The notes below the pieces were generated by a model that saw nothing but the letters and a program-made list of their open reading frames with translations, had not been told where the DNA came from and ran no database searches. DNA of 64,000 bases. It comes from Caballeronia glathei. GTDB taxonomy: Bacteria; Pseudomonadota; Gammaproteobacteria; Burkholderiales; Burkholderiaceae. Of the stretch, positions 1 to 64,000 are shown piece after piece; position 1 is the stretch's first letter; each line of letters opens with the position of its first letter. Made by a program: the position numbers and the translations under genes. The DNA lies in NCBI RefSeq assembly GCF_000698595.1, contig NZ_JFHC01000001.1:310001-374000 (forward strand), written 5' to 3'.

Positions 1-141
1 GACGTACTCGCCCGCGTTCCCGCCGAGCAGCGCGTGCGCCTGCCGATGCGGCCGGGCAACCGGAGCCTGAATCTGTCGAATACGGTGGCGGTGGTGACGT
101 TCGAGGCGTGGCGTCAGGCGGGTTTCGAAGGCGGCACCTGA
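1..141 (+). CDS. trmL: tRNA (cytidine(34)-2'-O)-methyltransferase TrmL, C-terminal 46 residues (5' end outside window)
   Basis: Only the end of the gene is present, reading in frame from base 1 to a TGA. The visible peptide carries [12 protein letters not shown] followed by FEAWRQAGF, the knot-forming C-terminal motif of the SPOUT methyltransferase TrmL/YibK. That enzyme 2'-O-methylates the wobble base of tRNA-Leu using S-adenosylmethionine. Its last 28 bases overlap the 3' end of the convergent macrodomain gene. Position beside gpsA and secB is typical of Burkholderiaceae. Identification is firm for the family; the catalytic N-terminal part cannot be inspected. Confidence 0.85.
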
Positions 142-659
142 GCGGCAAGCTCCTTCAGATAGAGCGCGAGCATGTCCTGCTGGAAGCACGCGAAGATCAC
201 GCGTTCGAGCGCGGGCACCGAGGGAAGCGTTCCGATGACGGTGCCGACCGCGATCCGCACCGCATCCTCGGGCGGAAAGCGATAGACGCCGCAACTGATC
301 GCCGGGAACGCAATCGACTTGCAGCCCGCCTCCCGCGCCAGTTCGAGCGAGCGCCGGTAGCAGCTTGCGAGCAGCGCGGATTCGTTGCGCGTTCCGCCAC
401 TCCACCGCGGCCCGACTGCGTGGATCACATGCCTCGCCGCGAGATCGTGGCCGCCGGTGATTTTCGCGTCGCCGGTCGCGCAGCCGTGCAGCGTCTCGCA
501 TTCGCGCAACAGGCCGCGCCCCGCCGCCCGGTGGATCGCGCCATCCACGCCGCCGCCGCCCAAAAGCGACGTATTCGCCGCGTTGACGATGGCATCGACG
601 GCGAGCGTCGTGATATCGGCGACCTGTGCGTCGAGCGTGCAATGACCGATGGCGAACAT
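114..659 (-). CDS. Macrodomain O-acetyl-ADP-ribose deacetylase (YmdB-like)
   Basis: A 181-residue single-domain macro protein. The ADP-ribose-binding signatures are intact: [11 protein letters not shown] at residues 22-32, [14 protein letters not shown] at 34-47 and a C-terminal [13 protein letters not shown] loop. Such enzymes hydrolyse O-acetyl-ADP-ribose or remove mono-ADP-ribose from targets in the cytoplasm. An in-frame ATG lies 183 bases upstream, but I chose the ATG at 659 because GGAGG sits 7 bases before it and the upstream codons read through gpsA. The gene sits between trmL and gpsA, possibly an insertion into that pair. The physiological substrate is unknown. Confidence 0.85.
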
Positions 660-705
660 GGCGAAACCTCCCGGCCCGGCGTTGATCGGGCAACGGCGCT
701 CCGTG

Positions 706-1704
706 CTATTCCGCCTTGGCGTCGCGGCTGAGGAGCGCCTGGACCGCGTCGCGCGGCGTGACGTCTTCGAACAGCACCCGGCAGACCGCGTGCGTGATGG
801 GCATGTCGATGTTGCGTGACTGCGCGAGCGCCAGCACGGCACGCGCGCACCGCACGCCCTCGGCCACGTGGCCGAGCGCCGAAAGAATGTCGTTGAGCGT
901 ACGGCCAGTCGCGAGTTGCATGCCGACCGTGCGATTGCGCGACAGGTCGCCCGTCGCGGTCAGAATCAGGTCGCCCAGGCCGGTCAGCCCGGTAAATGTT
1001 TCGGCACGGCCGCCCAAAGCCACGCCGAGCCGCGACATTTCCGCGAGTCCGCGCGTGATCAGCGCGGCACGCGCGTTCAGCCCGAGCCCGAGGCCATCGG
1101 AGATGCCGGTGGCGATCGCGAGCACGTTCTTCACCGCGCCGCCCACTTCGACGCCGATCACGTCGTCGCCGGTATAGATGCGCATCGCGCCGTGGTGAAA
1201 GGCCGCGACCGTGCGCTCGAGGAGCACGGCCGAGCCGCTCGCCACCGTCAGCGCAACCGGCAAGCCGAGCGCGACCTCGCGCGCGAAGCTCGGGCCCGAC
1301 AGCGTTCCGTTGCTCGCGTGCAGCGGCAGTTCGGCCGCGACCACCTCGTTCGGCAGGCATTGCGTGTCGGCTTCGAAGCCCTTGCACAGCCAGACGACGT
1401 TCGCGGGAACGATACCGATGTCGCGCATGGTCCGGCACAGCGCACGCAGGCCCGCGACCGGCGTCGCGACGACACAGAGCGCGTCGTCCGCCGCCGCGTG
1501 CCGCAAGGCCGCGGCGAGATCCGCGTCGAAGCGAAGCTGCGCGGGCAACTTCACGCCGGGCAGATAGCGGTCGTTTTCAAGCGATCTGGAAAGGGATTCG
1601 ACGAGCGCGCCGTCGCGCGCCCAGAGCACCGCATCGTGCCGCACGGCCAGATGGCCGGCGAGTGCGGTGCCCCATGCACCGGCGCCGAGGATGGCTACGT
1701 TCAT
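706..1704 (-). CDS. gpsA: NAD(P)H-dependent glycerol-3-phosphate dehydrogenase
   Basis: This 332-residue cytoplasmic enzyme reduces dihydroxyacetone phosphate to sn-glycerol-3-phosphate, the backbone of phospholipids. The N-terminal Rossmann motif [12 protein letters not shown] covers residues 5-16. The substrate-binding and catalytic segment GPSFAREV is at 137-144, and [15 protein letters not shown] at 186-200 contains the conserved catalytic lysine K192. Length is normal for GpsA. It follows secB on the same strand after a gap of 31 bases, so co-transcription with secB is likely. Nothing is missing. Confidence 0.96.
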
Positions 1705-1735
1705 GCTCGGCTCCGGCTGGTTTTGCGCGACGCAA

Positions 1736-2206
1736 TCAGTGCGTCGCGCCGTTCGCCGCGCCTTCCTGCGCGCCGGCGAGCTGCGAAAGGCGCTGCTCGT
1801 AGAGCGCCTGGAAGTTGATTTCCGCGAGATGGATCGGCGGGAAGCCGGCGCGGGTGATCGCGTCGGCGATGTTCGAGCGCAGGTACGGGAACAGGATCGT
1901 CGGGCAGGCGATGCCGACGAGCGGATCGATCTGTTCGGCCGGAATGTTGCGGATGTCGAAGATGCCTGCCTGCTTGGCTTCGATCAGGAACGCGACCTTG
2001 TCGGCGACCTTCGCGGTGACCGTGCCCGTGACCAGCACTTCGAAGACGGTTTCCGCGAGGCGCTCGGCCTTCACGTCGACTTCGACTTCCACCGACGGCA
2101 TTTCCTGTTCGAGAAAGATCGCCGGCGAGTTGGGCTGCTCGAGCGACATGTCCTTCAGGTAAATGCGCTGGATGTTGAAGAACGGCTGGTTGTTGTCGTC
2201 AGACAT
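1736..2206 (-). CDS. secB: Protein-export chaperone SecB
   Basis: SecB is a tetrameric cytoplasmic chaperone that keeps preproteins unfolded and hands them to SecA. The 156-residue product has the typical core: [17 protein letters not shown] near the start, then EVEVDVKAE and [12 protein letters not shown], the latter marking the second conserved half. The C-terminal tail is alanine-rich. The ATG at 2206 was chosen over an upstream in-frame codon because the protein then starts at the family-typical acidic MSDDNN. It sits between grxC and gpsA, the usual Burkholderia order. Confidence 0.96.
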
Positions 2207-2301
2207 GGTTGATTCCCTTGGATTTTTCGGTATACGGCGCCGCAATCTTGTTGGTTGGGCTGTGGCGCCGCCCGTCCGGCACGGCTGCCGGACGCACTTG
2301 C

Positions 2302-2565
2302 TCAGGCCGCCGCTTCGAGGAGCGGCGTGAGGCCGCCCTTGCGATCGAGCGCGGAAAGATCGTCGTAGCCACCCACGTGCGTGTCGCCGATATAGACCTG
2401 CGGCACGGTGCGGCGCCCGGTGCGTGTCATCATTTCTTCACGCCGCGCCGGATCGCGATCGATCAGCACTTTTTCGATGTGCTCGACCCCGCGCGACTTT
2501 AAAAGACGTTCGGCCATCTGGCAATACGGGCACACTTGCGTGCTGTACATGACTACCTTGTTCAC
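2302..2565 (-). CDS. grxC: Glutaredoxin 3 (GrxC), GTG start
   Basis: An 87-residue dithiol glutaredoxin that reduces protein disulfides with glutathione. The active site is CPYC at residues 12-15, and TVPQVYIG (53-60) holds the cis-proline and glutathione-binding strand, followed by GGYDDL. I place the start at GTG 2565: it overlaps the upstream rhodanese stop in a GTGA junction, and a GGAG lies 7-8 bases before it. A longer reading frame runs back into the rhodanese gene and is not real. Translational coupling with the rhodanese gene is likely. Confidence 0.92.
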
Positions 2566-2987
2566 TTGACTGCTCCTTGTTTCACGACCGGCATGCCGGC
2601 CTTCTGCCAGGCGTCCAAGCCGCCTTGCAGAACATGGACTTCGGTGTAGCCGGCGTCGGACACGGCGCGGCTCGCCTTCTGCGATTGCTGTCCGGTCTGG
2701 CACACGAGAATGACCGGATTGCCCTTATTCTTCGCGATCTGGCCAATCTTTGCTTGAAGGTCGGCCATTTCGAGATTTCGCGCCGACGGAAGATGACCTT
2801 TCGCATAGTCCGCAGCGGGACGCAGGTCGATGACCACGGCGTTGCGCCGGTTGATCAGCGTGGTGGCCTCGGCGGCCGACACGCCGCCGCGTCCACGGCG
2901 GGTGATCGCCGGCCAGAGGAGCAACCCACCGGAGATGAGGGCGGTCGCGATGAGTACAAGGTTCGTGTAATCGGTGAAAAACTTCAC
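2562..2987 (-). CDS. Membrane-anchored rhodanese-domain protein (YibN-like)
   Basis: A 141-residue protein with one N-terminal membrane helix (about residues 8-28) followed by a single rhodanese domain. The active-site loop is CQTGQQS with catalytic Cys96, and the domain start VVIDLRPAADYAKGHLPSA is well conserved. It probably moves sulfane sulfur or acts in sulfur or redox chemistry at the inner face of the membrane. It heads a minus-strand group rhodanese-grxC-secB-gpsA, consistent with redox and export functions. The substrate is not deducible from sequence. Confidence 0.88.
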   Translation of the reverse strand: MKFFTDYTNLVLIATALISGGLLLWPAITRRGRGGVSAAEATTLINRRNAVVIDLRPAADYAKGHLPSARNLEMADLQAKIGQIAKNKGNPVILVCQTGQQSQKASRAVSDAGYTEVHVLQGGLDAWQKAGMPVVKQGAVK

Positions 2988-3043
2988 GTCGAGGGCCGCC
3001 GAAAGTGGAGAAAGGAAGAAAGAAAAATCAGGACAATCCGGCC

Positions 3044-3049
3044 ATTATA
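3044..3049 (-). promoter_or_regulatory. Candidate sigma-70 -10 element for the rhodanese-grxC-secB-gpsA group
   Basis: On the minus strand this reads TATAAT, followed by GGCC, 57 bases upstream of the rhodanese start. The -35 region at about 3067-3072 is poor. The divergent gene gpmA starts at 3167, so the interval 2988-3166 must carry promoters in both directions. I support the -10 match only. Confidence 0.45.
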
Positions 3050-3166
3050 AAATAACCATTTGCCGCGATGGCCCCGGCTGTTCGGACGATGGCGCGCGCC
3101 ACCCCATTTCGAGCAGAATCGAGCTTTCCCGCTTTCCCCGCTTCCCAACTAACCGACCTATCAATC

Positions 3167-3913
3167 ATGTACAAGCTAGTGCTCATCCGCCACGGCGAAT
3201 CGACGTGGAACAAGGAAAACCGGTTCACGGGCTGGGTCGATGTCGATCTGACCGAACAGGGCAACCGCGAAGCGCGCCAGGCCGGCGTGCTGCTGAAGGA
3301 AGCCGGTTTCGCCTTCGACATCGCCTACACGTCCGTGCTCAAGCGCGCAATCCGCACGCTGTGGCACGTGCAGGACGAAATGGACGAGATGTATCTGCCC
3401 GTCGTGCATTCGTGGCGGCTGAACGAGCGTCACTACGGCGCGCTCGCCGGGCTGAACAAGGCCGAAACGGCCAGGAAATACGGCGACGAGCAGGTGCTCG
3501 TCTGGCGCCGCAGCTACGACGTGCCGCCGCCCGCCCTCGATCCGGACGACGAGCGCACGTCGTTCGACGATCCGCGCTACGCGAGGGTGCCGCGCGAGCA
3601 GTTGCCGCTCACCGAGTGCCTGAAGGACACCGTCGCGCGCGTCATGCCGATCTGGAACGAATCGATTGCGCCCGCCATCAAGTCGGGCAAGCGCGTGCTG
3701 ATCTCGGCGCACGGCAACTCGATGCGCGCGCTCGTCAAGTATCTGGACAATATTTCGGACAGCGACATCGTCGGCCTGAACATTCCGAACGGCGTGCCGC
3801 TCGTCTATGAACTCGACCAGGACCTGAAGCCGATCAAGCACTACTACCTCGGCGACCAGGAAGCGATCGCGGCTGCGCAGGCCGCCGTGGCGAGCCAGGG
3901 CAAGGCGGGCTGA
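3167..3913 (+). CDS. gpmA: 2,3-bisphosphoglycerate-dependent phosphoglycerate mutase
   Basis: A 248-residue cytoplasmic enzyme that interconverts 3- and 2-phosphoglycerate in glycolysis and gluconeogenesis. The phosphohistidine loop [10 protein letters not shown] lies at residues 6-15 with catalytic His9, and the second histidine sits in [11 protein letters not shown]. Length and motifs match GpmA exactly. The ATG at 3167 was taken; the reading frame stays open further upstream but lacks homology there. Transcribed divergently from the rhodanese gene, with a strong hairpin just after the stop. Confidence 0.96.
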
Positions 3914-4340
3914 AGCCCGCGCCAGGCGGCCGGAAAGAATTTCCGCACGGTGTTTCCGGCCGCCTGGAACGCTCGTCGAAGGCCCGCGCTTGCGGCTGAC
4001 GCGCCTGGCGACAGGCCCCGCCCGACGCGGGTCCGGCACCGCGCACAAGCCCGCTGCTAAGGCGTTCCGCACGCGCACGACCCGCGCTCGCCGCCCCGAC
4101 TGACCGCGGACAGCCCCCGACCGGCCCGATCAGCCGCTTCCCCGCGGGAACCCGCGCGAATCCGCACCCGGTGATCCACGGCGACGCGGCGGCGCGCACG
4201 AATCGCCCCGCCTGAAAAACGCGCCCGTGTGCGCGATCCCTCACCCCTTTAAGTCGTGTTTAAGTCGCGGCCGGGATCGAGCAGGTATACTGGTTTGTCA
4301 ACCACGATCCAGCCTAATCGGCTTCCGACCGCAACACTCT
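3914..4340. other. Non-coding gap gpmA-ctpA
   Basis: A 427-base GC-rich gap. Its left edge holds the hairpin annotated separately. Near the right edge TATACT at 4286-4291 is a plausible -10 for the protease gene 55 bases downstream. Both strands are open in several frames, but none looks like a protein (biased, arginine-rich or low-complexity), so I call no gene here. Confidence 0.6.
3922..3967 (+). terminator. Perfect 15-bp hairpin after gpmA
   Basis: Arms CCAGGCGGCCGGAAA (3922-3936) and its exact complement (3953-3967) enclose a 16-base loop, starting 9 bases after the gpmA stop. There is no T-tract, so it may act as a Rho-assisted or mRNA-stabilising structure rather than a classical intrinsic terminator. 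Confidence 0.55.
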
Positions 4341-5912
4341 ATGCGAAAGAACCTGAAAAACATCGGCCTGATCGCCGCGGGCCTTGCTACCGGCGCACTT
4401 GCAACCCTGCAGCTCTCCGCGTCCGCCCAGCAAGCCGCCACCGCGCCTCTGCCGCTCGATCAATTGCGGTTATTCGCAGAAGTCTTCGGGCAAATCAAAC
4501 ACGAATACGTTGAACCAGTCGACGACAAGAAACTCCTTACCGCCGCCATCAAGGGCATGGTTTCGAGCCTCGACCCGCACTCGTCCTACCTCGACAAGAC
4601 CGATTACGACGAGCTCCAGGAGCAGACCAAAGGCCGTTTTGCGGGCCTGGGTATCGAAATTTCGTCGGAAGACGGGCTGATCAAAGTGATTTCCCCGATC
4701 GAGGACACGCCCGCGTTTCGCGCCGGCATCCGTCCGGGCGACCTGATTACGCGCATCAACGACAAGCCGGTGCGCGGCATGACGCTCGACAAGGCCGTCA
4801 AGCAAATGCGCGGCGAGCCGGGCACGAAGGTGACGCTCACCATTTTCCGCAAGACCGACGACCGCACGTTCCCGATCACCGTCACGCGCGCGCTGATCCG
4901 CGTGCAGTCGGTGAAGATGAAGGTGCCTGAGCCCGGCTACGGCTACGTCCGCATTACGAGCTTCCAGGAACGCACCGTTCCCGATCTCGCCGCGAAACTG
5001 CAGGATCTGGCGCGCCAGCAGCCCGACCTGAAGGGCCTCGTGCTCGATCTGCGCAATAACGGCGGCGGCCTGCTGCAAAGCGCGGTCGGCGTCGCGGGCG
5101 CGTTCCTGCCGGAAAATTCGGTGGTCGTGTCGACGAACGGGCAAATCGCGGACGCGAAGCAGACTTTCCGCGACACCTACGACAACTACCGCCTGCCGTC
5201 CTTCGACCAGGATCCGCTGAAGAACGTCCCGGAAATCTTCAAGAAGGTGCCGATCGTCGTGCTGACGAACGCCTACTCGGCGTCGGCGTCGGAGATCGTG
5301 GCGGGTGCGCTGCAGGATCATCACCGCGCGCTGATCGTCGGCAAGACGACGTTCGGCAAGGGCTCGGTGCAGACCGTCCGTCCGATGACGGCCGATACCG
5401 CGCTGCGCCTGACGACGGCCTATTACTACACGCCCAGCGGCAAGTCGATCCAGAATCAGGGCGTGCGCCCCGACGTGCCGGTCGACCAGTACGCGGACGG
5501 CGATCCGGACGACGCGCTCGTCACGCGTGAAGTCGACTACTCGAACCACCTCGCGAACACGCAGGATCCGAACGAGAAGAAGGAACAGGAGCAGCGTGAG
5601 TCCGACCGTCTCGAACAGTTGCGCCTGCTCGAAGAGCAGAACGACAAGAAGACGCCGGAGCAGCGCCGCAAGGACCGCGAACGCAAGCCGGTGGAGTTCG
5701 GCAGCTCCGACGACTTCATGCTCCAGCAGGCACTGAACCAGCTGGAAGGCAAGCCGGTCGTGGAATCGAAGTCGATCAGCGAGCGCAAGCTGGCGCTGAA
5801 CAAGCCGCCGCGTTCGGCGTCGGCGCCGGTCGCGGTCAAGCCGGCGCTGCCGGGCTCCACGCCGGCCTCCGGTGCGGCGCCCGCTTCGTCGCCGACGGCG
5901 CAAACGAAGTAA
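4341..5912 (+). CDS. Carboxy-terminal processing protease (S41, CtpA/Prc family)
   Basis: A 523-residue envelope serine protease. Residues 1-30 form a signal peptide ending at ASAQQA. A PDZ domain spans about 100-170 (GLGIEISSEDG, GIRPGDLITRIND). The S41 catalytic core follows, with LDLRNNGGGLL at 236-246, the nucleophile region NAYSASASEIVAGAL at 310-324 and the catalytic lysine in FGKGSVQ (K340). The last 130 residues are charged and then alanine/proline-rich. It would trim C-termini of periplasmic substrates. It lies upstream of the moeB-like gene in the usual lineage order. Confidence 0.93.
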   Translation: MRKNLKNIGLIAAGLATGALATLQLSASAQQAATAPLPLDQLRLFAEVFGQIKHEYVEPVDDKKLLTAAIKGMVSSLDPHSSYLDKTDYDELQEQTKGRFAGLGIEISSEDGLIKVISPIEDTPAFRAGIRPGDLITRINDKPVRGMTLDKAVKQMRGEPGTKVTLTIFRKTDDRTFPITVTRALIRVQSVKMKVPEPGYGYVRITSFQERTVPDLAAKLQDLARQQPDLKGLVLDLRNNGGGLLQSAVGVAGAFLPENSVVVSTNGQIADAKQTFRDTYDNYRLPSFDQDPLKNVPEIFKKVPIVVLTNAYSASASEIVAGALQDHHRALIVGKTTFGKGSVQTVRPMTADTALRLTTAYYYTPSGKSIQNQGVRPDVPVDQYADGDPDDALVTREVDYSNHLANTQDPNEKKEQEQRESDRLEQLRLLEEQNDKKTPEQRRKDRERKPVEFGSSDDFMLQQALNQLEGKPVVESKSISERKLALNKPPRSASAPVAVKPALPGSTPASGAAPASSPTAQTK

Positions 5913-6069
5913 CTTCCGCCGAAACGGCTTCGCGGCCACGCGCCGCGAAGCCCGCCTTGCGCCCCTGTGCGCTTCTTTGCGCCCCCTCGAGCGGCGCGCG
6001 ATTAAAATAACCCTTTCAATCGCGCCGCACGCCGGCGTTCCCGTCGAAGCCACGTTGAAGCACCGCTCG

Positions 6070-6828
6070 ATGAACGACGAACAACTCCTCCGCTATTCCC
6101 GCCACATTCTCGTCGACGAAATCGGCATCGAGGCGCAGCAGCGCTTTCTCGACGCGCATGTGCTCGTCGTCGGCGCGGGCGGGCTCGGCTCGCCGGCGGC
6201 GATGTATCTGGCGGCGTCGGGCGTCGGGGAAATCACGCTGGTCGACGCCGATACCGTCGATCTCACCAATCTTCAGCGCCAGCTCCTCCACGTGACTGCG
6301 TCGGTCGGCAGGCCGAAGGTCGAATCGGGACGTGATGCGCTCGGCGCCCTCAATCCGGGCGTCAGGGTCCACGCGGTGGAACAGCGCGTCGACGGCGCAT
6401 GGCTCGACGAAAACGTGCCGCGCATGACCGTCGTGCTCGACTGCACCGACAATTTCGCCACGCGCCACATGATCAACACGGCCTGCGTCGCGCACGGCGT
6501 GCCGCTCGTGTCCGGCGCCGCACTGCGCTTCGACGGGCAGATCAGCACGTTCGATTTCCGCTCGCCGCAATCGCCCTGCTACGCGTGCGTGTTCCCGCCG
6601 GATCAGCCGTTCGAGGAAGTCGCGTGCTCGACGATGGGCGTTTTCGCGCCGACCGTCGGCATCATCGGCGCAATGCAGGCCGCCGAGGCGCTGCGCGTGA
6701 TCGGCGGCTTCGGGCAGACGCTCGAAGGCCGGCTGATGATGCTCGATTCGCTGCGCATGGAGTGGAACACGATGCGCATCGCGCGCCAGCCGGCGTGTCC
6801 GGTATGCGGTTCACGGCACGCTGCCTGA
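6070..6828 (+). CDS. moeB: ThiF/MoeB/HesA-family E1-like activating enzyme
   Basis: A 252-residue adenylating enzyme that activates the C-terminal Gly-Gly of a small sulfur-carrier protein (MoaD or ThiS) for molybdopterin or thiamine synthesis. The nucleotide-binding motif VVGAGGLGSPAA is at residues 33-44, with RQLLH at 70-74. Zinc ligands form two CxxC pairs (C170/C173 and C243/C246), and C186 in VACSTMG is the candidate thioester cysteine. No rhodanese domain is fused. Sequence alone does not separate MoeB from ThiF; a single gene may serve both pathways, so the symbol is tentative. Confidence 0.85.
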   Translation: MNDEQLLRYSRHILVDEIGIEAQQRFLDAHVLVVGAGGLGSPAAMYLAASGVGEITLVDADTVDLTNLQRQLLHVTASVGRPKVESGRDALGALNPGVRVHAVEQRVDGAWLDENVPRMTVVLDCTDNFATRHMINTACVAHGVPLVSGAALRFDGQISTFDFRSPQSPCYACVFPPDQPFEEVACSTMGVFAPTVGIIGAMQAAEALRVIGGFGQTLEGRLMMLDSLRMEWNTMRIARQPACPVCGSRHAA

Positions 6829-6965
6829 ACACGAAGAAGTCATCTCAAATTTAAGAGTTCTCTCATTTCGATGAGCCGGGCGTCGCATTAAGGTGGGCGC
6901 TTCAGTTTGCGCCCCACCTCGGCGGCCTGCAGTTTCAGCGCGGGCGCCATCGAACCGGAATTCAA

Positions 6966-8246
6966 ATGAGCGGCATCACTCCCACCAGAGCGCAGCGCGG
7001 CCTGACCGAAAGCGCGTTCGCGCGGCCGGGCCTGCCGGTGTTCACCGGCCCCGAAGGCATTCTTTACGACTTCAACTACGGCTGCCGCGTGCGCGTTCCC
7101 GTCGACGGCTGGCGGGTGCGGATGGTCGATCTCGATACGCACAGCCTGCTCTTCGACGAGCCGGTGGAAGCGGGCGTCGTCGTCACGAGCCGCCGCAAGT
7201 ATTTCGTTCGCTTCCAGCTGGATGTCCTGGACGGCGACCGGCTCGTGTTCTCCCACGCCTACAACGCCCGCAACAAGCCCATCCTCGTGCGCCCGTCCAC
7301 GATGGCTCTCGGGGATTCGCTCGCGTGGGTGCCGGTCGTCGATGCGTTCAGGGCGCAGCACGGCTGCGAGCTGTATCTGTACCTCGCGGAGCATCTGCAG
7401 CCGCTTTTCGCGGCCGGCTACCCGCATATCCGCTTCGTGACGCAGGAAACGGCCGAGCCACTCGAAGAACCGTTCTACGCCACCTACTACCTCGGCCTGT
7501 TTTCGCCCTACACCGACCGCGACCATCAGCCGACCGACCCGCGCGTGAGCAGCATGCAGGACAGCGTGTCGTACATGCTCGGCGTGCCGTGCGCGGAGCG
7601 GCGCCCGAAACTCGTCGTCGCGGATACGGAGCGCCGCATCCGCGAGCGCTACGTCTGCATCGCGACGCAGGCGACCGCGCAATGCAAATACTGGAACAAT
7701 CCGCGCGGCTGGCCGACGCTGATCGCGCATCTGAAGGAACTGGGCTATCGCGTGCTCTGCATCGACCGTCACCGCGAATACGGCCTGGGCGATCACATCA
7801 ACACGATGCCGCCAGGCTGCGAGGACTTCACCGGCGACCATCCGCTTCAGGCGCGCGCGAGCCTGCTCCTGCACGCGGATTTCTTCATCGGTCTCGGGAG
7901 CGGCCTGTCGTGGCTCGCCTGGGCGGTCGGAACGCCGGTCGTGATGATCAGCGGCTTTTCGCATCCGCAGACGGAATTCAGGACGCCCTACCGGGTGATC
8001 AATTTTCACGCGTGCAACAGCTGTTTCAACGACACCACGACGCAATTCGACGCCCGCGATTTCCTGTGGTGCCCGCGCCGCCACGACCAGCCGCAGCGCT
8101 TCCAGTGCACGTGGGCGATTTCGCCGGAGCACGTGATCGCGAACGTGCACCGGCTGATCGACGAGCGCTGGGCTCGCCGAAACCGCCTGGCTCCCTACGC
8201 CTTCTGCAGCAGCGCGAGCGCCGCCGACAACTCCGCGGGCTCGTAG
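6966..8246 (+). CDS. Autotransporter strand-loop-strand O-heptosyltransferase (BAHT/TibC-like)
   Basis: A 426-residue cytoplasmic glycosyltransferase of the type that decorates the repeated passenger domain of self-associating autotransporters with heptose. Evidence: an N-terminal beta-rich domain (residues 20-105), the GT core with ALGDSLAWVP at 114-123, CKYWNNPRGWP at 240-250 and FIGLGSGLSWLAW at 308-320. Four cysteines C350, C353, C369 and C381 are arranged like the iron-finger of TibC/AAH. No autotransporter lies nearby. The conserved part ends near residue 400; the last 16 codons read antisense through the 3' end of ptsI. Probably an insertion between moeB and ptsI. Confidence 0.85.
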   Translation: MSGITPTRAQRGLTESAFARPGLPVFTGPEGILYDFNYGCRVRVPVDGWRVRMVDLDTHSLLFDEPVEAGVVVTSRRKYFVRFQLDVLDGDRLVFSHAYNARNKPILVRPSTMALGDSLAWVPVVDAFRAQHGCELYLYLAEHLQPLFAAGYPHIRFVTQETAEPLEEPFYATYYLGLFSPYTDRDHQPTDPRVSSMQDSVSYMLGVPCAERRPKLVVADTERRIRERYVCIATQATAQCKYWNNPRGWPTLIAHLKELGYRVLCIDRHREYGLGDHINTMPPGCEDFTGDHPLQARASLLLHADFFIGLGSGLSWLAWAVGTPVVMISGFSHPQTEFRTPYRVINFHACNSCFNDTTTQFDARDFLWCPRRHDQPQRFQCTWAISPEHVIANVHRLIDERWARRNRLAPYAFCSSASAADNSAGS

Positions 8247-9955
8247 GCAGCAAGCACGTCCGCGACGGGCCGCTCGAACGCCTTCAGATTCGAGCGCAGA
8301 ATTTCCTGCTTCACGACGAGCAACTGGCTCGGGTGCATCGAGAACTCGGTGAGGCCGAGCCCGAGCAGCAGCCGCGTGACGGTCGGGTCGCCGGCCATTT
8401 CCCCGCACACCGACACCGGCACGCCCGCCCGCTTCGCCTCGCGCAGCGTGAAGGCGATCAGGTTCAGCACCGCCGGATGCAGCGGATCGTACAGATGCGC
8501 GACGGCGTTATCCGCGCGATCGATGGCGAGCGTGTACTGGATCAGGTCGTTCGTTCCGATCGACAGGAAGTCGAGCCGCTTGAGGAACAGGCGCACGGCG
8601 ATCGCCGCCGCCGGAATCTCGATCATCGCGCCGATCTGCACGTTCGGATCGTAGGCGATGCCCGCGTCGTCGAGCTGGCGCTTCGCTTCCTGGATCAGGT
8701 CGAGCGTCTGGTCGATCTCCTGCGCGTGCGCGAGCATCGGAATCAGGATCTTGGTCGGGCCGAACGCCGACGCCCGCAGAATCGCGCGCAGCTGCGTCAT
8801 GAACATCTGCGGCTCGGACAGGCTCCAGCGGATCGCGCGCAGGCCGAGCGCGGGATTCGGCGCGGTCTCGTAGCCGTCGCCGCCGCTCATCGATTCGAGC
8901 GGCTTGTCCGCGCCGACGTCGATCGTGCGGATCGTCACCGGCTTGCCGTTCATCAGCTCGATCGCGCGCCGGTAGGCCTCGAACTGCTCCTCCTCCTCGG
9001 GCAGCTGATGCTTGTGGTTCATGAAGAGAAATTCGGTGCGAAAGAGCCCGACGCCCATCGCGCCCGCCTCGACCGCAACCTGCGCGTCATCCGGCAGCTC
9101 GATGTTTGCGCACAACTCGATCTTCGTGCCGTCGAGCGTCTGCGTGGGAGAGAACTTGAGGCGCTGGAGCTTGCGCTGCTCCAGGACCTTTTCGCTCTGC
9201 CGGTACGAATATTCCTCCAGCACGATCGGCGCCGGATCGACGATCACGATGCCGTGATCGCCGTCGACAATGATCAGATCGTTCTGCCGGATCAGCGCGC
9301 TCGCCTGCTGCACGCCCACCGACGCCGGAATGCCGAGGCTGCGCGCGACGATCGCCGTATGCGACGTGCGCCCGCCGAGGTCCGTCACGAAGCCCTTGAA
9401 CGCCTGCGTCTTGAACTGGAGCATGTCGGCGGGCGCGATGTCGTGCGCGACGACGATCATCTCGTTGTGGCCGTTGGTGGCCGCGCTGTGCACGACGAGC
9501 GTCGCCGTCGACGGCGCCCCCGCCAGCGCCTTCAGCACCCGCTCGACGACCTGCTCGATGTCCGCCTTGCGCTCGCGCAGATATTCGTCCTCGATGTCGT
9601 CGAAATGGCGGCTCAGGATTTCGAGCTGCTCCGTGAGCGCCCACTCCACGTTGTAGCGGCGCGTGCGGACGAGGTCGATGGTCTCCTGCACGAGCATCGC
9701 GTCGTTCAGGATCATGGAATGGACGTTGATGAACGCGCCCATTTCGCTCGGGGCGTCGGCGGCGAGGTCGTCGCGCAGGGCGTCGAGCTCGGCGTGCACG
9801 GCCTCCTGCGCCGCGTGAAAGCGATCGATTTCCGCGTCGATCCGGTCAGGTTCGATCAGGTAGTGGTCTACGTCGAGTGCAGCGGGCGCGATCAGGTAAG
9901 CACGCCCGATGGCGATACCGCGTGAGACGGGAATTCCATGCAGCGTGAAGGACAC
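8195..9955 (-). CDS. ptsI: PTS phosphoenolpyruvate-protein phosphotransferase (Enzyme I)
   Basis: Cytoplasmic Enzyme I, 586 residues: it takes phosphate from phosphoenolpyruvate onto a histidine and passes it to HPr. The phosphorylated histidine is H199 in GGRTSHTAIVARSLG; later FRTEFLFM and CGEMAGDP mark the PEP-binding barrel. Start choice: a GTG at 9961 is inside the Shine-Dalgarno sequence AGGAGG (9961-9966), so I use the next GTG at 9955, 5 bases after it, giving an N-terminus of the form xSFTLHGIPVSRG. It lies downstream of ptsH but is separated from it by an intrinsic terminator. Confidence 0.95.
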   Translation of the reverse strand: MSFTLHGIPVSRGIAIGRAYLIAPAALDVDHYLIEPDRIDAEIDRFHAAQEAVHAELDALRDDLAADAPSEMGAFINVHSMILNDAMLVQETIDLVRTRRYNVEWALTEQLEILSRHFDDIEDEYLRERKADIEQVVERVLKALAGAPSTATLVVHSAATNGHNEMIVVAHDIAPADMLQFKTQAFKGFVTDLGGRTSHTAIVARSLGIPASVGVQQASALIRQNDLIIVDGDHGIVIVDPAPIVLEEYSYRQSEKVLEQRKLQRLKFSPTQTLDGTKIELCANIELPDDAQVAVEAGAMGVGLFRTEFLFMNHKHQLPEEEEQFEAYRRAIELMNGKPVTIRTIDVGADKPLESMSGGDGYETAPNPALGLRAIRWSLSEPQMFMTQLRAILRASAFGPTKILIPMLAHAQEIDQTLDLIQEAKRQLDDAGIAYDPNVQIGAMIEIPAAAIAVRLFLKRLDFLSIGTNDLIQYTLAIDRADNAVAHLYDPLHPAVLNLIAFTLREAKRAGVPVSVCGEMAGDPTVTRLLLGLGLTEFSMHPSQLLVVKQEILRSNLKAFERPVADVLAAYEPAELSAALALLQKA

Positions 9956-10026
9956 GCGCACCTCCTCTAGTTGTGATGGTCCCGCGGTCTCTCAAGCCCG
10001 CGGCCGGCGCTCGTACCGCGCCGATC

Positions 10027-10055
10027 ATTATAAATTCGATTGTCTGCCGAAGCCC
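10027..10055 (-). promoter_or_regulatory. Candidate sigma-70 promoter for ptsI
   Basis: TATAAT on the minus strand (10032 down to 10027) lies 72 bases upstream of the ptsI start and downstream of the ptsH terminator. The -35 around 10050-10055 is weak. It would give ptsI its own transcript. Confidence 0.5.
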
Positions 10056-10141
10056 GGTGCGGCGCAGCAAGCACGATCCCGCTTGCCCCCGATCAGACCA
10101 CGTCCCCGTGACGGCCATATCAAGGCCGGGCGCAAGGCAAA

Positions 10142-10167
10142 CAAAAAGCCGCGTCGTGCGCGGCTTT
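10142..10167 (-). terminator. Intrinsic terminator between ptsH and ptsI
   Basis: On the minus strand AAAGCCGCG (10167-10159) pairs with CGCGGCTTT (10153-10145) across a 5-base loop, with a run of T at the 3' edge. It lies 29 bases after the ptsH stop, inside what is usually called one pts operon. Confidence 0.75.
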
Positions 10168-10195
10168 CATTGCTTCTGCTCGGACGACGATCCCC

Positions 10196-10465
10196 TCATT
10201 GTCCTTCGCCAAATTTGTCCGCAATCATCGCGAGAATGGCCTGCATGGCTTCGGCTTCGTCGGAGCCTTCGGTTTCGATCGTCACCGTGCTGCCGATGCC
10301 CGCCGCGAGCATCATCACCCCCATGATGCTTTTCGCGTTGATCCGGCGGCCGTTGCGGCTCATCCAGATCTCGCACTGATAGTTTCCCGCCAGTTGTGTG
10401 AGCTTGGCCGAAGCGCGCGCATGCAGCCCCAGCTTGTTCACGATTGTTGTTTCCTGTTGCAGCAT
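10196..10465 (-). CDS. ptsH: PTS phosphocarrier protein HPr
   Basis: HPr, 89 residues. Phosphate from Enzyme I is accepted on His15 in KLGLHARAS, and Ser46 in NAKSIMGV is the site used by HPr kinase in this lineage. It relays phosphate to the EIIA-Man-type protein encoded just upstream. The ATG at 10465 matches the usual N-terminus MLQQETTIVN; a start six codons further up has no support. With no sugar-specific EIIB or EIIC gene beside it, the branch is likely regulatory rather than for sugar uptake. Confidence 0.96.
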   Translation of the reverse strand: MLQQETTIVNKLGLHARASAKLTQLAGNYQCEIWMSRNGRRINAKSIMGVMMLAAGIGSTVTIETEGSDEAEAMQAILAMIADKFGEGQ

Positions 10466-10504
10466 GATGCTCCGCGAGCGCAATGTGAATGAAATGGGTC
10501 GCCG

Positions 10505-10993
10505 TCAGTGGCTCGCCGCCTTCGCCGAAACGAGATCCGCACTCGCGGCCGAGGCCGGGTCCGCCGTGCCCGGCGCGGACGTGGACAGCGCGCACGGGTT
10601 CATCGGCGTGGACGAATCGAGTTCCTGAATGCCTTTCGATCCGCCCTGCAGGATCTTTTCGGTGAGCGTGGTGAGCGGCGTCGCGCGGTAGCAGACGGCG
10701 CGCACGAGCATCGGCAGGTTGACGCCCGCGAGCACGCGCACGTGGTCGTCCGCGAGACTTGCCGCGATGTTCGCCGGCGTGGCGCCGAACACGTCGGTGA
10801 GCACGATCGCGCCGTTGTCTTCCTTCAGACGGTCGATTTCCGAGCGCGCGAACGCGCGGACTTCGACGGGATCGCAATCCGGCATCACGTCGATGACGCC
10901 GATCCTGGCGGGCAAGCCGCCGTAAATGTGAGCGACGCACTCGCGTAGAGCCGAAGCGAACGGTGCGTGCGCAATGATCAGAATGCCAGCCAT
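10505..10993 (-). CDS. PTS EIIA component of the mannose/fructose (EIIA-Man) family
   Basis: A 162-residue soluble EIIA domain; the phosphohistidine is His9 in IIAHAPFASAL. TDVFGATPANIA (about 65-77) is the second conserved loop of the family. The C-terminal 25 residues are alanine/serine-rich and outside the domain. It stands alone with HPr and Enzyme I, without EIIB, EIIC or EIID, which suggests a signalling role. Gene order EIIA-ptsH-ptsI is typical of beta-proteobacteria. The ATG at 10993 begins the family-typical MAGILI. Confidence 0.92.
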   Translation of the reverse strand: MAGILIIAHAPFASALRECVAHIYGGLPARIGVIDVMPDCDPVEVRAFARSEIDRLKEDNGAIVLTDVFGATPANIAASLADDHVRVLAGVNLPMLVRAVCYRATPLTTLTEKILQGGSKGIQELDSSTPMNPCALSTSAPGTADPASAASADLVSAKAASH

Positions 10994-11154
10994 GTCAGAG
11001 TTGCTGCCCCAAAACGACGAAAACCGTCGGAGAACATCGAAATACGCCTGAAAAACGGCGACCGGGACATCGATTCGGTGGCGCACGGGTGCATACCCTC
11101 AAGCTTAGTCGCCTTCCGTGAAAGCCGCTTACGGCGTCCTTAACGGCAGGTTGC

Positions 11155-11175
11155 GCCACGATCCTTAATCGTGGC
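11155..11175. other. Short hairpin between gshB and the EIIA gene
   Basis: GCCACGAT (11155-11162) and ATCGTGGC (11168-11175) form a perfect 8-bp stem with a 5-base loop in the 286-base gap after gshB. There is no convincing T-tract for minus-strand transcription, so its role as terminator is uncertain. Confidence 0.4.
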
Positions 11176-11279
11176 TTTAAGCTCCCGGTGGGATGCCGGT
11201 GATCGAGCCCCAAAACGTAATCCCGTTGACGGGCAGATTGTAACAGTCCGGTCCGGCGCGGCCGTCGCGCGCGCGCCAC

Positions 11280-12236
11280 TCACGACGCCGCGCGCTCCAG
11301 CGCGTCGATGAACATGCCGGCGACATCGAAACCGGTCTGATCCATGATCTCGCGGAAGCACGTCGGGCTCGTCACGTTGACCTCGGTGAGATAGTCGCCG
11401 ATGGCGTCCAGCCCGACCAGCAGCAGCCCGCGCGAGAACAGTTCGGGCCCGAGCGTTTCCGCGATCTCGCGATCGCGCGCCGACAGCGGCTGCGCGCGGC
11501 CGAGACCGCCCGCCGCCAGGTTGCCGCGCACTTCGTTGCCCTGCGGAATCCGCGCGAGCGAATACGGCACCGGCTGGCCGCCGATCAGCAGAATGCGCTT
11601 GTCGCCGTCGGTGATCTGCGGGATGAACTTCTGCGCCATCACCGAGCGCGCGCCGTTCTCGCTCAGCATTTCGACGATCGAACCGAGGTTCATGCCGTCT
11701 GCCTTCACGCGGAACACGCCCATGCCGCCCATGCCGTCGAGCGGCTTCAGGATCACGTCGCCGTGCTCCGCGTGGAACGCGCGCAGACGCGCCGCGTCCC
11801 GCGTGACGAGCGTCGACGCGACGTATTGCGGCCATTCGGCGATCGCCAGCTTCTCCGAGTGATCGCGGATGGCCTGCGGCTTGTTGAAGACGCGCGCGCC
11901 CGCGCGCTCGGCCATTTCCAGAAGCCACGTCGAATTCACGTATTCCAGGTCGAACGGCGGGTCCTTGCGCATCAGCACGGCGCCGAAGAACGTGAGCGGC
12001 AGGTGTTCCGGCTGCTCGGCCGCGTACCACGGCGAGCGGTCGCTGTTCGACTCGTCGCCGACGATCGTAATGCGCCGCACGCTCGCCTCGACCGCGCTGC
12101 CGGCCCACGCGAGATGCTGCGGCTCGCAGGCGTAGAGCACGTGGCCGCGGCGCGCGGCTTCGGCCATCATCGCGTAGGTCGTGTCCTTGTAGATCTTGAA
12201 GCGATCGAGCGGATCGGCGATAAAAAGGATATCCAT
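11280..12236 (-). CDS. gshB: Glutathione synthetase
   Basis: An ATP-grasp ligase of 318 residues that joins gamma-glutamylcysteine and glycine in the last step of glutathione synthesis. The N-terminus MDILFIADPLDRFKIYKDTT is the family signature. The ATP-grasp core contains ILKPLDGMGGMGVFRV (about residues 160-175), and the C-terminal metal-binding segment is EVNVTSPTCFREI. It follows gshA on the same strand after 88 bases, so both steps of the pathway are probably co-transcribed. Confidence 0.96.
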   Translation of the reverse strand: MDILFIADPLDRFKIYKDTTYAMMAEAARRGHVLYACEPQHLAWAGSAVEASVRRITIVGDESNSDRSPWYAAEQPEHLPLTFFGAVLMRKDPPFDLEYVNSTWLLEMAERAGARVFNKPQAIRDHSEKLAIAEWPQYVASTLVTRDAARLRAFHAEHGDVILKPLDGMGGMGVFRVKADGMNLGSIVEMLSENGARSVMAQKFIPQITDGDKRILLIGGQPVPYSLARIPQGNEVRGNLAAGGLGRAQPLSARDREIAETLGPELFSRGLLLVGLDAIGDYLTEVNVTSPTCFREIMDQTGFDVAGMFIDALERAAS

Positions 12237-12324
12237 AGGGTTTCACAGTGGCCGTGCGGCCTTGGTTGGTCGGTGCCGGGGCGGCGCGCACCCGCACGGG
12301 CGGGGCGCTCGCGGGCGCGCAAAT

Positions 12325-13614
12325 TCACACCTGGATCGCTTCGGGATCGGTCCGTTCGAGTTCCACCGACGCCGCGAGCAATCCGAGCCGCGCCACCACG
12401 CCGTACATATAGAAGCGGTTCGGCGGCGCCGCCCCGGGCTTCGCGTGGGTATCGGGCAGCGCCGTGTGCTCGAAACCGAGCGGCACGAAATGCATGCCGG
12501 GCGCGTTGAGGTTCTGGTCCCGCTCGCGCGAATCGTGCACGCGATAGAAGCCGCCGACCACATACCGGTCGATCATGTACACGACCGGCTCGGCCACGCT
12601 GTTTTCGATGCGCTCGAACGTATGCACGCCTTCCTGCACGATCACGTCGTGAACCTGCAGGCCGTCCTTGGCGTCGTTCATCTTCGCGCGCTCGCGCTTC
12701 GTGAGCGTGGCGAGTTCCGACGCGTCGTGCAGCGTCATCACGCCCTTGCCGTAGGTGCCGGCGTCGGCCTTGATGACCACGTACGGCCGCTCGCTGATGC
12801 CGTACTCGCGATACTTCTTCGCAATTTTCTTCAGCACGCCGTCGATCGCCTCGGTGAGCGCCTCCTCGCCGGTGCGCGCCTCGTAATCGACGCCCTCCAC
12901 GTGCGCGAAGTACGGATTGATCATCCACGGATCGATTTCGACGAGCTTCGAGAACTTCTTCGCGACGTCGTCGTAGCAGGAAAAGTGCGTCGACTTGCGG
13001 CGCACGGCCCAGCCGGCGTGCAGCGGCGGCAGCACGTACTGCTCGTGCAGGTTCTCCAGCACGGGCGGGATGCCCGCCGACAGATCGTTGTTCAGCAGGA
13101 TCGAGCAGGGATCGAAATTCTTCAGTCCGAGACGGCGCGGCGTGCGCTCGAGCGGCTCCAGCACGATTTTCTGGCCGTCCGCGAGCGCAATCGTCACCGG
13201 GCCGTGGATGTTCTCGTCGAGCGTGCCGAAACGCACGTGCAGGCCCGCCTGACGCATGATCGTGGCGAGCCGCGCGACGTTTTCGAGGTAGAACGCATTG
13301 CGGGTGTGGCGCTCCGGGATCACGAGCAGGTTTTTCGCGTCCGGGCAGATCTTTTCGATCGACGCCATCGCAGCCTGCACGGCGAGCGGCAGCACTTCCT
13401 GCGGCAGATTGTTGAAGCCGCCGGGAAACAGGTTCGTATCGACGGGCGCGAGTTTGAACCCCGCATTGCGCAGATCCACCGAGCAATAGAAGGGCGGCGT
13501 GTGTTCCTGCCATTCCAGGCGGAACCAGCGTTCGATGGCCGGCGTGGCGTCGAGGATCTTCCGCTCCAGGTCGAGCAGCGGGCCGTTTAACGCCGTGACT
13601 AAATGCGGAACCAT
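12325..13614 (-). CDS. gshA: Glutamate-cysteine ligase, Acidithiobacillus/beta-proteobacterial type
   Basis: The first enzyme of glutathione synthesis, making gamma-glutamylcysteine; 429 residues. It belongs to the ATP-grasp-like family described from Acidithiobacillus ferrooxidans, not the E. coli GshA family. Characteristic segments are HTPPFYCSVDLRNAGFKLAP (about 38-57), VVIKADAGTYGKGVMTL and VYMIDRYVVGGFYRVH. The ATG at 13614 gives MVPHLVTALNGP; a start 13 codons upstream lacks support. It is directly upstream of gshB on the minus strand. Confidence 0.92.
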   Translation of the reverse strand: MVPHLVTALNGPLLDLERKILDATPAIERWFRLEWQEHTPPFYCSVDLRNAGFKLAPVDTNLFPGGFNNLPQEVLPLAVQAAMASIEKICPDAKNLLVIPERHTRNAFYLENVARLATIMRQAGLHVRFGTLDENIHGPVTIALADGQKIVLEPLERTPRRLGLKNFDPCSILLNNDLSAGIPPVLENLHEQYVLPPLHAGWAVRRKSTHFSCYDDVAKKFSKLVEIDPWMINPYFAHVEGVDYEARTGEEALTEAIDGVLKKIAKKYREYGISERPYVVIKADAGTYGKGVMTLHDASELATLTKRERAKMNDAKDGLQVHDVIVQEGVHTFERIENSVAEPVVYMIDRYVVGGFYRVHDSRERDQNLNAPGMHFVPLGFEHTALPDTHAKPGAAPPNRFYMYGVVARLGLLAASVELERTDPEAIQV

Positions 13615-13919
13615 TGATTTCTCGCGGACTTGAGAGGAAAGATTGTAGAGCAAATGCTTTGCCTACTTGGGGATCAACCGCCGTTTCCCAAGGTTTCCCG
13701 GGCCGTCGCCGCAGGTTCGCGCCCTCAAATTTTGCTATGGCCGCGATAGTCCGGTCTTCGTCAAATCGAAAAAAGGTGAAAAAAATGCCCGCCTGGGTCT
13801 CAGGCGGGCAAAGTCGCTGCGCTCATGTCGAGCCGCTGCTGCTTTCCATGCTTACCGGTTGCTTGCGCTTTCCCGGAAAAGGGACGGCCTCCCGCGCCGC
13901 CCCGGTTCCCGGCAAGACC
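13615..13919. other. Gap gshA-amtB with promoter region and terminator
   Basis: A 305-base gap upstream of gshA and downstream of amtB, both on the minus strand. It must contain the gshA promoter (right-hand AT-richer part, about 13615-13780) and holds the amtB terminator annotated separately. I see no gene. Confidence 0.6.
13779..13809 (-). terminator. Intrinsic terminator of glnK-amtB
   Basis: Read on the minus strand, GCCCGCCTG pairs with CAGGCGGGC (13809-13801 with 13795-13787) around a 5-base loop, followed by ATTTTTT. It lies about 110 bases after the amtB stop. Confidence 0.88.
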
Positions 13920-15410
13920 TTATTCGACGTGTTCGCCATGCAGCGTGACGTCGAGCCCTTCGCGTTCGTCTTCTTCAGAGACACGCAGACCCATGACCAT
14001 GTCGATGACCTTGAGCAGGATGAAGCTCACGACGCCGCTGTAGACCAGCGTGACGAGCACGCCCTTCGCCTGCAGCAGAACGCTGCCGTCGAAGCCGCCG
14101 ATGTCCTTCACCGCGAACACGCCGGTCAGGAGCGCACCGACGATCCCGCCGATGCCGTGCACGCCGAACGCGTCGAGCGAGTCGTCGTAGTTGAACTTGT
14201 GCTTGAGCCAGGTCGCCGACCAGAAGCAGACCACGCCCGCCACGATGCCGATCACGATCGCGCCCGTCACGCCGACGAAGCCCGCCGCCGGCGTGATCGC
14301 CACGAGACCCGCGACCGCGCCCGAAATGATGCCGAGCACCGAAGGCTTGCCCTTCGCAATCCACTCCGCGAACATCCAGCCGAACGCGGCGAATGCGGTG
14401 GCGATCTGCGTAGTCATCATCGCGAAGCCGGCACGGCCGTCGGCGGCCAGCGCGGAACCCGCGTTGAAGCCGAACCAGCCCACCCACAGCATCGCGGCAC
14501 CGATCAGCGAGAGCACGAGGTTGTGCGGCGCCATCACTTCACGGCCGTAGCCGACGCGCTTGCCGAGCACCAGACAGCACACGAGACCCGCGATACCGGC
14601 GTTGATGTGCACCACCGTGCCGCCCGCGAAGTCGAGCACGCCTGCCGACGCCAGCCAGCCGGTCGGTTCCCAGACCATGTGCGCGATCGGCGAGTAGACG
14701 ATCAGCGACCACAGCGTCATGAACACGAGCATCGCCGAAAACTTCATCCGGTCGGCGAATGCACCGGTAATGAGCGCCGGGGTGATGATCGCGAACGTCA
14801 TCTGGTAGACGAAGTAGACCGATTCCGGAATCGTCTGCGCGAGGTGGCTGACGGTCAGCGTCGTGGCCTTGTCGCCCTTGACGTAGTCCATGCCGTGCAG
14901 GAACACGCGCGAGAAGCCGCCGATGAACGAACCGCCGGGCGTGAACGAGATGCTGTAGCCGACGACCGTCCAGATGATCGTGACGAGGCAGCAGATCGCG
15001 AAGCTCTGCATCGCGGTGGCGAGCACGTTCTTCTTGCGCACCATGCCCGCGTAGAAGAGCGCGAGGCCCGGGATCGTCATGAACAGCACGAGTGCGGTGG
15101 AGGTGAGCATCCAGGCGGTGTCGCCGGAGCTGATCTTCGACGAGTCGATCGAGAACGGCGCGGTGGGTGCGGCGGGCGCGGCATCGGAGGCGGCGTCGGC
15201 GCCGGACGCGGCCGGAGCGGCCGACGCAGCGTCGGCCGCCGTGGTCGCGCTGACGGGAGACGCGGTGTCGGGTGCGCTTGCGGCTGCCGTGGCATCGGAC
15301 GCGGGGGCCGAAGCAGCGGCCGGTGCGGACGCGTCCTGGGCCAGAGCGGCGCCGACACTGACGCCCATCAGCGACCCCGCCATCAACAAGGACATGAATA
15401 ATTTGCGCAT
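13920..15410 (-). CDS. amtB: Ammonium transporter AmtB
   Basis: An inner-membrane ammonium channel of 496 residues. A signal peptide (1-24, ending ALAQ) is followed by an unusually long alanine/serine/proline-rich periplasmic linker (about 25-90) before the 11-helix Amt core. Core signatures include FYAGMVRKKN, DFAGGTVVHINAG (twin-histidine pore region) and DAFGVHGIGGIVGALLTG. It follows glnK after 31 bases, the usual sensor-channel pair: GlnK blocks the channel when nitrogen is plentiful. The ATG at 15410 has an AGGAAA upstream. Confidence 0.95.
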   Translation of the reverse strand: MRKLFMSLLMAGSLMGVSVGAALAQDASAPAAASAPASDATAAASAPDTASPVSATTAADAASAAPAASGADAASDAAPAAPTAPFSIDSSKISSGDTAWMLTSTALVLFMTIPGLALFYAGMVRKKNVLATAMQSFAICCLVTIIWTVVGYSISFTPGGSFIGGFSRVFLHGMDYVKGDKATTLTVSHLAQTIPESVYFVYQMTFAIITPALITGAFADRMKFSAMLVFMTLWSLIVYSPIAHMVWEPTGWLASAGVLDFAGGTVVHINAGIAGLVCCLVLGKRVGYGREVMAPHNLVLSLIGAAMLWVGWFGFNAGSALAADGRAGFAMMTTQIATAFAAFGWMFAEWIAKGKPSVLGIISGAVAGLVAITPAAGFVGVTGAIVIGIVAGVVCFWSATWLKHKFNYDDSLDAFGVHGIGGIVGALLTGVFAVKDIGGFDGSVLLQAKGVLVTLVYSGVVSFILLKVIDMVMGLRVSEEDEREGLDVTLHGEHVE

Positions 15411-15441
15411 TCTTGTGTTTCCTCTTATCGCCTGTTTCTTC

Positions 15442-16035
<594 letters not shown>

Positions 16036-16172
16036 CTAGAGTGCTCGCAAGGTCTGGCGAAAGGGGGCTCGGAGGGAGCGCGGCGCGCGGTCGCGATCGG
16101 CTGATTCGAGGCGGTTCGTCCATGCACCAAGTTCGGTCATTCATCGAACCGGGGCACTGACCTAACAACGAA

Positions 16173-16189
16173 TGCACTTTTTTTGTGCA
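16173..16189. promoter_or_regulatory. NtrC-like binding site
   Basis: The 17-base dyad TGCACTTTTTTTGTGCA has the GCAC-N7-GTGC architecture of NtrC enhancers. It lies about 250 bases upstream of the glnK sigma-54 promoter, and only 14 bases before the ubiK ATG. Confidence 0.55.
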
Positions 16190-16203
16190 TCAAGGAAGAA
16201 ATC

Positions 16204-16464
16204 ATGAAACAGCCGAACGATGTATTCAACGATTTGCAGCACAAGATGAGCGAACTGCTCAAGAACTCGCCGGCGAAAGACGTCGAGCGCAACATGAAGG
16301 CGATGCTGTCGCAGGGTTTTTCCAAGCTCGATCTCGTCACGCGCGAGGAATTCGACACGCAGACCCAGGTTCTCGTGCGCACCCGCGCACGCCTGGAAGA
16401 GCTCGAGCAGCGCGTCGCGCAGCTCGAAGCGCGGCTCACGGCTGGAGGAGCGTCGCAGGACTGA
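16204..16464 (+). CDS. ubiK: Ubiquinone biosynthesis accessory factor UbiK (BMFP domain)
   Basis: An 86-residue alpha-helical protein. The N-terminal amphipathic part (MKQPNDVFNDLQHKMSELLK) and the C-terminal coiled coil RARLEELEQRVAQLEARL are the BMFP/YqiC/UbiK signature. UbiK helps the aerobic ubiquinone hydroxylase complex together with UbiJ. The AAGGAAG before the ATG at 16204 is a good ribosome-binding site. It is followed after 109 bases by comM on the same strand. Confidence 0.88.
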   Translation: MKQPNDVFNDLQHKMSELLKNSPAKDVERNMKAMLSQGFSKLDLVTREEFDTQTQVLVRTRARLEELEQRVAQLEARLTAGGASQD

Positions 16465-16573
16465 TTGCCATGAATTGAGTAGAGCCCGGAGCGAACCTCG
16501 GCCAGGCGAGCCGTGAAGTCTTAGTCGAACAAGCCCGCGCCGGATCAGAAAGGCGCGGCAATGAGGGGAAATC

Positions 16574-18124
16574 ATGTCGCTTGCCGTGGTACGCAGCCGC
16601 GCGCCCGCGCCTGGGCGCGCGCCCGAGGTGGTGGCGGAAGTCCACCTCGCCAATGGATTGCCCTCCTTTTCCATCGTCGGCCTGCCCGACCTCGAAGTCC
16701 GCGAAAGCCGCGAGCGCGTACGCGCCGCGCTTCAGAACTGCGGTTTCGACTTTCCCGTTCGCAGAATTACCGTCAATCTCGCACCCGCCGATCTCCCGAA
16801 GGAGTCCGGCCGCTTCGACCTGCCCATTGCACTCGGCATCCTCGCGGCAAGCGGCCAGATTCCCGCCGACTCGCTGAATGACCGCGAATTCGCGGGCGAG
16901 TTGTCGCTCACGGGCGCGCTGCGGCCGATGCGCGGCGCGTTCGCGATGGTATGCGGCGCCGCGCGGCAGTTCGCGTCGGCGCCGGCGCACGGGCGCCGCC
17001 CGCCCGAGATCTACCTTCCGCTCGCGAGCGCGGCCGAGGCGGCGCTGGTCCCGGGCGTCGACGTGTTCGGCGCCGCCGATCTGCCAGCGCTCTGCGCTCA
17101 CCTCGCCGGCTCCGCTGACGGCCACCTCGCGCCGGTGCGGGCGCCGGCGCTGCCGGACGCCGCCGCGCTCGCGCCGCTTCCCGACCTGGCCGATGTTATC
17201 GGCCATCCGGGCGCGCGCCGCGCGCTCGAAGTCGCGGCGGCGGGCGGGCATCACCTCCTGATGGTCGGGCCGCCGGGCGCGGGCAAGTCGATGCTCGCCG
17301 CGCGCCTGCCGGGGCTCCTCCCGCCCATGACCGACGACGAAGCGCTCACGTCGGCCGCGATCCTGTCGGCGAGTTCGCTCGGTTTCTCGCCCGGACAGTG
17401 GCGCCAGCGGCCGTTTCGGGCGCCGCATCATTCGTCGAGTTCGGTTGCGCTCGTGGGCGGACGCAATCCGCCGCAGCCCGGCGAAATTACGCTCGCCCAC
17501 CTGGGCGTGCTCTTTCTGGACGAACTGCCTGAGTTCGACCGCAAGGTGCTGGAAACGCTGCGCGAGCCGCTCGAAGCGGGCCGCATCACGATTTCGCGCG
17601 CCGCCCAGCAGGCGGATTTTCCTGCGGCGTGCCAGCTGGTCGCCGCGATGAACCCCTGCCCCTGCGGATGGCGCGGCGATCCGGGCGGCCGCTGCCGCTG
17701 CACGCCGGAGATCGCGGCGCGCTATCTGCGCAAGCTTTCCGGGCCGCTCGTCGATCGCATCGACATTCAGATCGAGTTGCCCGCGCTCTCGCCTGCGGAA
17801 CTGTCGGCGCGAAGCGCGACGCGGGGCGAGGCGAGCGCGCCGGTGGCGCGCCGTGTGGCCGACGCACGCGAGCGGCAGTTGCAGCGACAGGGCAAGACCA
17901 ACCGCGAACTGGACGGCAGGGAAGCCGACGCCGTCTGCCGCCCGGACGCCGCCGGCGAAACACTGCTGCGCGAGGCCGGCGAGCGGTTCGGCTGGTCCGC
18001 GCGTGCGTACTATCGCGTGCTCAAGGTGACGCGCACGGTCGCCGACCTCGACGGCGCCGAGATTCCGGGCGCCGCGCACGTTGCCGAGGCCGTGCAGTAC
18101 CGGCGTGCCCTGGCGGTCACCTGA
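16574..18124 (+). CDS. comM: ComM / YifB Mg-chelatase-like AAA+ ATPase
   Basis: A 516-residue hexameric AAA+ helicase that promotes branch migration during natural transformation. The N-terminal ChlI-like domain (residues 1-170) has FSIVGLPDLEVRESRERVRAA. The ATPase core starts at about 210, with Walker A VGPPGAGKSMLA, Walker B LFLDELPEF and sensor segment AAMNPCPCG. A cysteine pair (CPCG, CRC) forms the Mg-chelatase zinc-like insert. Length is normal. Whether this organism is competent cannot be seen from the window. Confidence 0.94.
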   Translation: MSLAVVRSRAPAPGRAPEVVAEVHLANGLPSFSIVGLPDLEVRESRERVRAALQNCGFDFPVRRITVNLAPADLPKESGRFDLPIALGILAASGQIPADSLNDREFAGELSLTGALRPMRGAFAMVCGAARQFASAPAHGRRPPEIYLPLASAAEAALVPGVDVFGAADLPALCAHLAGSADGHLAPVRAPALPDAAALAPLPDLADVIGHPGARRALEVAAAGGHHLLMVGPPGAGKSMLAARLPGLLPPMTDDEALTSAAILSASSLGFSPGQWRQRPFRAPHHSSSSVALVGGRNPPQPGEITLAHLGVLFLDELPEFDRKVLETLREPLEAGRITISRAAQQADFPAACQLVAAMNPCPCGWRGDPGGRCRCTPEIAARYLRKLSGPLVDRIDIQIELPALSPAELSARSATRGEASAPVARRVADARERQLQRQGKTNRELDGREADAVCRPDAAGETLLREAGERFGWSARAYYRVLKVTRTVADLDGAEIPGAAHVAEAVQYRRALAVT

Positions 18125-18480
18125 TGGTAAGACAAGTGCAAAATACGCTTGTCAAGACTTGACTTATGCACATTCAGGCGCTTTTGGCCGCGTTTTCGTA
18201 CGATCAAAGACCAAATTTCACACGTTTCTCCACGCCATTGATTTTATTGAAATATTTAAATTGCCGAGATTACGTGCAAAGTAAGAGGGGCCGCACCAGC
18301 CGGTCATTTGCGCGGTAGCGCACACTCTTTTCCACAAAGTTATCCACAGGCTCTGTGGACAGACAAAAAAAGCCCGTTAAATCCGAGGATTAGCACCGAA
18401 AGCTGCGGCGGAACTTTCAGTTTGGAGCGGCGGTCTGAGCGCATTCCCGCCGAAGTTCCTCAGAAATTCGACGGGTTGCT
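18125..18480. other. AT-rich gap between convergent genes with three DnaA boxes
   Basis: A 356-base gap between comM (plus) and the lipoprotein gene (minus), so it should need no promoter. It is far more AT-rich than its surroundings, especially at about 18230-18265. It carries three exact TTWTNCACA boxes on the plus strand at 18164-18172, 18328-18336 and 18340-18348, plus a 7-bp hairpin TCCACAG/CTGTGGA at 18343-18359. No protein gene is visible. It may be a DnaA-titration or regulatory site, or encode a small RNA. Confidence 0.55.
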
Positions 18481-19071
18481 CTAATAAAGTTTGAAGGACG
18501 TAAAGAACTGGTCGGCCTGTTCTTGCGGGGGCGCCTTGCTCGCGACGATCGCGAGTTGATAGACGTGGACGCCTTGCGCGACGAAGCGCGCATGAATGCT
18601 GCGCGTCTCGTGTTTTTCGCCGCTCGCGCCGTTCACGTTGATTTCGCTGCCCGGCACGCGCCCGCCGGCGGCGAGGTCGATCTGGGTCGCGCGCGGGGCA
18701 AGCGGCGCATTCACGTTCCGCGCGAGCCCCTCTTCCAGAAAGTCGAGCGCGGCGCGTTGCAGGGCCGGATCGGCGCTCGGCAAAACGACGGTCCCCACCG
18801 CGAAAACGGCGTCGCCGGCTTCGGCGATCTGCATTTTCATCTTCATCGGCTGGCCGGCGATCTGGATTTCGCGTTCGTCCGAGCGCGGCTTGGCGGGCAG
18901 CGTGACCTCGTAGCCGTCGTCATTGTTCATGATCGTGCGCCAGTCGTAGGCCGGCGTGCACGCGAGAAGCGACGCGCCCGCGGCGAGGGCGCAAAGCATC
19001 GTTCGAAAGGGTTTCGTGTGACGGGCGGTGCGCCGAGTGCGGATGGTGAAGCGGGAAAAAGCGCGATTCAT
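18481..19071 (-). CDS. Putative lipoprotein, function unknown
   Basis: A 196-residue protein with a positively charged N-terminus, a hydrophobic segment and the lipobox SLLAC, so it is probably lipidated and anchored in the envelope. The remainder is a soluble domain with no motif I recognise; it contains GYEVTLPAKPRSDERE and ends in DQFFTSFKLY, reminiscent of small periplasmic proteins that share a conserved C-terminal strand. A later ATG at 18999 directly before the hydrophobic segment is an alternative start. It is divergent from the TlpA-like gene; a role in envelope redox is only a guess. Confidence 0.65.
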   Translation of the reverse strand: MNRAFSRFTIRTRRTARHTKPFRTMLCALAAGASLLACTPAYDWRTIMNNDDGYEVTLPAKPRSDEREIQIAGQPMKMKMQIAEAGDAVFAVGTVVLPSADPALQRAALDFLEEGLARNVNAPLAPRATQIDLAAGGRVPGSEINVNGASGEKHETRSIHARFVAQGVHVYQLAIVASKAPPQEQADQFFTSFKLY

Positions 19072-19225
19072 GACGGAAATGACGGCTGAAACCGTCATTA
19101 TCGCAGGGCATACTGAGCTTAACCCGCAGCACGACTGCGTTTTCCGATTGGCGCTAGAATACGAGTCTATTCTGTTGCCATCCGTGCAGGCACGCGCGCA
19201 CGCTCCCGGTTCCAAGAGGTTTCTC

Positions 19226-19762
19226 ATGTCCCAAGCCACTCAAGACTCGCCGTCGCGAGGCAAGAGCCCGTTGCGTTACATCGTGATGGCGGTCATTGCG
19301 GCCGTGATCGCCTGCACCGGCTACTTTGCGTTCGGCGGCCAGCAACGCGCGCCCGACGCCACGTTCACGCTGCTCTCCGGGCAGAAGATTTCCACGTCCG
19401 GCGACCTGAAAGGCAAGGTGTACCTCGTCAATTTCTGGGCGACGAACTGCGAAACCTGCATGAAGGAAATGCCGGAGATGATCAACACGTACAACCGCTT
19501 CAAGGGCCGCGGCCTCGAGTTCGTCGCGGTGGCGATGAGCTACGACGCACCGATGTACGTCACCAACTACGCGCAGACGCGCAATCTGCCGTTCAAGGTC
19601 GCGATGGACGACGGCAGCGCCGCCAAGCAGTTCGGCAACGTCCAGCTGACGCCGACCACGTTCGTCATCGACAGGAACGGGAAGATTCTCAAGCGCTATG
19701 TCGGCGAGCCGAGCTTCTCGGAACTCGATGCGCTGCTCGAGAAGGCGCTGAACGCGGCCTGA
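19226..19762 (+). CDS. Membrane-anchored TlpA/ResA-like thioredoxin
   Basis: A 178-residue protein with one N-terminal membrane anchor (about residues 18-36) and a periplasmic thioredoxin fold. The active site is CETC in NFWATNCETCMKEMP, and TPTTFVIDRNGKI carries the cis-proline. Such proteins reduce disulfides in the periplasm, for example during cytochrome c maturation or for specific client proteins. It stands alone and ends in its own terminator. The ATG at 19226 is preceded by an AAGAGG. Confidence 0.88.
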   Translation: MSQATQDSPSRGKSPLRYIVMAVIAAVIACTGYFAFGGQQRAPDATFTLLSGQKISTSGDLKGKVYLVNFWATNCETCMKEMPEMINTYNRFKGRGLEFVAVAMSYDAPMYVTNYAQTRNLPFKVAMDDGSAAKQFGNVQLTPTTFVIDRNGKILKRYVGEPSFSELDALLEKALNAA

Positions 19763-19783
19763 AAGCGCACCGCGTACCGATAA

Positions 19784-19817
19784 AAAAACCCGCCGCGACG
19801 ACGTCCGGCGGGTTTTT
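19784..19817 (+). terminator. Bidirectional intrinsic terminator
   Basis: AAAAACCCGCCG (19784-19795) and CGGCGGGTTTTT (19806-19817) form a perfect stem around a 10-base loop. It sits between the convergent TlpA-like gene and dctD and can serve both. Confidence 0.9.
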
Positions 19818-19841
19818 CATTTGGCGCATGGCAAGCCGCCC

Positions 19842-21182
19842 TCATTTGTCCCCCTCGCCTTTTACGGCGATCCCGTACCGCTTGATCTTCTCGTAGAGCG
19901 TCGCCTTGCCGAGCTGCAGCCGGTCGGCCGCCGCCGCCACCACGCCGCCCGACTGCTCCAGCGCCTCCGCGATCACCGCGCGCTCGAACTGCTCGGTGCG
20001 CTCCTTCAGCGACAGTGTCGCGGCGTCGAGCGGGACGGCCGCGTCGTCGATCACGCCGAGCACCATCCGGTCGGCCGCGTTGCGCAATTCGCGCACGTTG
20101 CCGGGCCAGTCACGCTGCATGAGCTCGGCCCGCTGGCGGTCGGTCAGCATCGGCGCGGGGCGCTCGTAGCGCACGGCGGCATCGAGCAGGAAATGCTCGA
20201 AAAGGGGCACGATGTCCTCGCGGCGCTCGGCGAGAGGCGGCAGCGTGATCGTCACGACGTTCAGCCGGTAGAGCAGGTCGCGCCGGAATGTGCCGTCCGC
20301 GACGTGTTCCGCCATGTCGCCCTTCGCCGCCGCGACGACGCGGCAATTCGCGCGAATCGGCTGGTTCGAGCCGAGCCGCTCCAGAACGCCGTCCTGAAGC
20401 ACGCGCAGCAGTTTCACCTGCAGCGAAAGCGGCATGCTCTCGATTTCATCGAGAAAGAGCGTTCCGCCCGACGCGTGTTCGAGCTTGCCCACCCGCCGCT
20501 TCTGCGCGCCGGTGAACGCGCCGGCCTCGTAGCCGAACATTTCGGATTCGAACATCTGCTCCGGCAGCGCGCCGCAGTTCACCGCGATGAACGGCTTGTC
20601 CCGCCGCGGCGACAGGTCGTGCAGACTGCGCGCGATCAGTTCCTTGCCGGCGCCGGTGTCGCCGTTGATGAGCACGGACGCGTCGGTCGGCGCCACGTTC
20701 GCGATCAGCCGGCGCACCTGCTCGATCGCCGGACTGCGCCCGATGATGCGCGGCGCGACGCTGCTCTGCCCCGCGAGTTCGCGCCGCAGCGCCTGGTTTT
20801 CGAGCACGAGCTTGCGGCGCTCGAGCGCCCGGCGCACCGCCTCGATCAGCCGCTCGGAGGCGAACGGCTTTTCGATGAAATCGTAGGCGCCGTCGCGCAT
20901 CGCCTGCACGGCCATCGAAATGTCGCCGTGACCGGTGACGAGGATGACCGGCACCTCGGGCGCCCGTTCGCGGCACTGGGCGAGCAGGTCGAGGCCGCTC
21001 GCGCCCGGCAGCCGGATGTCGCTCACGATCACGCCGGGAAAGCCCGCGTCGATCGCGCGAGCCGCCGTTTCGACGCTGCCGTGCCCGGCCACCTCGAAAC
21101 CCGCGAGTTGCAGGCTCTGGACGCTCGCGCGCCGCACGAGCTCGTCGTCTTCGATAAAGATGACCTGCAGGCCATTAGTCAT
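19842..21182 (-). CDS. dctD: C4-dicarboxylate response regulator DctD (sigma-54 activator)
   Basis: A 446-residue NtrC-type regulator. The receiver domain (1-120) has the phosphoacceptor Asp55 in VSDIRLPG. The AAA+ domain has Walker A GDTGAGKE (174-181) and the sigma-54 contact loop GAFTGA (221-226); the Fis-type HTH ends the protein. It is phosphorylated by DctB and should activate dctA, whose upstream region holds a sigma-54 promoter with repeated dyads. It is separated from dctB by 23 bases. Confidence 0.94.
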   Translation of the reverse strand: MTNGLQVIFIEDDELVRRASVQSLQLAGFEVAGHGSVETAARAIDAGFPGVIVSDIRLPGASGLDLLAQCRERAPEVPVILVTGHGDISMAVQAMRDGAYDFIEKPFASERLIEAVRRALERRKLVLENQALRRELAGQSSVAPRIIGRSPAIEQVRRLIANVAPTDASVLINGDTGAGKELIARSLHDLSPRRDKPFIAVNCGALPEQMFESEMFGYEAGAFTGAQKRRVGKLEHASGGTLFLDEIESMPLSLQVKLLRVLQDGVLERLGSNQPIRANCRVVAAAKGDMAEHVADGTFRRDLLYRLNVVTITLPPLAERREDIVPLFEHFLLDAAVRYERPAPMLTDRQRAELMQRDWPGNVRELRNAADRMVLGVIDDAAVPLDAATLSLKERTEQFERAVIAEALEQSGGVVAAAADRLQLGKATLYEKIKRYGIAVKGEGDK

Positions 21183-21205
21183 TCCGGTGCTTCCTCACAA
21201 ATCGT

Positions 21206-23128
21206 TCACGCGCGCGGCAGCGTCAACACGAATTCTGCACCGTGCGAGCGATCCGCGTCGGCCTGCGTGCCGCCTTCGGGACCGTCGACTTCGAGCGCCG
21301 CCGCCAGATTGCGCGCGACGAGCGTGCCGCCGTAGTCGCGCGCGATCGCCGACGAGATCGCGAGTCCGAGCCCCAGGCCGTGCCCCATTTCCTTCGTCGT
21401 GAAAAACGGCTCGAAGAGGCGCGGCAGGACGTCCGCGGGAATGCCCGGGCCGTTGTCGCGCACGACGAGCTCGACGCGGTCGTCGCGTGGGGCGAACAGA
21501 ATCGAGATGCGCGGCGCGTCGCACGCGACAACCGCGTCGAGCGCATTGCCGATCAGGTTGATCAGCACCTGTTCGAGCCGCAGGTCCTCGCAGCGCACGT
21601 ACACGGGCGAGGTCTCGCTTGCGAGCTCGGGCGCCACGTCGAGCGCGACGTCCTGCATGCGCGGCCGCAGCATGGCGAGCACGTTGCGCAGCGCGCGCGA
21701 CACGTCGGTGCGCGCGTTGCGCGGGCGCGCCTTCGCGACGAACAGTTTCAGCTGGTTGGTGATCTTGCCCATGCGCTCGGTGAGCGACGCGATCGCTTCG
21801 AGATTTTCCCGCGCGGCCGTCTGATCGCCGCGTTCGATCAGCACGCGCGTGTTGTCGGAGAAGCTGCGCAGCGCGGCGAGCGGCTGGTTCAGCTCGTGTG
21901 TGATGCCCGCCGCCATCTGGCCGAGCGCGGCGAGCTTGCTCGCCTGGACGAGTTCGTCGTGGGCGGCGCGCAGGTCCTGCTCGGCGCGCGTGCGCTCGCT
22001 GACTTCCTTCGTCAGTTGCGCGTTGGCCTCTGACAGGTCGGACGTGCGCTCGGCGACCCGCTGGTTCAGCTCGGCGTAGGCGGTTTGCAGCATCTCGCGG
22101 CCGCGGATCATCTCGCGCACGCGCGAGCGGCGCATGCGCCAGTAGAACGCAAAGAGACACAGCAGCACGAACACGAGCGCCGTGACGATTGTCGCCGTGC
22201 GCGCGGCGCTTTCCACGGGATCGAGCGGCGCCATCGTGATCAGTTGCCAGTCGGGCTCGCCGATCGAGCGGCGCGTCGCCAGATAGCTCGGCGCATCGCG
22301 CCCGCCGCCGATGCGCACGATCTGCGCGTCGCCTTCGAGCGTCTTGACGACGGTCATCGGCAGCGGCGTGATGGTTTGCTGCGCGTACTGGCGCGTCGCG
22401 AAAACGGACGCCTCGATGTTCTGTGGCAGCGGCCGCACCGTGTGATATTTCCAGGCGGGCACCGACGACAGGAAGATCACGCCGTGGTCGTCGGCGACGA
22501 TGAGCGGCTCGGCCGCGTCCGCGGCCTGCAGCCATTCGAGGTTGAGCTTCACCACCGCCACGCCGATCACCTCGCGCGTGCCCTCGCGATAGACCGGCTG
22601 CGAGATGTAGTACCCCGGCTCGCGCGAGACCGTGCCGAGGCCGAAGAAACGTCCGGTGCCGCCTTTCACGGCATCGATGAAATATGGCCTGAACCGGTAT
22701 TCCGAACCGACGAAGCTGTCCGTCGCGCGCCAGTTGCTCGCGGCGACGCACACGCCGTTCGCGCGGATGATGTAGCTGACCGTCGCGCGGGCGTGGCGGT
22801 TCAGGTCGTCCAGATAGCGGTTCGCCCGGTCGGCGTTGCGCTTGTTCGGATCGGCCAGCACCTCCTGCACGAAGGGATGGCGCGAAAGCAGGTACGGCAG
22901 GTATTCGTAGCGGTCGAGCGTGCTTTTCAGCGTGTTCGTCGTGCGGTCGACGCGCGCGGCGGCGTTGCGCCGCAGGTCGTCGATACCCCGCTGCCACGCG
23001 ATGTTCCACGTGAGCGCGCAGGCGGCCGCAAGCGCGGCGGCGAGCGCAAGGATCACGAGGAGGCGTCGCGTCACGTGGGCGGATTCCGGGGAGCTGGGAT
23101 CCGCAATTGTGTCATAGGCGCCGCGCAT
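21206..23128 (-). CDS. dctB: C4-dicarboxylate sensor histidine kinase DctB
   Basis: A membrane kinase of about 640 residues: one TM helix near the N-terminus, a periplasmic double PAS/Cache sensor domain (about 45-280), a second TM, a coiled-coil linker, HisKA with AAGITHELNQPLAALRSF and HATPase motifs DNGPGIP and GHGLGLGLAIS. It senses succinate, fumarate and malate and phosphorylates DctD. The start is uncertain: an in-frame ATG at 23176 falls inside the stem of the dctA terminator-like hairpin, so I prefer the ATG at 23128. Neither has a good ribosome-binding site. Confidence 0.88.
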   Translation of the reverse strand: MRGAYDTIADPSSPESAHVTRRLLVILALAAALAAACALTWNIAWQRGIDDLRRNAAARVDRTTNTLKSTLDRYEYLPYLLSRHPFVQEVLADPNKRNADRANRYLDDLNRHARATVSYIIRANGVCVAASNWRATDSFVGSEYRFRPYFIDAVKGGTGRFFGLGTVSREPGYYISQPVYREGTREVIGVAVVKLNLEWLQAADAAEPLIVADDHGVIFLSSVPAWKYHTVRPLPQNIEASVFATRQYAQQTITPLPMTVVKTLEGDAQIVRIGGGRDAPSYLATRRSIGEPDWQLITMAPLDPVESAARTATIVTALVFVLLCLFAFYWRMRRSRVREMIRGREMLQTAYAELNQRVAERTSDLSEANAQLTKEVSERTRAEQDLRAAHDELVQASKLAALGQMAAGITHELNQPLAALRSFSDNTRVLIERGDQTAARENLEAIASLTERMGKITNQLKLFVAKARPRNARTDVSRALRNVLAMLRPRMQDVALDVAPELASETSPVYVRCEDLRLEQVLINLIGNALDAVVACDAPRISILFAPRDDRVELVVRDNGPGIPADVLPRLFEPFFTTKEMGHGLGLGLAISSAIARDYGGTLVARNLAAALEVDGPEGGTQADADRSHGAEFVLTLPRA

Positions 23129-23132
23129 GAAC

Positions 23133-23175
23133 GGCCGCGGCGAAGCATCCGTTGCCCGATGCTTCGCCGCGTTCA
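23133..23175 (-). terminator. Long hairpin between dctA and dctB
   Basis: A stem of at least 14 bp, with arms CGCGGCGAAGCATC and its complement around an 8-base loop, extended by a further matched TTCA/TGAA segment. It lies within 70 bases after the dctA stop. It has no T-tract and probably attenuates read-through into dctB-dctD or protects dctA mRNA. Confidence 0.6.
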
Positions 23176-23199
23176 TGGCCGTATCGTCCGGTGAGCGGG

Positions 23200-24483
23200 T
23201 TAGCTGACCGTCTCGGCTTCCGTATCGACCGCGCCGTGACGCAGCCCCTCGCGCAGCTTGTCGCGATCGAGTTCGCCCTCCCACGCCGACACGACCACCG
23301 TCGCCACGCCGTTACCGACGATGTTCGTCAGCGCGCGGCATTCGCTCATGAAGCGGTCGATGCCGAGAATCAGCACCATCCCCGAGAGCGGAATGGTCGG
23401 CACGACGGCGAGCGTCGCGGCGAGCGTGATGAAGCCCGCGCCGGTCACGCCGCTTGCGCCCTTCGAGGTCAGCATCGTCACCGCGAGCAGCGTCAGCTGC
23501 TGCGTCCACGTGAGGTCGGTGTTGGTCGCCTGCGCGATGAAGAGCACCGCCATCGTCATGTAGATGTTGGTGCCGTCGAGGTTGAACGAATAGCCGGTCG
23601 GCACCACGAGACCCACCACCGAGCGCGAGCAGCCGAGCTTTTCCAGCTTCTGCATCAGTTGCGGGAGCGCCGCTTCCGACGAGCTCGTGCCGAGCACGAT
23701 CAGCATCTCTTCCTTGATGTAAGCGATGAAGCGCAGGATGTTGAAGCCGACCGCGCGCGCGATCAGGCCGAGCACCACCACCACGAACACGATCGACGTG
23801 AGGTAGAACGTGCCGATCAGCTTGAGCATCGGCACGAGCGAGCCGATGCCGTACTTGCCGATGGTGAACGCCATCGCGCCGAACGCGCCGATCGGCGCCA
23901 GCTTCGTGATGATGCGCACGATGCCGAACAGGATGTGCGAGAGGCCGTCGATGAACGTCGTCACCACGCGTGCCTTGTCGCCGAGGTGCGCCAGCACGGA
24001 GCCGAACAGGAGCGCGATCAGCAGGATCTGCAGGATTTCACCCTGCGCGAACGCCGACACGAGCGTGTCCGGGATGATGTGCATCAGGAAATCGACCGTC
24101 GTCTGGCCGTGCGCCTTCGCCGCGTAGGAGGCGACCGCCTTGCCGTCGAGCGTCGCGGGATCGACGTTGAAGCCGACACCCGGCTTCAGGATGTGCGTCG
24201 CCGCCAGGCCGAGCACGAGCGCGAACGTCGAGACGATCTCGAAATAGAGGAGCGCCTTGCCGCCGACGCGCCCGACCTTCTTCATGTCTTCCATGCCGGC
24301 GATGCCGGTCACGACAGTACAGAAGATGATCGGCCCGATCACCATCTTGATGAGCTTGATGAAGCCGTCGCCGAGGGGCTTCATGTCGGTGGCGAGGGCG
24401 GGATAGAAGTGTCCGAGCGCGATACCGACAGCAATGGCGATCAGCACCTGCACGTAGAGGACTTTATAGAATGGTTTCTTCAC
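23200..24483 (-). CDS. dctA: C4-dicarboxylate transporter DctA
   Basis: A proton- or sodium-coupled symporter of 427 residues (DAACS family) for succinate, fumarate and malate. The signature [22 protein letters not shown] and the substrate region [12 protein letters not shown] are intact; the hydrophobic profile fits eight helices plus re-entrant loops. I place the start at GTG 24483, giving [13 protein letters not shown] as in other Burkholderia DctA. A TTG five codons further up is less likely. It heads the dctA-dctB-dctD cluster under a sigma-54 promoter. Confidence 0.94.
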
Positions 24484-24706
24484 GATGGTTCCAGGCAAAT
24501 TTCAGGCTGTTGGCGAAAGGTAAGCCAGTGGCGAGCCGCTAGAAGCGCGAGGGGCGCGTAGGACGTCGGTGCGGGTGCACGAAGGAACGCGCCGCGAGCA
24601 GCAGCCAGGCCGCTACGACGACGGATTCAAAAGCACCGCGAGGGAATGGTGTGCATCGCTTGTCTCCTTGACTTTTATGAGGGCCTTTCGGCCACGCTTT
24701 CTTATT

Positions 24707-24721
24707 GCAAGGTCGATGCCA
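24707..24721 (-). promoter_or_regulatory. Sigma-54 (RpoN) promoter for dctA
   Basis: The minus strand reads TGGCATCGACCTTGC, with the -24 GG and -12 GC elements at consensus spacing. Transcription would start near 24695. DctD, encoded in the same cluster, is the expected activator. Confidence 0.82.
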
Positions 24722-24786
24722 GCTCGACAAACGCCCGAAGCCTTGATTTACAAGGCCTTTTGGGACCCTTCGACCGGCCGCGATCC

Positions 24787-24829
24787 GGGATTCCGGAATT
24801 CCCGAAAAGTGCCGTCCGAGGTTCCGGAC
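24787..24829. promoter_or_regulatory. Paired dyads, candidate DctD upstream activating sites
   Basis: The palindrome ATTCCGGAAT (24790-24799) lies within GGG..CCC flanks. A second dyad, GTCCG-N6-CGGAC, is at 24814-24829. Both contain TTCCGGA, the two copies starting 31 bases (three helical turns) apart. They lie about 75-120 bases upstream of the sigma-54 promoter, a normal enhancer position. Confidence 0.5.
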
Positions 24830-25041
24830 GAGCCTCGGGTTTTCCCTGAGAGCCTTTGCTGACGTGGTTTTGCGGGAAAACGAACGGTTGTGCGCATGAG
24901 TTCCTGCAACGACCCGCCGCATCGCGGCGGTGGAACGAGCGACCCGCAACTGACATAATCGAGCCCGCCCTCATCGAGGGCCGAAGGACAAATAGGGAGC
25001 CTTCACCAAACGGACGAAACCGTCCTCCCTATGGAGCATCT

Positions 25042-25938
25042 ATGCGCCTTATCCCTGGCCAGACCGTCGCTTTCCAGATGTCGCAGTGTCTCGGCGACTC
25101 GCTGCTCGCGATGATCGTCGTCAACAATCTCGCTCGAAACGGCCACCGCGTAGTGGTGTTCGGCGACTACATCCACGCGCTGAAGGACTGGTTTCCGGCG
25201 TTCGAAGTGCATCCGACGGTCAAGCCGGAACAGGCCCGCGACCTGTTCGGCGGCTTCGACGTGCTTCTGCACGCGTATCCGCGCAATGTCGTCGACGGCG
25301 TGCGCGACTGGCATCGCAATGTACTCGTCATGGACGAGTGGCCGACGTTCCGGCAGGTCAAGACGATGGTGGACATTCACGTGGAGGTCTGCCGCGTGGA
25401 TCTGGGCCTGACTGACGTCGTGCCCGACAACGGCCTGACCGCGCCTGCTCATCTGCGGCACCGCTCGCACTCGAAGCGGGTCGTGATCCATCCGACCGCG
25501 AGCCTGCAGCGGAAAATGTGGCTGCCCGAGCGGTTCCTCACGCTGGCGCTGCAGCTGCGCGCGAGCGGCTTCGAGCCGGAGGTGATCGTCGCGCCGCCCG
25601 AGCGCGCGGACTGGGCGCATCTGCAGCAGCACGGCCTGCCGGTGCGCACGTTCGGCTCGCTGAACGAGGTGGCGGCGTGGATCCACGAATCCGCGTGGTT
25701 CATCGGAAACGACTCGGGGCTCGCGCACCTGGCGTCGAACGTCGGCGTGCCGGCGATCTCGCTGATGGTGCGCAACAAGATCGCCCGGCGCTGGCGGCCG
25801 GGCTGGACTTCGAGCCGCGCCGTGCTGCCCTTGCCGATCCTGCCCGGCAAAATCGCGAAGGACCTGCTGTGGCAGCGCTTTTTACCGGTGTCGCGGGTGC
25901 TGCGAGCCTTCGACGAGTTGCAGGCCGCCGTCCGCTGA
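25042..25938 (+). CDS. Glycosyltransferase family 9 (heptosyltransferase-like) protein
   Basis: A 298-residue GT-B fold glycosyltransferase. The N-terminal half contains MSQCLGDSLLAMIVVNNLARN. The C-terminal half has HPTASLQRKMWLPERF and FIGNDSGLAHLASNVGVPA, the nucleotide-sugar site of GT9 enzymes such as WaaC, WaaF and WaaQ. It probably adds a heptose or related sugar to a surface glycan, but no other LPS gene is adjacent. GGAGC precedes the ATG at 25042. It ends at a bidirectional terminator shared with lipA. Confidence 0.82.
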   Translation: MRLIPGQTVAFQMSQCLGDSLLAMIVVNNLARNGHRVVVFGDYIHALKDWFPAFEVHPTVKPEQARDLFGGFDVLLHAYPRNVVDGVRDWHRNVLVMDEWPTFRQVKTMVDIHVEVCRVDLGLTDVVPDNGLTAPAHLRHRSHSKRVVIHPTASLQRKMWLPERFLTLALQLRASGFEPEVIVAPPERADWAHLQQHGLPVRTFGSLNEVAAWIHESAWFIGNDSGLAHLASNVGVPAISLMVRNKIARRWRPGWTSSRAVLPLPILPGKIAKDLLWQRFLPVSRVLRAFDELQAAVR

Positions 25939-25960
25939 ACGGCCAGGCGGCAGGGGCAAC

Positions 25961-25992
25961 AAAAAAAAACCCACGTCGCCGTGGTTTTTTTT
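25961..25992 (+). terminator. Bidirectional intrinsic terminator
   Basis: A run of nine A, then CCACG-TCGC... pairing with CGTGG (25971-25975 with 25980-25984), then eight T. The stem is extended by A-T pairs. It separates the GT9 gene from the convergent lipA. Confidence 0.82.
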
Positions 25993-26013
25993 ATTGCATG
26001 ATCACGAATTCGC

Positions 26014-27021
26014 TCAGACGACGCCCGCGTCGTGCGCCTGCTGATCGGCGTGGTAGCTCGAGCGCACCATCGCGCCGACGGCCGCGTGCGTGAAACCCAT
26101 CTTGTACGCTTCTTCCTCGTACATCCTGAACGTATCGGGATGCACGTAGGCGCGCACCGGCAGATGGTGCTCCGACGGCTGGAGATACTGCCCGATCGTC
26201 AGCATGTCGACGTCGTGCGCGCGCAGATCGCGCATCACCTGAAGGATTTCCTCTTCGGTCTCGCCGAGACCGACCATCAGGCCCGATTTCGTCGCGACTT
26301 CGGGATGCAGCGCCTTGAAGTCCTTCAGCAGCTTGAGCGAGTGGTGATAATCCGACCCGGGGCGCGCTTCCTTGTACAGACGCGGCACCGTTTCGAGATT
26401 GTGATTCATCACGTCGGGCGGCGCGGCGGTGAGAATGCCGATCGCGCGATCGAGGCGCCCGCGGAAATCCGGCGTCAGGATTTCGATGCGCGTTTGCGGC
26501 GAATGCTCGCGCACCTGCCGGATGCATTCGACGAAGTGCGCCGCGCCGCCGTCGCGCAGGTCGTCGCGGTCGACGCTCGTGATCACCACGTACTTCAGCT
26601 TGAGCGCGCCGATGGTGCGCGCGAGATTCAGCGGCTCGTCGGCGTCCAGCGGATCGGGACGGCCGTGGCCCACGTCGCAGAACGGGCAGCGGCGGGTGCA
26701 CTTGTCGCCCATGATCATGAACGTCGCGGTGCCCTTGCCGAAACATTCGCCGATGTTCGGGCAGCTCGCTTCCTCACACACCGTATGCAGGTTGTGCTCG
26801 CGCAGAATCTGCTTGATCTCGTAGAAGCGCGAGCTGCCGGTTGCGGCTTTCACGCGAATCCAGTCGGGTTTCTTCAGCTTCTCGATCGGGACGATCTTGA
26901 TCGGAATGCGCGCCGTCTTGGCCTGCGCTTTCTGCTTGGCGGTGGCGTCGTAGGCGGCGGCGTTGGGCGCCGAAGCGGGGGCAGCGAGGTCGCCAGCCAG
27001 ATTTCCGGTTGCGTCAGTCAT
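26014..27021 (-). CDS. lipA: Lipoyl synthase
   Basis: A radical-SAM enzyme of 335 residues that inserts two sulfurs into octanoyl groups on lipoate-dependent proteins. The auxiliary cluster is bound by [12 protein letters not shown] (C82, C87, C93) and the radical-SAM cluster by CTRRCPFC (C108, C112, C115). The C-terminus has the conserved VRSSYHAD. The first 40 residues are a variable alanine-rich extension. It follows lipB on the minus strand after 13 bases, so the two act in sequence from one transcript. Confidence 0.96.
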
Positions 27022-27034
27022 TCGGTCGATCCAT

Positions 27035-27808
27035 TCAGACGGTCAGGCCGTCCTGCGGTTGAGCGGCGGCTGCGGAAATGCCGTCGATGTGGAGGGTAAG
27101 ACGTTCTGCAAGGCGCCCGGCCACTTCGTTCCAGCCGGCCGCGACGCCGAGCGTCGCCATGTCGACTGTTTCGAGTCCCGCGTAGCCGCATGGATTGATC
27201 GCGAGAAACGGTTGCAGGTCCATCTTCACGTTGAGACTTACGCCGTGGTAGCTGCAGCCGTTGCGGATCTTGAGGCCCAGCGCGGCGATCTTCGCGCCTT
27301 CGTGCAGCGCGTGGAGCCGGGCATCGGCTCCGCCCTGCTGCGGGTGCGCCACGTAGATTCCCGGGGCGCCAGCCTTACGGTCGGTTGCGAGATTATACGA
27401 CGCCAGCGTGTCGATCACGGCCGCCTCGATCCGCGAGACGAGTTCGCGGACCATCAGCCTTCGGCGGCGCAAGTCGAGCAGCAGATACGCAACCACCTGC
27501 CCCGGCCCGTGATACGTGATCTGGCCCCCGCGATCGACCTTGACGAGCGGAATGCCGCTGTCGGCGATCAGCAGGTGCGCCGGATCGCCGGCGAGACCGA
27601 GCGTGAACACGCGCGGATGCTCGACGAGCCAGATTTCATCGGGGGTGTCGGGCGTGCGGGCGGCGGTGAACGCGCGCATCGCGTCGAAGCTGTCGGTGTA
27701 GGGTTCGAGCCCGCGCCAGCGCACCGTGACGGGCTGCGCGCCGGAGCGCGGAGCGCTCCCGGCGGCGGGATCGGGGTTCAGCGGGGAGATGAGCGGCGTG
27801 GCGGACAT
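27035..27808 (-). CDS. lipB: Octanoyl-[acyl carrier protein]-protein octanoyltransferase
   Basis: LipB moves octanoate from acyl carrier protein to the E2 subunits and H-protein; LipA then inserts the sulfurs. The 257-residue product has [20 protein letters not shown] (about 92-111), [17 protein letters not shown] with the catalytic lysine, and the acyl-accepting cysteine in INPCGYAGL. The first 25 residues are a variable extension. Its usual neighbour DUF493 (YbeD) lies 1.6 kb upstream, separated by a DUF2917/LysR insertion. Confidence 0.94.
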
Positions 27809-27903
27809 TGTCCCGGTAGTTTACCGAAATCGTGCGGCGCCCGCCGGGGGTTCAGGCGCGACGATGGCGTCGGCCGAAGCTCGCCCGCCATCGCATCGCA
27901 GCG

Positions 27904-28230
27904 TCACACCGTCCGCCAGCCGGAGCGGAAGCGCGCGGCGAGCCGCTCCATGCTGGCCGCGAGCCACGTCATCGCGCGCTGGTCGCAGCGCGGCACGATC
28001 GTGAAGACGACGTGCGCCGGCCGATCCCCCTCCACGCTCAGCCAGAGACGCTCGCGCTCGCGCAGCTTGAGCTTGTCGCCGGGGGCAAGCCAGTAGTCTT
28101 CGGTGTCGTTGCTGCGGGTTGCCCAGACCGCCGCGCCGTGCACGGTCAGCCGCGTGCCGCGCACGATCCTCATCGGTACGGTTTCGCCGGGCTTGACCTC
28201 GAAGGTAACGCTTGTGGAAATTTCTCGCAT
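27904..28230 (-). CDS. DUF2917 domain protein
   Basis: A small protein of 108 residues. The recognisable part is the cupin-like beta-strand pattern of DUF2917: TVPMRIVRGTRLTVHGAAVW, then DYWLAPGDKLKLRERERLWLS. No catalytic motif or membrane segment. In this lineage DUF2917 genes are commonly divergent from LysR regulators, as here (LysR starts 253 bases away), which suggests that the LysR protein controls it. Function unknown. Confidence 0.75.
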   Translation of the reverse strand: MREISTSVTFEVKPGETVPMRIVRGTRLTVHGAAVWATRSNDTEDYWLAPGDKLKLRERERLWLSVEGDRPAHVVFTIVPRCDQRAMTWLAASMERLAARFRSGWRTV

Positions 28231-28349
28231 GATCGGCTCCGCCAGGGAGTGGTTTCGATGGCTACAATCGTATGCCCCATATGGCTCCCGGCAAAACGAG
28301 CAATTTTCACGGCTATGTGAGATATATTAGCAAGCGATCCAGCGGAACC

Positions 28350-28409
28350 TCTGGCTAGGACGAGCCTTGAAAAAAGCGTTTTCGCCTCGTGAATATTGAC
28401 GGTTCTCAT
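28350..28409 (-). pseudogene. Vestigial Phd/YefM-type antitoxin N-terminus
   Basis: An ATG with a good ribosome-binding site (GGGAG, 5 bases upstream) begins MRTVNIHEAKTLFSRLV, a near-exact match to the DNA-binding start of Phd/YefM antitoxins. After residue 17 the similarity stops: the frame continues as unrelated residues and no toxin gene follows. The frame remains open into the DUF2917 gene. I read this as the relic of a toxin-antitoxin locus. A dyad of GTGGAC/GTCCAC repeats just upstream could be its operator. Confidence 0.6.
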
Positions 28410-28421
28410 GGTTGCTCCCAG

Positions 28422-28446
28422 GTGGACCTAATCCACGTTGGTCCAC
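28422..28446. promoter_or_regulatory. GTGGA/TCCAC repeat cluster upstream of LysR
   Basis: GTGGA at 28422-28426 and TCCAC at 28432-28436 form a dyad; a second TCCAC at 28442-28446 follows exactly 10 bases later. They lie 37-61 bases before the LysR ATG and immediately upstream of the antitoxin relic. This is a candidate operator for LysR autoregulation or a leftover antitoxin operator. Confidence 0.45.
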
Positions 28447-28482
28447 ACCAATAGCGACGTCAAACCGCAGACCGACCCATTC

Positions 28483-29436
28483 ATGGACCTCCGCCACCTC
28501 CCCGCCCTCAACGCGCTGCGCGCCTTCGAAGCCGCCGCGCGCCACGAGAGCTTCTCGCGTGCCGCCGACGAGCTCTTCGTCACCCATGGCGCCGTGAGCC
28601 ACCAGATTCGCGCGCTCGAAGCCGAGCTCGGCGTGGCGCTTTTCACCCGCGACGGCAAGCGCGTGCGCCTGACCGACGGAGGCCGCCAGTACGCATCCGA
28701 CGTGCGCGCGGCACTCGTCACGCTCGCCGAAGCCACGCGCCAGGTGCGCTCGGGCGACCGCGACCGGCGGCTCGTCGTGTCGCTGCAGTCGTCGTTTTCG
28801 GCGCGCTGGGTGACGCCGCGCATCGGCGGGTTTATCGAAAGGCACCCGGAAATCGACCTCGAGCTGCTGTCGACGAACGCGCTCACCGATTTCACGCGCG
28901 ACGACGTCGATGTCGCGATCCGCTTCGGCCAGGGGAAATATGCGGGGCTGCACGTGGAGAAGCTGCTCGACGAGGTGTTTTTCCCCGTCTGCGCACCGGA
29001 CTACAACGACGGCAAGCTGCCCCGCACGCCCGCCGATCTCGCGAACCTCCAGCTCCTGCGTTCGAGCGACGAACTGTGGCGGCCATGGTTCGACACCGCC
29101 GGGCTCGCCGACATGGTCGAGCCGAAAAGGGGTGTTTTATATGAGGATTCGTCGAATCTGCTGCAGGCCGCGATCGATCGCCAGGGGATCGCGCTCGTGC
29201 GCCGCTCGCTCGCGATGCACGAAATCGTGGCGGGGCGGGTCGTGCGGCTTTTCAACGTCGACGGGCCGAGCCCGTGGACCTATTTTTTCGTCTGTCCGCC
29301 GGCGCTCCTGCAAACGGCGCGCGTGCAGGCGTTCCGCGCGTGGATTTTCAGCGAGTCCGAGCAGTTCAGGCTGATCTACGAGCGCACGCCGGCCGCGTGC
29401 GATGCGCCCGCCGCGCAGGTCAAAGTACGATCTTGA
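28483..29436 (+). CDS. LysR-family transcriptional regulator (GcvA-like)
   Basis: A 317-residue regulator: N-terminal winged HTH (LNALRAFEAAARHESFSRAA, then GAVSHQIRALEAELGVALF) and a LysR substrate-binding domain with the GcvA-type segments VSLQSSFSARWVTPRIG and FTRDDVDVAIRFG. The ATG at 28483 gives the usual MDLRHLPALNALRAF. It is divergent from DUF2917 and convergent with DUF493, overlapping the latter by 17 bases. The effector and targets are unknown; DUF2917 is the most likely target by position. Confidence 0.9.
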   Translation: MDLRHLPALNALRAFEAAARHESFSRAADELFVTHGAVSHQIRALEAELGVALFTRDGKRVRLTDGGRQYASDVRAALVTLAEATRQVRSGDRDRRLVVSLQSSFSARWVTPRIGGFIERHPEIDLELLSTNALTDFTRDDVDVAIRFGQGKYAGLHVEKLLDEVFFPVCAPDYNDGKLPRTPADLANLQLLRSSDELWRPWFDTAGLADMVEPKRGVLYEDSSNLLQAAIDRQGIALVRRSLAMHEIVAGRVVRLFNVDGPSPWTYFFVCPPALLQTARVQAFRAWIFSESEQFRLIYERTPAACDAPAAQVKVRS

Positions 29437-29710
29437 CCATCGGATGGCCGGTCAGCGCGCGATAGATGTCGTCGAGATGGGCGCGGCTCTGCGCGCGCAC
29501 GGTAACGGTGAGGCCGGTGTAGTTGCCGCCGGACGACGGCCGCGTCTCGATGCGCGTCACGTCGAATTCGCCGTCGAACTGGCGGATCACCGTGACGATC
29601 GTGTCCTGAAATTCCGGGTGCGTCTTGCCCATCACCTTGATCGGAAAGTCGCAGGGAAAATTGAACAGCGCGTCGGCGTCGGGGGTTTCGGGTTTGTCGG
29701 GGGTCGTCAT
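29420..29710 (-). CDS. DUF493 (YbeD-like) family protein
   Basis: A small cytoplasmic alpha/beta (ACT-like) protein of 96 residues. Diagnostic segments are FPCDFPIKVMGKTHPEF (17-33), RPSSGGNYTGLTVTVRA and ALTGHPMVKIVL at the C-terminus. In many proteobacteria the gene sits directly beside lipB; here it is next to the transaminase gene, 11 bases away, and the lipBA pair is displaced by an insertion. No biochemical role is established. Confidence 0.88.
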   Translation of the reverse strand: MTTPDKPETPDADALFNFPCDFPIKVMGKTHPEFQDTIVTVIRQFDGEFDVTRIETRPSSGGNYTGLTVTVRAQSRAHLDDIYRALTGHPMVKIVL

Positions 29711-29721
29711 GGCTTTCTCCT

Positions 29722-30648
29722 TCACTTGGGCGCGCCCGGACCGCGCTCGGACCATTCATGCAGTTCGCGCGCCTTCGCCCGCTGGTAGGCCTCATACAGT
29801 GCAGCATAGACCGCGCCGGGGCGGCCGGTCCCGACTGGCTTGCCGTCCAGCAGGGTGATCGGCATGACTTCCTTGGTAGCCGAGCTGATCATGATTTCGT
29901 CGGCGGCGCGCAGTTCGGCTTCGGTGATGTCGCGCTCCTCGAACGCAACGCCCGACTCCGCCGCCAGTTCCTCGACGAGCCGGTAGCGAATGCCTTCCAG
30001 AATGCGCGGCCCGCGCGGCGCGCCGGCAAGCCGGCCGTCCTTCACGACCCACACGTTCGACGACGACCCCTCGGTCAGGAGGCCGTCGCGCAACTGGATC
30101 GTTTCCAGCGCATCGTGTTCGACGGCATGCTGCGCCATCAGCACGTTGCCGAGCAGCGACACCGACTTGATATCGCAATGCAGCCAGCGCTTGTCCTCGG
30201 CGGTCACGGCGCTCGCGCCCTTGGCGCGGCTCGCGTCGCTCGGGAACGTGAGCGGCGTGACCATCATGAAGACGGTCGGCGTGAGCCCGGCCGGAAACGC
30301 GTGGCCGCGCTTCTTTGCGACACCGCGCGTCACCTGAATGTAGACGAGCGCGTCGCCTTCGCCCTGATTCGCGTCGATCGCACGCGCGATCAGCGAACGC
30401 CATCCGGCGTCGTCGAGCGGATTGTCGATACGGATCTTGCCGAGGCTGCGCGAGAGCCGCGCGAGATGCGCGGCGAGCCTGAACGGCGCGCGGCCGCCCG
30501 GCGTGGCATAGAGCGGCACGACTTCATAGACGCCGTCGCCGAAAATGAAGCCGCGATCGAGCACCGGAATGCGCGCTTCGGACAACGGCCCCCATTCGCC
30601 GTTCAGATAGACGACGGGATCGGCTTCAACGCTTCCTGGCTGGCTCAT
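29722..30648 (-). CDS. dat: D-amino acid aminotransferase (class IV PLP enzyme)
   Basis: A 308-residue fold-type IV transaminase. The PLP lysine is K161 in CDIKSVSLLGNVL; RGFIFGDGVYEVVP (32-45) and EGSSSNVWVV are the other family signatures. It probably exchanges amino groups between D-alanine and D-glutamate for peptidoglycan, which fits its position directly downstream of the D,D-carboxypeptidase dacC. A branched-chain or 4-amino-4-deoxychorismate role cannot be excluded from sequence. Confidence 0.85.
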   Translation of the reverse strand: MSQPGSVEADPVVYLNGEWGPLSEARIPVLDRGFIFGDGVYEVVPLYATPGGRAPFRLAAHLARLSRSLGKIRIDNPLDDAGWRSLIARAIDANQGEGDALVYIQVTRGVAKKRGHAFPAGLTPTVFMMVTPLTFPSDASRAKGASAVTAEDKRWLHCDIKSVSLLGNVLMAQHAVEHDALETIQLRDGLLTEGSSSNVWVVKDGRLAGAPRGPRILEGIRYRLVEELAAESGVAFEERDITEAELRAADEIMISSATKEVMPITLLDGKPVGTGRPGAVYAALYEAYQRAKARELHEWSERGPGAPK

Positions 30649-30701
30649 CGCGGCGGCTCCTCATTGCCTGTTGCTCATGTTGCTTGACGCTTCGCTTGCG
30701 C

Positions 30702-31928
30702 TCACTGCTTGCGCTTTTCCCACATCAGGAGCGCCGAGTCCCACAGGCGCCCGACGATGCCCGCCTCCGGCACGTCCTGCAGCGCGACGAGCGGGAACTG
30801 CGCGACTTCCTTGCCGTCCGCCATCATCTTGACGGTGCCGATCTGCTGGCCCTTCTTCACCGGCGCGACGATGAGCGGGTTGTGCGTCACGGTCGGCTTG
30901 ACCTTGTCGCCCATGCCCTTCGGCACGGTGATGTACTGATCGGTCGCGACGCCCGCCTTCACGTTGTTCTCGGCGCCCTTGTAGATGCGCGGCGACTCGA
31001 TCACCTGATCTGCCTTGTAGAGCCGCAGCGCATCGTAGGCGGTGTAGCCGTAGTTCAGCATCTTCAGGCTGTCCTGCACGCGGTTGTGCTCTTTCGGCTC
31101 GCCCATCATCACCGCCACCAGGCGCCGGTTCGCGTCGGGCACGCCCGTGAGCGGACGCTTCGCCGTGGCGATGAGGCAGTAGCCGGCCGCCTTGGTGTGG
31201 CCGGTCTTCAGGCCGTCAACGGTCGGATCGAGCCACAGCAGGCGGTTGCGGTTCGGCTGGCGGATCTTGTTGTAGGTGAAGTCCTTCACCGAGAAGATGT
31301 CGTAATACTCGGGGAAGTCGCGGATCAGGCGCGTGGAGAGCACCGAGAGATCGCCCGCCGTGGTGTAGTGCTGCGGATCGGGCATGCCGTTCACGTCGGC
31401 GTAGTGCGTGTTCTTCATGCCGATGTTCTTCGCGGCCGCGTTCATCAGCGCGACGAAGTTCGACTCGCTGCCGCCGACCAGTTCCGCGAGCGCGATCGCG
31501 GCGTCGTTGCCCGACTGCACGATCATGCCGTACACGAGATCGTGGACCGTCACCGGCTTGTTCGCCTCGACGAACATGCGCGACTCGTCGGTGCGCACGC
31601 GGCGCACGGACTCGCTCGGCATCACCGTCTGGTCCATGTTGATCTTCTTCGACTTCAGCGCGTCGAAGACGAGATACGCCGTCATCAGCTTGGTGAGGGA
31701 CGCCGGTTCGACGCGCTCGTCCGGATTGCCGGAGGCAAGCACCTGGTTGCTGGTGGCGTCGACGAGCACCCACGAGCGCGCGGTCACCTCGGGCGGCGGC
31801 ACCTGCCCGAACGCGCTGGCCGCGGCGAGCGTCGCGGGGAGCACGATTGCCGTGGTGACGGCGCGATGCAATGCGCGTTGATGTGACTCGGGGACGAAGA
31901 AGGACAGGCCGGAAGGGGAAAAGCGCAT
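30702..31928 (-). CDS. dacC: D-alanyl-D-alanine carboxypeptidase (PBP5/6 type)
   Basis: A periplasmic penicillin-binding protein of 408 residues. Signal peptide about 1-41 (cleavage after SAFGQ). Active site: SLTK with Ser77 and Lys80, SGN at 139-141 and KTG in DGLKTGHTKAAGY. A C-terminal beta domain and the amphipathic anchor LWDSALLMWEKRKQ follow. It removes the terminal D-Ala from peptidoglycan pentapeptides. The ATG at 31928 gives a sensible signal peptide; the upstream open frame is not homologous. Confidence 0.93.
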   Translation of the reverse strand: MRFSPSGLSFFVPESHQRALHRAVTTAIVLPATLAAASAFGQVPPPEVTARSWVLVDATSNQVLASGNPDERVEPASLTKLMTAYLVFDALKSKKINMDQTVMPSESVRRVRTDESRMFVEANKPVTVHDLVYGMIVQSGNDAAIALAELVGGSESNFVALMNAAAKNIGMKNTHYADVNGMPDPQHYTTAGDLSVLSTRLIRDFPEYYDIFSVKDFTYNKIRQPNRNRLLWLDPTVDGLKTGHTKAAGYCLIATAKRPLTGVPDANRRLVAVMMGEPKEHNRVQDSLKMLNYGYTAYDALRLYKADQVIESPRIYKGAENNVKAGVATDQYITVPKGMGDKVKPTVTHNPLIVAPVKKGQQIGTVKMMADGKEVAQFPLVALQDVPEAGIVGRLWDSALLMWEKRKQ

Positions 31929-32330
31929 AGGATCGGGTTGGCAGAAAAGGCTTCGGCGCTTCGTCGACGTCTTTTTGTAATCGGCGAGGCGCGGGTTGAA
32001 CAGGCGGACCGTCGGGCCGGTCGGGCGCGTTGTTTCGCTCGGGCAGCGGACGTACCGCGGGTGCCCCGAAAAAGCGCTCGTTGGACAGATGGCCGCGCGA
32101 TCGGTTCTCAAGCGGCGCCGAGGCGGGGCGAAGGCCGCGCCGGGCGCCAGATCGATCGCTGAACGGTCAGGTTGCAGCGTAAAAGTCTGCGACATTATAC
32201 GCGCCGCCCGATACCGCCTCGACGCGAAAACGGCCTACTGTGGCGCGGATTCGCGTTTTTCCCCGCGCGCAAACGAAAACGGCGCGGGCGAGCGAATCGC
32301 CTGCGCCGCATTTCGTGGCCCGCCCGTGCG
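31929..32330. other. Gap upstream of dacC
   Basis: A 402-base gap between the alpha/beta hydrolase gene and dacC, both on the minus strand. TATAAT on the minus strand at 32199-32194 is a plausible -10 for dacC, with a poor -35 and a leader of roughly 260 bases. I see no gene; the open frames are shadows of high GC. Confidence 0.5.
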
Positions 32331-32957
32331 TCAGCGCCAGGCGTCGACGATCACGCGCTTCAGGATGTGCAGCTTGCGGTGAAAAAAATGCTCGCCGCCG
32401 GGAATTACGACGACCGGCAGCTCCTGCGGCCGCGCCCAGTCGTAGACCGAGGCGATCGGCACCGTGTCGTCGACTTCGCCGTGAATGACGAGCGTGTTTT
32501 CCGGCACCTCGGCCACGTCCCAGTTGCTCACCGCCGTGCCGACGAACACCATCCGCTCGATGGGCTGCCCGGCCTCGCGCAACTGCTTCGCCACGTGCGA
32601 GAGCACGAACGTGCCGAACGAGAAGCCAGCCAGCACGAGCGGCGCGTCGGCCTGCCCGGGCTGCGCCTGCATGTGCGCGATCACCGCGCGCAGGTCGTCG
32701 CGCTCGCCGATGCCCTTGTCGTGCTCGCCCGCGGTCGCGCCGACGCCGCGAAAATTCGAGCGATACGTCGTGTAGCCGAGCTGCACGAGGGTGCGCGCCA
32801 GAGTCTGCGCGACCTTGTTGTCCATCGAGCCGCCGAAAAGCGGATGCGGATGCGCGACGAGCGCGATGCCGCGCGGCGTGCCGTCCGCGCGGTCGAGCGC
32901 CACTTCGATCTTGCCCGCGGGGCCGTCAATCAGGAATTTTTCGGTTTGTGCGTTCAT
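32331..32957 (-). CDS. Alpha/beta hydrolase (YpfH/dienelactone-hydrolase-like)
   Basis: A 208-residue serine hydrolase. The nucleophile elbow is GFSFGTF with Ser113; HPHPLFGGSMDN (36-47) is the oxyanion-hole segment; the acid and histidine lie in HGEVDDTVP and GGEHFFHRKL. No signal peptide. It is the last gene of a minus-strand block with a 2Fe-2S ferredoxin and a lipid transporter. The substrate is unknown; short-chain esterase or CocE/NonD-like activity is typical. Confidence 0.82.
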   Translation of the reverse strand: MNAQTEKFLIDGPAGKIEVALDRADGTPRGIALVAHPHPLFGGSMDNKVAQTLARTLVQLGYTTYRSNFRGVGATAGEHDKGIGERDDLRAVIAHMQAQPGQADAPLVLAGFSFGTFVLSHVAKQLREAGQPIERMVFVGTAVSNWDVAEVPENTLVIHGEVDDTVPIASVYDWARPQELPVVVIPGGEHFFHRKLHILKRVIVDAWR

Positions 32958-32974
32958 GCGTTCACGAGGCGCGC

Positions 32975-33310
32975 TCAGGCGGACGCCGGTTGGTCGATCA
33001 GAAGCCGCTCGACGATCTTGCCGTTCACAAGATGCGAGTCCACGATTTCGTCGATATCGCTTTCATCCACGTACGTGTACCACGTGCCCTCCGGATACAC
33101 GACCACCACCGGCCCGAGTTCGCAGCGCTCGAGGCACCCCGCCTTATTGATGCGGACCTTGCCGTCGCCCGCGAGCCCGAGCTGCTTCACGCGTTTCTTG
33201 GCGTGCTCCTGCATCGCCTGCGCGTTGCAGTTCGCGCAGCAAGGCCGCGGCGCATCGGCATCGCGCTGGTTCAGGCAGAAGAACACGTGATACTTGTAGA
33301 AGGGTTCCAT
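32975..33310 (-). CDS. Thioredoxin-like [2Fe-2S] ferredoxin
   Basis: A 111-residue Shethna-type ferredoxin with a thioredoxin fold. Candidate cluster ligands are Cys12, Cys24/25 and Cys59/Cys63, the last pair in NKAGCLERCELGPVVVV, the characteristic loop. It would carry electrons for an unidentified partner. It begins right after the VanZ-like gene and ends 17 bases before the hydrolase gene. The ATG at 33310 was chosen because homology begins there. Confidence 0.86.
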   Translation of the reverse strand: MEPFYKYHVFFCLNQRDADAPRPCCANCNAQAMQEHAKKRVKQLGLAGDGKVRINKAGCLERCELGPVVVVYPEGTWYTYVDESDIDEIVDSHLVNGKIVERLLIDQPASA

Positions 33311-33338
33311 GAGCGTCGGTGATGGGTGTGTCCGTCGA

Positions 33339-34520
33339 TTATAGCGAGCGACGCCTGTCACCGCCGTGGCCGCCGCGGCGCCGCGCGAGCCACGCGTGCT
33401 CCGCCGCCGACGCGAGCCAGCCGAGCGCCGCATACGGCCAGACCCACGCGAGCCAGTGCGCAAGCCCGTTGAAATGCAGATAGCGCCCCTGCCGCCAGTC
33501 GGCGAGCACGATGTCGAAGTACGGATTCACCGGCAGCAGGTTCACGAGCACGAGCGAGATCACGAGCGCGATGCCCGCAAACGCGGCGCGCAGCGCGCGC
33601 GGCAGCGACAGCGAGAGCATGCCCGCCACCGTGCCGATCGCGATGCCTTCGAGCGCGCCGTCCGTTGCCCAGTCGAAGGTCAGGCCCGCGCGGGACTGCA
33701 GGAACGACGCGCCCGCCTTCGCGCCGAGCGTCGCTGCGACGAGCCCGAGCATCAGCCGCATGCGCGGCGCGCGCTCGCGCATGCGCAGCGTCGCGAGCAC
33801 GAGCGCCGTGAACAGGCTGCACGACGTGATCAGCGCTTCCCACGAGTCATCGGGCAGAAGCGCGCCGAAGTCGTCGGGCCAGCTCGGGACGTCCCACGCG
33901 GCGGGCGTCCACGCGAGGATCGCATCCTGCATCGAGGGATCGAGCCCGTCCCACAGCACATGCGGCAGGTCGCCGACGCCGAACAGGAACGGCGTGGGAA
34001 ACATGATCGCGAACGGCCACAACGCGGAGAGGCCGATCACGTACGTGGCGTCGCGCTCGAACCACGTGAAGCGTATGCGCCGCAGCAGGCCGCGATCGAG
34101 CAGCATGCTCGTCGCGGGCGCCGTCAGCGCGCCGCCGATCAGCGCGCCGAGCGCGTTCGCGGCGAGATCGAGGTTCGACGCGACGCGCGTCGGCAGATAG
34201 GTCTGGATCGCCTCCATCGCGCCGGACAGGAGCGCGCCGCCCAGGAACGCGAGGCACACCGCGAGCGCGCCGCGCCAGCGCGGATGGAGCGCGAGCGCGA
34301 TCAGCGCGCCGAGCGGAACGTAGCCGAGCACGTTCGTGACGACATCGAATGCCGTCACGTACTGGGGGATCGGATCGGTGAGAAACGCGAACGGCCCGAG
34401 GCCGAGCGAGCGCCAGCCGGAAAACGGATAGAGCGACCCATACACGACGAGCGCCGCATACGCGGCGAGCGCCTGCCGCGAAAACGCCGACGGGCGGCGC
34501 TGCCACTGCTTGAGGATCAT
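33339..34520 (-). CDS. VanZ-like integral membrane protein
   Basis: A membrane protein of 393 residues with eight to ten predicted helices. The N-terminal half has the VanZ-like pattern: YGSLYPFSGW near helix 1, FDVVTNVLGYVPLGALIAL, and AIQTYLPTRVASNLDLAANALGA. The C-terminal half adds further helices and ends in an arginine-rich tail. Function is not established; VanZ-like proteins are linked with glycopeptide resistance and envelope processes. It is embedded in the block with the Mla-type transporter. Confidence 0.8.
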   Translation of the reverse strand: MILKQWQRRPSAFSRQALAAYAALVVYGSLYPFSGWRSLGLGPFAFLTDPIPQYVTAFDVVTNVLGYVPLGALIALALHPRWRGALAVCLAFLGGALLSGAMEAIQTYLPTRVASNLDLAANALGALIGGALTAPATSMLLDRGLLRRIRFTWFERDATYVIGLSALWPFAIMFPTPFLFGVGDLPHVLWDGLDPSMQDAILAWTPAAWDVPSWPDDFGALLPDDSWEALITSCSLFTALVLATLRMRERAPRMRLMLGLVAATLGAKAGASFLQSRAGLTFDWATDGALEGIAIGTVAGMLSLSLPRALRAAFAGIALVISLVLVNLLPVNPYFDIVLADWRQGRYLHFNGLAHWLAWVWPYAALGWLASAAEHAWLARRRGGHGGDRRRSL

Positions 34521-34569
34521 GCGCGGCCCGTGCGCACCGCGCGCCGTGGCACGGCGGCCAAGCGCCCCG

Positions 34570-35211
34570 TCATTTCGAGGCGACGAGCGGCTGCACGCCG
34601 AGCCAGGCGGTCATCTGCGCGATGAGGTCGTCAGAGGCGGCGGCAAGCGCCTGCGCGCCGCCGGCGGCGTCGCCGGTACTGGCGGGCGCGCGCGCGACGA
34701 ACGTGCGCTGGCCCACCACGCGGCCCTGCTGCGAGAGCGTCGCGCGCACCGACACGAGGCCGTGGCTCTGGTCCGGCGCATCGAATACCTGCTCGAAGCC
34801 GATCAGCTCGGCCTGCAGGAGCGGCGCGCGCACCGGGTCCGCGCCCGTGAGCACGGGTCCGCGCGCCGACAGCGCCTCGCGCAGGCGCTGCGTGAGCAAT
34901 TGCGCGGGCGGCATCGTCCAGTGGCTGTTCGAATAGCTGCCGGTGCGCTGCGCGTCGGCGTATTTGAGCCGGTAGATGAACGCGTCGGTATCGAGGGCGC
35001 GCGGCGCGCTCACCGCGAGCACCTTCACCGGCGGCAGGTTGCCGGGGGTGCCGATCTGCGCGGGCGCGCCGAGATCGTAGCGGATGTTCGACACCGCCGC
35101 GGGCGGCCCCGACGCGCAGCCGGCGAGCACTGCCGCCGACAGCGCGAGGATCAGCACCGGAAGGCCGCGGCGCGGCGCCGCGCGCATCGCCTGCAAGATC
35201 GTGTGTGGCAT
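34570..35211 (-). CDS. ABC-type transport auxiliary lipoprotein (PqiC/MlaE-associated)
   Basis: A 213-residue outer-membrane-type lipoprotein with lipobox VLAGC and an ABC-auxiliary (DUF330/PqiC-like) domain, including YDLGAP after the cysteine, PAQLLTQRLREALS in the middle and SQQGRVVGQRTFVAR later. It is the fourth component after permease, ATPase and MCE protein, and probably contacts the MCE barrel at the outer membrane. AAAGGAA precedes the ATG at 35211; an upstream TTG in frame is rejected. Confidence 0.85.
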   Translation of the reverse strand: MPHTILQAMRAAPRRGLPVLILALSAAVLAGCASGPPAAVSNIRYDLGAPAQIGTPGNLPPVKVLAVSAPRALDTDAFIYRLKYADAQRTGSYSNSHWTMPPAQLLTQRLREALSARGPVLTGADPVRAPLLQAELIGFEQVFDAPDQSHGLVSVRATLSQQGRVVGQRTFVARAPASTGDAAGGAQALAAASDDLIAQMTAWLGVQPLVASK

Positions 35212-35314
35212 TACAGTTCCTTTCTTCAATGCGTCGAAACGTCAAACTCCGGTCCGCCGGATTTCCAGACGGATGGCACGGCCTTTCCGGGCCGTGCCGC
35301 AGTGCCCCCGCGCC

Positions 35315-36274
35315 TCAGGGCTTCGGGTTCGCGGGCCAGGTGAACCCCGGCTCGCCCGGCCCGGGCGCCTGCGCCGGCGCGCCGAACAGCACGCTGCGCG
35401 GATTCGTGCTGAACGTGTCGGCGGCGCGGTCGATCGAGCGTGCCGCGCTGCTGACGTCGTCCGCGAACGAATTGACGCGCGGCAGCGTCTCGTAGCCGAC
35501 GCGCGCGGTCACCTCGCGCAGCGAGTCATTGATGTCGGCGAGCGCCGTGCCCGCCTGCTCCGCCGCCGTGCCCGCCTTGTTCAGGTTCATCACGAACGGT
35601 CCGTCCGGCCGGTTCAGGCTCTGGATCAGCACGTTCGTCGACGCGAGCGCCTTGTCCAGTTGAGTCAGCGTCTGCGGCAAGCGCGCGGTCGCCGGTCCGA
35701 CCTGGCTCGCGAGCGTCGCGATGCCGTCGGCGGCGCCCTTCAGGCTCTTCGTGGTCTGCATCAGCTGCTCGCGCACGTCGTCCGACAGGAACCTGTCCGC
35801 GTCGTCGGCGAGGCGCTCGAACTTGCGCAGGATCACGTCGCCGCGCTGCTGCAACTGGTCGAAGATGCCCGGGCGCATCGGCACCTCGGCCACGTCCTTC
35901 GCCGACGACGGCAGCGCGCGCGTGTCGCGGCCGGTGTCGTCGAGCTGCACGAACGCGATGCCCGTCACGCCCTGAAAGCCGAGCGTGGCGAAGGTGGAGT
36001 GCGTCATCGGCGCGTTCTTGTCGACGAGGATCCGGATGCGGATCTGCCCCGGATGCGCCCGGTCGAACCGGATCGACTCCACCTTGCCCACGCCGAGCCC
36101 GCGGTAGCGCACGGCGGCATCGGTGAAGAGCCCCGTCACGTTGGTGCGCGCGATCAGGTCATACGGCACGCGCACCGTGCGATCGACGTTGAAAAAGAAC
36201 ACCGTCAGCCCGATCGCCGTTGCGAGCGCAATAGTGAACAGCCCGGCCCAGAACGCATGGGATTTGTTTTCCAT
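35315..36274 (-). CDS. MCE-domain periplasmic lipid-binding protein (MlaD-like)
   Basis: A 319-residue protein with one N-terminal membrane anchor (about 8-27) and an MCE domain (about 38-115) containing VTGLFTDAAVRYRGLGVGKV. A long helical, coiled-coil-like region follows (about 150-290) and suggests a trans-periplasmic tube longer than E. coli MlaD. The C-terminus is proline-rich. It works with the adjacent ATPase and permease to move phospholipids or other hydrophobic compounds between the membranes. Confidence 0.9.
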   Translation of the reverse strand: MENKSHAFWAGLFTIALATAIGLTVFFFNVDRTVRVPYDLIARTNVTGLFTDAAVRYRGLGVGKVESIRFDRAHPGQIRIRILVDKNAPMTHSTFATLGFQGVTGIAFVQLDDTGRDTRALPSSAKDVAEVPMRPGIFDQLQQRGDVILRKFERLADDADRFLSDDVREQLMQTTKSLKGAADGIATLASQVGPATARLPQTLTQLDKALASTNVLIQSLNRPDGPFVMNLNKAGTAAEQAGTALADINDSLREVTARVGYETLPRVNSFADDVSSAARSIDRAADTFSTNPRSVLFGAPAQAPGPGEPGFTWPANPKP

Positions 36275-36342
36275 CGACAGGTTCCTCTTCGTTCCCTTTC
36301 TTTGCTCTTTATGCGCTTGCATGCGCCCGCACGCGCGTCATT

Positions 36343-37212
36343 TCAATCGAGCGGCGCTTCTTCCAGCGCGACGGCCGGCAGCCTCGCGCGCCGCTCGGAC
36401 GGCAGCGCCTGCAGCGCGCGCCGCCCGCGCCGGCCGAGGAAATATTCGCGGATGAACGGATGATCGACCGCCACGGCCTCCTCCACGGGCGCGGCGACCA
36501 GCACGCGCCGGTCGGCCAGCACCGCGACGCGCGTGGAGAGCGCGACCATCGTATCGAGATCGTGCGTCACCATGACGACCGTCAGGCCGAGCGCGCGATG
36601 CAGCGTGGCGATCAGGTCGACGAACTCATCGGACGCCTTCGGGTCGAGCCCGGCGGTCGGTTCGTCGAGAAAGAGCAGTTCGGGCTCGAGCGCAATCGCC
36701 CGCGCGATGCCCACGCGCTTTATCATGCCGCCCGAGAGCGCCGCGGGCATCTTGCTCGCGTGCTTGCACGACAGCCCGACCATTTCCAACTTCAGCATCA
36801 CAAACTCGCGGATCAGGTCCTCCGGAATCTTGCCGAGCTCGCGAAACGGCTGCGCGATGTTGTCGTACACCGACAGCGACGAAAACAGAGCGCCCTGCTG
36901 GAACATCATGCCGGAGCGCGTGCGCAGGATGCGCGCGGTCTCGGTGTCCATGTTCGCCCACTCCTCGCCGAGCACGCGGATCCGGCCCGAACTCGGCGAT
37001 TCCAGCCCGAGAATCTGCCGCACGAGCGTCGTCTTGCCGGAGCCGGAGCCGCCGAGCAGCGCCACGATCTCGCCGCGCCGCACCTGCAGGTTCAGATGCT
37101 CGTGGATCACCGTGCGGCCATAGCGCTTCGTGACGTCCACGACTTCGATGACCGGCTCCGCGATGACGGGCGGCGGCTGGTGGCGAACTGCGGTGGCAAG
37201 CGTCGTCGACAT
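36343..37212 (-). CDS. ABC transporter ATPase, MlaF-like
   Basis: A 289-residue ATPase. Walker A GGSGSGKTT at 54-62, Q-loop MMFQQGALFSSLSVYDN, signature LSGGMIKR, Walker B LLFLDEPTAGLDP and H-loop VTHDLD are all intact. It powers the MCE lipid transporter. Its ATG overlaps the permease stop in a TGATG junction, so translation is coupled. The last 30 residues form an arginine/alanine-rich extension after the usual end. Confidence 0.93.
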   Translation of the reverse strand: MSTTLATAVRHQPPPVIAEPVIEVVDVTKRYGRTVIHEHLNLQVRRGEIVALLGGSGSGKTTLVRQILGLESPSSGRIRVLGEEWANMDTETARILRTRSGMMFQQGALFSSLSVYDNIAQPFRELGKIPEDLIREFVMLKLEMVGLSCKHASKMPAALSGGMIKRVGIARAIALEPELLFLDEPTAGLDPKASDEFVDLIATLHRALGLTVVMVTHDLDTMVALSTRVAVLADRRVLVAAPVEEAVAVDHPFIREYFLGRRGRRALQALPSERRARLPAVALEEAPLD

Positions 37213-38405
37213 CAGAGCCCCACGTTCTGGAAGAGGATCGCGAACACGGCGTCCGCGAGGATCACGATCGTGATCGAGGTGACCACCGAGGTGGTCGTGC
37301 CTTCGCCGAGGCTCTGCGAATTCGCCTTGATGCGAAAGCCGAAGTGGCACGCGGCGAGCGCGATCAGCATGCCGAACACGACGCCCTTGCCGAGCCCGAT
37401 CCACAGGTTGGCGATCGGCACGACGCTCGGCAGCGACCGCACGAAGAACGACACGTCGATGGAAAGCACGAGCTTCGCCGCGAGCGCGCCGCCGGAAAGC
37501 GCGACGATGTTGGTCCACATTACCAGCAGCGGCATCGCGATGCCGAGCGCGATCACGCGCGGCAGCACGAGGCGCAGGCCGTGGGGGATGCCCATGACCT
37601 GCATCGCATCGAGTTCCTCGGTCACGCGCATCACGCCGATCTGCGCGGTGATTGCCGACCCCGAGCGGCCCGCGACGAGAATCGCGGACAGCACGGGCCC
37701 GAGTTCCCGAATCACCGACAACCCGAGAATGTTCACGATGTACTGGTTCGCGCCGAATACGCGCAATTGCTGCGCGGACAGGTAGCTCAGCACGATGCCG
37801 ATCAGGAACGCGACGAGCGCCGTGATCGCGAGCGCCTGGGTGCCGGCGCTGTAGATGTTGGCCGAGATTTCCGTCCACGGAACGCGCTTCGGGCGCCGCA
37901 CGAGGCCGATCAGGTCGAGCACGAAGCCGCCGAACATCGCAAGGCCGCCGTGCAGGTGCTCGAAGAACGAAAACAGCAGCAGGCCGAAGCGCGTGACCGG
38001 ATTCGTGCGATCGACGGGTTCCGGCTCCTCGCGCTCGGCATCGAGGAGCGCGACGCGCTCGAATATCTCGCGCTGCGTATCCGACAGCGCCACGACCGCC
38101 GGCATGCGCCGGCCCCAGATGCGCCACAGCGCCTGGCCGCCGACGTGATCGAGCCGCTCGATCGCGAGCAGATCCCAGTTTGGAATGGCTTCCCTGCCGA
38201 TCGCGCGCAAGCGCCGCGTGACGCCGCTCTTCGCCCGGTCACGCGCGAGGGCGAGCGCCGTCCACTGGCCGGAGAGCCGGACCACCTTGCCCTGCTTACC
38301 GGCTTCCACTCGCAGTCGGGGCGGAGTGTCGAAGTTCAAGGAAGGAAATCGCTCGGGGGAAAGGGAGAAGACATTGTAGCGAAGGTTGGTCGGCGCATTG
38401 GGCAC
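37212..38405 (-). CDS. MlaE-family permease with N-terminal STAS-like domain
   Basis: A 397-residue inner-membrane permease. Residues 30-120 resemble a STAS/MlaB-like domain (GKVVRLSGQWTALALAR), and 140-397 form the MlaE permease with GPVLSAILVAGRSGSAITAQIGVM. Fusion explains why no separate mlaB gene is present, and no mlaC gene is seen. The start is uncertain: I use the GTG at 38405, which has no clear ribosome-binding site; a TTG further in is possible. It heads the transporter operon, divergent from birA. Confidence 0.88.
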   Translation of the reverse strand: MPNAPTNLRYNVFSLSPERFPSLNFDTPPRLRVEAGKQGKVVRLSGQWTALALARDRAKSGVTRRLRAIGREAIPNWDLLAIERLDHVGGQALWRIWGRRMPAVVALSDTQREIFERVALLDAEREEPEPVDRTNPVTRFGLLLFSFFEHLHGGLAMFGGFVLDLIGLVRRPKRVPWTEISANIYSAGTQALAITALVAFLIGIVLSYLSAQQLRVFGANQYIVNILGLSVIRELGPVLSAILVAGRSGSAITAQIGVMRVTEELDAMQVMGIPHGLRLVLPRVIALGIAMPLLVMWTNIVALSGGALAAKLVLSIDVSFFVRSLPSVVPIANLWIGLGKGVVFGMLIALAACHFGFRIKANSQSLGEGTTTSVVTSITIVILADAVFAILFQNVGL

Positions 38406-38429
38406 ATACGGTCGAAAGCGCCGTTGGGA

Positions 38430-38457
38430 TTGGCGTTCGGCGGCATCCCGCTACAAT
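38430..38457 (+). promoter_or_regulatory. Candidate sigma-70 promoter for birA-coaX
   Basis: TTGGCG (38430-38435), a 16-base spacer and TACAAT (38452-38457). The ATG follows only 7 bases after the -10, so the transcript may be leaderless; no ribosome-binding site is visible before the ATG. Confidence 0.55.
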
Positions 38458-38463
38458 AGGGTC

Positions 38464-39372
38464 ATGAACTCAGCTCAATCGTCCTTTCCGCTCGACGCCC
38501 CGTGGCGCATCGACCGCGAGCGGCTCGCAACACTGCTGGCCGCGCGCCCGGTGCGCGGCTGGCCGGTCGAAATCGTCGATGAAACCGGGTCCACCAATGC
38601 GGACCTGATGGCGCGGATGAAAGAACTGCCGCGGGCAGCGCCGGCCGGTGCGCCGGCCGCGCCGCTCGTGCGCGTCGCGTACTCGCAGACGGCGGGGCGC
38701 GGGCGGCGCGGGCGTCCGTGGGTTGCGCAGCCGGGCAATGCGCTGCTTTTTTCGACCGCGTGCGTGTTGCAACGGCCGATCGAGGGGCTCGCGGGCCTGA
38801 GCCTCGCGGTGGGCACCGCCGTGCTCGATGCGCTCGCCACCCTGCCGCTCTCGGCATCGGCGCGACTCGCGCTCAAGTGGCCGAACGACGTCCTGATCGA
38901 CGACGGCAAGCTCGCCGGCATCCTGATCGAGACGGCCTGGAACACCCCGCAGGCGACGGCCGTCGTGATCGGCATCGGCATCAACCTGCACGGCGCGGCC
39001 GAGCTCGCCGCGCAGGTCGACGAGGCGAACCGCCACGCGAGCAGCCTCGCGCCGGGCAATGCGCCGACGGCGCTGTCGCGGGCCTGGCCCAACGCCAATC
39101 TCACCGATACGCTCGCCGCGCTCCTCAACGCACTCGATGTGACCCTCGAGCGCTTCGAAGCCGAGGGTTTTCGGCCGTTTCGCCAGCCGTGGCTCGCGGC
39201 GCACGCCTACACGGGCCAGGAAGTCGTGCTGCTCGAACAGGGCGTGGAAGTGGCGCGCGGCGTCGCGACGGGCGTCGACGACAACGGCCAGTTGCAGATC
39301 GACACGCCCGCTGGCTTGCGCACCGCCGCGACCGGCGACGTCACGCTGCGGCTCGCGGAGCAGCGTCCGTGA
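38464..39372 (+). CDS. birA: Biotin-[acetyl-CoA-carboxylase] ligase
   Basis: A 302-residue biotin protein ligase. The catalytic motif GRGRRG (78-83) binds biotinyl-AMP, and KWPNDV is the second active-site motif; a C-terminal SH3-like cap domain follows. There is no N-terminal winged-helix, so unlike E. coli BirA it cannot repress the biotin operon itself. Stop and next start overlap as GTGA with coaX, indicating coupled translation of two cofactor genes. Confidence 0.93.
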
Positions 39373-40169
39373 ACGCGGCGGCGCGTCTGCTGATCGACGC
39401 GGGCAACAGCCGGATCAAGTGGTCGCTGATCGCGGACGACGGCGCGGCGCCCGGCGGCGCGTTCGAGCACGAACGGGCGGACGCCACCGACACGGCCGTG
39501 CCCGAGTGGTCCGCCCTGCCGAAGCCGCTGGACGCGTGGATATCCAACGTCGCAGGGGACGCGGTGGCGCGGCGCATCGACCGGCTGATCGACGCCCGCT
39601 GGCCCGGCCTGCCGCGCACGACCATTCGCGCCCAGGCGCGCCAGTGCGGCGTGACGAATTGCTATGAAGAACCGTCGGCGCTCGGCAGCGACCGGTGGGC
39701 CGGGCTCATCGGCGCCCGCGCCGCGTTTCCCGGCGAAAACCTGCTGATCGCGACCTTCGGCACCGCGACGACGCTCGAGGCGCTCTGCGCCGACGGCACG
39801 TTCACGGGCGGGCTGATCGCGCCGGGCTGGTCGCTGATGATGCATTCGCTCGGCACCCACACCGCGCAGTTGCCGACGCTCAACGCCGATTCCGCCCGCC
39901 GCGCGCTCGACACAGCCCGCAGCGCATTCGCCACCGATACGCGCACGGCGCTGTCGTCGGGATGCCTGCTCGCGCAGGCGGGGCTGATCGAGCGCGCGTG
40001 GCAGGACCTGCGCGCCGACTGGCAAGCGGACGTGCGGCTCGTCCTCGGCGGCGGCGCGGCAAGCGAGATTGCCGGCGTGCTGCGCGTGCCGCACACGCGC
40101 CATGACTCACTCGTGCTGTCCGGGCTCGCGCTGATCGCGCGGGAGCCGGCGGCGTGCACCCTTTCCTGA
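39369..40169 (+). CDS. coaX: Type III pantothenate kinase
   Basis: The first step of coenzyme A synthesis, 266 residues, GTG start overlapping the birA stop. The ASKHA-fold phosphate loop [12 protein letters not shown] is at residues 7-18; [17 protein letters not shown] and [11 protein letters not shown] are the other type III signatures. Type III enzymes are not inhibited by CoA. The birA-coaX pair is common in beta-proteobacteria. Confidence 0.94.
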
Positions 40170-40182
40170 CGGAGCATCCGAC

Positions 40183-40419
40183 ATGCTGCGCTGGCTGATC
40201 GCGTTTCTGGTACTGGCCAATCTGCTGATGTTCGCCGTGGCGCACGGCGGGTTCGGGCCGTTGCCGTCGGCGGGAGCCCGCGAGCCGCATCACCTGCTGC
40301 AGCAGGTGCATCCCGAATGGCTGACGACCCGTGCGCTGCGCGCCGAGGAAGCCGACCAGCCGGTGGTGGGCGGCCCGGCGCCCGCGGCGCCGGTGACATC
40401 GTCGCCGCTCGGGCAGTAG
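40183..40419 (+). CDS. Small membrane-anchored protein of the birA-coaX operon
   Basis: A 78-residue protein with a hydrophobic N-terminus (MLRWLIAFLVLANLLMFAVA) acting as membrane anchor or signal peptide, and a short polar C-terminal part without a recognised motif. It follows coaX after 13 bases, so it is probably translated from the same mRNA. In related genomes this position can hold a SPOR-type protein; here no SPOR domain is present. Function unknown. Confidence 0.65.
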   Translation: MLRWLIAFLVLANLLMFAVAHGGFGPLPSAGAREPHHLLQQVHPEWLTTRALRAEEADQPVVGGPAPAAPVTSSPLGQ

Positions 40420-40436
40420 CGGTCCCGGTTCGCCGT

Positions 40437-40931
40437 TCAGTCCGCCTCTTGGTTCGCGGCTCGCACTTTCTTCAGAAGCGCGGTTGTCGACCGGTCGTGC
40501 TCGAACGCGATGGCGAGCGCCTTGCCGCCCCAGCTGCGCACGAGCGCCGATTCGGCGAGCTTGTCCATGTCGTAGTCGCCGCCCTTGACGAGCACGTCGG
40601 GGCGCAGTGCGCCGATCAGCTCGATGGGCGTCGTTTCCTCGAATTTCACGACCCAGTCGACGCTTTCCAGCGCCGCGAGCAGCGCCATGCGGTCGTCTTC
40701 CCGGTTGATCGGGCGGTCGTCGCCCTTGCCGAGCGTGCGCACCGACGCATCGCTGTTCACGCCGACGATCAGCGTCGCGCCGAGCGCCTTGGCGTCGGCG
40801 AGATACGTGACATGGCCGCGATGCAGGATGTCGAAGACGCCGTTCGTGAACACGACCGGGCCGGAGAGCGTCGGGCGAAGGGCTGCGAGTGCGTCGCGTG
40901 TGGTGATCTTGCGTTCGAAAATGGCGGGCAT
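40437..40931 (-). CDS. rfaE2: D-glycero-beta-D-manno-heptose 1-phosphate adenylyltransferase
   Basis: A 164-residue nucleotidyltransferase (HldE C-terminal type), alone rather than fused to the kinase. The nucleotide-binding signature is TNGVFDILHRGHVTYL, and VKGGDYDMDKL lies in the C-terminal half. It makes ADP-heptose, the donor for LPS core and for heptosyltransferases such as the two glycosyltransferases in this window. The ATG at 40931 gives the family-typical start. The kinase part should be encoded elsewhere. Confidence 0.92.
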   Translation of the reverse strand: MPAIFERKITTRDALAALRPTLSGPVVFTNGVFDILHRGHVTYLADAKALGATLIVGVNSDASVRTLGKGDDRPINREDDRMALLAALESVDWVVKFEETTPIELIGALRPDVLVKGGDYDMDKLAESALVRSWGGKALAIAFEHDRSTTALLKKVRAANQEAD

Positions 40932-41110
40932 CGCGGCGCTCGTTGAAGGATTGGAACAGGGCGCATTTTGCCACGAGCGTTCGCGCGGCCGGGCCGGCTG
41001 GCGCAATCGCGTGGCCGGCGTCCGGGAACGGACGCCCCTTTTCCCGACGCGGCGGAGGTTCTCGGGCTCGCGCGGCTTGCGCGGCTCAAGCGCCCCGAAC
41101 ACGCGCGCTA

Positions 41111-41146
41111 AAAAAAACCCGCCGGACTCAGTCCGGCGGGTTTTTT
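41111..41146 (-). terminator. Intrinsic terminator downstream of the ferritin-like gene
   Basis: ACCCGCCGGAC (41117-41127) and its complement (41131-41141) enclose a 3-base loop, flanked by six or more A on one side and six T on the other, so it can work in both directions. It lies about 31 bases after the ferritin-like stop. Confidence 0.9.
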
Positions 41147-41176
41147 CTGTCCCGCAGTCTTGCGAAAAATGCGGAT

Positions 41177-42052
41177 TCAGGCCGGCTGCTGGCCGGCCGA
41201 TCCCGGCGCAGCCTGGATGCGCTGCACCACTTCCTTGCGATAGCGGTTCAGTTCCTGCGCGGTCACGAACGAGCGTTCGAACAAAAGCGACAGGTTGTGC
41301 AGAATCCGCTCGACCACCTTCTTTTCCCAGCTGTCGTCGAAGCGGATCTGGTCGTCGAGCCAGCGCTCGAGCCATTCCGGGTCCGGCAGGCGCGACTGGA
41401 TCGTGTCGCGCGGAAAGAGCGCCTGGTTGACGTGCAGATTGGTCGGGTGCAACGGCTTTTCGGTGCGCCGCGCCGACGCCATCAGCACGCCGATCTTCGC
41501 GAACGCCGCGCGCGCGGTGTCGCCCGCCTGCGCCATCGCCTTCTTCATGTAGCGCAGATACGCGCCGCCGTGGCGGGCTTCATCGCGCGAGATGGTCTCG
41601 TAGATGTGCTTGATCACGGGCTCCGTGTGCCACTCGGCGGCACGGCGATACCAGTGGTTCAGGCGAATCTCGCCACAGAAGTGCAGCATCAGCGTTTCGA
41701 GCGGGGGCGCCGGATCGAACTCGAAGCGGACCGCGTGCAGTTCCTCCTCCGACGGGACCATATCCGGCTTGAAACGCCGCAGGTACTCCATCAGCACGAG
41801 CGAATGCTTCTGCTCCTCGAAGAACCACACGCTCATGAACGCGGAGAAATCGCTGTCGTGGTGGTTATCGCGCAGGAACATCTCGGTTGCGGGAAGTGCG
41901 GACCATTCGGTGATCGCGTTCATCTTGATGGTCTTCGCCTGCTCGTCGGTGAGCAGGGACGCATCGAACTTGTCCCAGGGGATGTCCTTCTCCATATCCC
42001 AACGGACCGATTCCAGCGATTTATAAAGTTCCGGATAAAGCATGGTGTTCAT
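41177..42052 (-). CDS. Ferritin-like di-iron protein
   Basis: A 291-residue helical protein. Candidate di-iron ligands are E57, E80 with H83 (EEQKH), E128 and E158 with H161 (DEARH), the paired E-x-x-H pattern of acyl-ACP desaturase and rubrerythrin-like proteins. Desaturase, oxygenase or oxygen-dependent repair activity is possible, but no substrate can be named. The ATG at 42052 was preferred to a GTG seven codons earlier because a GGGGTGG precedes it. Confidence 0.8.
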   Translation of the reverse strand: MNTMLYPELYKSLESVRWDMEKDIPWDKFDASLLTDEQAKTIKMNAITEWSALPATEMFLRDNHHDSDFSAFMSVWFFEEQKHSLVLMEYLRRFKPDMVPSEEELHAVRFEFDPAPPLETLMLHFCGEIRLNHWYRRAAEWHTEPVIKHIYETISRDEARHGGAYLRYMKKAMAQAGDTARAAFAKIGVLMASARRTEKPLHPTNLHVNQALFPRDTIQSRLPDPEWLERWLDDQIRFDDSWEKKVVERILHNLSLLFERSFVTAQELNRYRKEVVQRIQAAPGSAGQQPA

Positions 42053-42543
42053 AGTCCACCCCTGATCTGCCACTTAGTGCGACATTATGTCTGTAGTTAC
42101 TTTCGGCCCGGCGCGCGAGGGCTCACGCGCCGAGCAACCAAGCTTTCAATTTTACGCGGGAATCAGACGCCCAAACGCGATAAAACCGCAATCAGCGCCT
42201 GCCGCGATGCCCTGCGACATTTTGCCCGTTGCAGGAACACCGCACTTCCAGTGCGACGTTGCGTTTTTTTCAACCGTGGGTGAGGAGCGAAACCTGTGCC
42301 TGAGGTATGAACGAAGTCAAAGCCGACGCATGGCGCATCCGCGCCGAATGCGCAGCATGCCTGCCGCGCATTACAGCCGTGCGATCCGCATGGCGCGCGC
42401 CTTAAGTGACATAAGTGACATTCGTGTGTCGCGTTGTGTCGCGGTGCCGCTGTTGCGCCTGCGCCGCATTCCGCTTGCGTACGCCTTGCGCCGCCGCGTG
42501 GCGAGTCAGAAACCGCCGCCAGCCGGCGCGAAAGCCTTATCGA
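42053..42543. other. Gap between the ferritin-like gene and the MerR gene
   Basis: A 491-base gap on the minus-strand path. The left part should hold the ferritin-like promoter. AAGTGACAT occurs twice in direct tandem at 42404-42412 and 42413-42421. A plus-strand frame is open across most of it, but its composition does not look like a protein. No gene called. Confidence 0.5.
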
Positions 42544-43512
42544 TCATAGCACGGCGGCCTGACGCCATTGCGCGACGGCATCGTCGATCGGGGTAAGTCC
42601 GGGCACGTGCGTGACACCGTCCTGAAGCTTGCGGCGCAGCGCCGGACTGCTGCCGCCCACCCAGATCTGCACCTCGGGCGGCAACAGATGGCGCAGTTCG
42701 CCAAGCCCGCTCGCAATGGCCTGCGCCGGCATCACGGCAGTGAATGAGAGCGCGACAATATCCACGTCGTGCGCGGTCACCGCGTTGACGATGTCGTGCA
42801 GCGGCGTCTGCGGCCCGAGCCCGATGCACTCGCACTCCGCGAGCGAGAACATCGCCTCTGCCATCAGGATGCCGAGCCCGTGGCTCTCGCCGCTCAGCGT
42901 GGTGAGCAGCATGCGCGGCTTGCCGCCGCGCCCGCGCAGCGCGTCGGAGAGCGGGCGCAGCAGCGTGCGCAGCGTCACCTGCATCGCCTCGCTGAACAGG
43001 TGCTCGTGGTAGACCTGCAGCGTTCCCGCCGCCCACGCGTTGCCGACCCGCGCGGACAGCGGCGCCGCGACATCGATCACGAAGCGCTCGAGCCCGTCGC
43101 GGGTCGCGCGCTTGAGGAGTTCGAAGCGGAAATCGTCGTAAGCGCCCGCGCGCAGGAGCGCGACGAGGTGATCCAGCTCGGTATCCGGCGCATCCTGCCC
43201 CACGCCCGACGACTCCGCCAGCTGCTGCAACACCTCGATCGACTGGGCGAGCACCTTGCTCGGCCGGTGCCCGGCGTCGAGCAGGCGCTTGACGAGCCTG
43301 AGCTTGGTCACCTGCTCCTGCGGGTAGAGACGCTCGCCGCCCGCCGAGCGTGACGGCTGCGGAAAGCCGTAGCGGCGCTCCCACACGCGCAGCGTATCCT
43401 TCGTGAGGCCGATTTCATGCGCGATCGCGCCAATGCCGATACCCGAGAGCGCGGGTGAAAACGCCTCGTCGTGGCTGGCGGTGCCGGGATTCGACTCTGA
43501 TGGGTTTGTCAT
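42544..43512 (-). CDS. MerR regulator with cobalamin-binding domain (CarH/LitR-like)
   Basis: A 322-residue regulator. The N-terminal MerR HTH (about 25-95) contains IGLTKDTLRVWERRYGFP. The C-terminal part has the B12 cap helix bundle and Rossmann-like fold. Key residues: W160 with E170-H171 nine residues later (W-x9-EH) and E209-x-H211-x-x-G214, the two motifs that define adenosylcobalamin photoreceptors of the CarH family; H211 would bind cobalt. The alanine after W160 replaces the histidine used in Thermus CarH light-state ligation. It lies directly downstream of the ECF sigma operon. Confidence 0.85.
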   Translation of the reverse strand: MTNPSESNPGTASHDEAFSPALSGIGIGAIAHEIGLTKDTLRVWERRYGFPQPSRSAGGERLYPQEQVTKLRLVKRLLDAGHRPSKVLAQSIEVLQQLAESSGVGQDAPDTELDHLVALLRAGAYDDFRFELLKRATRDGLERFVIDVAAPLSARVGNAWAAGTLQVYHEHLFSEAMQVTLRTLLRPLSDALRGRGGKPRMLLTTLSGESHGLGILMAEAMFSLAECECIGLGPQTPLHDIVNAVTAHDVDIVALSFTAVMPAQAIASGLGELRHLLPPEVQIWVGGSSPALRRKLQDGVTHVPGLTPIDDAVAQWRQAAVL

Positions 43513-43644
43513 GGACAAAACGCGAAATTGACCAGGTTGTGCAGCCGGGCAAATCGGGTATGCGTCTTATTTAATACGGAAAAGCGCCCGTACAGGACGT
43601 TTCCATCATAGACGAGATTCTTCCAAGGGTTAGACAAACTTTCG

Positions 43645-43842
43645 TCATTCGTCTGATGAGACGTCGATGGTACGCTGGACCATCGAGCGGCACGCGCGCC
43701 GCAGCAGCTGCAGATCGCGCCGGTAGTTGCGGCAGCCGCTGCAGGTGATCAGATGCAGGCGCAGGCGATTGCGCTCGTGCAGCGTCGGCCGCTCGTCCAT
43801 TTCATCCGACATCAGCCGGGTCGCTTCCTTGCAGTTGAGCAT
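43645..43842 (-). CDS. Small zinc-finger anti-sigma factor
   Basis: A 65-residue protein with the ZAS motif H-x3-C-x2-C in HLITCSGC and the N-terminal CKEATRLMSDEMD typical of zf-HC2 anti-sigma factors. It has no membrane helix, so it should act in the cytoplasm and could sense oxidants through its zinc thiols. The start is ATG 43842, which overlaps the sigma factor stop as TGATG. It is the likely direct partner of the preceding ECF factor. Confidence 0.86.
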   Translation of the reverse strand: MLNCKEATRLMSDEMDERPTLHERNRLRLHLITCSGCRNYRRDLQLLRRACRSMVQRTIDVSSDE

Positions 43843-44426
43843 CACTCACCCTTTTCGTCGAACCAGCGGTTCTGCAGGCACAGCCTCAGCGCCATCTTCG
43901 CGCGATGCAGGATCACGCCGCAATTGGATTTCGTGATGGCGAGCTCGATGCACACGTCGTCGACCGATACGTCGAGGAACTCGCGCATCATGAAAACGCG
44001 CGCGGTCGCGGGCGGCAGGTTGTCGAGGCACACCTGGAACACGGTCCAGAACTGGTTCTGTGCGAGCGTCGCCTCGGGGTCGCCCCACGGCGACGGACGA
44101 TCTTCCTTCTTCCAGTGGCCGTGGTCGGTGAAAAGGGCATCGAAGGCATCCGCCGGGAGCTCGTCCTCGTAGACGCGTGCCGCGGTATTGCGCGCTCGTG
44201 AGCGAAACGTGTCGATGATCTTGTTCTTGAGAATCGCGAAAACCCAGGTACTGAACTGTGCCTGGCCGCGAAATTCACCGATGCGCGCCACCGACGCGAG
44301 CATCGCTTCCTGAACCGCATCCTCGGCTTCGGTGCGATCGCGCAGTTGCAGGATCGCAAAACGCAGCAGCATGTCGCGCAGACGCCCGAGATCGGGATTA
44401 AAGCCGATTGAAGTGAGTTCACTCAT
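43842..44426 (-). CDS. ECF-family RNA polymerase sigma factor
   Basis: A 194-residue sigma-70 family protein with regions 2 and 4 only. Region 2 contains RTEAEDAVQEAMLASVARIGEF and FSTWVFAILKNKIIDTFRS; region 4 ends in VDDVCIELAITKSNCGVILHRAKMALR. It is translationally coupled to the zinc-finger anti-sigma gene and divergent from the cytochrome b561/molybdoenzyme/methionine-rich peptide operon 198 bases away, which is its most likely regulon. Confidence 0.92.
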   Translation of the reverse strand: MSELTSIGFNPDLGRLRDMLLRFAILQLRDRTEAEDAVQEAMLASVARIGEFRGQAQFSTWVFAILKNKIIDTFRSRARNTAARVYEDELPADAFDALFTDHGHWKKEDRPSPWGDPEATLAQNQFWTVFQVCLDNLPPATARVFMMREFLDVSVDDVCIELAITKSNCGVILHRAKMALRLCLQNRWFDEKGE

Positions 44427-44624
44427 GAGAAGACAGCAAGGATTGCTTTACGTCAGCAATTTGAAAGAGCGCCCGGGCAAACGCAACGTTTCGTAACAGG
44501 ACCGTGGGGGCCGAAACCGCCCGCCGATAAGATTCTTTTCCCGACGATGTAATGCGCCGGACCGCCGTGCGACTAAACAGCAACCCATCACGCTGCAGCA
44601 CGATACAGCTTAAAGGAAACGGAA

Positions 44625-45251
44625 ATGACCGCGCAACATTCGCACGACGGCTCGCCCGGACACGCCCGCACCATTCAGCCCATCTGGCTGCGGATTTCGC
44701 ATTGGCTCAATGCGGTGGCCGTGGTTGTGATGATCCTCTCGGGATGGCGCATCTATGATGCGTCGCCCGTGTTCAAGGGCTTCATGATTCCCGTGGGCAT
44801 CACGATGGGCGGCTGGCTCGGCGGCGCGCTGCAATGGCACTTCGCCGCCATGTGGCTGCTGTTCTTCAACGGCATCTTCTATCTGGTGATGAACGCGGTC
44901 ACCGGCCGTTTCGCGCGCAAGTTCCTGCCGCTGTCGCCGCGCGCGGTCCTGAACGATCTGCGGCTCGCGCTCACCGGCCACCTGACGCACGACGATCTCA
45001 GCCGCTACAACGCGGTGCAGAAGCTCGCGTATCTCGTCGCAATCGTGGACCTCGTCGTGCTCGTGCTGTCCGGGCTCGTGATCTGGAAATCCGTGCAGTT
45101 CCCGCTGCTGCGCGAGCTGATGGGCGGCTACGACAGAGCGCGCGTCGTCCACTTCTGCGCGATGGCGCTGATCGTCGGCTTCATCGTCGTGCATGTGGCG
45201 ATGGTCGCGCTCGTGCCGCGCTCGCTGCTCACGATGATTCGCGGACGCTGA
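44625..45251 (+). CDS. Cytochrome b561-type membrane protein (YedZ1-like partner)
   Basis: A diheme cytochrome b of 208 residues with four predicted helices (about 25-45, 70-92, 135-155, 176-197). Candidate heme ligands are H26, H72, H176 and H190. It belongs to the Ni/Fe-hydrogenase/b561 family rather than E. coli MsrQ. It probably passes quinol electrons to the molybdoenzyme encoded 43 bases downstream. AAAGGAAA precedes the ATG. Confidence 0.87.
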   Translation: MTAQHSHDGSPGHARTIQPIWLRISHWLNAVAVVVMILSGWRIYDASPVFKGFMIPVGITMGGWLGGALQWHFAAMWLLFFNGIFYLVMNAVTGRFARKFLPLSPRAVLNDLRLALTGHLTHDDLSRYNAVQKLAYLVAIVDLVVLVLSGLVIWKSVQFPLLRELMGGYDRARVVHFCAMALIVGFIVVHVAMVALVPRSLLTMIRGR

Positions 45252-45294
45252 ACGCCACGCCCGCGCGACAAGACAGTACATCGAGGACCTCACC

Positions 45295-46089
45295 ATGAAA
45301 TTCGACGAACCCGGCCGCAAGGCCAGCCTGATCGCGCCGGAACTCGACCGCGAATTGCTCCTAATCGACGCGCGGCGCGAACTGAAGATGCCTTCGCGGC
45401 GGCTCTTCGGCAAGCAGCTGATATCGCTCGGCGGACTTGCGATGCTGACCGGCTGCAGTCTTTCCGACAACAAGTCGGTCGAGACCTTCCTTGCCCGCGT
45501 ATCGCGCCTGAACGACGGCGTGCAGGGGTGGCTTTTCGACCCGAACCGCCTCGCGCCGACCTACACCCGTGCCGAAATGACACGGCCGTTTCCGTTCAAC
45601 GCGTTCTACGGCGTGGACAAAGCCCCCGTGGTCGACGGCGACGACTTTCGCCTGAAGGTGAGCGGGCTGGTCGCGAGCGGGCGGGCCTGGACGCTGACCG
45701 AGCTCTACGCGCTGCCGCACGCCGAGCAGATCACGCGGCACATCTGCGTGGAAGGCTGGAGCGCGATCGGCCGCTGGGGCGGCACGCCGTTCTCGGAATT
45801 CCTGAAGCGCGTGGGCGCGGATACGAGCGCGAAGTACGTCGGCTTCAAGTGCGCGGACGACTATTACGAAAGCATCGACATGGCGACGGCGCTGCATCCG
45901 CAGACGCTCCTCACCTTCACCTACGACGGCGAAACGCTGCCGGTGAAATACGGATATCCGATGAAGCTGCGGATGCCGACCAAGCTCGGCTACAAGAATC
46001 CGAAGCACGTCATGGAGATTTTTGTCACCAACACGTTCCCCGGCGGCTATTGGGTCGATCAGGGATACAACTGGTTCGGAGGCTCCTGA
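45295..46089 (+). CDS. Tat-exported molybdopterin oxidoreductase (MsrP/YedY-like)
   Basis: A 264-residue sulfite-oxidase-fold protein. The Tat motif SRRLFGK is at 34-40, followed by a hydrophobic stretch and LTGC (51-54), so it may be a Tat lipoprotein. The molybdenum ligand is Cys151 in HICVEGWSAIGRWGG. MsrP-type enzymes reduce methionine sulfoxide in periplasmic proteins. Electrons should come from the cytochrome b encoded upstream. GAGGA precedes the ATG. With the methionine-rich peptide next door, methionine sulfoxide reduction is the favoured activity. Confidence 0.87.
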   Translation: MKFDEPGRKASLIAPELDRELLLIDARRELKMPSRRLFGKQLISLGGLAMLTGCSLSDNKSVETFLARVSRLNDGVQGWLFDPNRLAPTYTRAEMTRPFPFNAFYGVDKAPVVDGDDFRLKVSGLVASGRAWTLTELYALPHAEQITRHICVEGWSAIGRWGGTPFSEFLKRVGADTSAKYVGFKCADDYYESIDMATALHPQTLLTFTYDGETLPVKYGYPMKLRMPTKLGYKNPKHVMEIFVTNTFPGGYWVDQGYNWFGGS

Positions 46090-46170
46090 CGCGCCGAACT
46101 CGATCGACGCGACGGATCTTCGATTCGCCCCGGCTGGACCGGATTGCTTTGATACAAAAACGAGGTTGAA

Positions 46171-46419
46171 ATGAAATTCTTTGTGACCGCAGCAATGGCT
46201 GCAACGCTCGCTCTGACTGGCTCGCTGGCGTTCGCTCAGCAGAGCGGCGCGATGTCCCACGATTCGATGTCGAAGGACGCGATGTCGAAGGACTCGATGT
46301 CGAAAGACGCCATGTCGAAAGACGCCATGTCGAAAGACGCGATGAAAAAGCCGCACGACGGCATGAAGAAGGACGCGATGAGCATGGACCACGCCGCATC
46401 GTCGCCGATGAAGCAGTAA
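46171..46419 (+). CDS. Secreted methionine-rich repeat peptide (MrpX-like)
   Basis: An 82-residue protein: signal peptide 1-22 (cleavage after AFA), then about 60 mature residues with 11 methionines. Residues 33-57 are five successive M-S-K-D-A/S units. There is no cysteine, aromatic residue or recognised fold in the mature part. It resembles methionine-rich peptides that act as sacrificial oxidant sinks. The GAGGTTGAA before the ATG is a good ribosome-binding site. Third gene of the operon after the cytochrome and the MsrP-like enzyme. Confidence 0.8.
   Translation: MKFFVTAAMAATLALTGSLAFAQQSGAMSHDSMSKDAMSKDSMSKDAMSKDAMSKDAMKKPHDGMKKDAMSMDHAASSPMKQ
46267..46341 (+). repeat. Five 15-base tandem repeats encoding MSKDA/S
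   Basis: Five copies of a 15-base unit beginning ATGTCGAA, differing only at a few third positions, starting at 46267, 46282, 46297, 46312 and 46327, with a degenerate sixth. Copy number could change by slippage or recombination. Confidence 0.9.
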
Positions 46420-46425
46420 GGCTTC

Positions 46426-46460
46426 GGAAAGCGCGGCGCGCGCCTCGCGCCGCGCTTTCC
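46426..46460 (+). terminator. Strong hairpin after the methionine-rich peptide gene
   Basis: GGAAAGCGCGGCGCG (46426-46440) pairs perfectly with 46446-46460 across a 5-base loop, 7 bases after the stop. No T-tract. Confidence 0.65.
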
Positions 46461-46526
46461 AGAGGTCGCCTCACCTACCTGCGGACACGGTGGCAGACAC
46501 CGTGGCAGACCCACCGCCAGGCCCGC

Positions 46527-47261
46527 TCACTCGGGCTTTTTCTTCGCCGCCGGCTTTCTCGCAGGGGCCTTCTTCGCGACCGCCGCGCGCTTGGGTTCAC
46601 CCGCCTTTTCCTCCTTCGCACCGCCGGCCGCCCCCTGAGCGGGCGTGGGCGCGACCATTCCGGCAGGTTGCGTCATGGCGAGGCTCGCAAGCTGGTTGAA
46701 CTGCGTCTGAAGCACGTTCCACCAGCCCGAAGGATCGAACGTCACCTCGTTGCCGCTTGCCTCACCCGAGGTCTTCGGCTCCTCGGGCCTGTCCGCAGCC
46801 CGCGCGGGTTCCTCGGCCGCCTTCGGCGCTTCCTTCTGCTCCGGCTTGTTCATCGGCCATCCGGGCGGTGCCTTCGGCTTCTCGGCGGGCGCCTGCGCCT
46901 TCTCCACCGATGTCTGCGCATACGCGCCGAACGCGCGCAGCGTGGCAAGCGTCGCGCGCTGCACCTCGAGCGCCTGGATTGCCGATTGCAGCATGTTCAG
47001 GTTGAGCTTGAGCCATTGCTCGACGGCGCGCATGTCGGTCACGCGCTTGTCGATTTCCTCGATGCTCGCGAGCGGCGCAAGCATGTCCGACATCATCGAC
47101 AGCGACGGTCCCATGCCCTGCGCGCCGCCCGGAATCGCCGCGGCGGCAAACGGATTGAGGCGCATCAGATCCCACATTTTTTCCATCATGTCCTGTTGAG
47201 AAAAGCCGGGAAAGCCGGGGAAACTTCCAAATGGCGGCGTGCCGCCGGGGATATCGGTCAT
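46527..47261 (-). CDS. PhaM-like polyhydroxyalkanoate granule regulatory protein
   Basis: A 244-residue phasin-type protein. The N-terminal part has SQQDMMEKMWDLMRLNPFA, the middle is a helical phasin-like region (about 60-120), then a proline/alanine/glutamate linker, and a basic C-terminal tail AAVAKKAPARKPAAKKKPE similar to the DNA-binding PAKKA tail of Ralstonia PhaM. PhaM activates PHB synthase and attaches granules to the nucleoid. No pha gene is adjacent in the window. Confidence 0.8.
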   Translation of the reverse strand: MTDIPGGTPPFGSFPGFPGFSQQDMMEKMWDLMRLNPFAAAAIPGGAQGMGPSLSMMSDMLAPLASIEEIDKRVTDMRAVEQWLKLNLNMLQSAIQALEVQRATLATLRAFGAYAQTSVEKAQAPAEKPKAPPGWPMNKPEQKEAPKAAEEPARAADRPEEPKTSGEASGNEVTFDPSGWWNVLQTQFNQLASLAMTQPAGMVAPTPAQGAAGGAKEEKAGEPKRAAVAKKAPARKPAAKKKPE

Positions 47262-47332
47262 GCTCTCCTGCTCCAGATAAGCGGGACGCCGATGATCAAG
47301 GCGCGTCCCGCGGATGTTTGATCGTGCCCGCT

Positions 47333-48160
47333 TCAGAAGGGCGATCCGCCCGGAAAATCCGGCGGGCGCCGCTCGCGCAGCGAACGTATGCCTTCCTGCA
47401 CGTCGGGCCCGGCGAAGCCCATGAACTCCAGCGCAAGCGATGCGTCAAACGCCGGGCCCGCCGAGCGCAGCCAGTTGTTCAGCGCGTACTTGGTCCAGCG
47501 GATCGCGGTCTGCGAACCCTGCGCGAGCCGGTTCGCCACTTCGATCGCCTTCGGCATCAGTTCGTTCTCTTCGACGGCAAGCGATACGAGGCCGATGCGC
47601 TCCGCCTCCTCGCCGCTCACCGGCTCGCACAGCAGCAGGTAGTACTTCGCCTTCGCCATGCCGCACAGGAGCGGCCAGATGATCGCCGCATGATCGCCCG
47701 CGGCCACGCCGAGCCGCGTGTGACCGTCGATGATGCGCGCCGACTTCGACGCAATCGAGATATCGGCGAGCAGCCCCGCCACGAGCCCCGCGCCGACCGC
47801 CGGCCCGTGCATTGCGGACACGATCGGCTTGCTGCAGTTGATCACGTTATAGACGAGATCGCGCGCCTCGCGCCAGACGCGCGTGCGCACGTCGAAATCC
47901 GCCGCCATCTCCTCGACGAGGCCGAGGTCGCCGCCCGCCGAAAAGCCCTTGCCCTCGCCGCGGATCAGCGCGACCCGCGTATCCGGATCACGGTCGATGT
48001 CGCGCCAGATTTCCGCCAGCTGGCGATGCAGCGACGCATCGGCGGTCGAGAGTCCGCTCTTGTTCGTGCCCACGCCGCTCATCACGATTTCGAGCACGCC
48101 GTGCGGATGCCGCCGCAATTCCAGCGCCGTGTAGTTCGCGTAGAAAGATAAATCGCTCAT
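47333..48160 (-). CDS. Enoyl-CoA hydratase/isomerase family protein
   Basis: A 275-residue crotonase-fold protein. The oxyanion-hole segments are [13 protein letters not shown] and [21 protein letters not shown]. The second usual catalytic glutamate position is replaced ([10 protein letters not shown] instead of a Glu-containing loop), so hydratase activity is uncertain and another crotonase reaction is possible. The ATG at 48160 has GGAGG 8 bases upstream; an ATG seven codons earlier is rejected. It lies between phaM and an ABC binding protein gene, function unassigned. Confidence 0.82.
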
Positions 48161-48199
48161 GTCGGTTGCCTCCTCGCTCATCGCTCGTGGAAAGGGCCT

Positions 48200-49369
48200 T
48201 CAGCGCGGCTGGTACACCCACTTTCCGTCGCGGATTTCCACCATCACGCGCGCACGCTGATCGAGGCCGATGTGATCGGTCGGCGTCATGTTGACGAGGC
48301 CGTTGGTATCGGCGAAACCCTGAGTGCCTTCCAGCGCGTCGCGCAGCGCGCGGCGGAATTCCGGCGTGCCGGGCTCGCCCGCCTTCAGCGCGACCGGCAC
48401 CGCGCGATTGAGCAGCATGCCCGCGTCCCACGCATACGAGCCGAACGCCGACACCGACCCCGGCCCCTGTTTCGCCTCGTACAGCTTGATGTAGGCGAGC
48501 GCGAGGCGTTTCGCGGGATGGTCGTCGGGCAGCTGCGCGGCGACGAGCACCGGGCTCGCCGGCAGGAACGTGCCGTTGCAGTCGGCGCCGCACACGCGCA
48601 GGAAGTCGCGGTTGCCGGTGCCGTGGTTGTGATAGATCTTGCCCTTGTAGCCGCGCATGACGAGCGTCTTCGGCGGCAATGCAGCGGGCGTCCCGGCCGC
48701 GCCGACGACGACCGCATCCGGCTTCGCCGCCAGGATCTTGAGAATCTGGCCGGTCACGCTCGGATCGGTGCGGTTGAAGCGCTCGTTCGCGACCATCGTG
48801 ATCTTGTGCAGCTGCGCGAACTTCGCGACCTCGACGTAGAACGTCTCGCCGAGCGCGTCGGCCTGGCCGATGTAGGCCATCGTCTTCACGCCGTGATTGC
48901 TCGCGTGCTCGGCGATGGCCGATGCCATCATCGCGTCGGTTTGCGGGGTCTTGAATACCCAGTGGCGCTTGGCGTCGACGGGCTCGATGATCTTCGACGA
49001 CGACGCGAGCGAGATCATCGGCGTCGTGCCCTCGGCGACCACGTCGATCATCGCGAGCGAGTTCGGCGTGATCGAGGAACCGATGACGGCGTCAGCGTGA
49101 TCTTCCGAGATCAGCTTCTTCGTGGTCTGCACGGCCTGGGTCGTGTCGGAGGCGTCGTCGAGCACGATGTAGTCGACCGGCCTTCCCCCCATTTCCTTCG
49201 GCAGCAGCGCGACGGTGTCGCGTGCGGGAATGCCGAGCGAGGCGGCGGGCCCCGTGAGCGAGAGCACCAGGCCGATCTTCACGTGCGGCGCCTGTGCGAA
49301 AGCCGCCGCCGATATCGTCATCGACACGCCCGCCACGAGGCGCCTCACCATCGATCCCCACTGACCCAT
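48200..49369 (-). CDS. Branched-chain amino acid-type ABC transporter substrate-binding protein
   Basis: A periplasmic binding protein of 389 residues. Signal peptide about 1-26 (ISAAAFAQA), then a type I periplasmic-binding fold (VKIGLVLSLTGPAASLG). No permease or ATPase gene lies beside it, so it either serves a transporter encoded elsewhere or is an orphan. Ligand unknown; related proteins bind amino acids or aromatic compounds. GGAG precedes the ATG at 49369; 18 codons upstream in the same frame are not part of the protein. Confidence 0.88.
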   Translation of the reverse strand: MGQWGSMVRRLVAGVSMTISAAAFAQAPHVKIGLVLSLTGPAASLGIPARDTVALLPKEMGGRPVDYIVLDDASDTTQAVQTTKKLISEDHADAVIGSSITPNSLAMIDVVAEGTTPMISLASSSKIIEPVDAKRHWVFKTPQTDAMMASAIAEHASNHGVKTMAYIGQADALGETFYVEVAKFAQLHKITMVANERFNRTDPSVTGQILKILAAKPDAVVVGAAGTPAALPPKTLVMRGYKGKIYHNHGTGNRDFLRVCGADCNGTFLPASPVLVAAQLPDDHPAKRLALAYIKLYEAKQGPGSVSAFGSYAWDAGMLLNRAVPVALKAGEPGTPEFRRALRDALEGTQGFADTNGLVNMTPTDHIGLDQRARVMVEIRDGKWVYQPR

Positions 49370-49483
49370 CGCAAGCTCCTTTTCGTTTTGTTCTTGTCTT
49401 GTGCGCGTTTTGCGCTGCGGCAAGTGTAAGGCGGCGGGCGCTTCGGGCGCATCGGGCGAAACCCGTTGCGCCGCGCGGCACGC

Positions 49484-50470
49484 TCAGCCGTGCAGCGGGA
49501 CGACCGCCTGATCGATCGCCCCGAAGATCGACTTGCCGGCTTCATCGAACATCTCGATCTTCACGCTGTCGCCGAACTTCATGAATTCGGTCTGCGGCGC
49601 GCCGTGCTCGATGGTTTCGAGGCACCGCTTCTCGGCGATGCAGCAATAGCCGCGCTTCGCGTCCTTGTTCGAGATCGTGCCCGAGCCGACGATCGACCCG
49701 GCGCGCAGGTTGCGCGTTTTCGCCGCATGCGCGATCAGCTGGCCGAAGTGGAACACCATGTCCGTGCCGCAATCCGGCTGGCCGACCTTGCTGCCGTTCC
49801 AGTGCACGATCATCGGGCGATGCACGCGCCCTTCGCGCCACGCGCCGCCGAGTTCGTCGGGCGTGACGGCCACCGGCGAGAACGCCGTCGCGGGCTTGCT
49901 CTGGAAGAAGCCGAAGCCCTTCGCCAGCTCGGCCGGAATCAGGTTGCGCAGCGACACGTCGTTCACGAGCATCAGCAGGCGCACCTGCCTGAGCGCGGCG
50001 TCGGGGGTCGCCGCCATCGGCACGTCGCTCGTGATCGTGGCGATCTCCGCCTCGAAGTCGATGCCGAACGCCTCGGATGCACAGACGATGTCGTCGGCCG
50101 GGCCGAGAAAGTCGTCGCTGCCGCCCTGATACATCAGCGGGTCGGTCCAGAACTCGGGCGGCATCTCGGCGCCGCGCGCACGCCGCACGAGCTCGACGTG
50201 ATTCACATACGCGGAGCCGTCTGCCCACTGGAAGGCGCGCGGCAGCGGCGCCATGCACGATTTCGGGTCGAACGCGAACGCGTTGCGGGCGCGGCCCTGA
50301 TTCAGCGCGTCATAGAGATCGAGCAATTGCGGCGCGTAGAAGGCCCAGTCGTCGAGCGCGCATTGCAGTGTCGGCACGATCGCATCGGCGATCGCGCCGG
50401 TGCGCAGGTCGCGCGAAACGGCGATCAGTTGTCCGTCGCGCGTGCCGTCCTTCAGCGTGGCAAGTTTCAT
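49484..50470 (-). CDS. Fumarylacetoacetate hydrolase family protein
   Basis: A 328-residue FAH-fold hydrolase. Metal-binding and catalytic segments are in the C-terminal half: DFEAEIATI, then VGSGTISNKDAKRG. The N-terminal part has MKLATLKDGTRDGQLIAVS. It probably hydrolyses a fumarylacetoacetate-like or acylpyruvate product of aromatic catabolism, though homogentisate genes are not in the window. It is divergent from an IclR regulator, the usual arrangement for regulation by an aromatic intermediate. Confidence 0.87.
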   Translation of the reverse strand: MKLATLKDGTRDGQLIAVSRDLRTGAIADAIVPTLQCALDDWAFYAPQLLDLYDALNQGRARNAFAFDPKSCMAPLPRAFQWADGSAYVNHVELVRRARGAEMPPEFWTDPLMYQGGSDDFLGPADDIVCASEAFGIDFEAEIATITSDVPMAATPDAALRQVRLLMLVNDVSLRNLIPAELAKGFGFFQSKPATAFSPVAVTPDELGGAWREGRVHRPMIVHWNGSKVGQPDCGTDMVFHFGQLIAHAAKTRNLRAGSIVGSGTISNKDAKRGYCCIAEKRCLETIEHGAPQTEFMKFGDSVKIEMFDEAGKSIFGAIDQAVVPLHG

Positions 50471-50509
50471 AAAGCCTGGTGTAGTGGGTTGACGTCGGGT
50501 GACGATAAA

Positions 50510-50524
50510 GTAAATCTATTTTAC
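50510..50524. promoter_or_regulatory. Dyad between the FAH gene and the IclR gene
   Basis: GTAAA-TCTAT-TTTAC is an inverted repeat in the intergenic space between the divergent genes, a candidate operator for the IclR regulator. It ends just before the most upstream possible ATG of that gene. Confidence 0.5.
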
Positions 50525-50564
50525 GATGATGAATCATGGGCGGATACGCCGCCCGCCACAAACG

Positions 50565-51449
50565 ATGGTTCAGGACGGCCCCAAGATGGCCCAAAACGCG
50601 ATGCCCGCCAAATTTTCCCCTCCGGCCGACGACGCCGACGAAGCGCAGGACACCGATGACGCGGCCGATGCCGTTGAAGGCACGGAGGAAAAGTCGCGCT
50701 CGGGAATCCAGTCGATCGAAGTGGGATTTCGCCTGCTCGACGTGCTGACCAACGAGCCGCGCGCCATGATGCTGCGCGACCTCGCGCAGCGCGCCGGCAT
50801 GAGCCCGGCGAAGGCGCACCGCTATCTCGTGAGTTTCCAGCGGCTCGGGCTCGCGTCGCAGGACCCGGTGTCGGGACGCTACGAACTCGGCGGCTTCGCG
50901 CTGCAGATGGGGCTTGCGCGGCTTGCACGCGTCGATGGCGTGAAGCTCGCGCGCATCGCGCTCACCGAACTGCGCGACCGGCTCGATCAGACCGTCGGCA
51001 TCGCGGTGTGGGGCAATCAGGGACCGACTGTCGTGCACTGGATGGAGTCGAGCTATCCGGCGAAGGCGTCGCTCAAGCTGGGCGACGTGATGCCGCTCCT
51101 CTCCTCGGCGACGGGGCTGCTTTTCGCCGCGTATCTGCCCCGCAGCAAGACAGACGCGATGCTTCAACGCGAACTCGCCGCCACGCGGCAGTCGATGGCG
51201 GACATCGAGCCGCTGCTCGCCGAGGTGCGGGAACACGGCGCGGCGCGCGTCGAAGGCATGCTGCTGCCGACGATTCACGCGTTCTGCACGCCCGTGTTCG
51301 ATTCGAACGGCGAACTGGCGCTCGGGCTCATCGCGCTCGGTCATGAAGGCGCGTTCGATACGCGCTGGGGCGGCGAAATCGACACCGAACTGCGCGAATG
51401 CGCCGGGAACCTGTCCTATCAGTTGGGGTACAAGCCCGGCGAGCGCTGA
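50565..51449 (+). CDS. IclR-family transcriptional regulator
   Basis: A regulator with an acidic N-terminal extension, an IclR winged-HTH (SRSGIQSIEVGFRLLDVL, then RDLAQRAGMSPAKAHRYLVS) and an effector-binding domain (VGIAVWGNQGPTVVHWMES through NLSYQLGYKPGER). Length is 294 residues from the chosen ATG. The start is uncertain: an ATG at 50526 abuts a candidate operator and has no ribosome-binding site; 50586 is a further alternative. It probably controls the divergent FAH-family gene. Confidence 0.85.
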   Translation: MVQDGPKMAQNAMPAKFSPPADDADEAQDTDDAADAVEGTEEKSRSGIQSIEVGFRLLDVLTNEPRAMMLRDLAQRAGMSPAKAHRYLVSFQRLGLASQDPVSGRYELGGFALQMGLARLARVDGVKLARIALTELRDRLDQTVGIAVWGNQGPTVVHWMESSYPAKASLKLGDVMPLLSSATGLLFAAYLPRSKTDAMLQRELAATRQSMADIEPLLAEVREHGAARVEGMLLPTIHAFCTPVFDSNGELALGLIALGHEGAFDTRWGGEIDTELRECAGNLSYQLGYKPGER

Positions 51450-51611
51450 GCGTGCATCATGTGGCGCGCACGCGTTGCGTCGATGTGATTCGCGCCTGCA
51501 CCGATGCAATCCCGATCGTTCGGTGAGCCAGAAGCCCGCGCGGAACATCGCTCCGACGCCGCATGTCATACGCGTTTCACCCCCACGCCACGAGCGTCCC
51601 CGAGCAAGTCG

Positions 51612-52874
51612 ATGCCGTTTTCCCCGTTTCGCCGCCCGCGCCCCGCTTCCGAGGAGCCGCCCCGCCATGCACCCTTTTCCGCGCCCCCGCGCCGCTGGGG
51701 CCGCTGGGTGCTCGTGCTCGCAGCCGTCGCCGCGCTGCACTGGAGCGCGGCACGCTGGATCGAGCGCGGCAAGAGCGTGTCGAATCCGCCGCCCGCCGGA
51801 GATATTCCGGTGCAAGTCGAGCTGCTGACGCCGAAGCCGGTCGAACAGGCGCCACAGCCTGCGCCTCAACCCGTGCCGCCCCCTGCGCCTGCGCCGAAAC
51901 CCGCACCGAAGCCGGCGCCGAAGCCCGCGCCTGTTTTGAGCGTCGAGCGACACGAAGCGGACGCGCAGGCGGCAGCGATCGCGGCAAGCGAGGCAGCCGC
52001 CGCCCAGGCCGCGTCCGAGGCCGCCGCGGCGGCCCAGGCTGCTGCAGCTCAGGCCGCGGCAGCTTCGGCCGCCGCCGCGGCGCAGGCGGCGCCGGGCGAC
52101 AAATTCGACGTCCCGCCAAGCGGCGAATTGCGCTACGACACGCTCGTGAACGGCATGATGAACCAGACCGGCACGATTCACTGGACCAACGACGGCCAGC
52201 ACTACGAGATGATCGTGTCGATCCCGCTGCCGTTCGTCGGTCCGTACGTCTATTCGAGCAAGGGCCACATCGACCGCTTCGGCATCGCGCCCGAGCAGTA
52301 TTCCGAGCAGCGCGGCCGCCGCGCCGCCGACGTGACCATCTTCAACCGCGAAACGAAGCAGCTCGTCTACACGCGCACGCCGGCGAACCAGCCGCTCGCG
52401 GACGGCGCTCAGGACCGCTTCAGCGTCGTGATGCAGCTTGCGAGCCTCGTGCGCGGCGCGCCAGACACGTACAAACCGGGTGTCACGCGCCAGTTCAGCG
52501 TGGCGGACAACGACAGCAGCGAAATGTGGCCGATTCAGACAGTCGGCGACGAAACCGTTCAGGTGCGCGGCGGCCCCGTGACCGCGCGGCATTTCGTGCG
52601 CCTGCCGCGCCGCGAGGGCGACCGGCGGCGCCTCGACATCTGGCTCGCGCAATCGCTCGGCTGGCTGCCCGTGCGCATCGTGCAGACGGAGCCGAGCGGC
52701 ATGCAGATCGAACTGCTCTGGCGCGGCAGAATCCCGACGCCCGATGCGCCGGCTGGCCTGAACGGCCCGGGCGCGTCGAACGACGCCGCTCCGGGTGGCG
52801 TCACGGCACCGGCTGCACCGGGCACGCCGGATGCGTCCCGGGAAACCGCGCCCGCGCAGCCCGACAAGCCCTGA
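51612..52874 (+). CDS. DUF3108 envelope protein with Pro/Lys-Ala-rich spacer
   Basis: A 420-residue protein: short basic N-terminus, one membrane anchor (about 33-52), a proline/lysine spacer of repeated PKPAP units (about 80-112), an alanine-rich helix with many ASEAAAA repeats (about 120-165), and a periplasmic DUF3108 beta domain (about 175-385). The spacer recalls TonB/TolA-type periplasm-spanning linkers. Function unknown; DUF3108 proteins are usually linked with the outer membrane or LPS. A second, unrelated frame is open over the same bases. Confidence 0.75.
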   Translation: MPFSPFRRPRPASEEPPRHAPFSAPPRRWGRWVLVLAAVAALHWSAARWIERGKSVSNPPPAGDIPVQVELLTPKPVEQAPQPAPQPVPPPAPAPKPAPKPAPKPAPVLSVERHEADAQAAAIAASEAAAAQAASEAAAAAQAAAAQAAAASAAAAAQAAPGDKFDVPPSGELRYDTLVNGMMNQTGTIHWTNDGQHYEMIVSIPLPFVGPYVYSSKGHIDRFGIAPEQYSEQRGRRAADVTIFNRETKQLVYTRTPANQPLADGAQDRFSVVMQLASLVRGAPDTYKPGVTRQFSVADNDSSEMWPIQTVGDETVQVRGGPVTARHFVRLPRREGDRRRLDIWLAQSLGWLPVRIVQTEPSGMQIELLWRGRIPTPDAPAGLNGPGASNDAAPGGVTAPAAPGTPDASRETAPAQPDKP

Positions 52875-52929
52875 CCCTGGCACGGGCGGCGCTCGCGCCC
52901 CGACCAACCGCATTCTTTCCGGAGCCAAC

Positions 52930-53718
52930 ATGCAGGTGACGATCAACGGCATCGACACGCGTTACGTGCTTAGCAACGAAGGCGGCGGCCCCTGGCTGAC
53001 GTTCATTCACCAACTGGCGGGCGACCTGTCTGTGTGGGACCAACTGGCCGGCTACTTCCGCAACGACTACACCGTGCTGCGCTACGACCTGCGCGGGCAC
53101 GGCCAGACGGCGGTTTCGCCCGACGCGTTCAGCATCGCGACACTCGCCGACGACCTCGCCGAACTCCTCGACCGCCTGGGCGCGCCGAGCACGCACGTGG
53201 TCGGGCTGTCGATCGGCGGGATGGTCGCGCAGCAGTTCGCGGCGGATCATCAGGCGCGCGTCGATACGTTGACAGTGGTCGGCGCCCCGGCCTTCACGCC
53301 GGAGGAAGCGCGCCCCACATTCGGGCAGCGCGCGTCATCCGTGCGCCAAAGCGGGACTGCGAGTATTGTGGAAGTGACGCTCGAACGATGGCTCACGACG
53401 GGGTTTCGCCGTGCCCATCCGGAGGTCGTCGAGCAGATCGCGGAAACGATCGCGCGCACGCCGGCGGAGGGCTTCGCGCGAGCGGCCGAAGCGGTCCGCG
53501 ACTTCGACGTGCGCGGCAGGCTTGCGTCCGTCGCCAGGCCCACGCTCGTCGTGGCGGGAAAACATGACTCGGGCACGCCGAATGCTGCGTCAAAGGTGAT
53601 CGCCGACACGGTGCCCGGCGCGCGATTTGAAATACTCGACGCGGCACATTTGTCACCGATCGAAGATTCTCAGCGATTTACTGCGATTCTTGAAACATTT
53701 TTGCGGAGTTCTGTCTAA
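52930..53718 (+). CDS. Alpha/beta hydrolase (PcaD / 3-oxoadipate enol-lactonase-like)
   Basis: A 262-residue hydrolase. The nucleophile elbow is GLSIGGMVAQQFA, preceded by YDLRGHGQTA, and the active-site histidine lies in LDAAHLSPIEDSQRF. PcaD-type proteins hydrolyse 3-oxoadipate enol-lactone in the beta-ketoadipate pathway, but no other pca gene is nearby, so substrate assignment is tentative. GGAGC precedes the ATG at 52930. Confidence 0.82.
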   Translation: MQVTINGIDTRYVLSNEGGGPWLTFIHQLAGDLSVWDQLAGYFRNDYTVLRYDLRGHGQTAVSPDAFSIATLADDLAELLDRLGAPSTHVVGLSIGGMVAQQFAADHQARVDTLTVVGAPAFTPEEARPTFGQRASSVRQSGTASIVEVTLERWLTTGFRRAHPEVVEQIAETIARTPAEGFARAAEAVRDFDVRGRLASVARPTLVVAGKHDSGTPNAASKVIADTVPGARFEILDAAHLSPIEDSQRFTAILETFLRSSV

Positions 53719-53834
53719 AAGAAAGCCTCGATGGGCTTTTGGCAACACGTCGAGGCCACCCCTTGAATTCCACCCCAAACGCTCCAGATATGGTGAAGGA
53801 ATGCCAGGAGCAATCAGGAATAAGGAGTGTCGCC

Positions 53835-54092
53835 ATGCAAATGATCTACAACAGCCCTAATTATTGTGTTGTCGAATTTCCGCCGCAGGACAACCACATC
53901 GCCATGAAGGCGGGTGGCTACGAGATCGTAGACAAGAACATGCAGCGGGAAATTTTCATCGACGGCGCACTGGCGGCCAGCTTTCGTGAGCATGTTCAAA
54001 AACTGATCGAGGAAGAACAGTCGCTAGAAGACGTCGACGAGTTCCTCGGCCAGTTCGACATCTTGATGAACCAGCCGGTGATCCTTCACTGA
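53835..54092 (+). CDS. DUF3567 family protein
   Basis: An 85-residue cytoplasmic protein of a family widespread in Burkholderiales. Sequence core: MIYNSPNYCVVEFPPQ, then GYEIVDKNMQREIFIDG and EEQSLEDVDEFLGQFD. No known motif or structure-based function. It is monocistronic, with AAGGAG 9 bases before the ATG, and ends near its own terminator. Confidence 0.85.
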   Translation: MQMIYNSPNYCVVEFPPQDNHIAMKAGGYEIVDKNMQREIFIDGALAASFREHVQKLIEEEQSLEDVDEFLGQFDILMNQPVILH

Positions 54093-54153
54093 CCCTTCAC
54101 TGACAGCCGCGAAGAGCCCTGCGTCGACACCGTACCAGGCGACACCCCAGGAT

Positions 54154-54177
54154 ACCCCGCCGCACCGGCGGGGTTTT
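54154..54177 (+). terminator. Intrinsic terminator after the DUF3567 gene
   Basis: ACCCCGCCG (54154-54162), a 3-base loop and CGGCGGGGT, followed by TTT and TTC; about 60 bases after the stop. Confidence 0.88.
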
Positions 54178-54295
54178 TCGTTTACGGCCGGCGTGGGCGC
54201 ATACGTGCCGTGAACGTGCCCGCGCCCACGGCGGCACGGCGCCGCTGCGTCTACAATGTCAGCCTATTCCGATACCGGTACGAGCCTTGCCTGCC

Positions 54296-55375
54296 ATGAC
54301 CCAGACCGCCATTCCCACCGCCCCCTCGGCGGCGCGCACGCCCCGTCGCGAGCACACGCGCGGCGCCACGCTGCCCGCACTGCTGCAACAACGCATCCTG
54401 ATTCTCGATGGCGCGATGGGCACGATGATCCAGCGCTACAAGCTCGACGAAGCCGCCTATCGCGGCGAGCGGTTCAAGGATTACGGGCGGGACATCAAGG
54501 GCAACAACGAACTGCTGTCGATCACGCAGCCGCAGGTGATCCGCGAGATTCACGACCAGTATCTCGCCGCGGGCGCGGACATCGTGGAAACGAACACGTT
54601 CGGCGCCACGCGCGTCGCGCAGGCCGACTACGGCATGGAGGATCTCGCCGCCGAGATGAACGCGGCGTCGGCGAAGCTCGCGCGCGAAGCCTGCGACAAA
54701 TATTCGACACCGGAAAAGCCGCGCTTTGTCGCGGGCGCGATCGGGCCGACGCCGAAAACGGCGAGCATCTCGCCCGACGTGAACGATCCTGGCGCGCGCA
54801 ACGTGACCTTCGACGAACTGCGCGACGCATACTACGAGCAGGCGAAGGCGCTGCTCGACGCCGGCTGCGACCTGTTTCTCGTCGAGACGATCTTCGACAC
54901 GCTGAATGCAAAGGCTGCGCTCTTCGCGCTCGACCAGCTGTTCGAGGACACCGGCGAACTCGTGCCGATCATGATCTCGGGCACGGTGACGGATGCGTCG
55001 GGGCGGATTCTGTCGGGACAGACGGTCGAGGCGTTCTGGAATTCGCTGCGCCATGCGCGGCCGCTGACGTTCGGGCTCAACTGCGCGCTCGGCGCGGCGC
55101 TGATGCGCCCGTACATCGCCGAACTGGCGAAGCTCTGCGACACGTACGTCTCGTGCTATCCGAACGCGGGCCTGCCGAATCCGATGAGCGACACGGGCTT
55201 CGACGAAACGCCCGACGTAACCTCGGGCTTGCTGAAGGAGTTTGCCGAAGCGGGACTCGTGAATCTCGCGGGCGGGTGCTGCGGGACGACGCCGGAGCAC
55301 ATCGCGGAAATCGCCAAAGCCCTCGCCGACGTGAAGCCGCGCAAATGGCCGTCACACTATCGCGATGCCGCCTGA
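54296..55375 (+). CDS. metH1: Methionine synthase, homocysteine-binding module (MetH1)
   Basis: A 359-residue protein equal to the first module of MetH. It has [13 protein letters not shown] near residue 35, [16 protein letters not shown] and the zinc-binding cysteines in GLNCALGA and [11 protein letters not shown]. It binds and activates homocysteine. The remaining modules are encoded by the next gene, so the two products must assemble to form cobalamin-dependent methionine synthase. Stop and the next start are 25 bases apart. The ATG at 54296 is chosen over a TTG three codons earlier. Confidence 0.92.
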
Positions 55376-55400
55376 TCACGACAACCACCCACAGCACACC

Positions 55401-58118
<2,718 letters not shown>

Positions 58119-58253
58119 CCAACATACGCGCCGTGTGATAGGGAAAAACACCGCACGGCGCGGTCAGGAATTTTTGATTTCCGTAGACTGGCGCTGCGCA
58201 TGTCCGTCATGGCGACGGTCACGCACCCTTTGCCTTGTCACGGAGAATGCCGA

Positions 58254-58457
58254 ATGAAGAAGCTGACGCCCGCCGTAGCCGTTGCCGCCGCAATTCTGTT
58301 CACCTCCGGCGGCTCAGTCGCCCTCGCGCAGCAGACTGCCAGCAGCGTGTCGTCGTATTCGCCGCCGATGACCGAGCACAAGAAGAAGCCCAAGAAGAAG
58401 ACCGCGAAGAAGGGCGCGAGCGCGCCTGTCGCGCCGACCAACGGCCAGAGTCAGTGA
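58254..58457 (+). CDS. Small secreted lysine-rich protein, function unknown
   Basis: A 67-residue protein with a signal peptide (1-24, ending in ALAQQ) and a short mature chain, including the basic run HKKKPKKKTAKKG. No fold or motif is recognised. The ATG at 58254 has a GGAG 9 bases upstream. It stands alone with its own terminator. It could bind nucleic acid or LPS phosphates by charge, but this is only a guess. Confidence 0.6.
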   Translation: MKKLTPAVAVAAAILFTSGGSVALAQQTASSVSSYSPPMTEHKKKPKKKTAKKGASAPVAPTNGQSQ

Positions 58458-58497
58458 ATCGCGCACGGCCAGTTGCGTCCCTGCCCGCTTTCGCCGC

Positions 58498-58533
58498 AAA
58501 AAAACCCGCATCGTCGCCGATGCGGGTTTTTTT
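58498..58533 (+). terminator. Intrinsic terminator (bidirectional)
   Basis: CCCGCATCG (58505-58513) and CGATGCGGG (58518-58526) with a 4-base loop, flanked by seven A and seven T. It lies between the small secreted protein and the convergent DUF1840 gene. Confidence 0.92.
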
Positions 58534-58614
58534 AACGTCCGCTTAACTGGGCAACCCCGAACCGGGTAACCCCGCGGGCCAGCCGCCTGAGCGACGCCGG
58601 CCGCACCCGGGGCG

Positions 58615-58941
58615 TCATACGCCCCAGAGAATATCGGTATTCGCCTTTTGCGCGAGACGCAGCATGTCGAGGAACGGATAGGCGCGCTGCGCGAGGCCGA
58701 TCGGAATCTCGTGCGGCTCGTGGCCTTCTTCGCCTTCGTGGAAATGGCCGTCGTGTTCTTCACGCTCTTTCTTGTCGACGACGACCGCCTGTTCCAGCTT
58801 CTTGATCGCTGCGGGCAATTCGTCGTGAGTGATGACGCCGCGCTCGCCAAGATGCTTGCCGATGATGCCCAGCAGATATTCCGCCAGATTTTCCAGCATC
58901 ATGACGTCCGGTGCTGCGCTGGTTTTGAAGGTGATCAGCAT
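58615..58941 (-). CDS. DUF1840 family protein
   Basis: A 108-residue cytoplasmic protein of a beta-proteobacterial family. The N-terminus MLITFKTSAAPDVMMLENLAEYLL and the end AYPFLDMLRLAQKAN match the family. In between is an acidic, histidine-rich loop, EEHDGHFHEGEEGHEPHE, that could bind metal. Convergent with the small secreted protein gene and divergent from argS. Function unknown. Confidence 0.85.
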   Translation of the reverse strand: MLITFKTSAAPDVMMLENLAEYLLGIIGKHLGERGVITHDELPAAIKKLEQAVVVDKKEREEHDGHFHEGEEGHEPHEIPIGLAQRAYPFLDMLRLAQKANTDILWGV

Positions 58942-59269
58942 GGCAAGGTCCTTCCTTATAGTGGGTTGTTAGCGAAACACGCCGCGCAGCAGCGCCGCGG
59001 TGAGCCGGTCTCCCTGACTACGACCCTGATTCGACATATTAGCACCTGCTAAAATCCCCTTTTAGTATCTAAGACAATTCGCATACTTGCCGACGTGTTC
59101 GATGCATCACAATCGCCGGGCCGCGCCTGAAAAGCATCTGGCGAGTGCCTGAAGCGCATTGCCGCTCGCAGGCAACAACCCGATTTCACGCTCGCGCGCA
59201 CGCCCGGGACGCGCGGCGCCCACGTCGAGCCACACCACACCGGACGCGTTCCACTGGATCACAATCAGC
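58942..59269. other. Divergent control region DUF1840 / argS
   Basis: A 328-base gap. The left half is locally AT-rich, with the dyad TTAGCA-CC-TGCTAA at 59039-59052. It should contain promoters for both genes; I cannot fix either. The right half is GC-rich and has no gene I support. Confidence 0.5.
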
Positions 59270-61054
59270 ATGCTGCCCGCACACAAACAAACCCTGGAAA
59301 CGCTGCTCGGCGACGCCGTCAGGCAGGTCGCCGCCGCCACTCAAGGCGCCACCGAAGCCGCCTTCGTCGAACCGGCGATCGTGCTCGAACGCCCGAAGGT
59401 CGCCGCGCACGGCGACGTCGCGTCGAATGTCGCGATGCAGCTCGCCAAGCCGCTGCGCGCGAATCCGCGCCAGCTCGCGCAGCAGGTCGTCGATGCGGTG
59501 CTCGCCAGTCCGCTCGCGAAGGGCCTCGTCGAGAGCGCCGAAGTCGCCGGGCCCGGGTTCATCAACCTGCGTCTCTCGGCAGCGGCCAAGCAAGCCGTGG
59601 TCCCGGCCGTGCTCGCGGAAGGCGTGTCGTACGGCCGCTCGTCGCGTGAAGCCGGCAAGCGCGTGCTGGTCGAGTTCGTGTCCGCCAACCCGACCGGGCC
59701 GCTGCACGTCGGCCACGGCCGCCAGGCCACGCTCGGCGACGCCCTCTCCAACCTGCTCGCGACGCAGGGCTACGCGGTCCACCGCGAGTTCTACTACAAC
59801 GACGCCGGCGTGCAGATCAACAATCTCGCGATCTCGACGCAGGCGCGCGCCCGTGGCCTGAAGCCGGGCGACGATGGCTGGCCGGAGGCCGCCTACAACG
59901 GCGAGTACATCGCCGATATCGCCCGCGATTACCTGGCTGGCGCGACTGTCGCGGCGAAGGACGGCGAGCCGGTCAAGGGCCGCGCCGACGTGGAGGATCT
60001 GGAAGCGATCCGCGTGTTCGCCGTGGCCTATCTGCGCCACGAGCAGGACATGGACCTGACCGCGTTCGGCGTCAAATTCGACCAGTTCTATCTGGAGTCG
60101 TCGCTGTACAAGGAAGGCCGCGTGGAAGCGACCGTGAACGCGCTCGTCGCCGCGGGCAAGACCTACGAGCAGGACGGCGCGCTGTGGCTGCGCACCACCG
60201 ACGACGGCGACGACAAGGACCGCGTCATGCGCAAGTCCGACGGCTCGTACACCTATTTCGTGCCGGACGTCGCGTATCACGTCGCCAAATGGGAGCGCGG
60301 CTTCACGAAGGTCATCAACGTGCAGGGCTCCGACCACCACGGCACGATCGCGCGGGTGCGCGCCGGGCTGCAGGGCCTCGGTGTCGGCATTCCGAAAGGC
60401 TATCCCGACTACGTGCTGCACAAGATGGTCACGGTGATGCGCGACGGCCAGGAAGTGAAGATTTCCAAGCGCGCGGGCAATTACGTGACGGTGCGCGACC
60501 TGATCGAGTGGTCGGGCGGCATGGCGCCGGGCAGCGAAACCGCACCGGACGAACTCGACGAAGACACGATCCGCCGCGGCCGCGACGCCGTGCGCTTCTT
60601 CCTGATCTCGCGCAAGGCGGATACGGAGTTCGTGTTCGACATCGATCTCGCGCTCAAGCAGAACGACGAAAATCCGGTGTATTACGTGCAGTACGCGCAT
60701 GCGCGCATCAGCACGATCCTCGCCGACTGGCAGTCGCGCTACGGCGGCGACTTGTCGCAGGCGGGGCACGCCGGTCTTGCGCCGCTCGAAAGCGAACGCG
60801 CGATGGCGCTCCTCAACAAGCTCGCCGAATATCCGGACATGCTCGCTCACGCCGCCGACGAACTGGCCCCGCACGCGGTCGCATTCTATCTGCGCGACCT
60901 CGCGGGCGAATTCCACTCGTTCTACAATGCGGAGCGCGTTCTCGTCGACGAGGAAGCGCCGCGCAACGCGCGCATTGCGCTGCTCGCGGCGACGCGTCAG
61001 GTGCTCGCGAACGGCCTGGCCACGATCGGCGTGTCCGCTCCCGTCAAGATGTAA
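59270..61054 (+). CDS. argS: Arginyl-tRNA synthetase
   Basis: A class I aminoacyl-tRNA synthetase of 594 residues. It has the HIGH motif as HVGHGR in [20 protein letters not shown], the KMSKS-like loop [10 protein letters not shown], and the C-terminal anticodon domain ending in [16 protein letters not shown]. The ATG at 59270 gives the family-typical start; a long upstream open frame (from 59159) has no homology. It is essential for translation, and is followed by a SPOR-domain gene. Confidence 0.96.
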
Positions 61055-61200
61055 CTGTCACTCGGTGCATCGGCCTCTCCGCCTGCCGCGCAATCAGCCG
61101 CTTTCGGCGCGCGCGGGCGGCACGGCCTTGCTCTGCCCCGCTTCGGACCGCCGTTATAATCGTCGGCCATTCAGAAGACTTTTTGCAGGTGATTCATACG

Positions 61201-61968
61201 ATGGCAAAACCACGCGGCACGTCGAAGCAGTCGAAACAGACCGGAGGCACCTTTCTCGGTATCGTGCTGGGCTTGATTGTCGGCCTTGCAATCGCAGTGA
61301 TCGTGGCGCTGTACATCACGCGCGCGCCCACGCCGTTCGTGGCGAAGGTCGCGCCGCCCGCGTCCGAGTCCGGCGCCGCGCCGGCCACGGGCCAGCCCTA
61401 CGACCCTAACCGTCCGCTGCAGGGCAAGACGCCGGGACAAGCCGTGCCGCCGCAGGCCGCCCAGCCCGCGCCGCCGAATACCGCGCCGGGCCAGACCACC
61501 AACCAGACGCAGTCGTCGGGCATGCTCGACGAGCCGCAGATCGTCGAGGTGCCGCCGTCGGCCAATGCGCCGAAGGCAGCTTCGCCGTCGCAGGGCGCGA
61601 GCCCGGCCATCGCGAAAAAGCCGCCGGCGAGCGCGCCTGGCGCAAACGGCACGGATACCGCCGCGGCACCGAAGACCCCGTCCGCGCCCGCCACCGCGAA
61701 GGCCACGCCGCCCGCGCCCGGCGACGCGAATACCGGCTACTTCCTGCAGGTCGGCGCCTACAAGACGCAGGCCGACGCCGAGCAGCAGCGCGCGCGGCTC
61801 GGCTTCCAGGGCTTCGAATCGAAGGTCACGCAGCGCGACGCGGGCGGCGTCACGTACTATCGCGTGCGGATCGGCCCGTTCACGAAGTTCGAGGACATGA
61901 ACAACGTGCGCCAGCGCCTGTCCGACGCGGGCGTCGATACCGCCGTGATCCGTTTCTCGAAGCAATAA
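61201..61968 (+). CDS. SPOR-domain cell-division protein (FtsN-like)
   Basis: A 255-residue bitopic protein: cytoplasmic lysine-rich start (MAKPRGTSKQSKQ), one membrane helix (about 17-39), a proline/alanine-rich periplasmic linker, and a SPOR domain at the C-terminus (about 178-255: YFLQVGAYKTQADAEQQRA, then VTYYRVRIGPFTKFEDMN). SPOR binds denuded glycan strands at the septum, so it probably acts in division like FtsN. TATAAT at 61155-61160, 41 bases before the ATG, is a plausible promoter -10. Confidence 0.88.
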   Translation: MAKPRGTSKQSKQTGGTFLGIVLGLIVGLAIAVIVALYITRAPTPFVAKVAPPASESGAAPATGQPYDPNRPLQGKTPGQAVPPQAAQPAPPNTAPGQTTNQTQSSGMLDEPQIVEVPPSANAPKAASPSQGASPAIAKKPPASAPGANGTDTAAAPKTPSAPATAKATPPAPGDANTGYFLQVGAYKTQADAEQQRARLGFQGFESKVTQRDAGGVTYYRVRIGPFTKFEDMNNVRQRLSDAGVDTAVIRFSKQ

Positions 61969-62124
61969 GCAGCGCATCGCGGACCCGCGCCCCTGAAAAT
62001 TGCGGCGCGGCGCGGGTCCGACGCGCCGTTTAAGTGTGACTTAAGGGTCCTGTGTCCCACTTACGTTCCTTCCACGTTCTTCCGCCATCCCATTTTCGCC
62101 AATTCACGCACCTTCTCCGTCATC

Positions 62125-62772
62125 ATGAAAAAACTGCTTAGTGCGCTCGCTATCTCCTTCGGTATCGCATTCGGCGCGATGGGCGCCATGAACGCGGCGC
62201 ATGCCGCGCCGGTCGCCGGAAAGGACTACACGGTGCTGCAGGCGGCCCAGCCCGTCGATGCCGCCGCCGGCAAGGTCGAAGTCATCGAGTTCTTCTGGTA
62301 CGGCTGCCCGCACTGCAACGAATTCGAGCCGTATCTCGAAGCATGGGCGAAGAAGCAGGGGCCGGACGTGGTGTTCAAGCGCGTGCCGGTCGCCTTCCGC
62401 GACGACTTCATCCCGCACTCTAAGCTCTACCACGCGCTCGACGCGCTCGGTCTTGCGGAAAAGCTTACGCCCGCCGTCTTCAACGAGATCCACGTGAAGA
62501 AGAACTACCTGCTGACGCCGCAGGCGCAAGCCGACTTCCTGGCGACGCAGGGCGTCGACAAGAAGAAGTTCATGGACGCGTACAACTCGTTCTCGACGCA
62601 AAGCGCGGTGCAGCGCGACGCGAAGCTCCTGCAGGACTACAAGATCGACGGCGTGCCGACCCTCGCCGTGCAGGGCAAGTACGAGACCGGCCCGGCCGCG
62701 ACGAACAGCCTGCCGGGCACGATCCAGGTGCTCGACTTCCTGGTCGAGCAGGTTCGCGCAAAGAAGATGTGA
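62125..62772 (+). CDS. dsbA: Thiol:disulfide oxidoreductase DsbA
   Basis: A periplasmic disulfide-forming protein of 215 residues. Signal peptide 1-28 (ending AAHAAPV). The active site is CPHC (61-64) in EFFWYGCPHCNEFEP, with the cis-proline in IDGVPTLAVQGKY. It oxidises cysteines in exported proteins. The stop overlaps the GTG of the SDR gene, so the two are translationally coupled. The order argS-SPOR-dsbA-SDR is typical of the lineage. Confidence 0.95.
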   Translation: MKKLLSALAISFGIAFGAMGAMNAAHAAPVAGKDYTVLQAAQPVDAAAGKVEVIEFFWYGCPHCNEFEPYLEAWAKKQGPDVVFKRVPVAFRDDFIPHSKLYHALDALGLAEKLTPAVFNEIHVKKNYLLTPQAQADFLATQGVDKKKFMDAYNSFSTQSAVQRDAKLLQDYKIDGVPTLAVQGKYETGPAATNSLPGTIQVLDFLVEQVRAKKM

Positions 62773-63581
62773 ACCCGAATGCCGCCACGGACGCCGGCGC
62801 GAACGCCGCCCGGCTGAAGGTTTTCATTACCGGCGCGTCCAGCGGCATCGGCCTCGCGCTCGCCGAGGAATATGTCCGGCGCGGGGCCGCTGTCGGCCTC
62901 GTCGCCCGGCGCGCCGACGCTCTCGCGGCGTTCGCCGCACGCTTTCCCCACGCCCCCATTTCGATCTATCCCGCCGACGTGCGCGATGCCACCACGCTCG
63001 CCGACGCCGCCGCGCGCTTCGTCGCCGGGCATGGCCCGGTGGACGTCGTGATCGCGAACGCGGGCATCTCCCGCGGCGCGCTGACCGGCCACGGCGATCT
63101 CGACACGTTCCGCGACGTGATGAACATCAACTATTACGGCATGGTCGCGACGTTCGAGCCGTTCGTCCCGGCGATGACCGCCGCGCGGCGCGGCACGCTC
63201 GTCGGCATCGCGAGCGTGGCGGGCGTGCGCGGGCTGCCGGGATCGGGCGCGTACAGCGCGTCGAAGGCGGCGGCGGCGCGGTATCTCGAAGCGCTGCGCG
63301 TGGAGATGCGCCCGCTGGGCGTATCGGTGGTGACGATCGCGCCGGGCTACGTGCGCTCGGAAATGACGGCGCACAATCCGTACCGGATGCCGTTCCTGAT
63401 GGACGCCAGCACGTTCGCGCGCAAGACCGCCGACGCGATCGAGCGCAAGGCGCGCTACGCCACCTTTCCCTGGCAGATGCGCGTGGCGGGCGCGCTGCTG
63501 CACGCGACCCCGCGCTGGCTCTACGACATGCTCTTCGAAAAGGCGCCGCGCAAGCCGCGCAAAGGCGACGCGTCGCACTAG
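62769..63581 (+). CDS. Short-chain dehydrogenase/reductase, GTG start
   Basis: A 270-residue classical SDR. Cofactor motif TGASSGIG at 21-28, NAG at 97-99, catalytic Ser149, Tyr162 and Lys166 (AYSASKAAA). The start is GTG 62769, overlapping the dsbA stop (GTGA). The C-terminal tail is basic. Substrate unknown; in related genomes it is described only as an SDR-family oxidoreductase. Confidence 0.9.
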   Translation: MNPNAATDAGANAARLKVFITGASSGIGLALAEEYVRRGAAVGLVARRADALAAFAARFPHAPISIYPADVRDATTLADAAARFVAGHGPVDVVIANAGISRGALTGHGDLDTFRDVMNINYYGMVATFEPFVPAMTAARRGTLVGIASVAGVRGLPGSGAYSASKAAAARYLEALRVEMRPLGVSVVTIAPGYVRSEMTAHNPYRMPFLMDASTFARKTADAIERKARYATFPWQMRVAGALLHATPRWLYDMLFEKAPRKPRKGDASH

Positions 63582-63595
63582 CATCGCGTGAAATG

Positions 63596-63629
63596 AAAAA
63601 CCCGGCCGATGCTGGCGGCATCGGCCGGG
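63596..63629 (-). terminator. Intrinsic terminator of the DUF3443 gene
   Basis: CCCGGCCGATGC (63601-63612) and GCATCGGCCGGG (63618-63629) around a 5-base loop; read on the minus strand the stem is followed by TTTTT. It lies 21 bases after the DUF3443 stop and close to the SDR stop. Confidence 0.85.
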
Positions 63630-63649
63630 TCTCGTCCTGACCGCTTCCT

Positions 63650-64000
63650 TCAGAACGCCACGTACGGCGTGCTTGTTCCCGGCAGGTCGAAGCCGAAATA
63701 GACGTGCCTGCCGTAGAAGAACGGCAGGCCGAAGTCGAAGAAGCGCGAGTCGCCGAAACTTCCGCCCAGGCTGTCGAATGCGAACTTCCCGCCGCCCGAC
63801 GTGAGCGCGAGCGCGCTCACCACGCTGAAGTTCACGGTGCCCGTCGTGCCGTCGAGTCCGCGGATTCCCGTGGACAGCGCGAGTTCCGAAGCCGGGCAGT
63901 AGAACCTCGACGACGAGCAGAAGGCAATCGTGCTGTCGACGAAGAAATTGCCGTTCGAGCCGGAATCGAAGAACGTCGTCGGCGACGTGTTCTTGTAGGT
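63650..64000 (-). CDS. DUF3443 family protein, C-terminal 116 residues (5' end outside window)
   Basis: The frame is open from the window edge to a TGA. The visible part contains FFDSGSNGNFFVD and FDFGLPFFYGRHVYFGFD, both characteristic of DUF3443. The first resembles the catalytic DTG/DSG loop of pepsin-like proteases and the second their late strand, but homology is not proven. DUF3443 proteins are Burkholderia-family envelope proteins of unknown function. Start, signal peptide and any anchor lie outside the window. Confidence 0.75.
   Translation of the reverse strand, partial: TYKNTSPTTFFDSGSNGNFFVDSTIAFCSSSRFYCPASELALSTGIRGLDGTTGTVNFSVVSALALTSGGGKFAFDSLGGSFGDSRFFDFGLPFFYGRHVYFGFDLPGTSTPYVAF

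Follow-up and report, generated by a model that had tools for sequence, protein, structure and literature searches.

Five open reading frames between positions 43645 and 46419 of the window, the 64,000-nucleotide stretch of Caballeronia glathei DNA analysed here, form a divergent module in which sigma and anti-sigma genes are read from the minus strand and genes for a cytochrome, a molybdoenzyme and a small exported peptide from the plus strand. A first-pass annotation had described this arrangement, and a check of the sequence places all five reading frames and their strands as described, each with a family match:

43645..43842, minus strand: soluble ZAS anti-sigma factor, zf-HC2, 65 residues (NF052368, 68 bits against a cut-off of 50)
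43842..44426, minus strand: ECF sigma factor (TIGR02943, 238 bits against a cut-off of 162)
44548..44575, plus strand: predicted ECF-type promoter box, TGTAAT-N16-CGACTA, 50 bp upstream of the cytochrome start
44625..45251, plus strand: b561-type membrane cytochrome (PF01292; conserved His 26, 72, 176 and 190)
45295..46089, plus strand: MsrP-like molybdoenzyme (PF00174; twin-arginine motif, predicted lipobox)
46171..46419, plus strand: exported MXKDX-repeat peptide, 82 residues (TIGR02953)
46426..46460, plus strand: 13-bp inverted repeat with exact arms just 3' of the peptide gene, a possible transcript end

The anti-sigma ATG lies at 43842 and overlaps the sigma stop codon, and folding of 46420-46470 gives a hairpin of -40.3 kcal/mol (z -5.5) without a T run. 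The ECF-type box (44548-44575) and the hairpin (46426-46460) are additions to the features first listed. An AlphaFold model (20-row input) is poor, with a pLDDT of 60, and gives no structural support.

The peptide is a member of a named family, scoring 62.4 bits against TIGR02953 (curated cut-off 41, E 3e-17). We count 11 methionines in the 60 residues that follow the predicted cleavage site, as had been claimed, and the gene carries a 15-bp tandem repeat in 5.3 copies; together these features indicate that the methionine repeats are not due to chance. Across the peptide set, methionines are spaced five residues apart in 940 of about 1400 intervals, cysteine is absent from 131 of 135 peptides, and the composition is rich in lysine and aspartate.

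The molybdoenzyme has a twin-arginine motif followed by a lipobox (LTGC), and is therefore probably a lipoprotein, with the lipid predicted on Cys54 (45454-45456); its predicted Mo ligand is Cys151, in CVEGW. The view of this protein as a Tat-exported, MsrP-like enzyme stands as far as the twin-arginine motif, PF00174 and CxExW go, but the protein falls below the cut-off of the MsrP equivalog NF003767 (82 versus 207 bits), which the genome's other copy passes at 500 bits, and canonical MsrPQ is present elsewhere in the same genome. By these scores the enzyme is a relative of MsrP, but not MsrP. The twin-arginine motif recurs in 175 of 175 enzyme rows, the lipobox pattern in 172 of 175, and CxExW, which lines up with that of the host's MsrP, in 174 of 175. 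The cytochrome matches PF01292, in agreement with the b561 type first assigned to it, and not Ferric_reduct (PF01794), the family of the genome's own MsrQ; by family match it is b561-type rather than MsrQ, and is predicted to take up electrons from quinol. Its type had been read as a difference from Azospira that marks this locus, but members of this enzyme family from Burkholderia, Cupriavidus, Rahnella and E. coli plasmids are likewise accompanied by a b561 cytochrome.

A survey of gene association in 249 genomes of the host's family, as proposed in the first-pass annotation, reveals that peptide and enzyme co-occur. Among the matches listed (150 enzyme rows; 121 TIGR02953 matches at 117 distinct peptide loci), at least 101 of the 121 peptide matches lie less than 5 kb from an enzyme row, with the peptide gene on the same strand as the enzyme-cytochrome pair in all 101, after it in 63 and before it in 38. 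On the enzyme tree the peptide gene has switched sides at least five times, and in a set of named loci peptide and enzyme are linked in 74 of 80. Enzyme rows of at least 72% identity are peptide-linked in 89 of 97 cases among the matches listed, while the paralogous group, below 66% identity, serves as a natural control and is linked in 0 of 41, again among the matches listed. The host genome's paralogous pair adjoins an exported protein without methionine repeats; DUF5666 was considered for this partner and rejected, as Pfam gives no family.

The exceptions run in both directions. Twenty peptide matches lie away from the listed enzyme rows; six of these have an enzyme match in the surrounding stretch (one, L138, as fragments only), one has a cytochrome at a contig end, and 13 have neither. 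Two loci, L133 and L134, place the peptide beside SigF with no adjoining enzyme, and the genome of L134 (G016) gives no enzyme match at E 1e-30 among the matches listed. Conversely, eight of the 97 close enzyme rows have no nearby peptide, one of them (G229) clipped by a contig start, and TIGR02953 is absent from four of the eight genomes that hold them (G051, G130, G106 and G114); the enzyme-cytochrome pair can thus exist without the peptide. A class-wide TIGR02953 search finds matches in 11 of 274 genomes, of which only the window's own peptide exceeds the cut-off; some of the others are methionine-rich peptides beside a response regulator or enzyme pair, and some are not.

Control of the module sets it apart. 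Cys4, His30, Cys34 and Cys37 of the anti-sigma factor fit the ZAS motif C/H-x23-26-H-x3-C-x2-C, at ligand positions identical to those of MseR as given in one account of that protein (PMC2893595). We therefore assign it by motif to the ZAS class (RsrA/MseR/HrsE), with zinc binding and redox release as predicted properties. The motif and the zf-HC2/NF052368 match bear out the soluble zinc-finger anti-sigma first claimed, which is indeed a distinguishing trait, as a ZAS pair adjoins the module in only three of the 249 family genomes and in Caballeronia telluris. The box TGTAAT-N16-CGACTA is exact in four of four ZAS-type loci; the motif was drawn from three, and the fourth, L216, is independent, has a quite different spacer and comes from a genome that carries its peptide gene elsewhere. 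The same box has at least three mismatches in 51 of 51 NrsF loci and fewer than two in 0 of 850 shuffles, and its longer form occurs at a single site per genome in three whole genomes. Two further genomes (loci L086 and L087) have a 61% identical sigma factor in trans and carry the box, with one mismatch, before the module. Upstream of the sigma gene the closest match to the ZAS-type box has 4-5 mismatches in four of four loci, which leaves autoregulation unsupported. A sigma-70 scan finds no promoter.

Among relatives with a recognised switch, most adjoin a different one, SigF/NrsF. This pair is next to the module in 22 of 92 mapped loci, and the SigF box GTAAC-N15-19-CGAA, of the same shape as the BcrS boxes printed for Brucella (PMC8315932), is found on the module strand in all 22, in 1 of 54 loci without a recognised regulator and in 0 of 3 ZAS loci; the corresponding counts in the named set are 31 of 32, 2 of 46 and 0 of 1. 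The mapped loci include 60 linked ones picked by genus and side from the 97, which overlap the 80 named loci; the latter were kept from a longer list, and Azospira is absent among them. "No recognised regulator" means that tblastn detected no NrsF, no pair of the window's type and no response regulator, and these counts are an upper limit because L202, with an annotated DUF1109 gene, and L195, with a sigma gene, were scored as having none. The window's module has neither SigF box nor NrsF, and so falls outside the SigF/NrsF (ECF16) definition of an MrpX system; the whole host genome holds one NrsF copy, on another contig beside a DoxX-like gene.

In a quick enzyme tree (plain model, midpoint-rooted for drawing; 174 rows, 151 different sequences), the four ZAS loci group together with an SH-aLRT of 100, and the larger clade of 31 rows around them (SH-aLRT 99) also holds 23 NrsF rows and four in which no regulator was recognised. 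The closest neighbours of the ZAS clade mostly lack a recognised regulator, so NrsF may have been lost before the ZAS pair arrived. In C. telluris the module is split: its enzyme pair adjoins the ZAS genes, and its peptide gene lies with SigF/NrsF and a SigF box. On this comparison the novelty of the locus is its control, a ZAS sigma pair with its own box in place of SigF/NrsF and theirs, and the former has likely replaced the latter.

Published work on relatives supplies induction and mutant data. BCAL1105, BCAL1106 and BCAL1107 of B. cenocepacia, which like the window's module comprise peptide, b561 cytochrome and molybdoenzyme, are induced 12.7-, 8.3- and 3.4-fold by NaOCl and 6.8-, 4.1- and 2.7-fold by H2O2, and BCAL1106 and BCAL1107, the most induced pair, rise 90- and 66-fold in cystic-fibrosis sputum, in passages that describe the three only as an exported protein, a cytochrome b561 and an oxidoreductase (PMC2830190, PMC2559838, PMC11054960). 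The two qPCR primers printed for BCAL1107 match Burkholderia enzyme genes with 0 mismatches and give the printed 377 bp, and the tryptic peptide DAMGHDAMAK falls at residue 37, also as printed; these matches, made to Burkholderia loci rather than to the J2315 genome, identify BCAL1105-1107 as this module. Unlike the window's module, BCAL1105-1107 begins with the peptide gene, and the Burkholderia loci mapped here have no recognised adjacent regulator and lie next to thiC.

The UPEC operon c3566-c3567-c3568 likewise encodes cytochrome, MsrP-like enzyme and methionine-rich peptide, but under the two-component regulator OrhK/OrhR, and c3566 and c3567 deletion mutants are reported as peroxide-sensitive (PMC8550376). 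The chromosomal enzyme of E. coli ATCC 25922, which we take as the c3567 orthologue, shares 59% identity with the enzyme in the window, and the peptide of that locus has two cysteines; the UPEC genes are probably another instance of the module. Brucella bcrXQP with BcrS/AbcS, described as HOCl-induced and protective, also sets an ECF sigma factor over an MXKDX peptide and a putative methionine sulfoxide reductase, but its enzymes are called MsrQP homologues, its sigma factor is ECF16 and its anti-sigma factor is a six-helix membrane protein (PMC8315932). In Azospira suillum, whose yedY1-mrpX genes differ from the window's in having SigF/NrsF as regulator, a methionine-rich periplasmic peptide recycled by a methionine sulfoxide reductase detoxifies hypochlorite, according to secondary accounts (PMC4623255, PMC5748585). 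The ECF sigma factors with small cytoplasmic ZAS anti-sigma factors in Haemophilus (RpoE2/HrsE) and Neisseria (sigmaE/MseR) resemble the window's pair but drive msrAB; the passages describing them mention neither a methionine-rich peptide nor a molybdoenzyme, and the Haemophilus rpoE2 mutant has wild-type oxidant resistance in vitro (PMC7907618, PMC2893595, PMC3240639); Neisseria msrAB is reported as unresponsive to H2O2, diamide and singlet oxygen (PMC2893595).

These data bear on three other accounts of the locus. The enzyme pair could carry out general periplasmic repair of oxidised envelope proteins or small sulfoxides, with the peptide either just one substrate under shared control or a sink in its own right; the paralogous pair's repeat-less partner, the other partners of the Rhizobium and Methylobacterium pairs examined, and the reported repair of SurA and Pal by canonical MsrPQ (PMC8550376) fit such a role, but at least 101 of 121 peptide matches being close to the pair on either side, 0 of 41 for the paralogues among the matches listed, and the predominant five-residue spacing of the methionines in the repeats (940 of about 1400 intervals) make it unlikely. 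Slightly less probable is that the sigma/ZAS pair is a chance neighbour and another factor runs the module. The sigma gene has no matching box upstream, and close homologues of the pair elsewhere adjoin unrelated genes (among them, from a reading of their sequences, arsS-like and transporter genes), yet the box is exact in all four ZAS loci, including L216, has at least three mismatches in all 51 NrsF loci, and is present with one mismatch in the two genomes where a 61% identical sigma factor lies in trans.

Methionine-rich segments can bind Cu(I), and a peptide with methionine and histidine might bind copper or silver in a module that answers metal stress. The B. contaminans plasmid enzyme pair near metal-transport genes and the reported response of Caulobacter SigF to heavy metals (PMC3511200) point this way, but we consider it very improbable given that 131 of 135 peptides are cysteine-free, that the composition is Lys/Asp-rich, that the peptide's partner is an MsrP-like reductase, and that orthologues are reported to be induced by NaOCl, H2O2 or organic peroxide (PMC8550376; PMC2830190, PMC2559838, PMC11054960).

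We favour, at a probability of roughly 70%, a periplasmic oxidant-scavenging cassette in which peptide methionines are oxidised by bleach-like oxidants and re-reduced by the MsrP-like enzyme with electrons from quinol via b561, under a sigma/ZAS pair that likely replaces SigF/NrsF. By analogy with the RsrA class, attack by a cytoplasmic oxidant on the cysteines that ligate zinc in the anti-sigma factor would free sigma, allowing it to initiate at TGTAAT-N16-CGACTA, ahead of the cytochrome gene, and to transcribe the three plus-strand genes in turn. Oxidants would strike the methionines of the exported peptide, and the enzyme, predicted to be lipid-anchored at Cys54 and fed quinol electrons by the b561 cytochrome, would return methionine sulfoxide to methionine. 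This job had been proposed in the first-pass annotation, and gains support from its fit with what can be read from the sequences, namely which genes are present and how they stay linked, the distinct NrsF and ZAS boxes, the clade placement and the match to bleach-induced BCAL1105-1107, and with published induction and mutant data on orthologues; for this peptide itself, we infer oxidation, recycling and induction. Since induction in UPEC is by peroxide, something other than hypochlorite may be the natural trigger. Evenly balanced, in our estimate, is the further proposal that the cassette is a plug-in with an exchangeable sensor, in which a cytoplasmic zinc-thiol switch and its box replaced membrane NrsF and its box in this Caballeronia clade, moving the trigger from envelope to cytoplasm and leaving the periplasmic chemistry unchanged.

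The function is already partly in print for relatives (BCAL1105-1107, UPEC), and the present reading proposes one for BCAL1105-1107, which are assigned to no system in the passages that describe them. It further delineates a branch of methionine-sink systems that is b561-type and probably lipid-anchored, distinct from MsrPQ and carried on E. coli plasmids, with the enzyme gene also on Klebsiella plasmids. The same cassette under NrsF, ZAS, two-component or no recognised control would offer a clean test of joint change in sensor and promoter, and of the site at which oxidants are sensed.

The five genes that the first-pass annotation had placed in a divergent module, anti-sigma and sigma on the minus strand and cytochrome, molybdoenzyme and peptide on the plus strand, are confirmed as open reading frames and by family; the sigma stop codon is overlapped by the anti-sigma start. 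The module is flanked by two genes:

42544-43518, minus strand, MerR/B12-type regulator gene (one flank)
46527-47261, minus strand, phaM-type gene (other flank)

The peptide is indeed methionine-rich (11 Met per 60 mature residues) and is the genome's single match to TIGR02953, the pentapeptide MXKDX repeat family. Among 135 distinct relatives, picked by a repeat criterion, Met content is 14-21% (median 17%), spacing from Met to Met is mostly five residues, and Cys is absent from 131. The cytochrome is b561-type, as proposed, by its PF01292 match, with His 26, 72, 176 and 190 kept in 172/172, 175/175, 174/174 and 174/174 rows, respectively. The molybdoenzyme contains a PF00174 domain, and its best PDB match is 1xdq, an entry titled bacterial sulfite oxidase that we take to be E. 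coli YedY/MsrP. It has a CxExW motif, as does the MsrP of this genome, carries an RR motif and a lipobox, is predicted from these sequence features to be anchored by lipid, and at 82 bits does not reach the MsrP profile cut-off of 207 bits. Canonical MsrP (500 bits) and MsrQ (PF01794) are encoded on another contig, and the window module is therefore a second, different system.

The first-pass annotation had suggested surveying this gene order, and we find that peptide and enzyme co-occur: across 249 family genomes, 142 of them with an enzyme match at E 1e-30 or below and 108 with a peptide match, at least 101 of 121 peptide matches lie less than 5 kb from one of the enzyme matches listed, all on the same strand. 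The linked peptides lie downstream of the enzyme in 63 cases (50-296 bp) and upstream in 38 (758-1905 bp), the latter with the cytochrome gene in between in mapped loci, and 74 of 80 named loci contain the peptide. Among the enzyme matches listed, a linked peptide accompanies 89/97 rows of at least 72% identity, 8/12 of 66-72%, and 0/41 below 66%. The mapped members of this last group are paralogous pairs without a Met-repeat partner, so the same genomes supply a built-in control. The window genome holds such a pair on contig C73 (enzyme 64%, cytochrome 66% identical to the window's); there, and in the mapped pairs below 66%, an exported protein without Met repeats follows, and a response regulator and kinase often lie upstream. 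The paralogous pair counts against strict dependence between peptide and enzyme, as do four genomes with a close enzyme yet no peptide match and the existence of peptide loci without enzyme.

These b561/molybdoenzyme paralogues form a second conserved cassette (locus L003, 810-2844; also L159, L160 and L163-L170), whose exported partner of about 230 residues has no Pfam family. In another genome of the genus (G047), a peptide locus with SigF/NrsF, a sigma with membrane anti-sigma, has only short enzyme fragments (L138) and is apparently a decayed copy.

Regulators beside the module were compared in 60 mapped linked loci and 80 named loci, two overlapping sets: SigF/NrsF adjoins 20 and 32, a ZAS pair (ECF sigma with small soluble zinc anti-sigma) 2 and 1, a two-component pair 2 and 1, and none is recognised at 36 and 46, which are upper limits. 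Across 92 mapped loci, the SigF box, GTAAC-N-CGAA, of the same shape as Brucella BcrS boxes (PMC8315932), is on the module strand in 22/22 NrsF loci, where shuffles predict 0.1, and on the opposite strand, toward sigF, in 19 of the 22; the module-strand box occurs in 1/54 loci without recognised regulator and in 0/3 ZAS, 0/3 two-component and 0/10 paralogue loci. ZAS loci share TGTAAT-N16-CGACTA in its place, derived from the window, L071 and L072 and present exactly, with a quite different spacer, at a fourth ZAS locus, L216, unused in the derivation. This ZAS box has at least three mismatches in 51/51 NrsF loci, and 0/850 shuffles come within fewer than two. In three whole genomes the TGTAATG form (gap 14-16) occurs once per genome, at the module only, and the reversed control pattern gives one match in one of the three. 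The box was not found before the window sigma gene. One Collimonas module has it exactly, with a 46% identical sigma elsewhere in Collimonas; it is present with one mismatch at four other modules for which no regulator is recognised, three with a 17-base spacer, and for two of the four (L086 and L087, in genomes G072 and G233) the genome encodes a 61% identical sigma at another site.

In a quickly built enzyme tree (174 rows, 151 different sequences; support by SH-aLRT only), the ZAS loci group together as a four-row clade (SH-aLRT 100). This clade is nested in one of 31 rows (SH-aLRT 99) that also holds 23 NrsF rows and 4 rows for which no regulator is recognised, and most of the closest neighbours of the ZAS rows likewise have none recognised. 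Box and tree fit a history in which the ZAS pair, together with its box, took the place of SigF/NrsF, either at once or through a loss followed by a later gain. The window genome retains a single SigF/NrsF pair, next to a DoxX-like gene and a SigF box, but a second peptide was not found in this genome. Caballeronia telluris is split: the ZAS pair adjoins the enzyme pair, SigF/NrsF and its box adjoin the peptide, and the enzyme is absent from the 11-kb stretch around that peptide.

The window genome's sole NrsF (L296, 4164-6536) is in an apparent operon with the DoxX-like ORF and an ORF that by eye resembles a further ECF sigma, and a SigF-type box lies upstream. At L211 and L213, close homologues of the window sigma/ZAS pair adjoin ORFs that, again by eye, resemble a radical SAM arsenosugar enzyme and a transporter.

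The enzyme family is present in 35/349 genomes sampled across the phylum (E 1e-40), and 222 plasmid records carry its gene (E 1e-30), including 13 from Klebsiella and 12 from Rahnella. On IncF plasmids of E. coli the module's three genes are accompanied by a two-component pair (L197, L198), and by blastn 350/5426 E. coli genomes have a match (288 chromosomal, 75 plasmid places). In ATCC 25922 (L203, 36-634) the chromosomal cytochrome gene is annotated as frameshifted, the enzyme and peptide genes as intact. Near-identical E. coli plasmid modules (L198 5361-7001, H101-H118) span 1632-1686 bases, as expected if peptide repeats expand and contract. Among the literature titles and abstract openings listed, which cover few subscription journals, the module in Burkholderiaceae is not described as a scavenging system, nor is a ZAS regulator reported for it there.

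In B. cenocepacia, BCAL1105, BCAL1106 and BCAL1107 are up 6.8, 4.1 and 2.7-fold in H2O2 and 12.7, 8.3 and 3.4-fold in NaOCl (PMC2830190), and BCAL1106/1107 are up 90/66-fold in sputum (PMC2559838). For BCAL1107, each of the two printed primers fits Burkholderia enzyme genes with no mismatch, and the product has exactly the printed length of 377 bp (five stretches in at most three genomes, none J2315); every one of the 27 primer-pair fits that allow up to four mismatches per primer gives this length as well. The BCAL1105 tryptic peptide DAMGHDAMAK, reported as residues 37-46 (PMC11054960), is at residue 37 of MXKDX peptides of Burkholderia loci. Because of these matches we assign BCAL1105 and BCAL1107 to the module, and BCAL1106 because of its name and place. 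UPEC c3566-c3568 are described as peroxide-induced, with deletion of c3566 or c3567 sensitising (PMC8550376); the enzyme of an E. coli chromosomal copy is 59% identical to the window's.

In both Haemophilus and Neisseria, msrAB is under the control of ZAS anti-sigmas with the same motif, and in Haemophilus HOCl and H2O2 raise rpoE2 expression (PMC7907618, PMC2893595, PMC3240639). The zinc-thiol anti-sigma may be the cytoplasmic sensor, a reading limited by Neisseria msrAB, which did not respond to the oxidants tried (PMC2893595), by a Haemophilus rpoE2 mutant that retained wild-type resistance in vitro, and by the missing box before the window sigma gene. Homology and linkage suggest a periplasmic oxidant-scavenging system, as first proposed, in which the peptide would be a sacrificial sink, the molybdoenzyme the reductase of the oxidised peptide, and the cytochrome its quinol electron donor.
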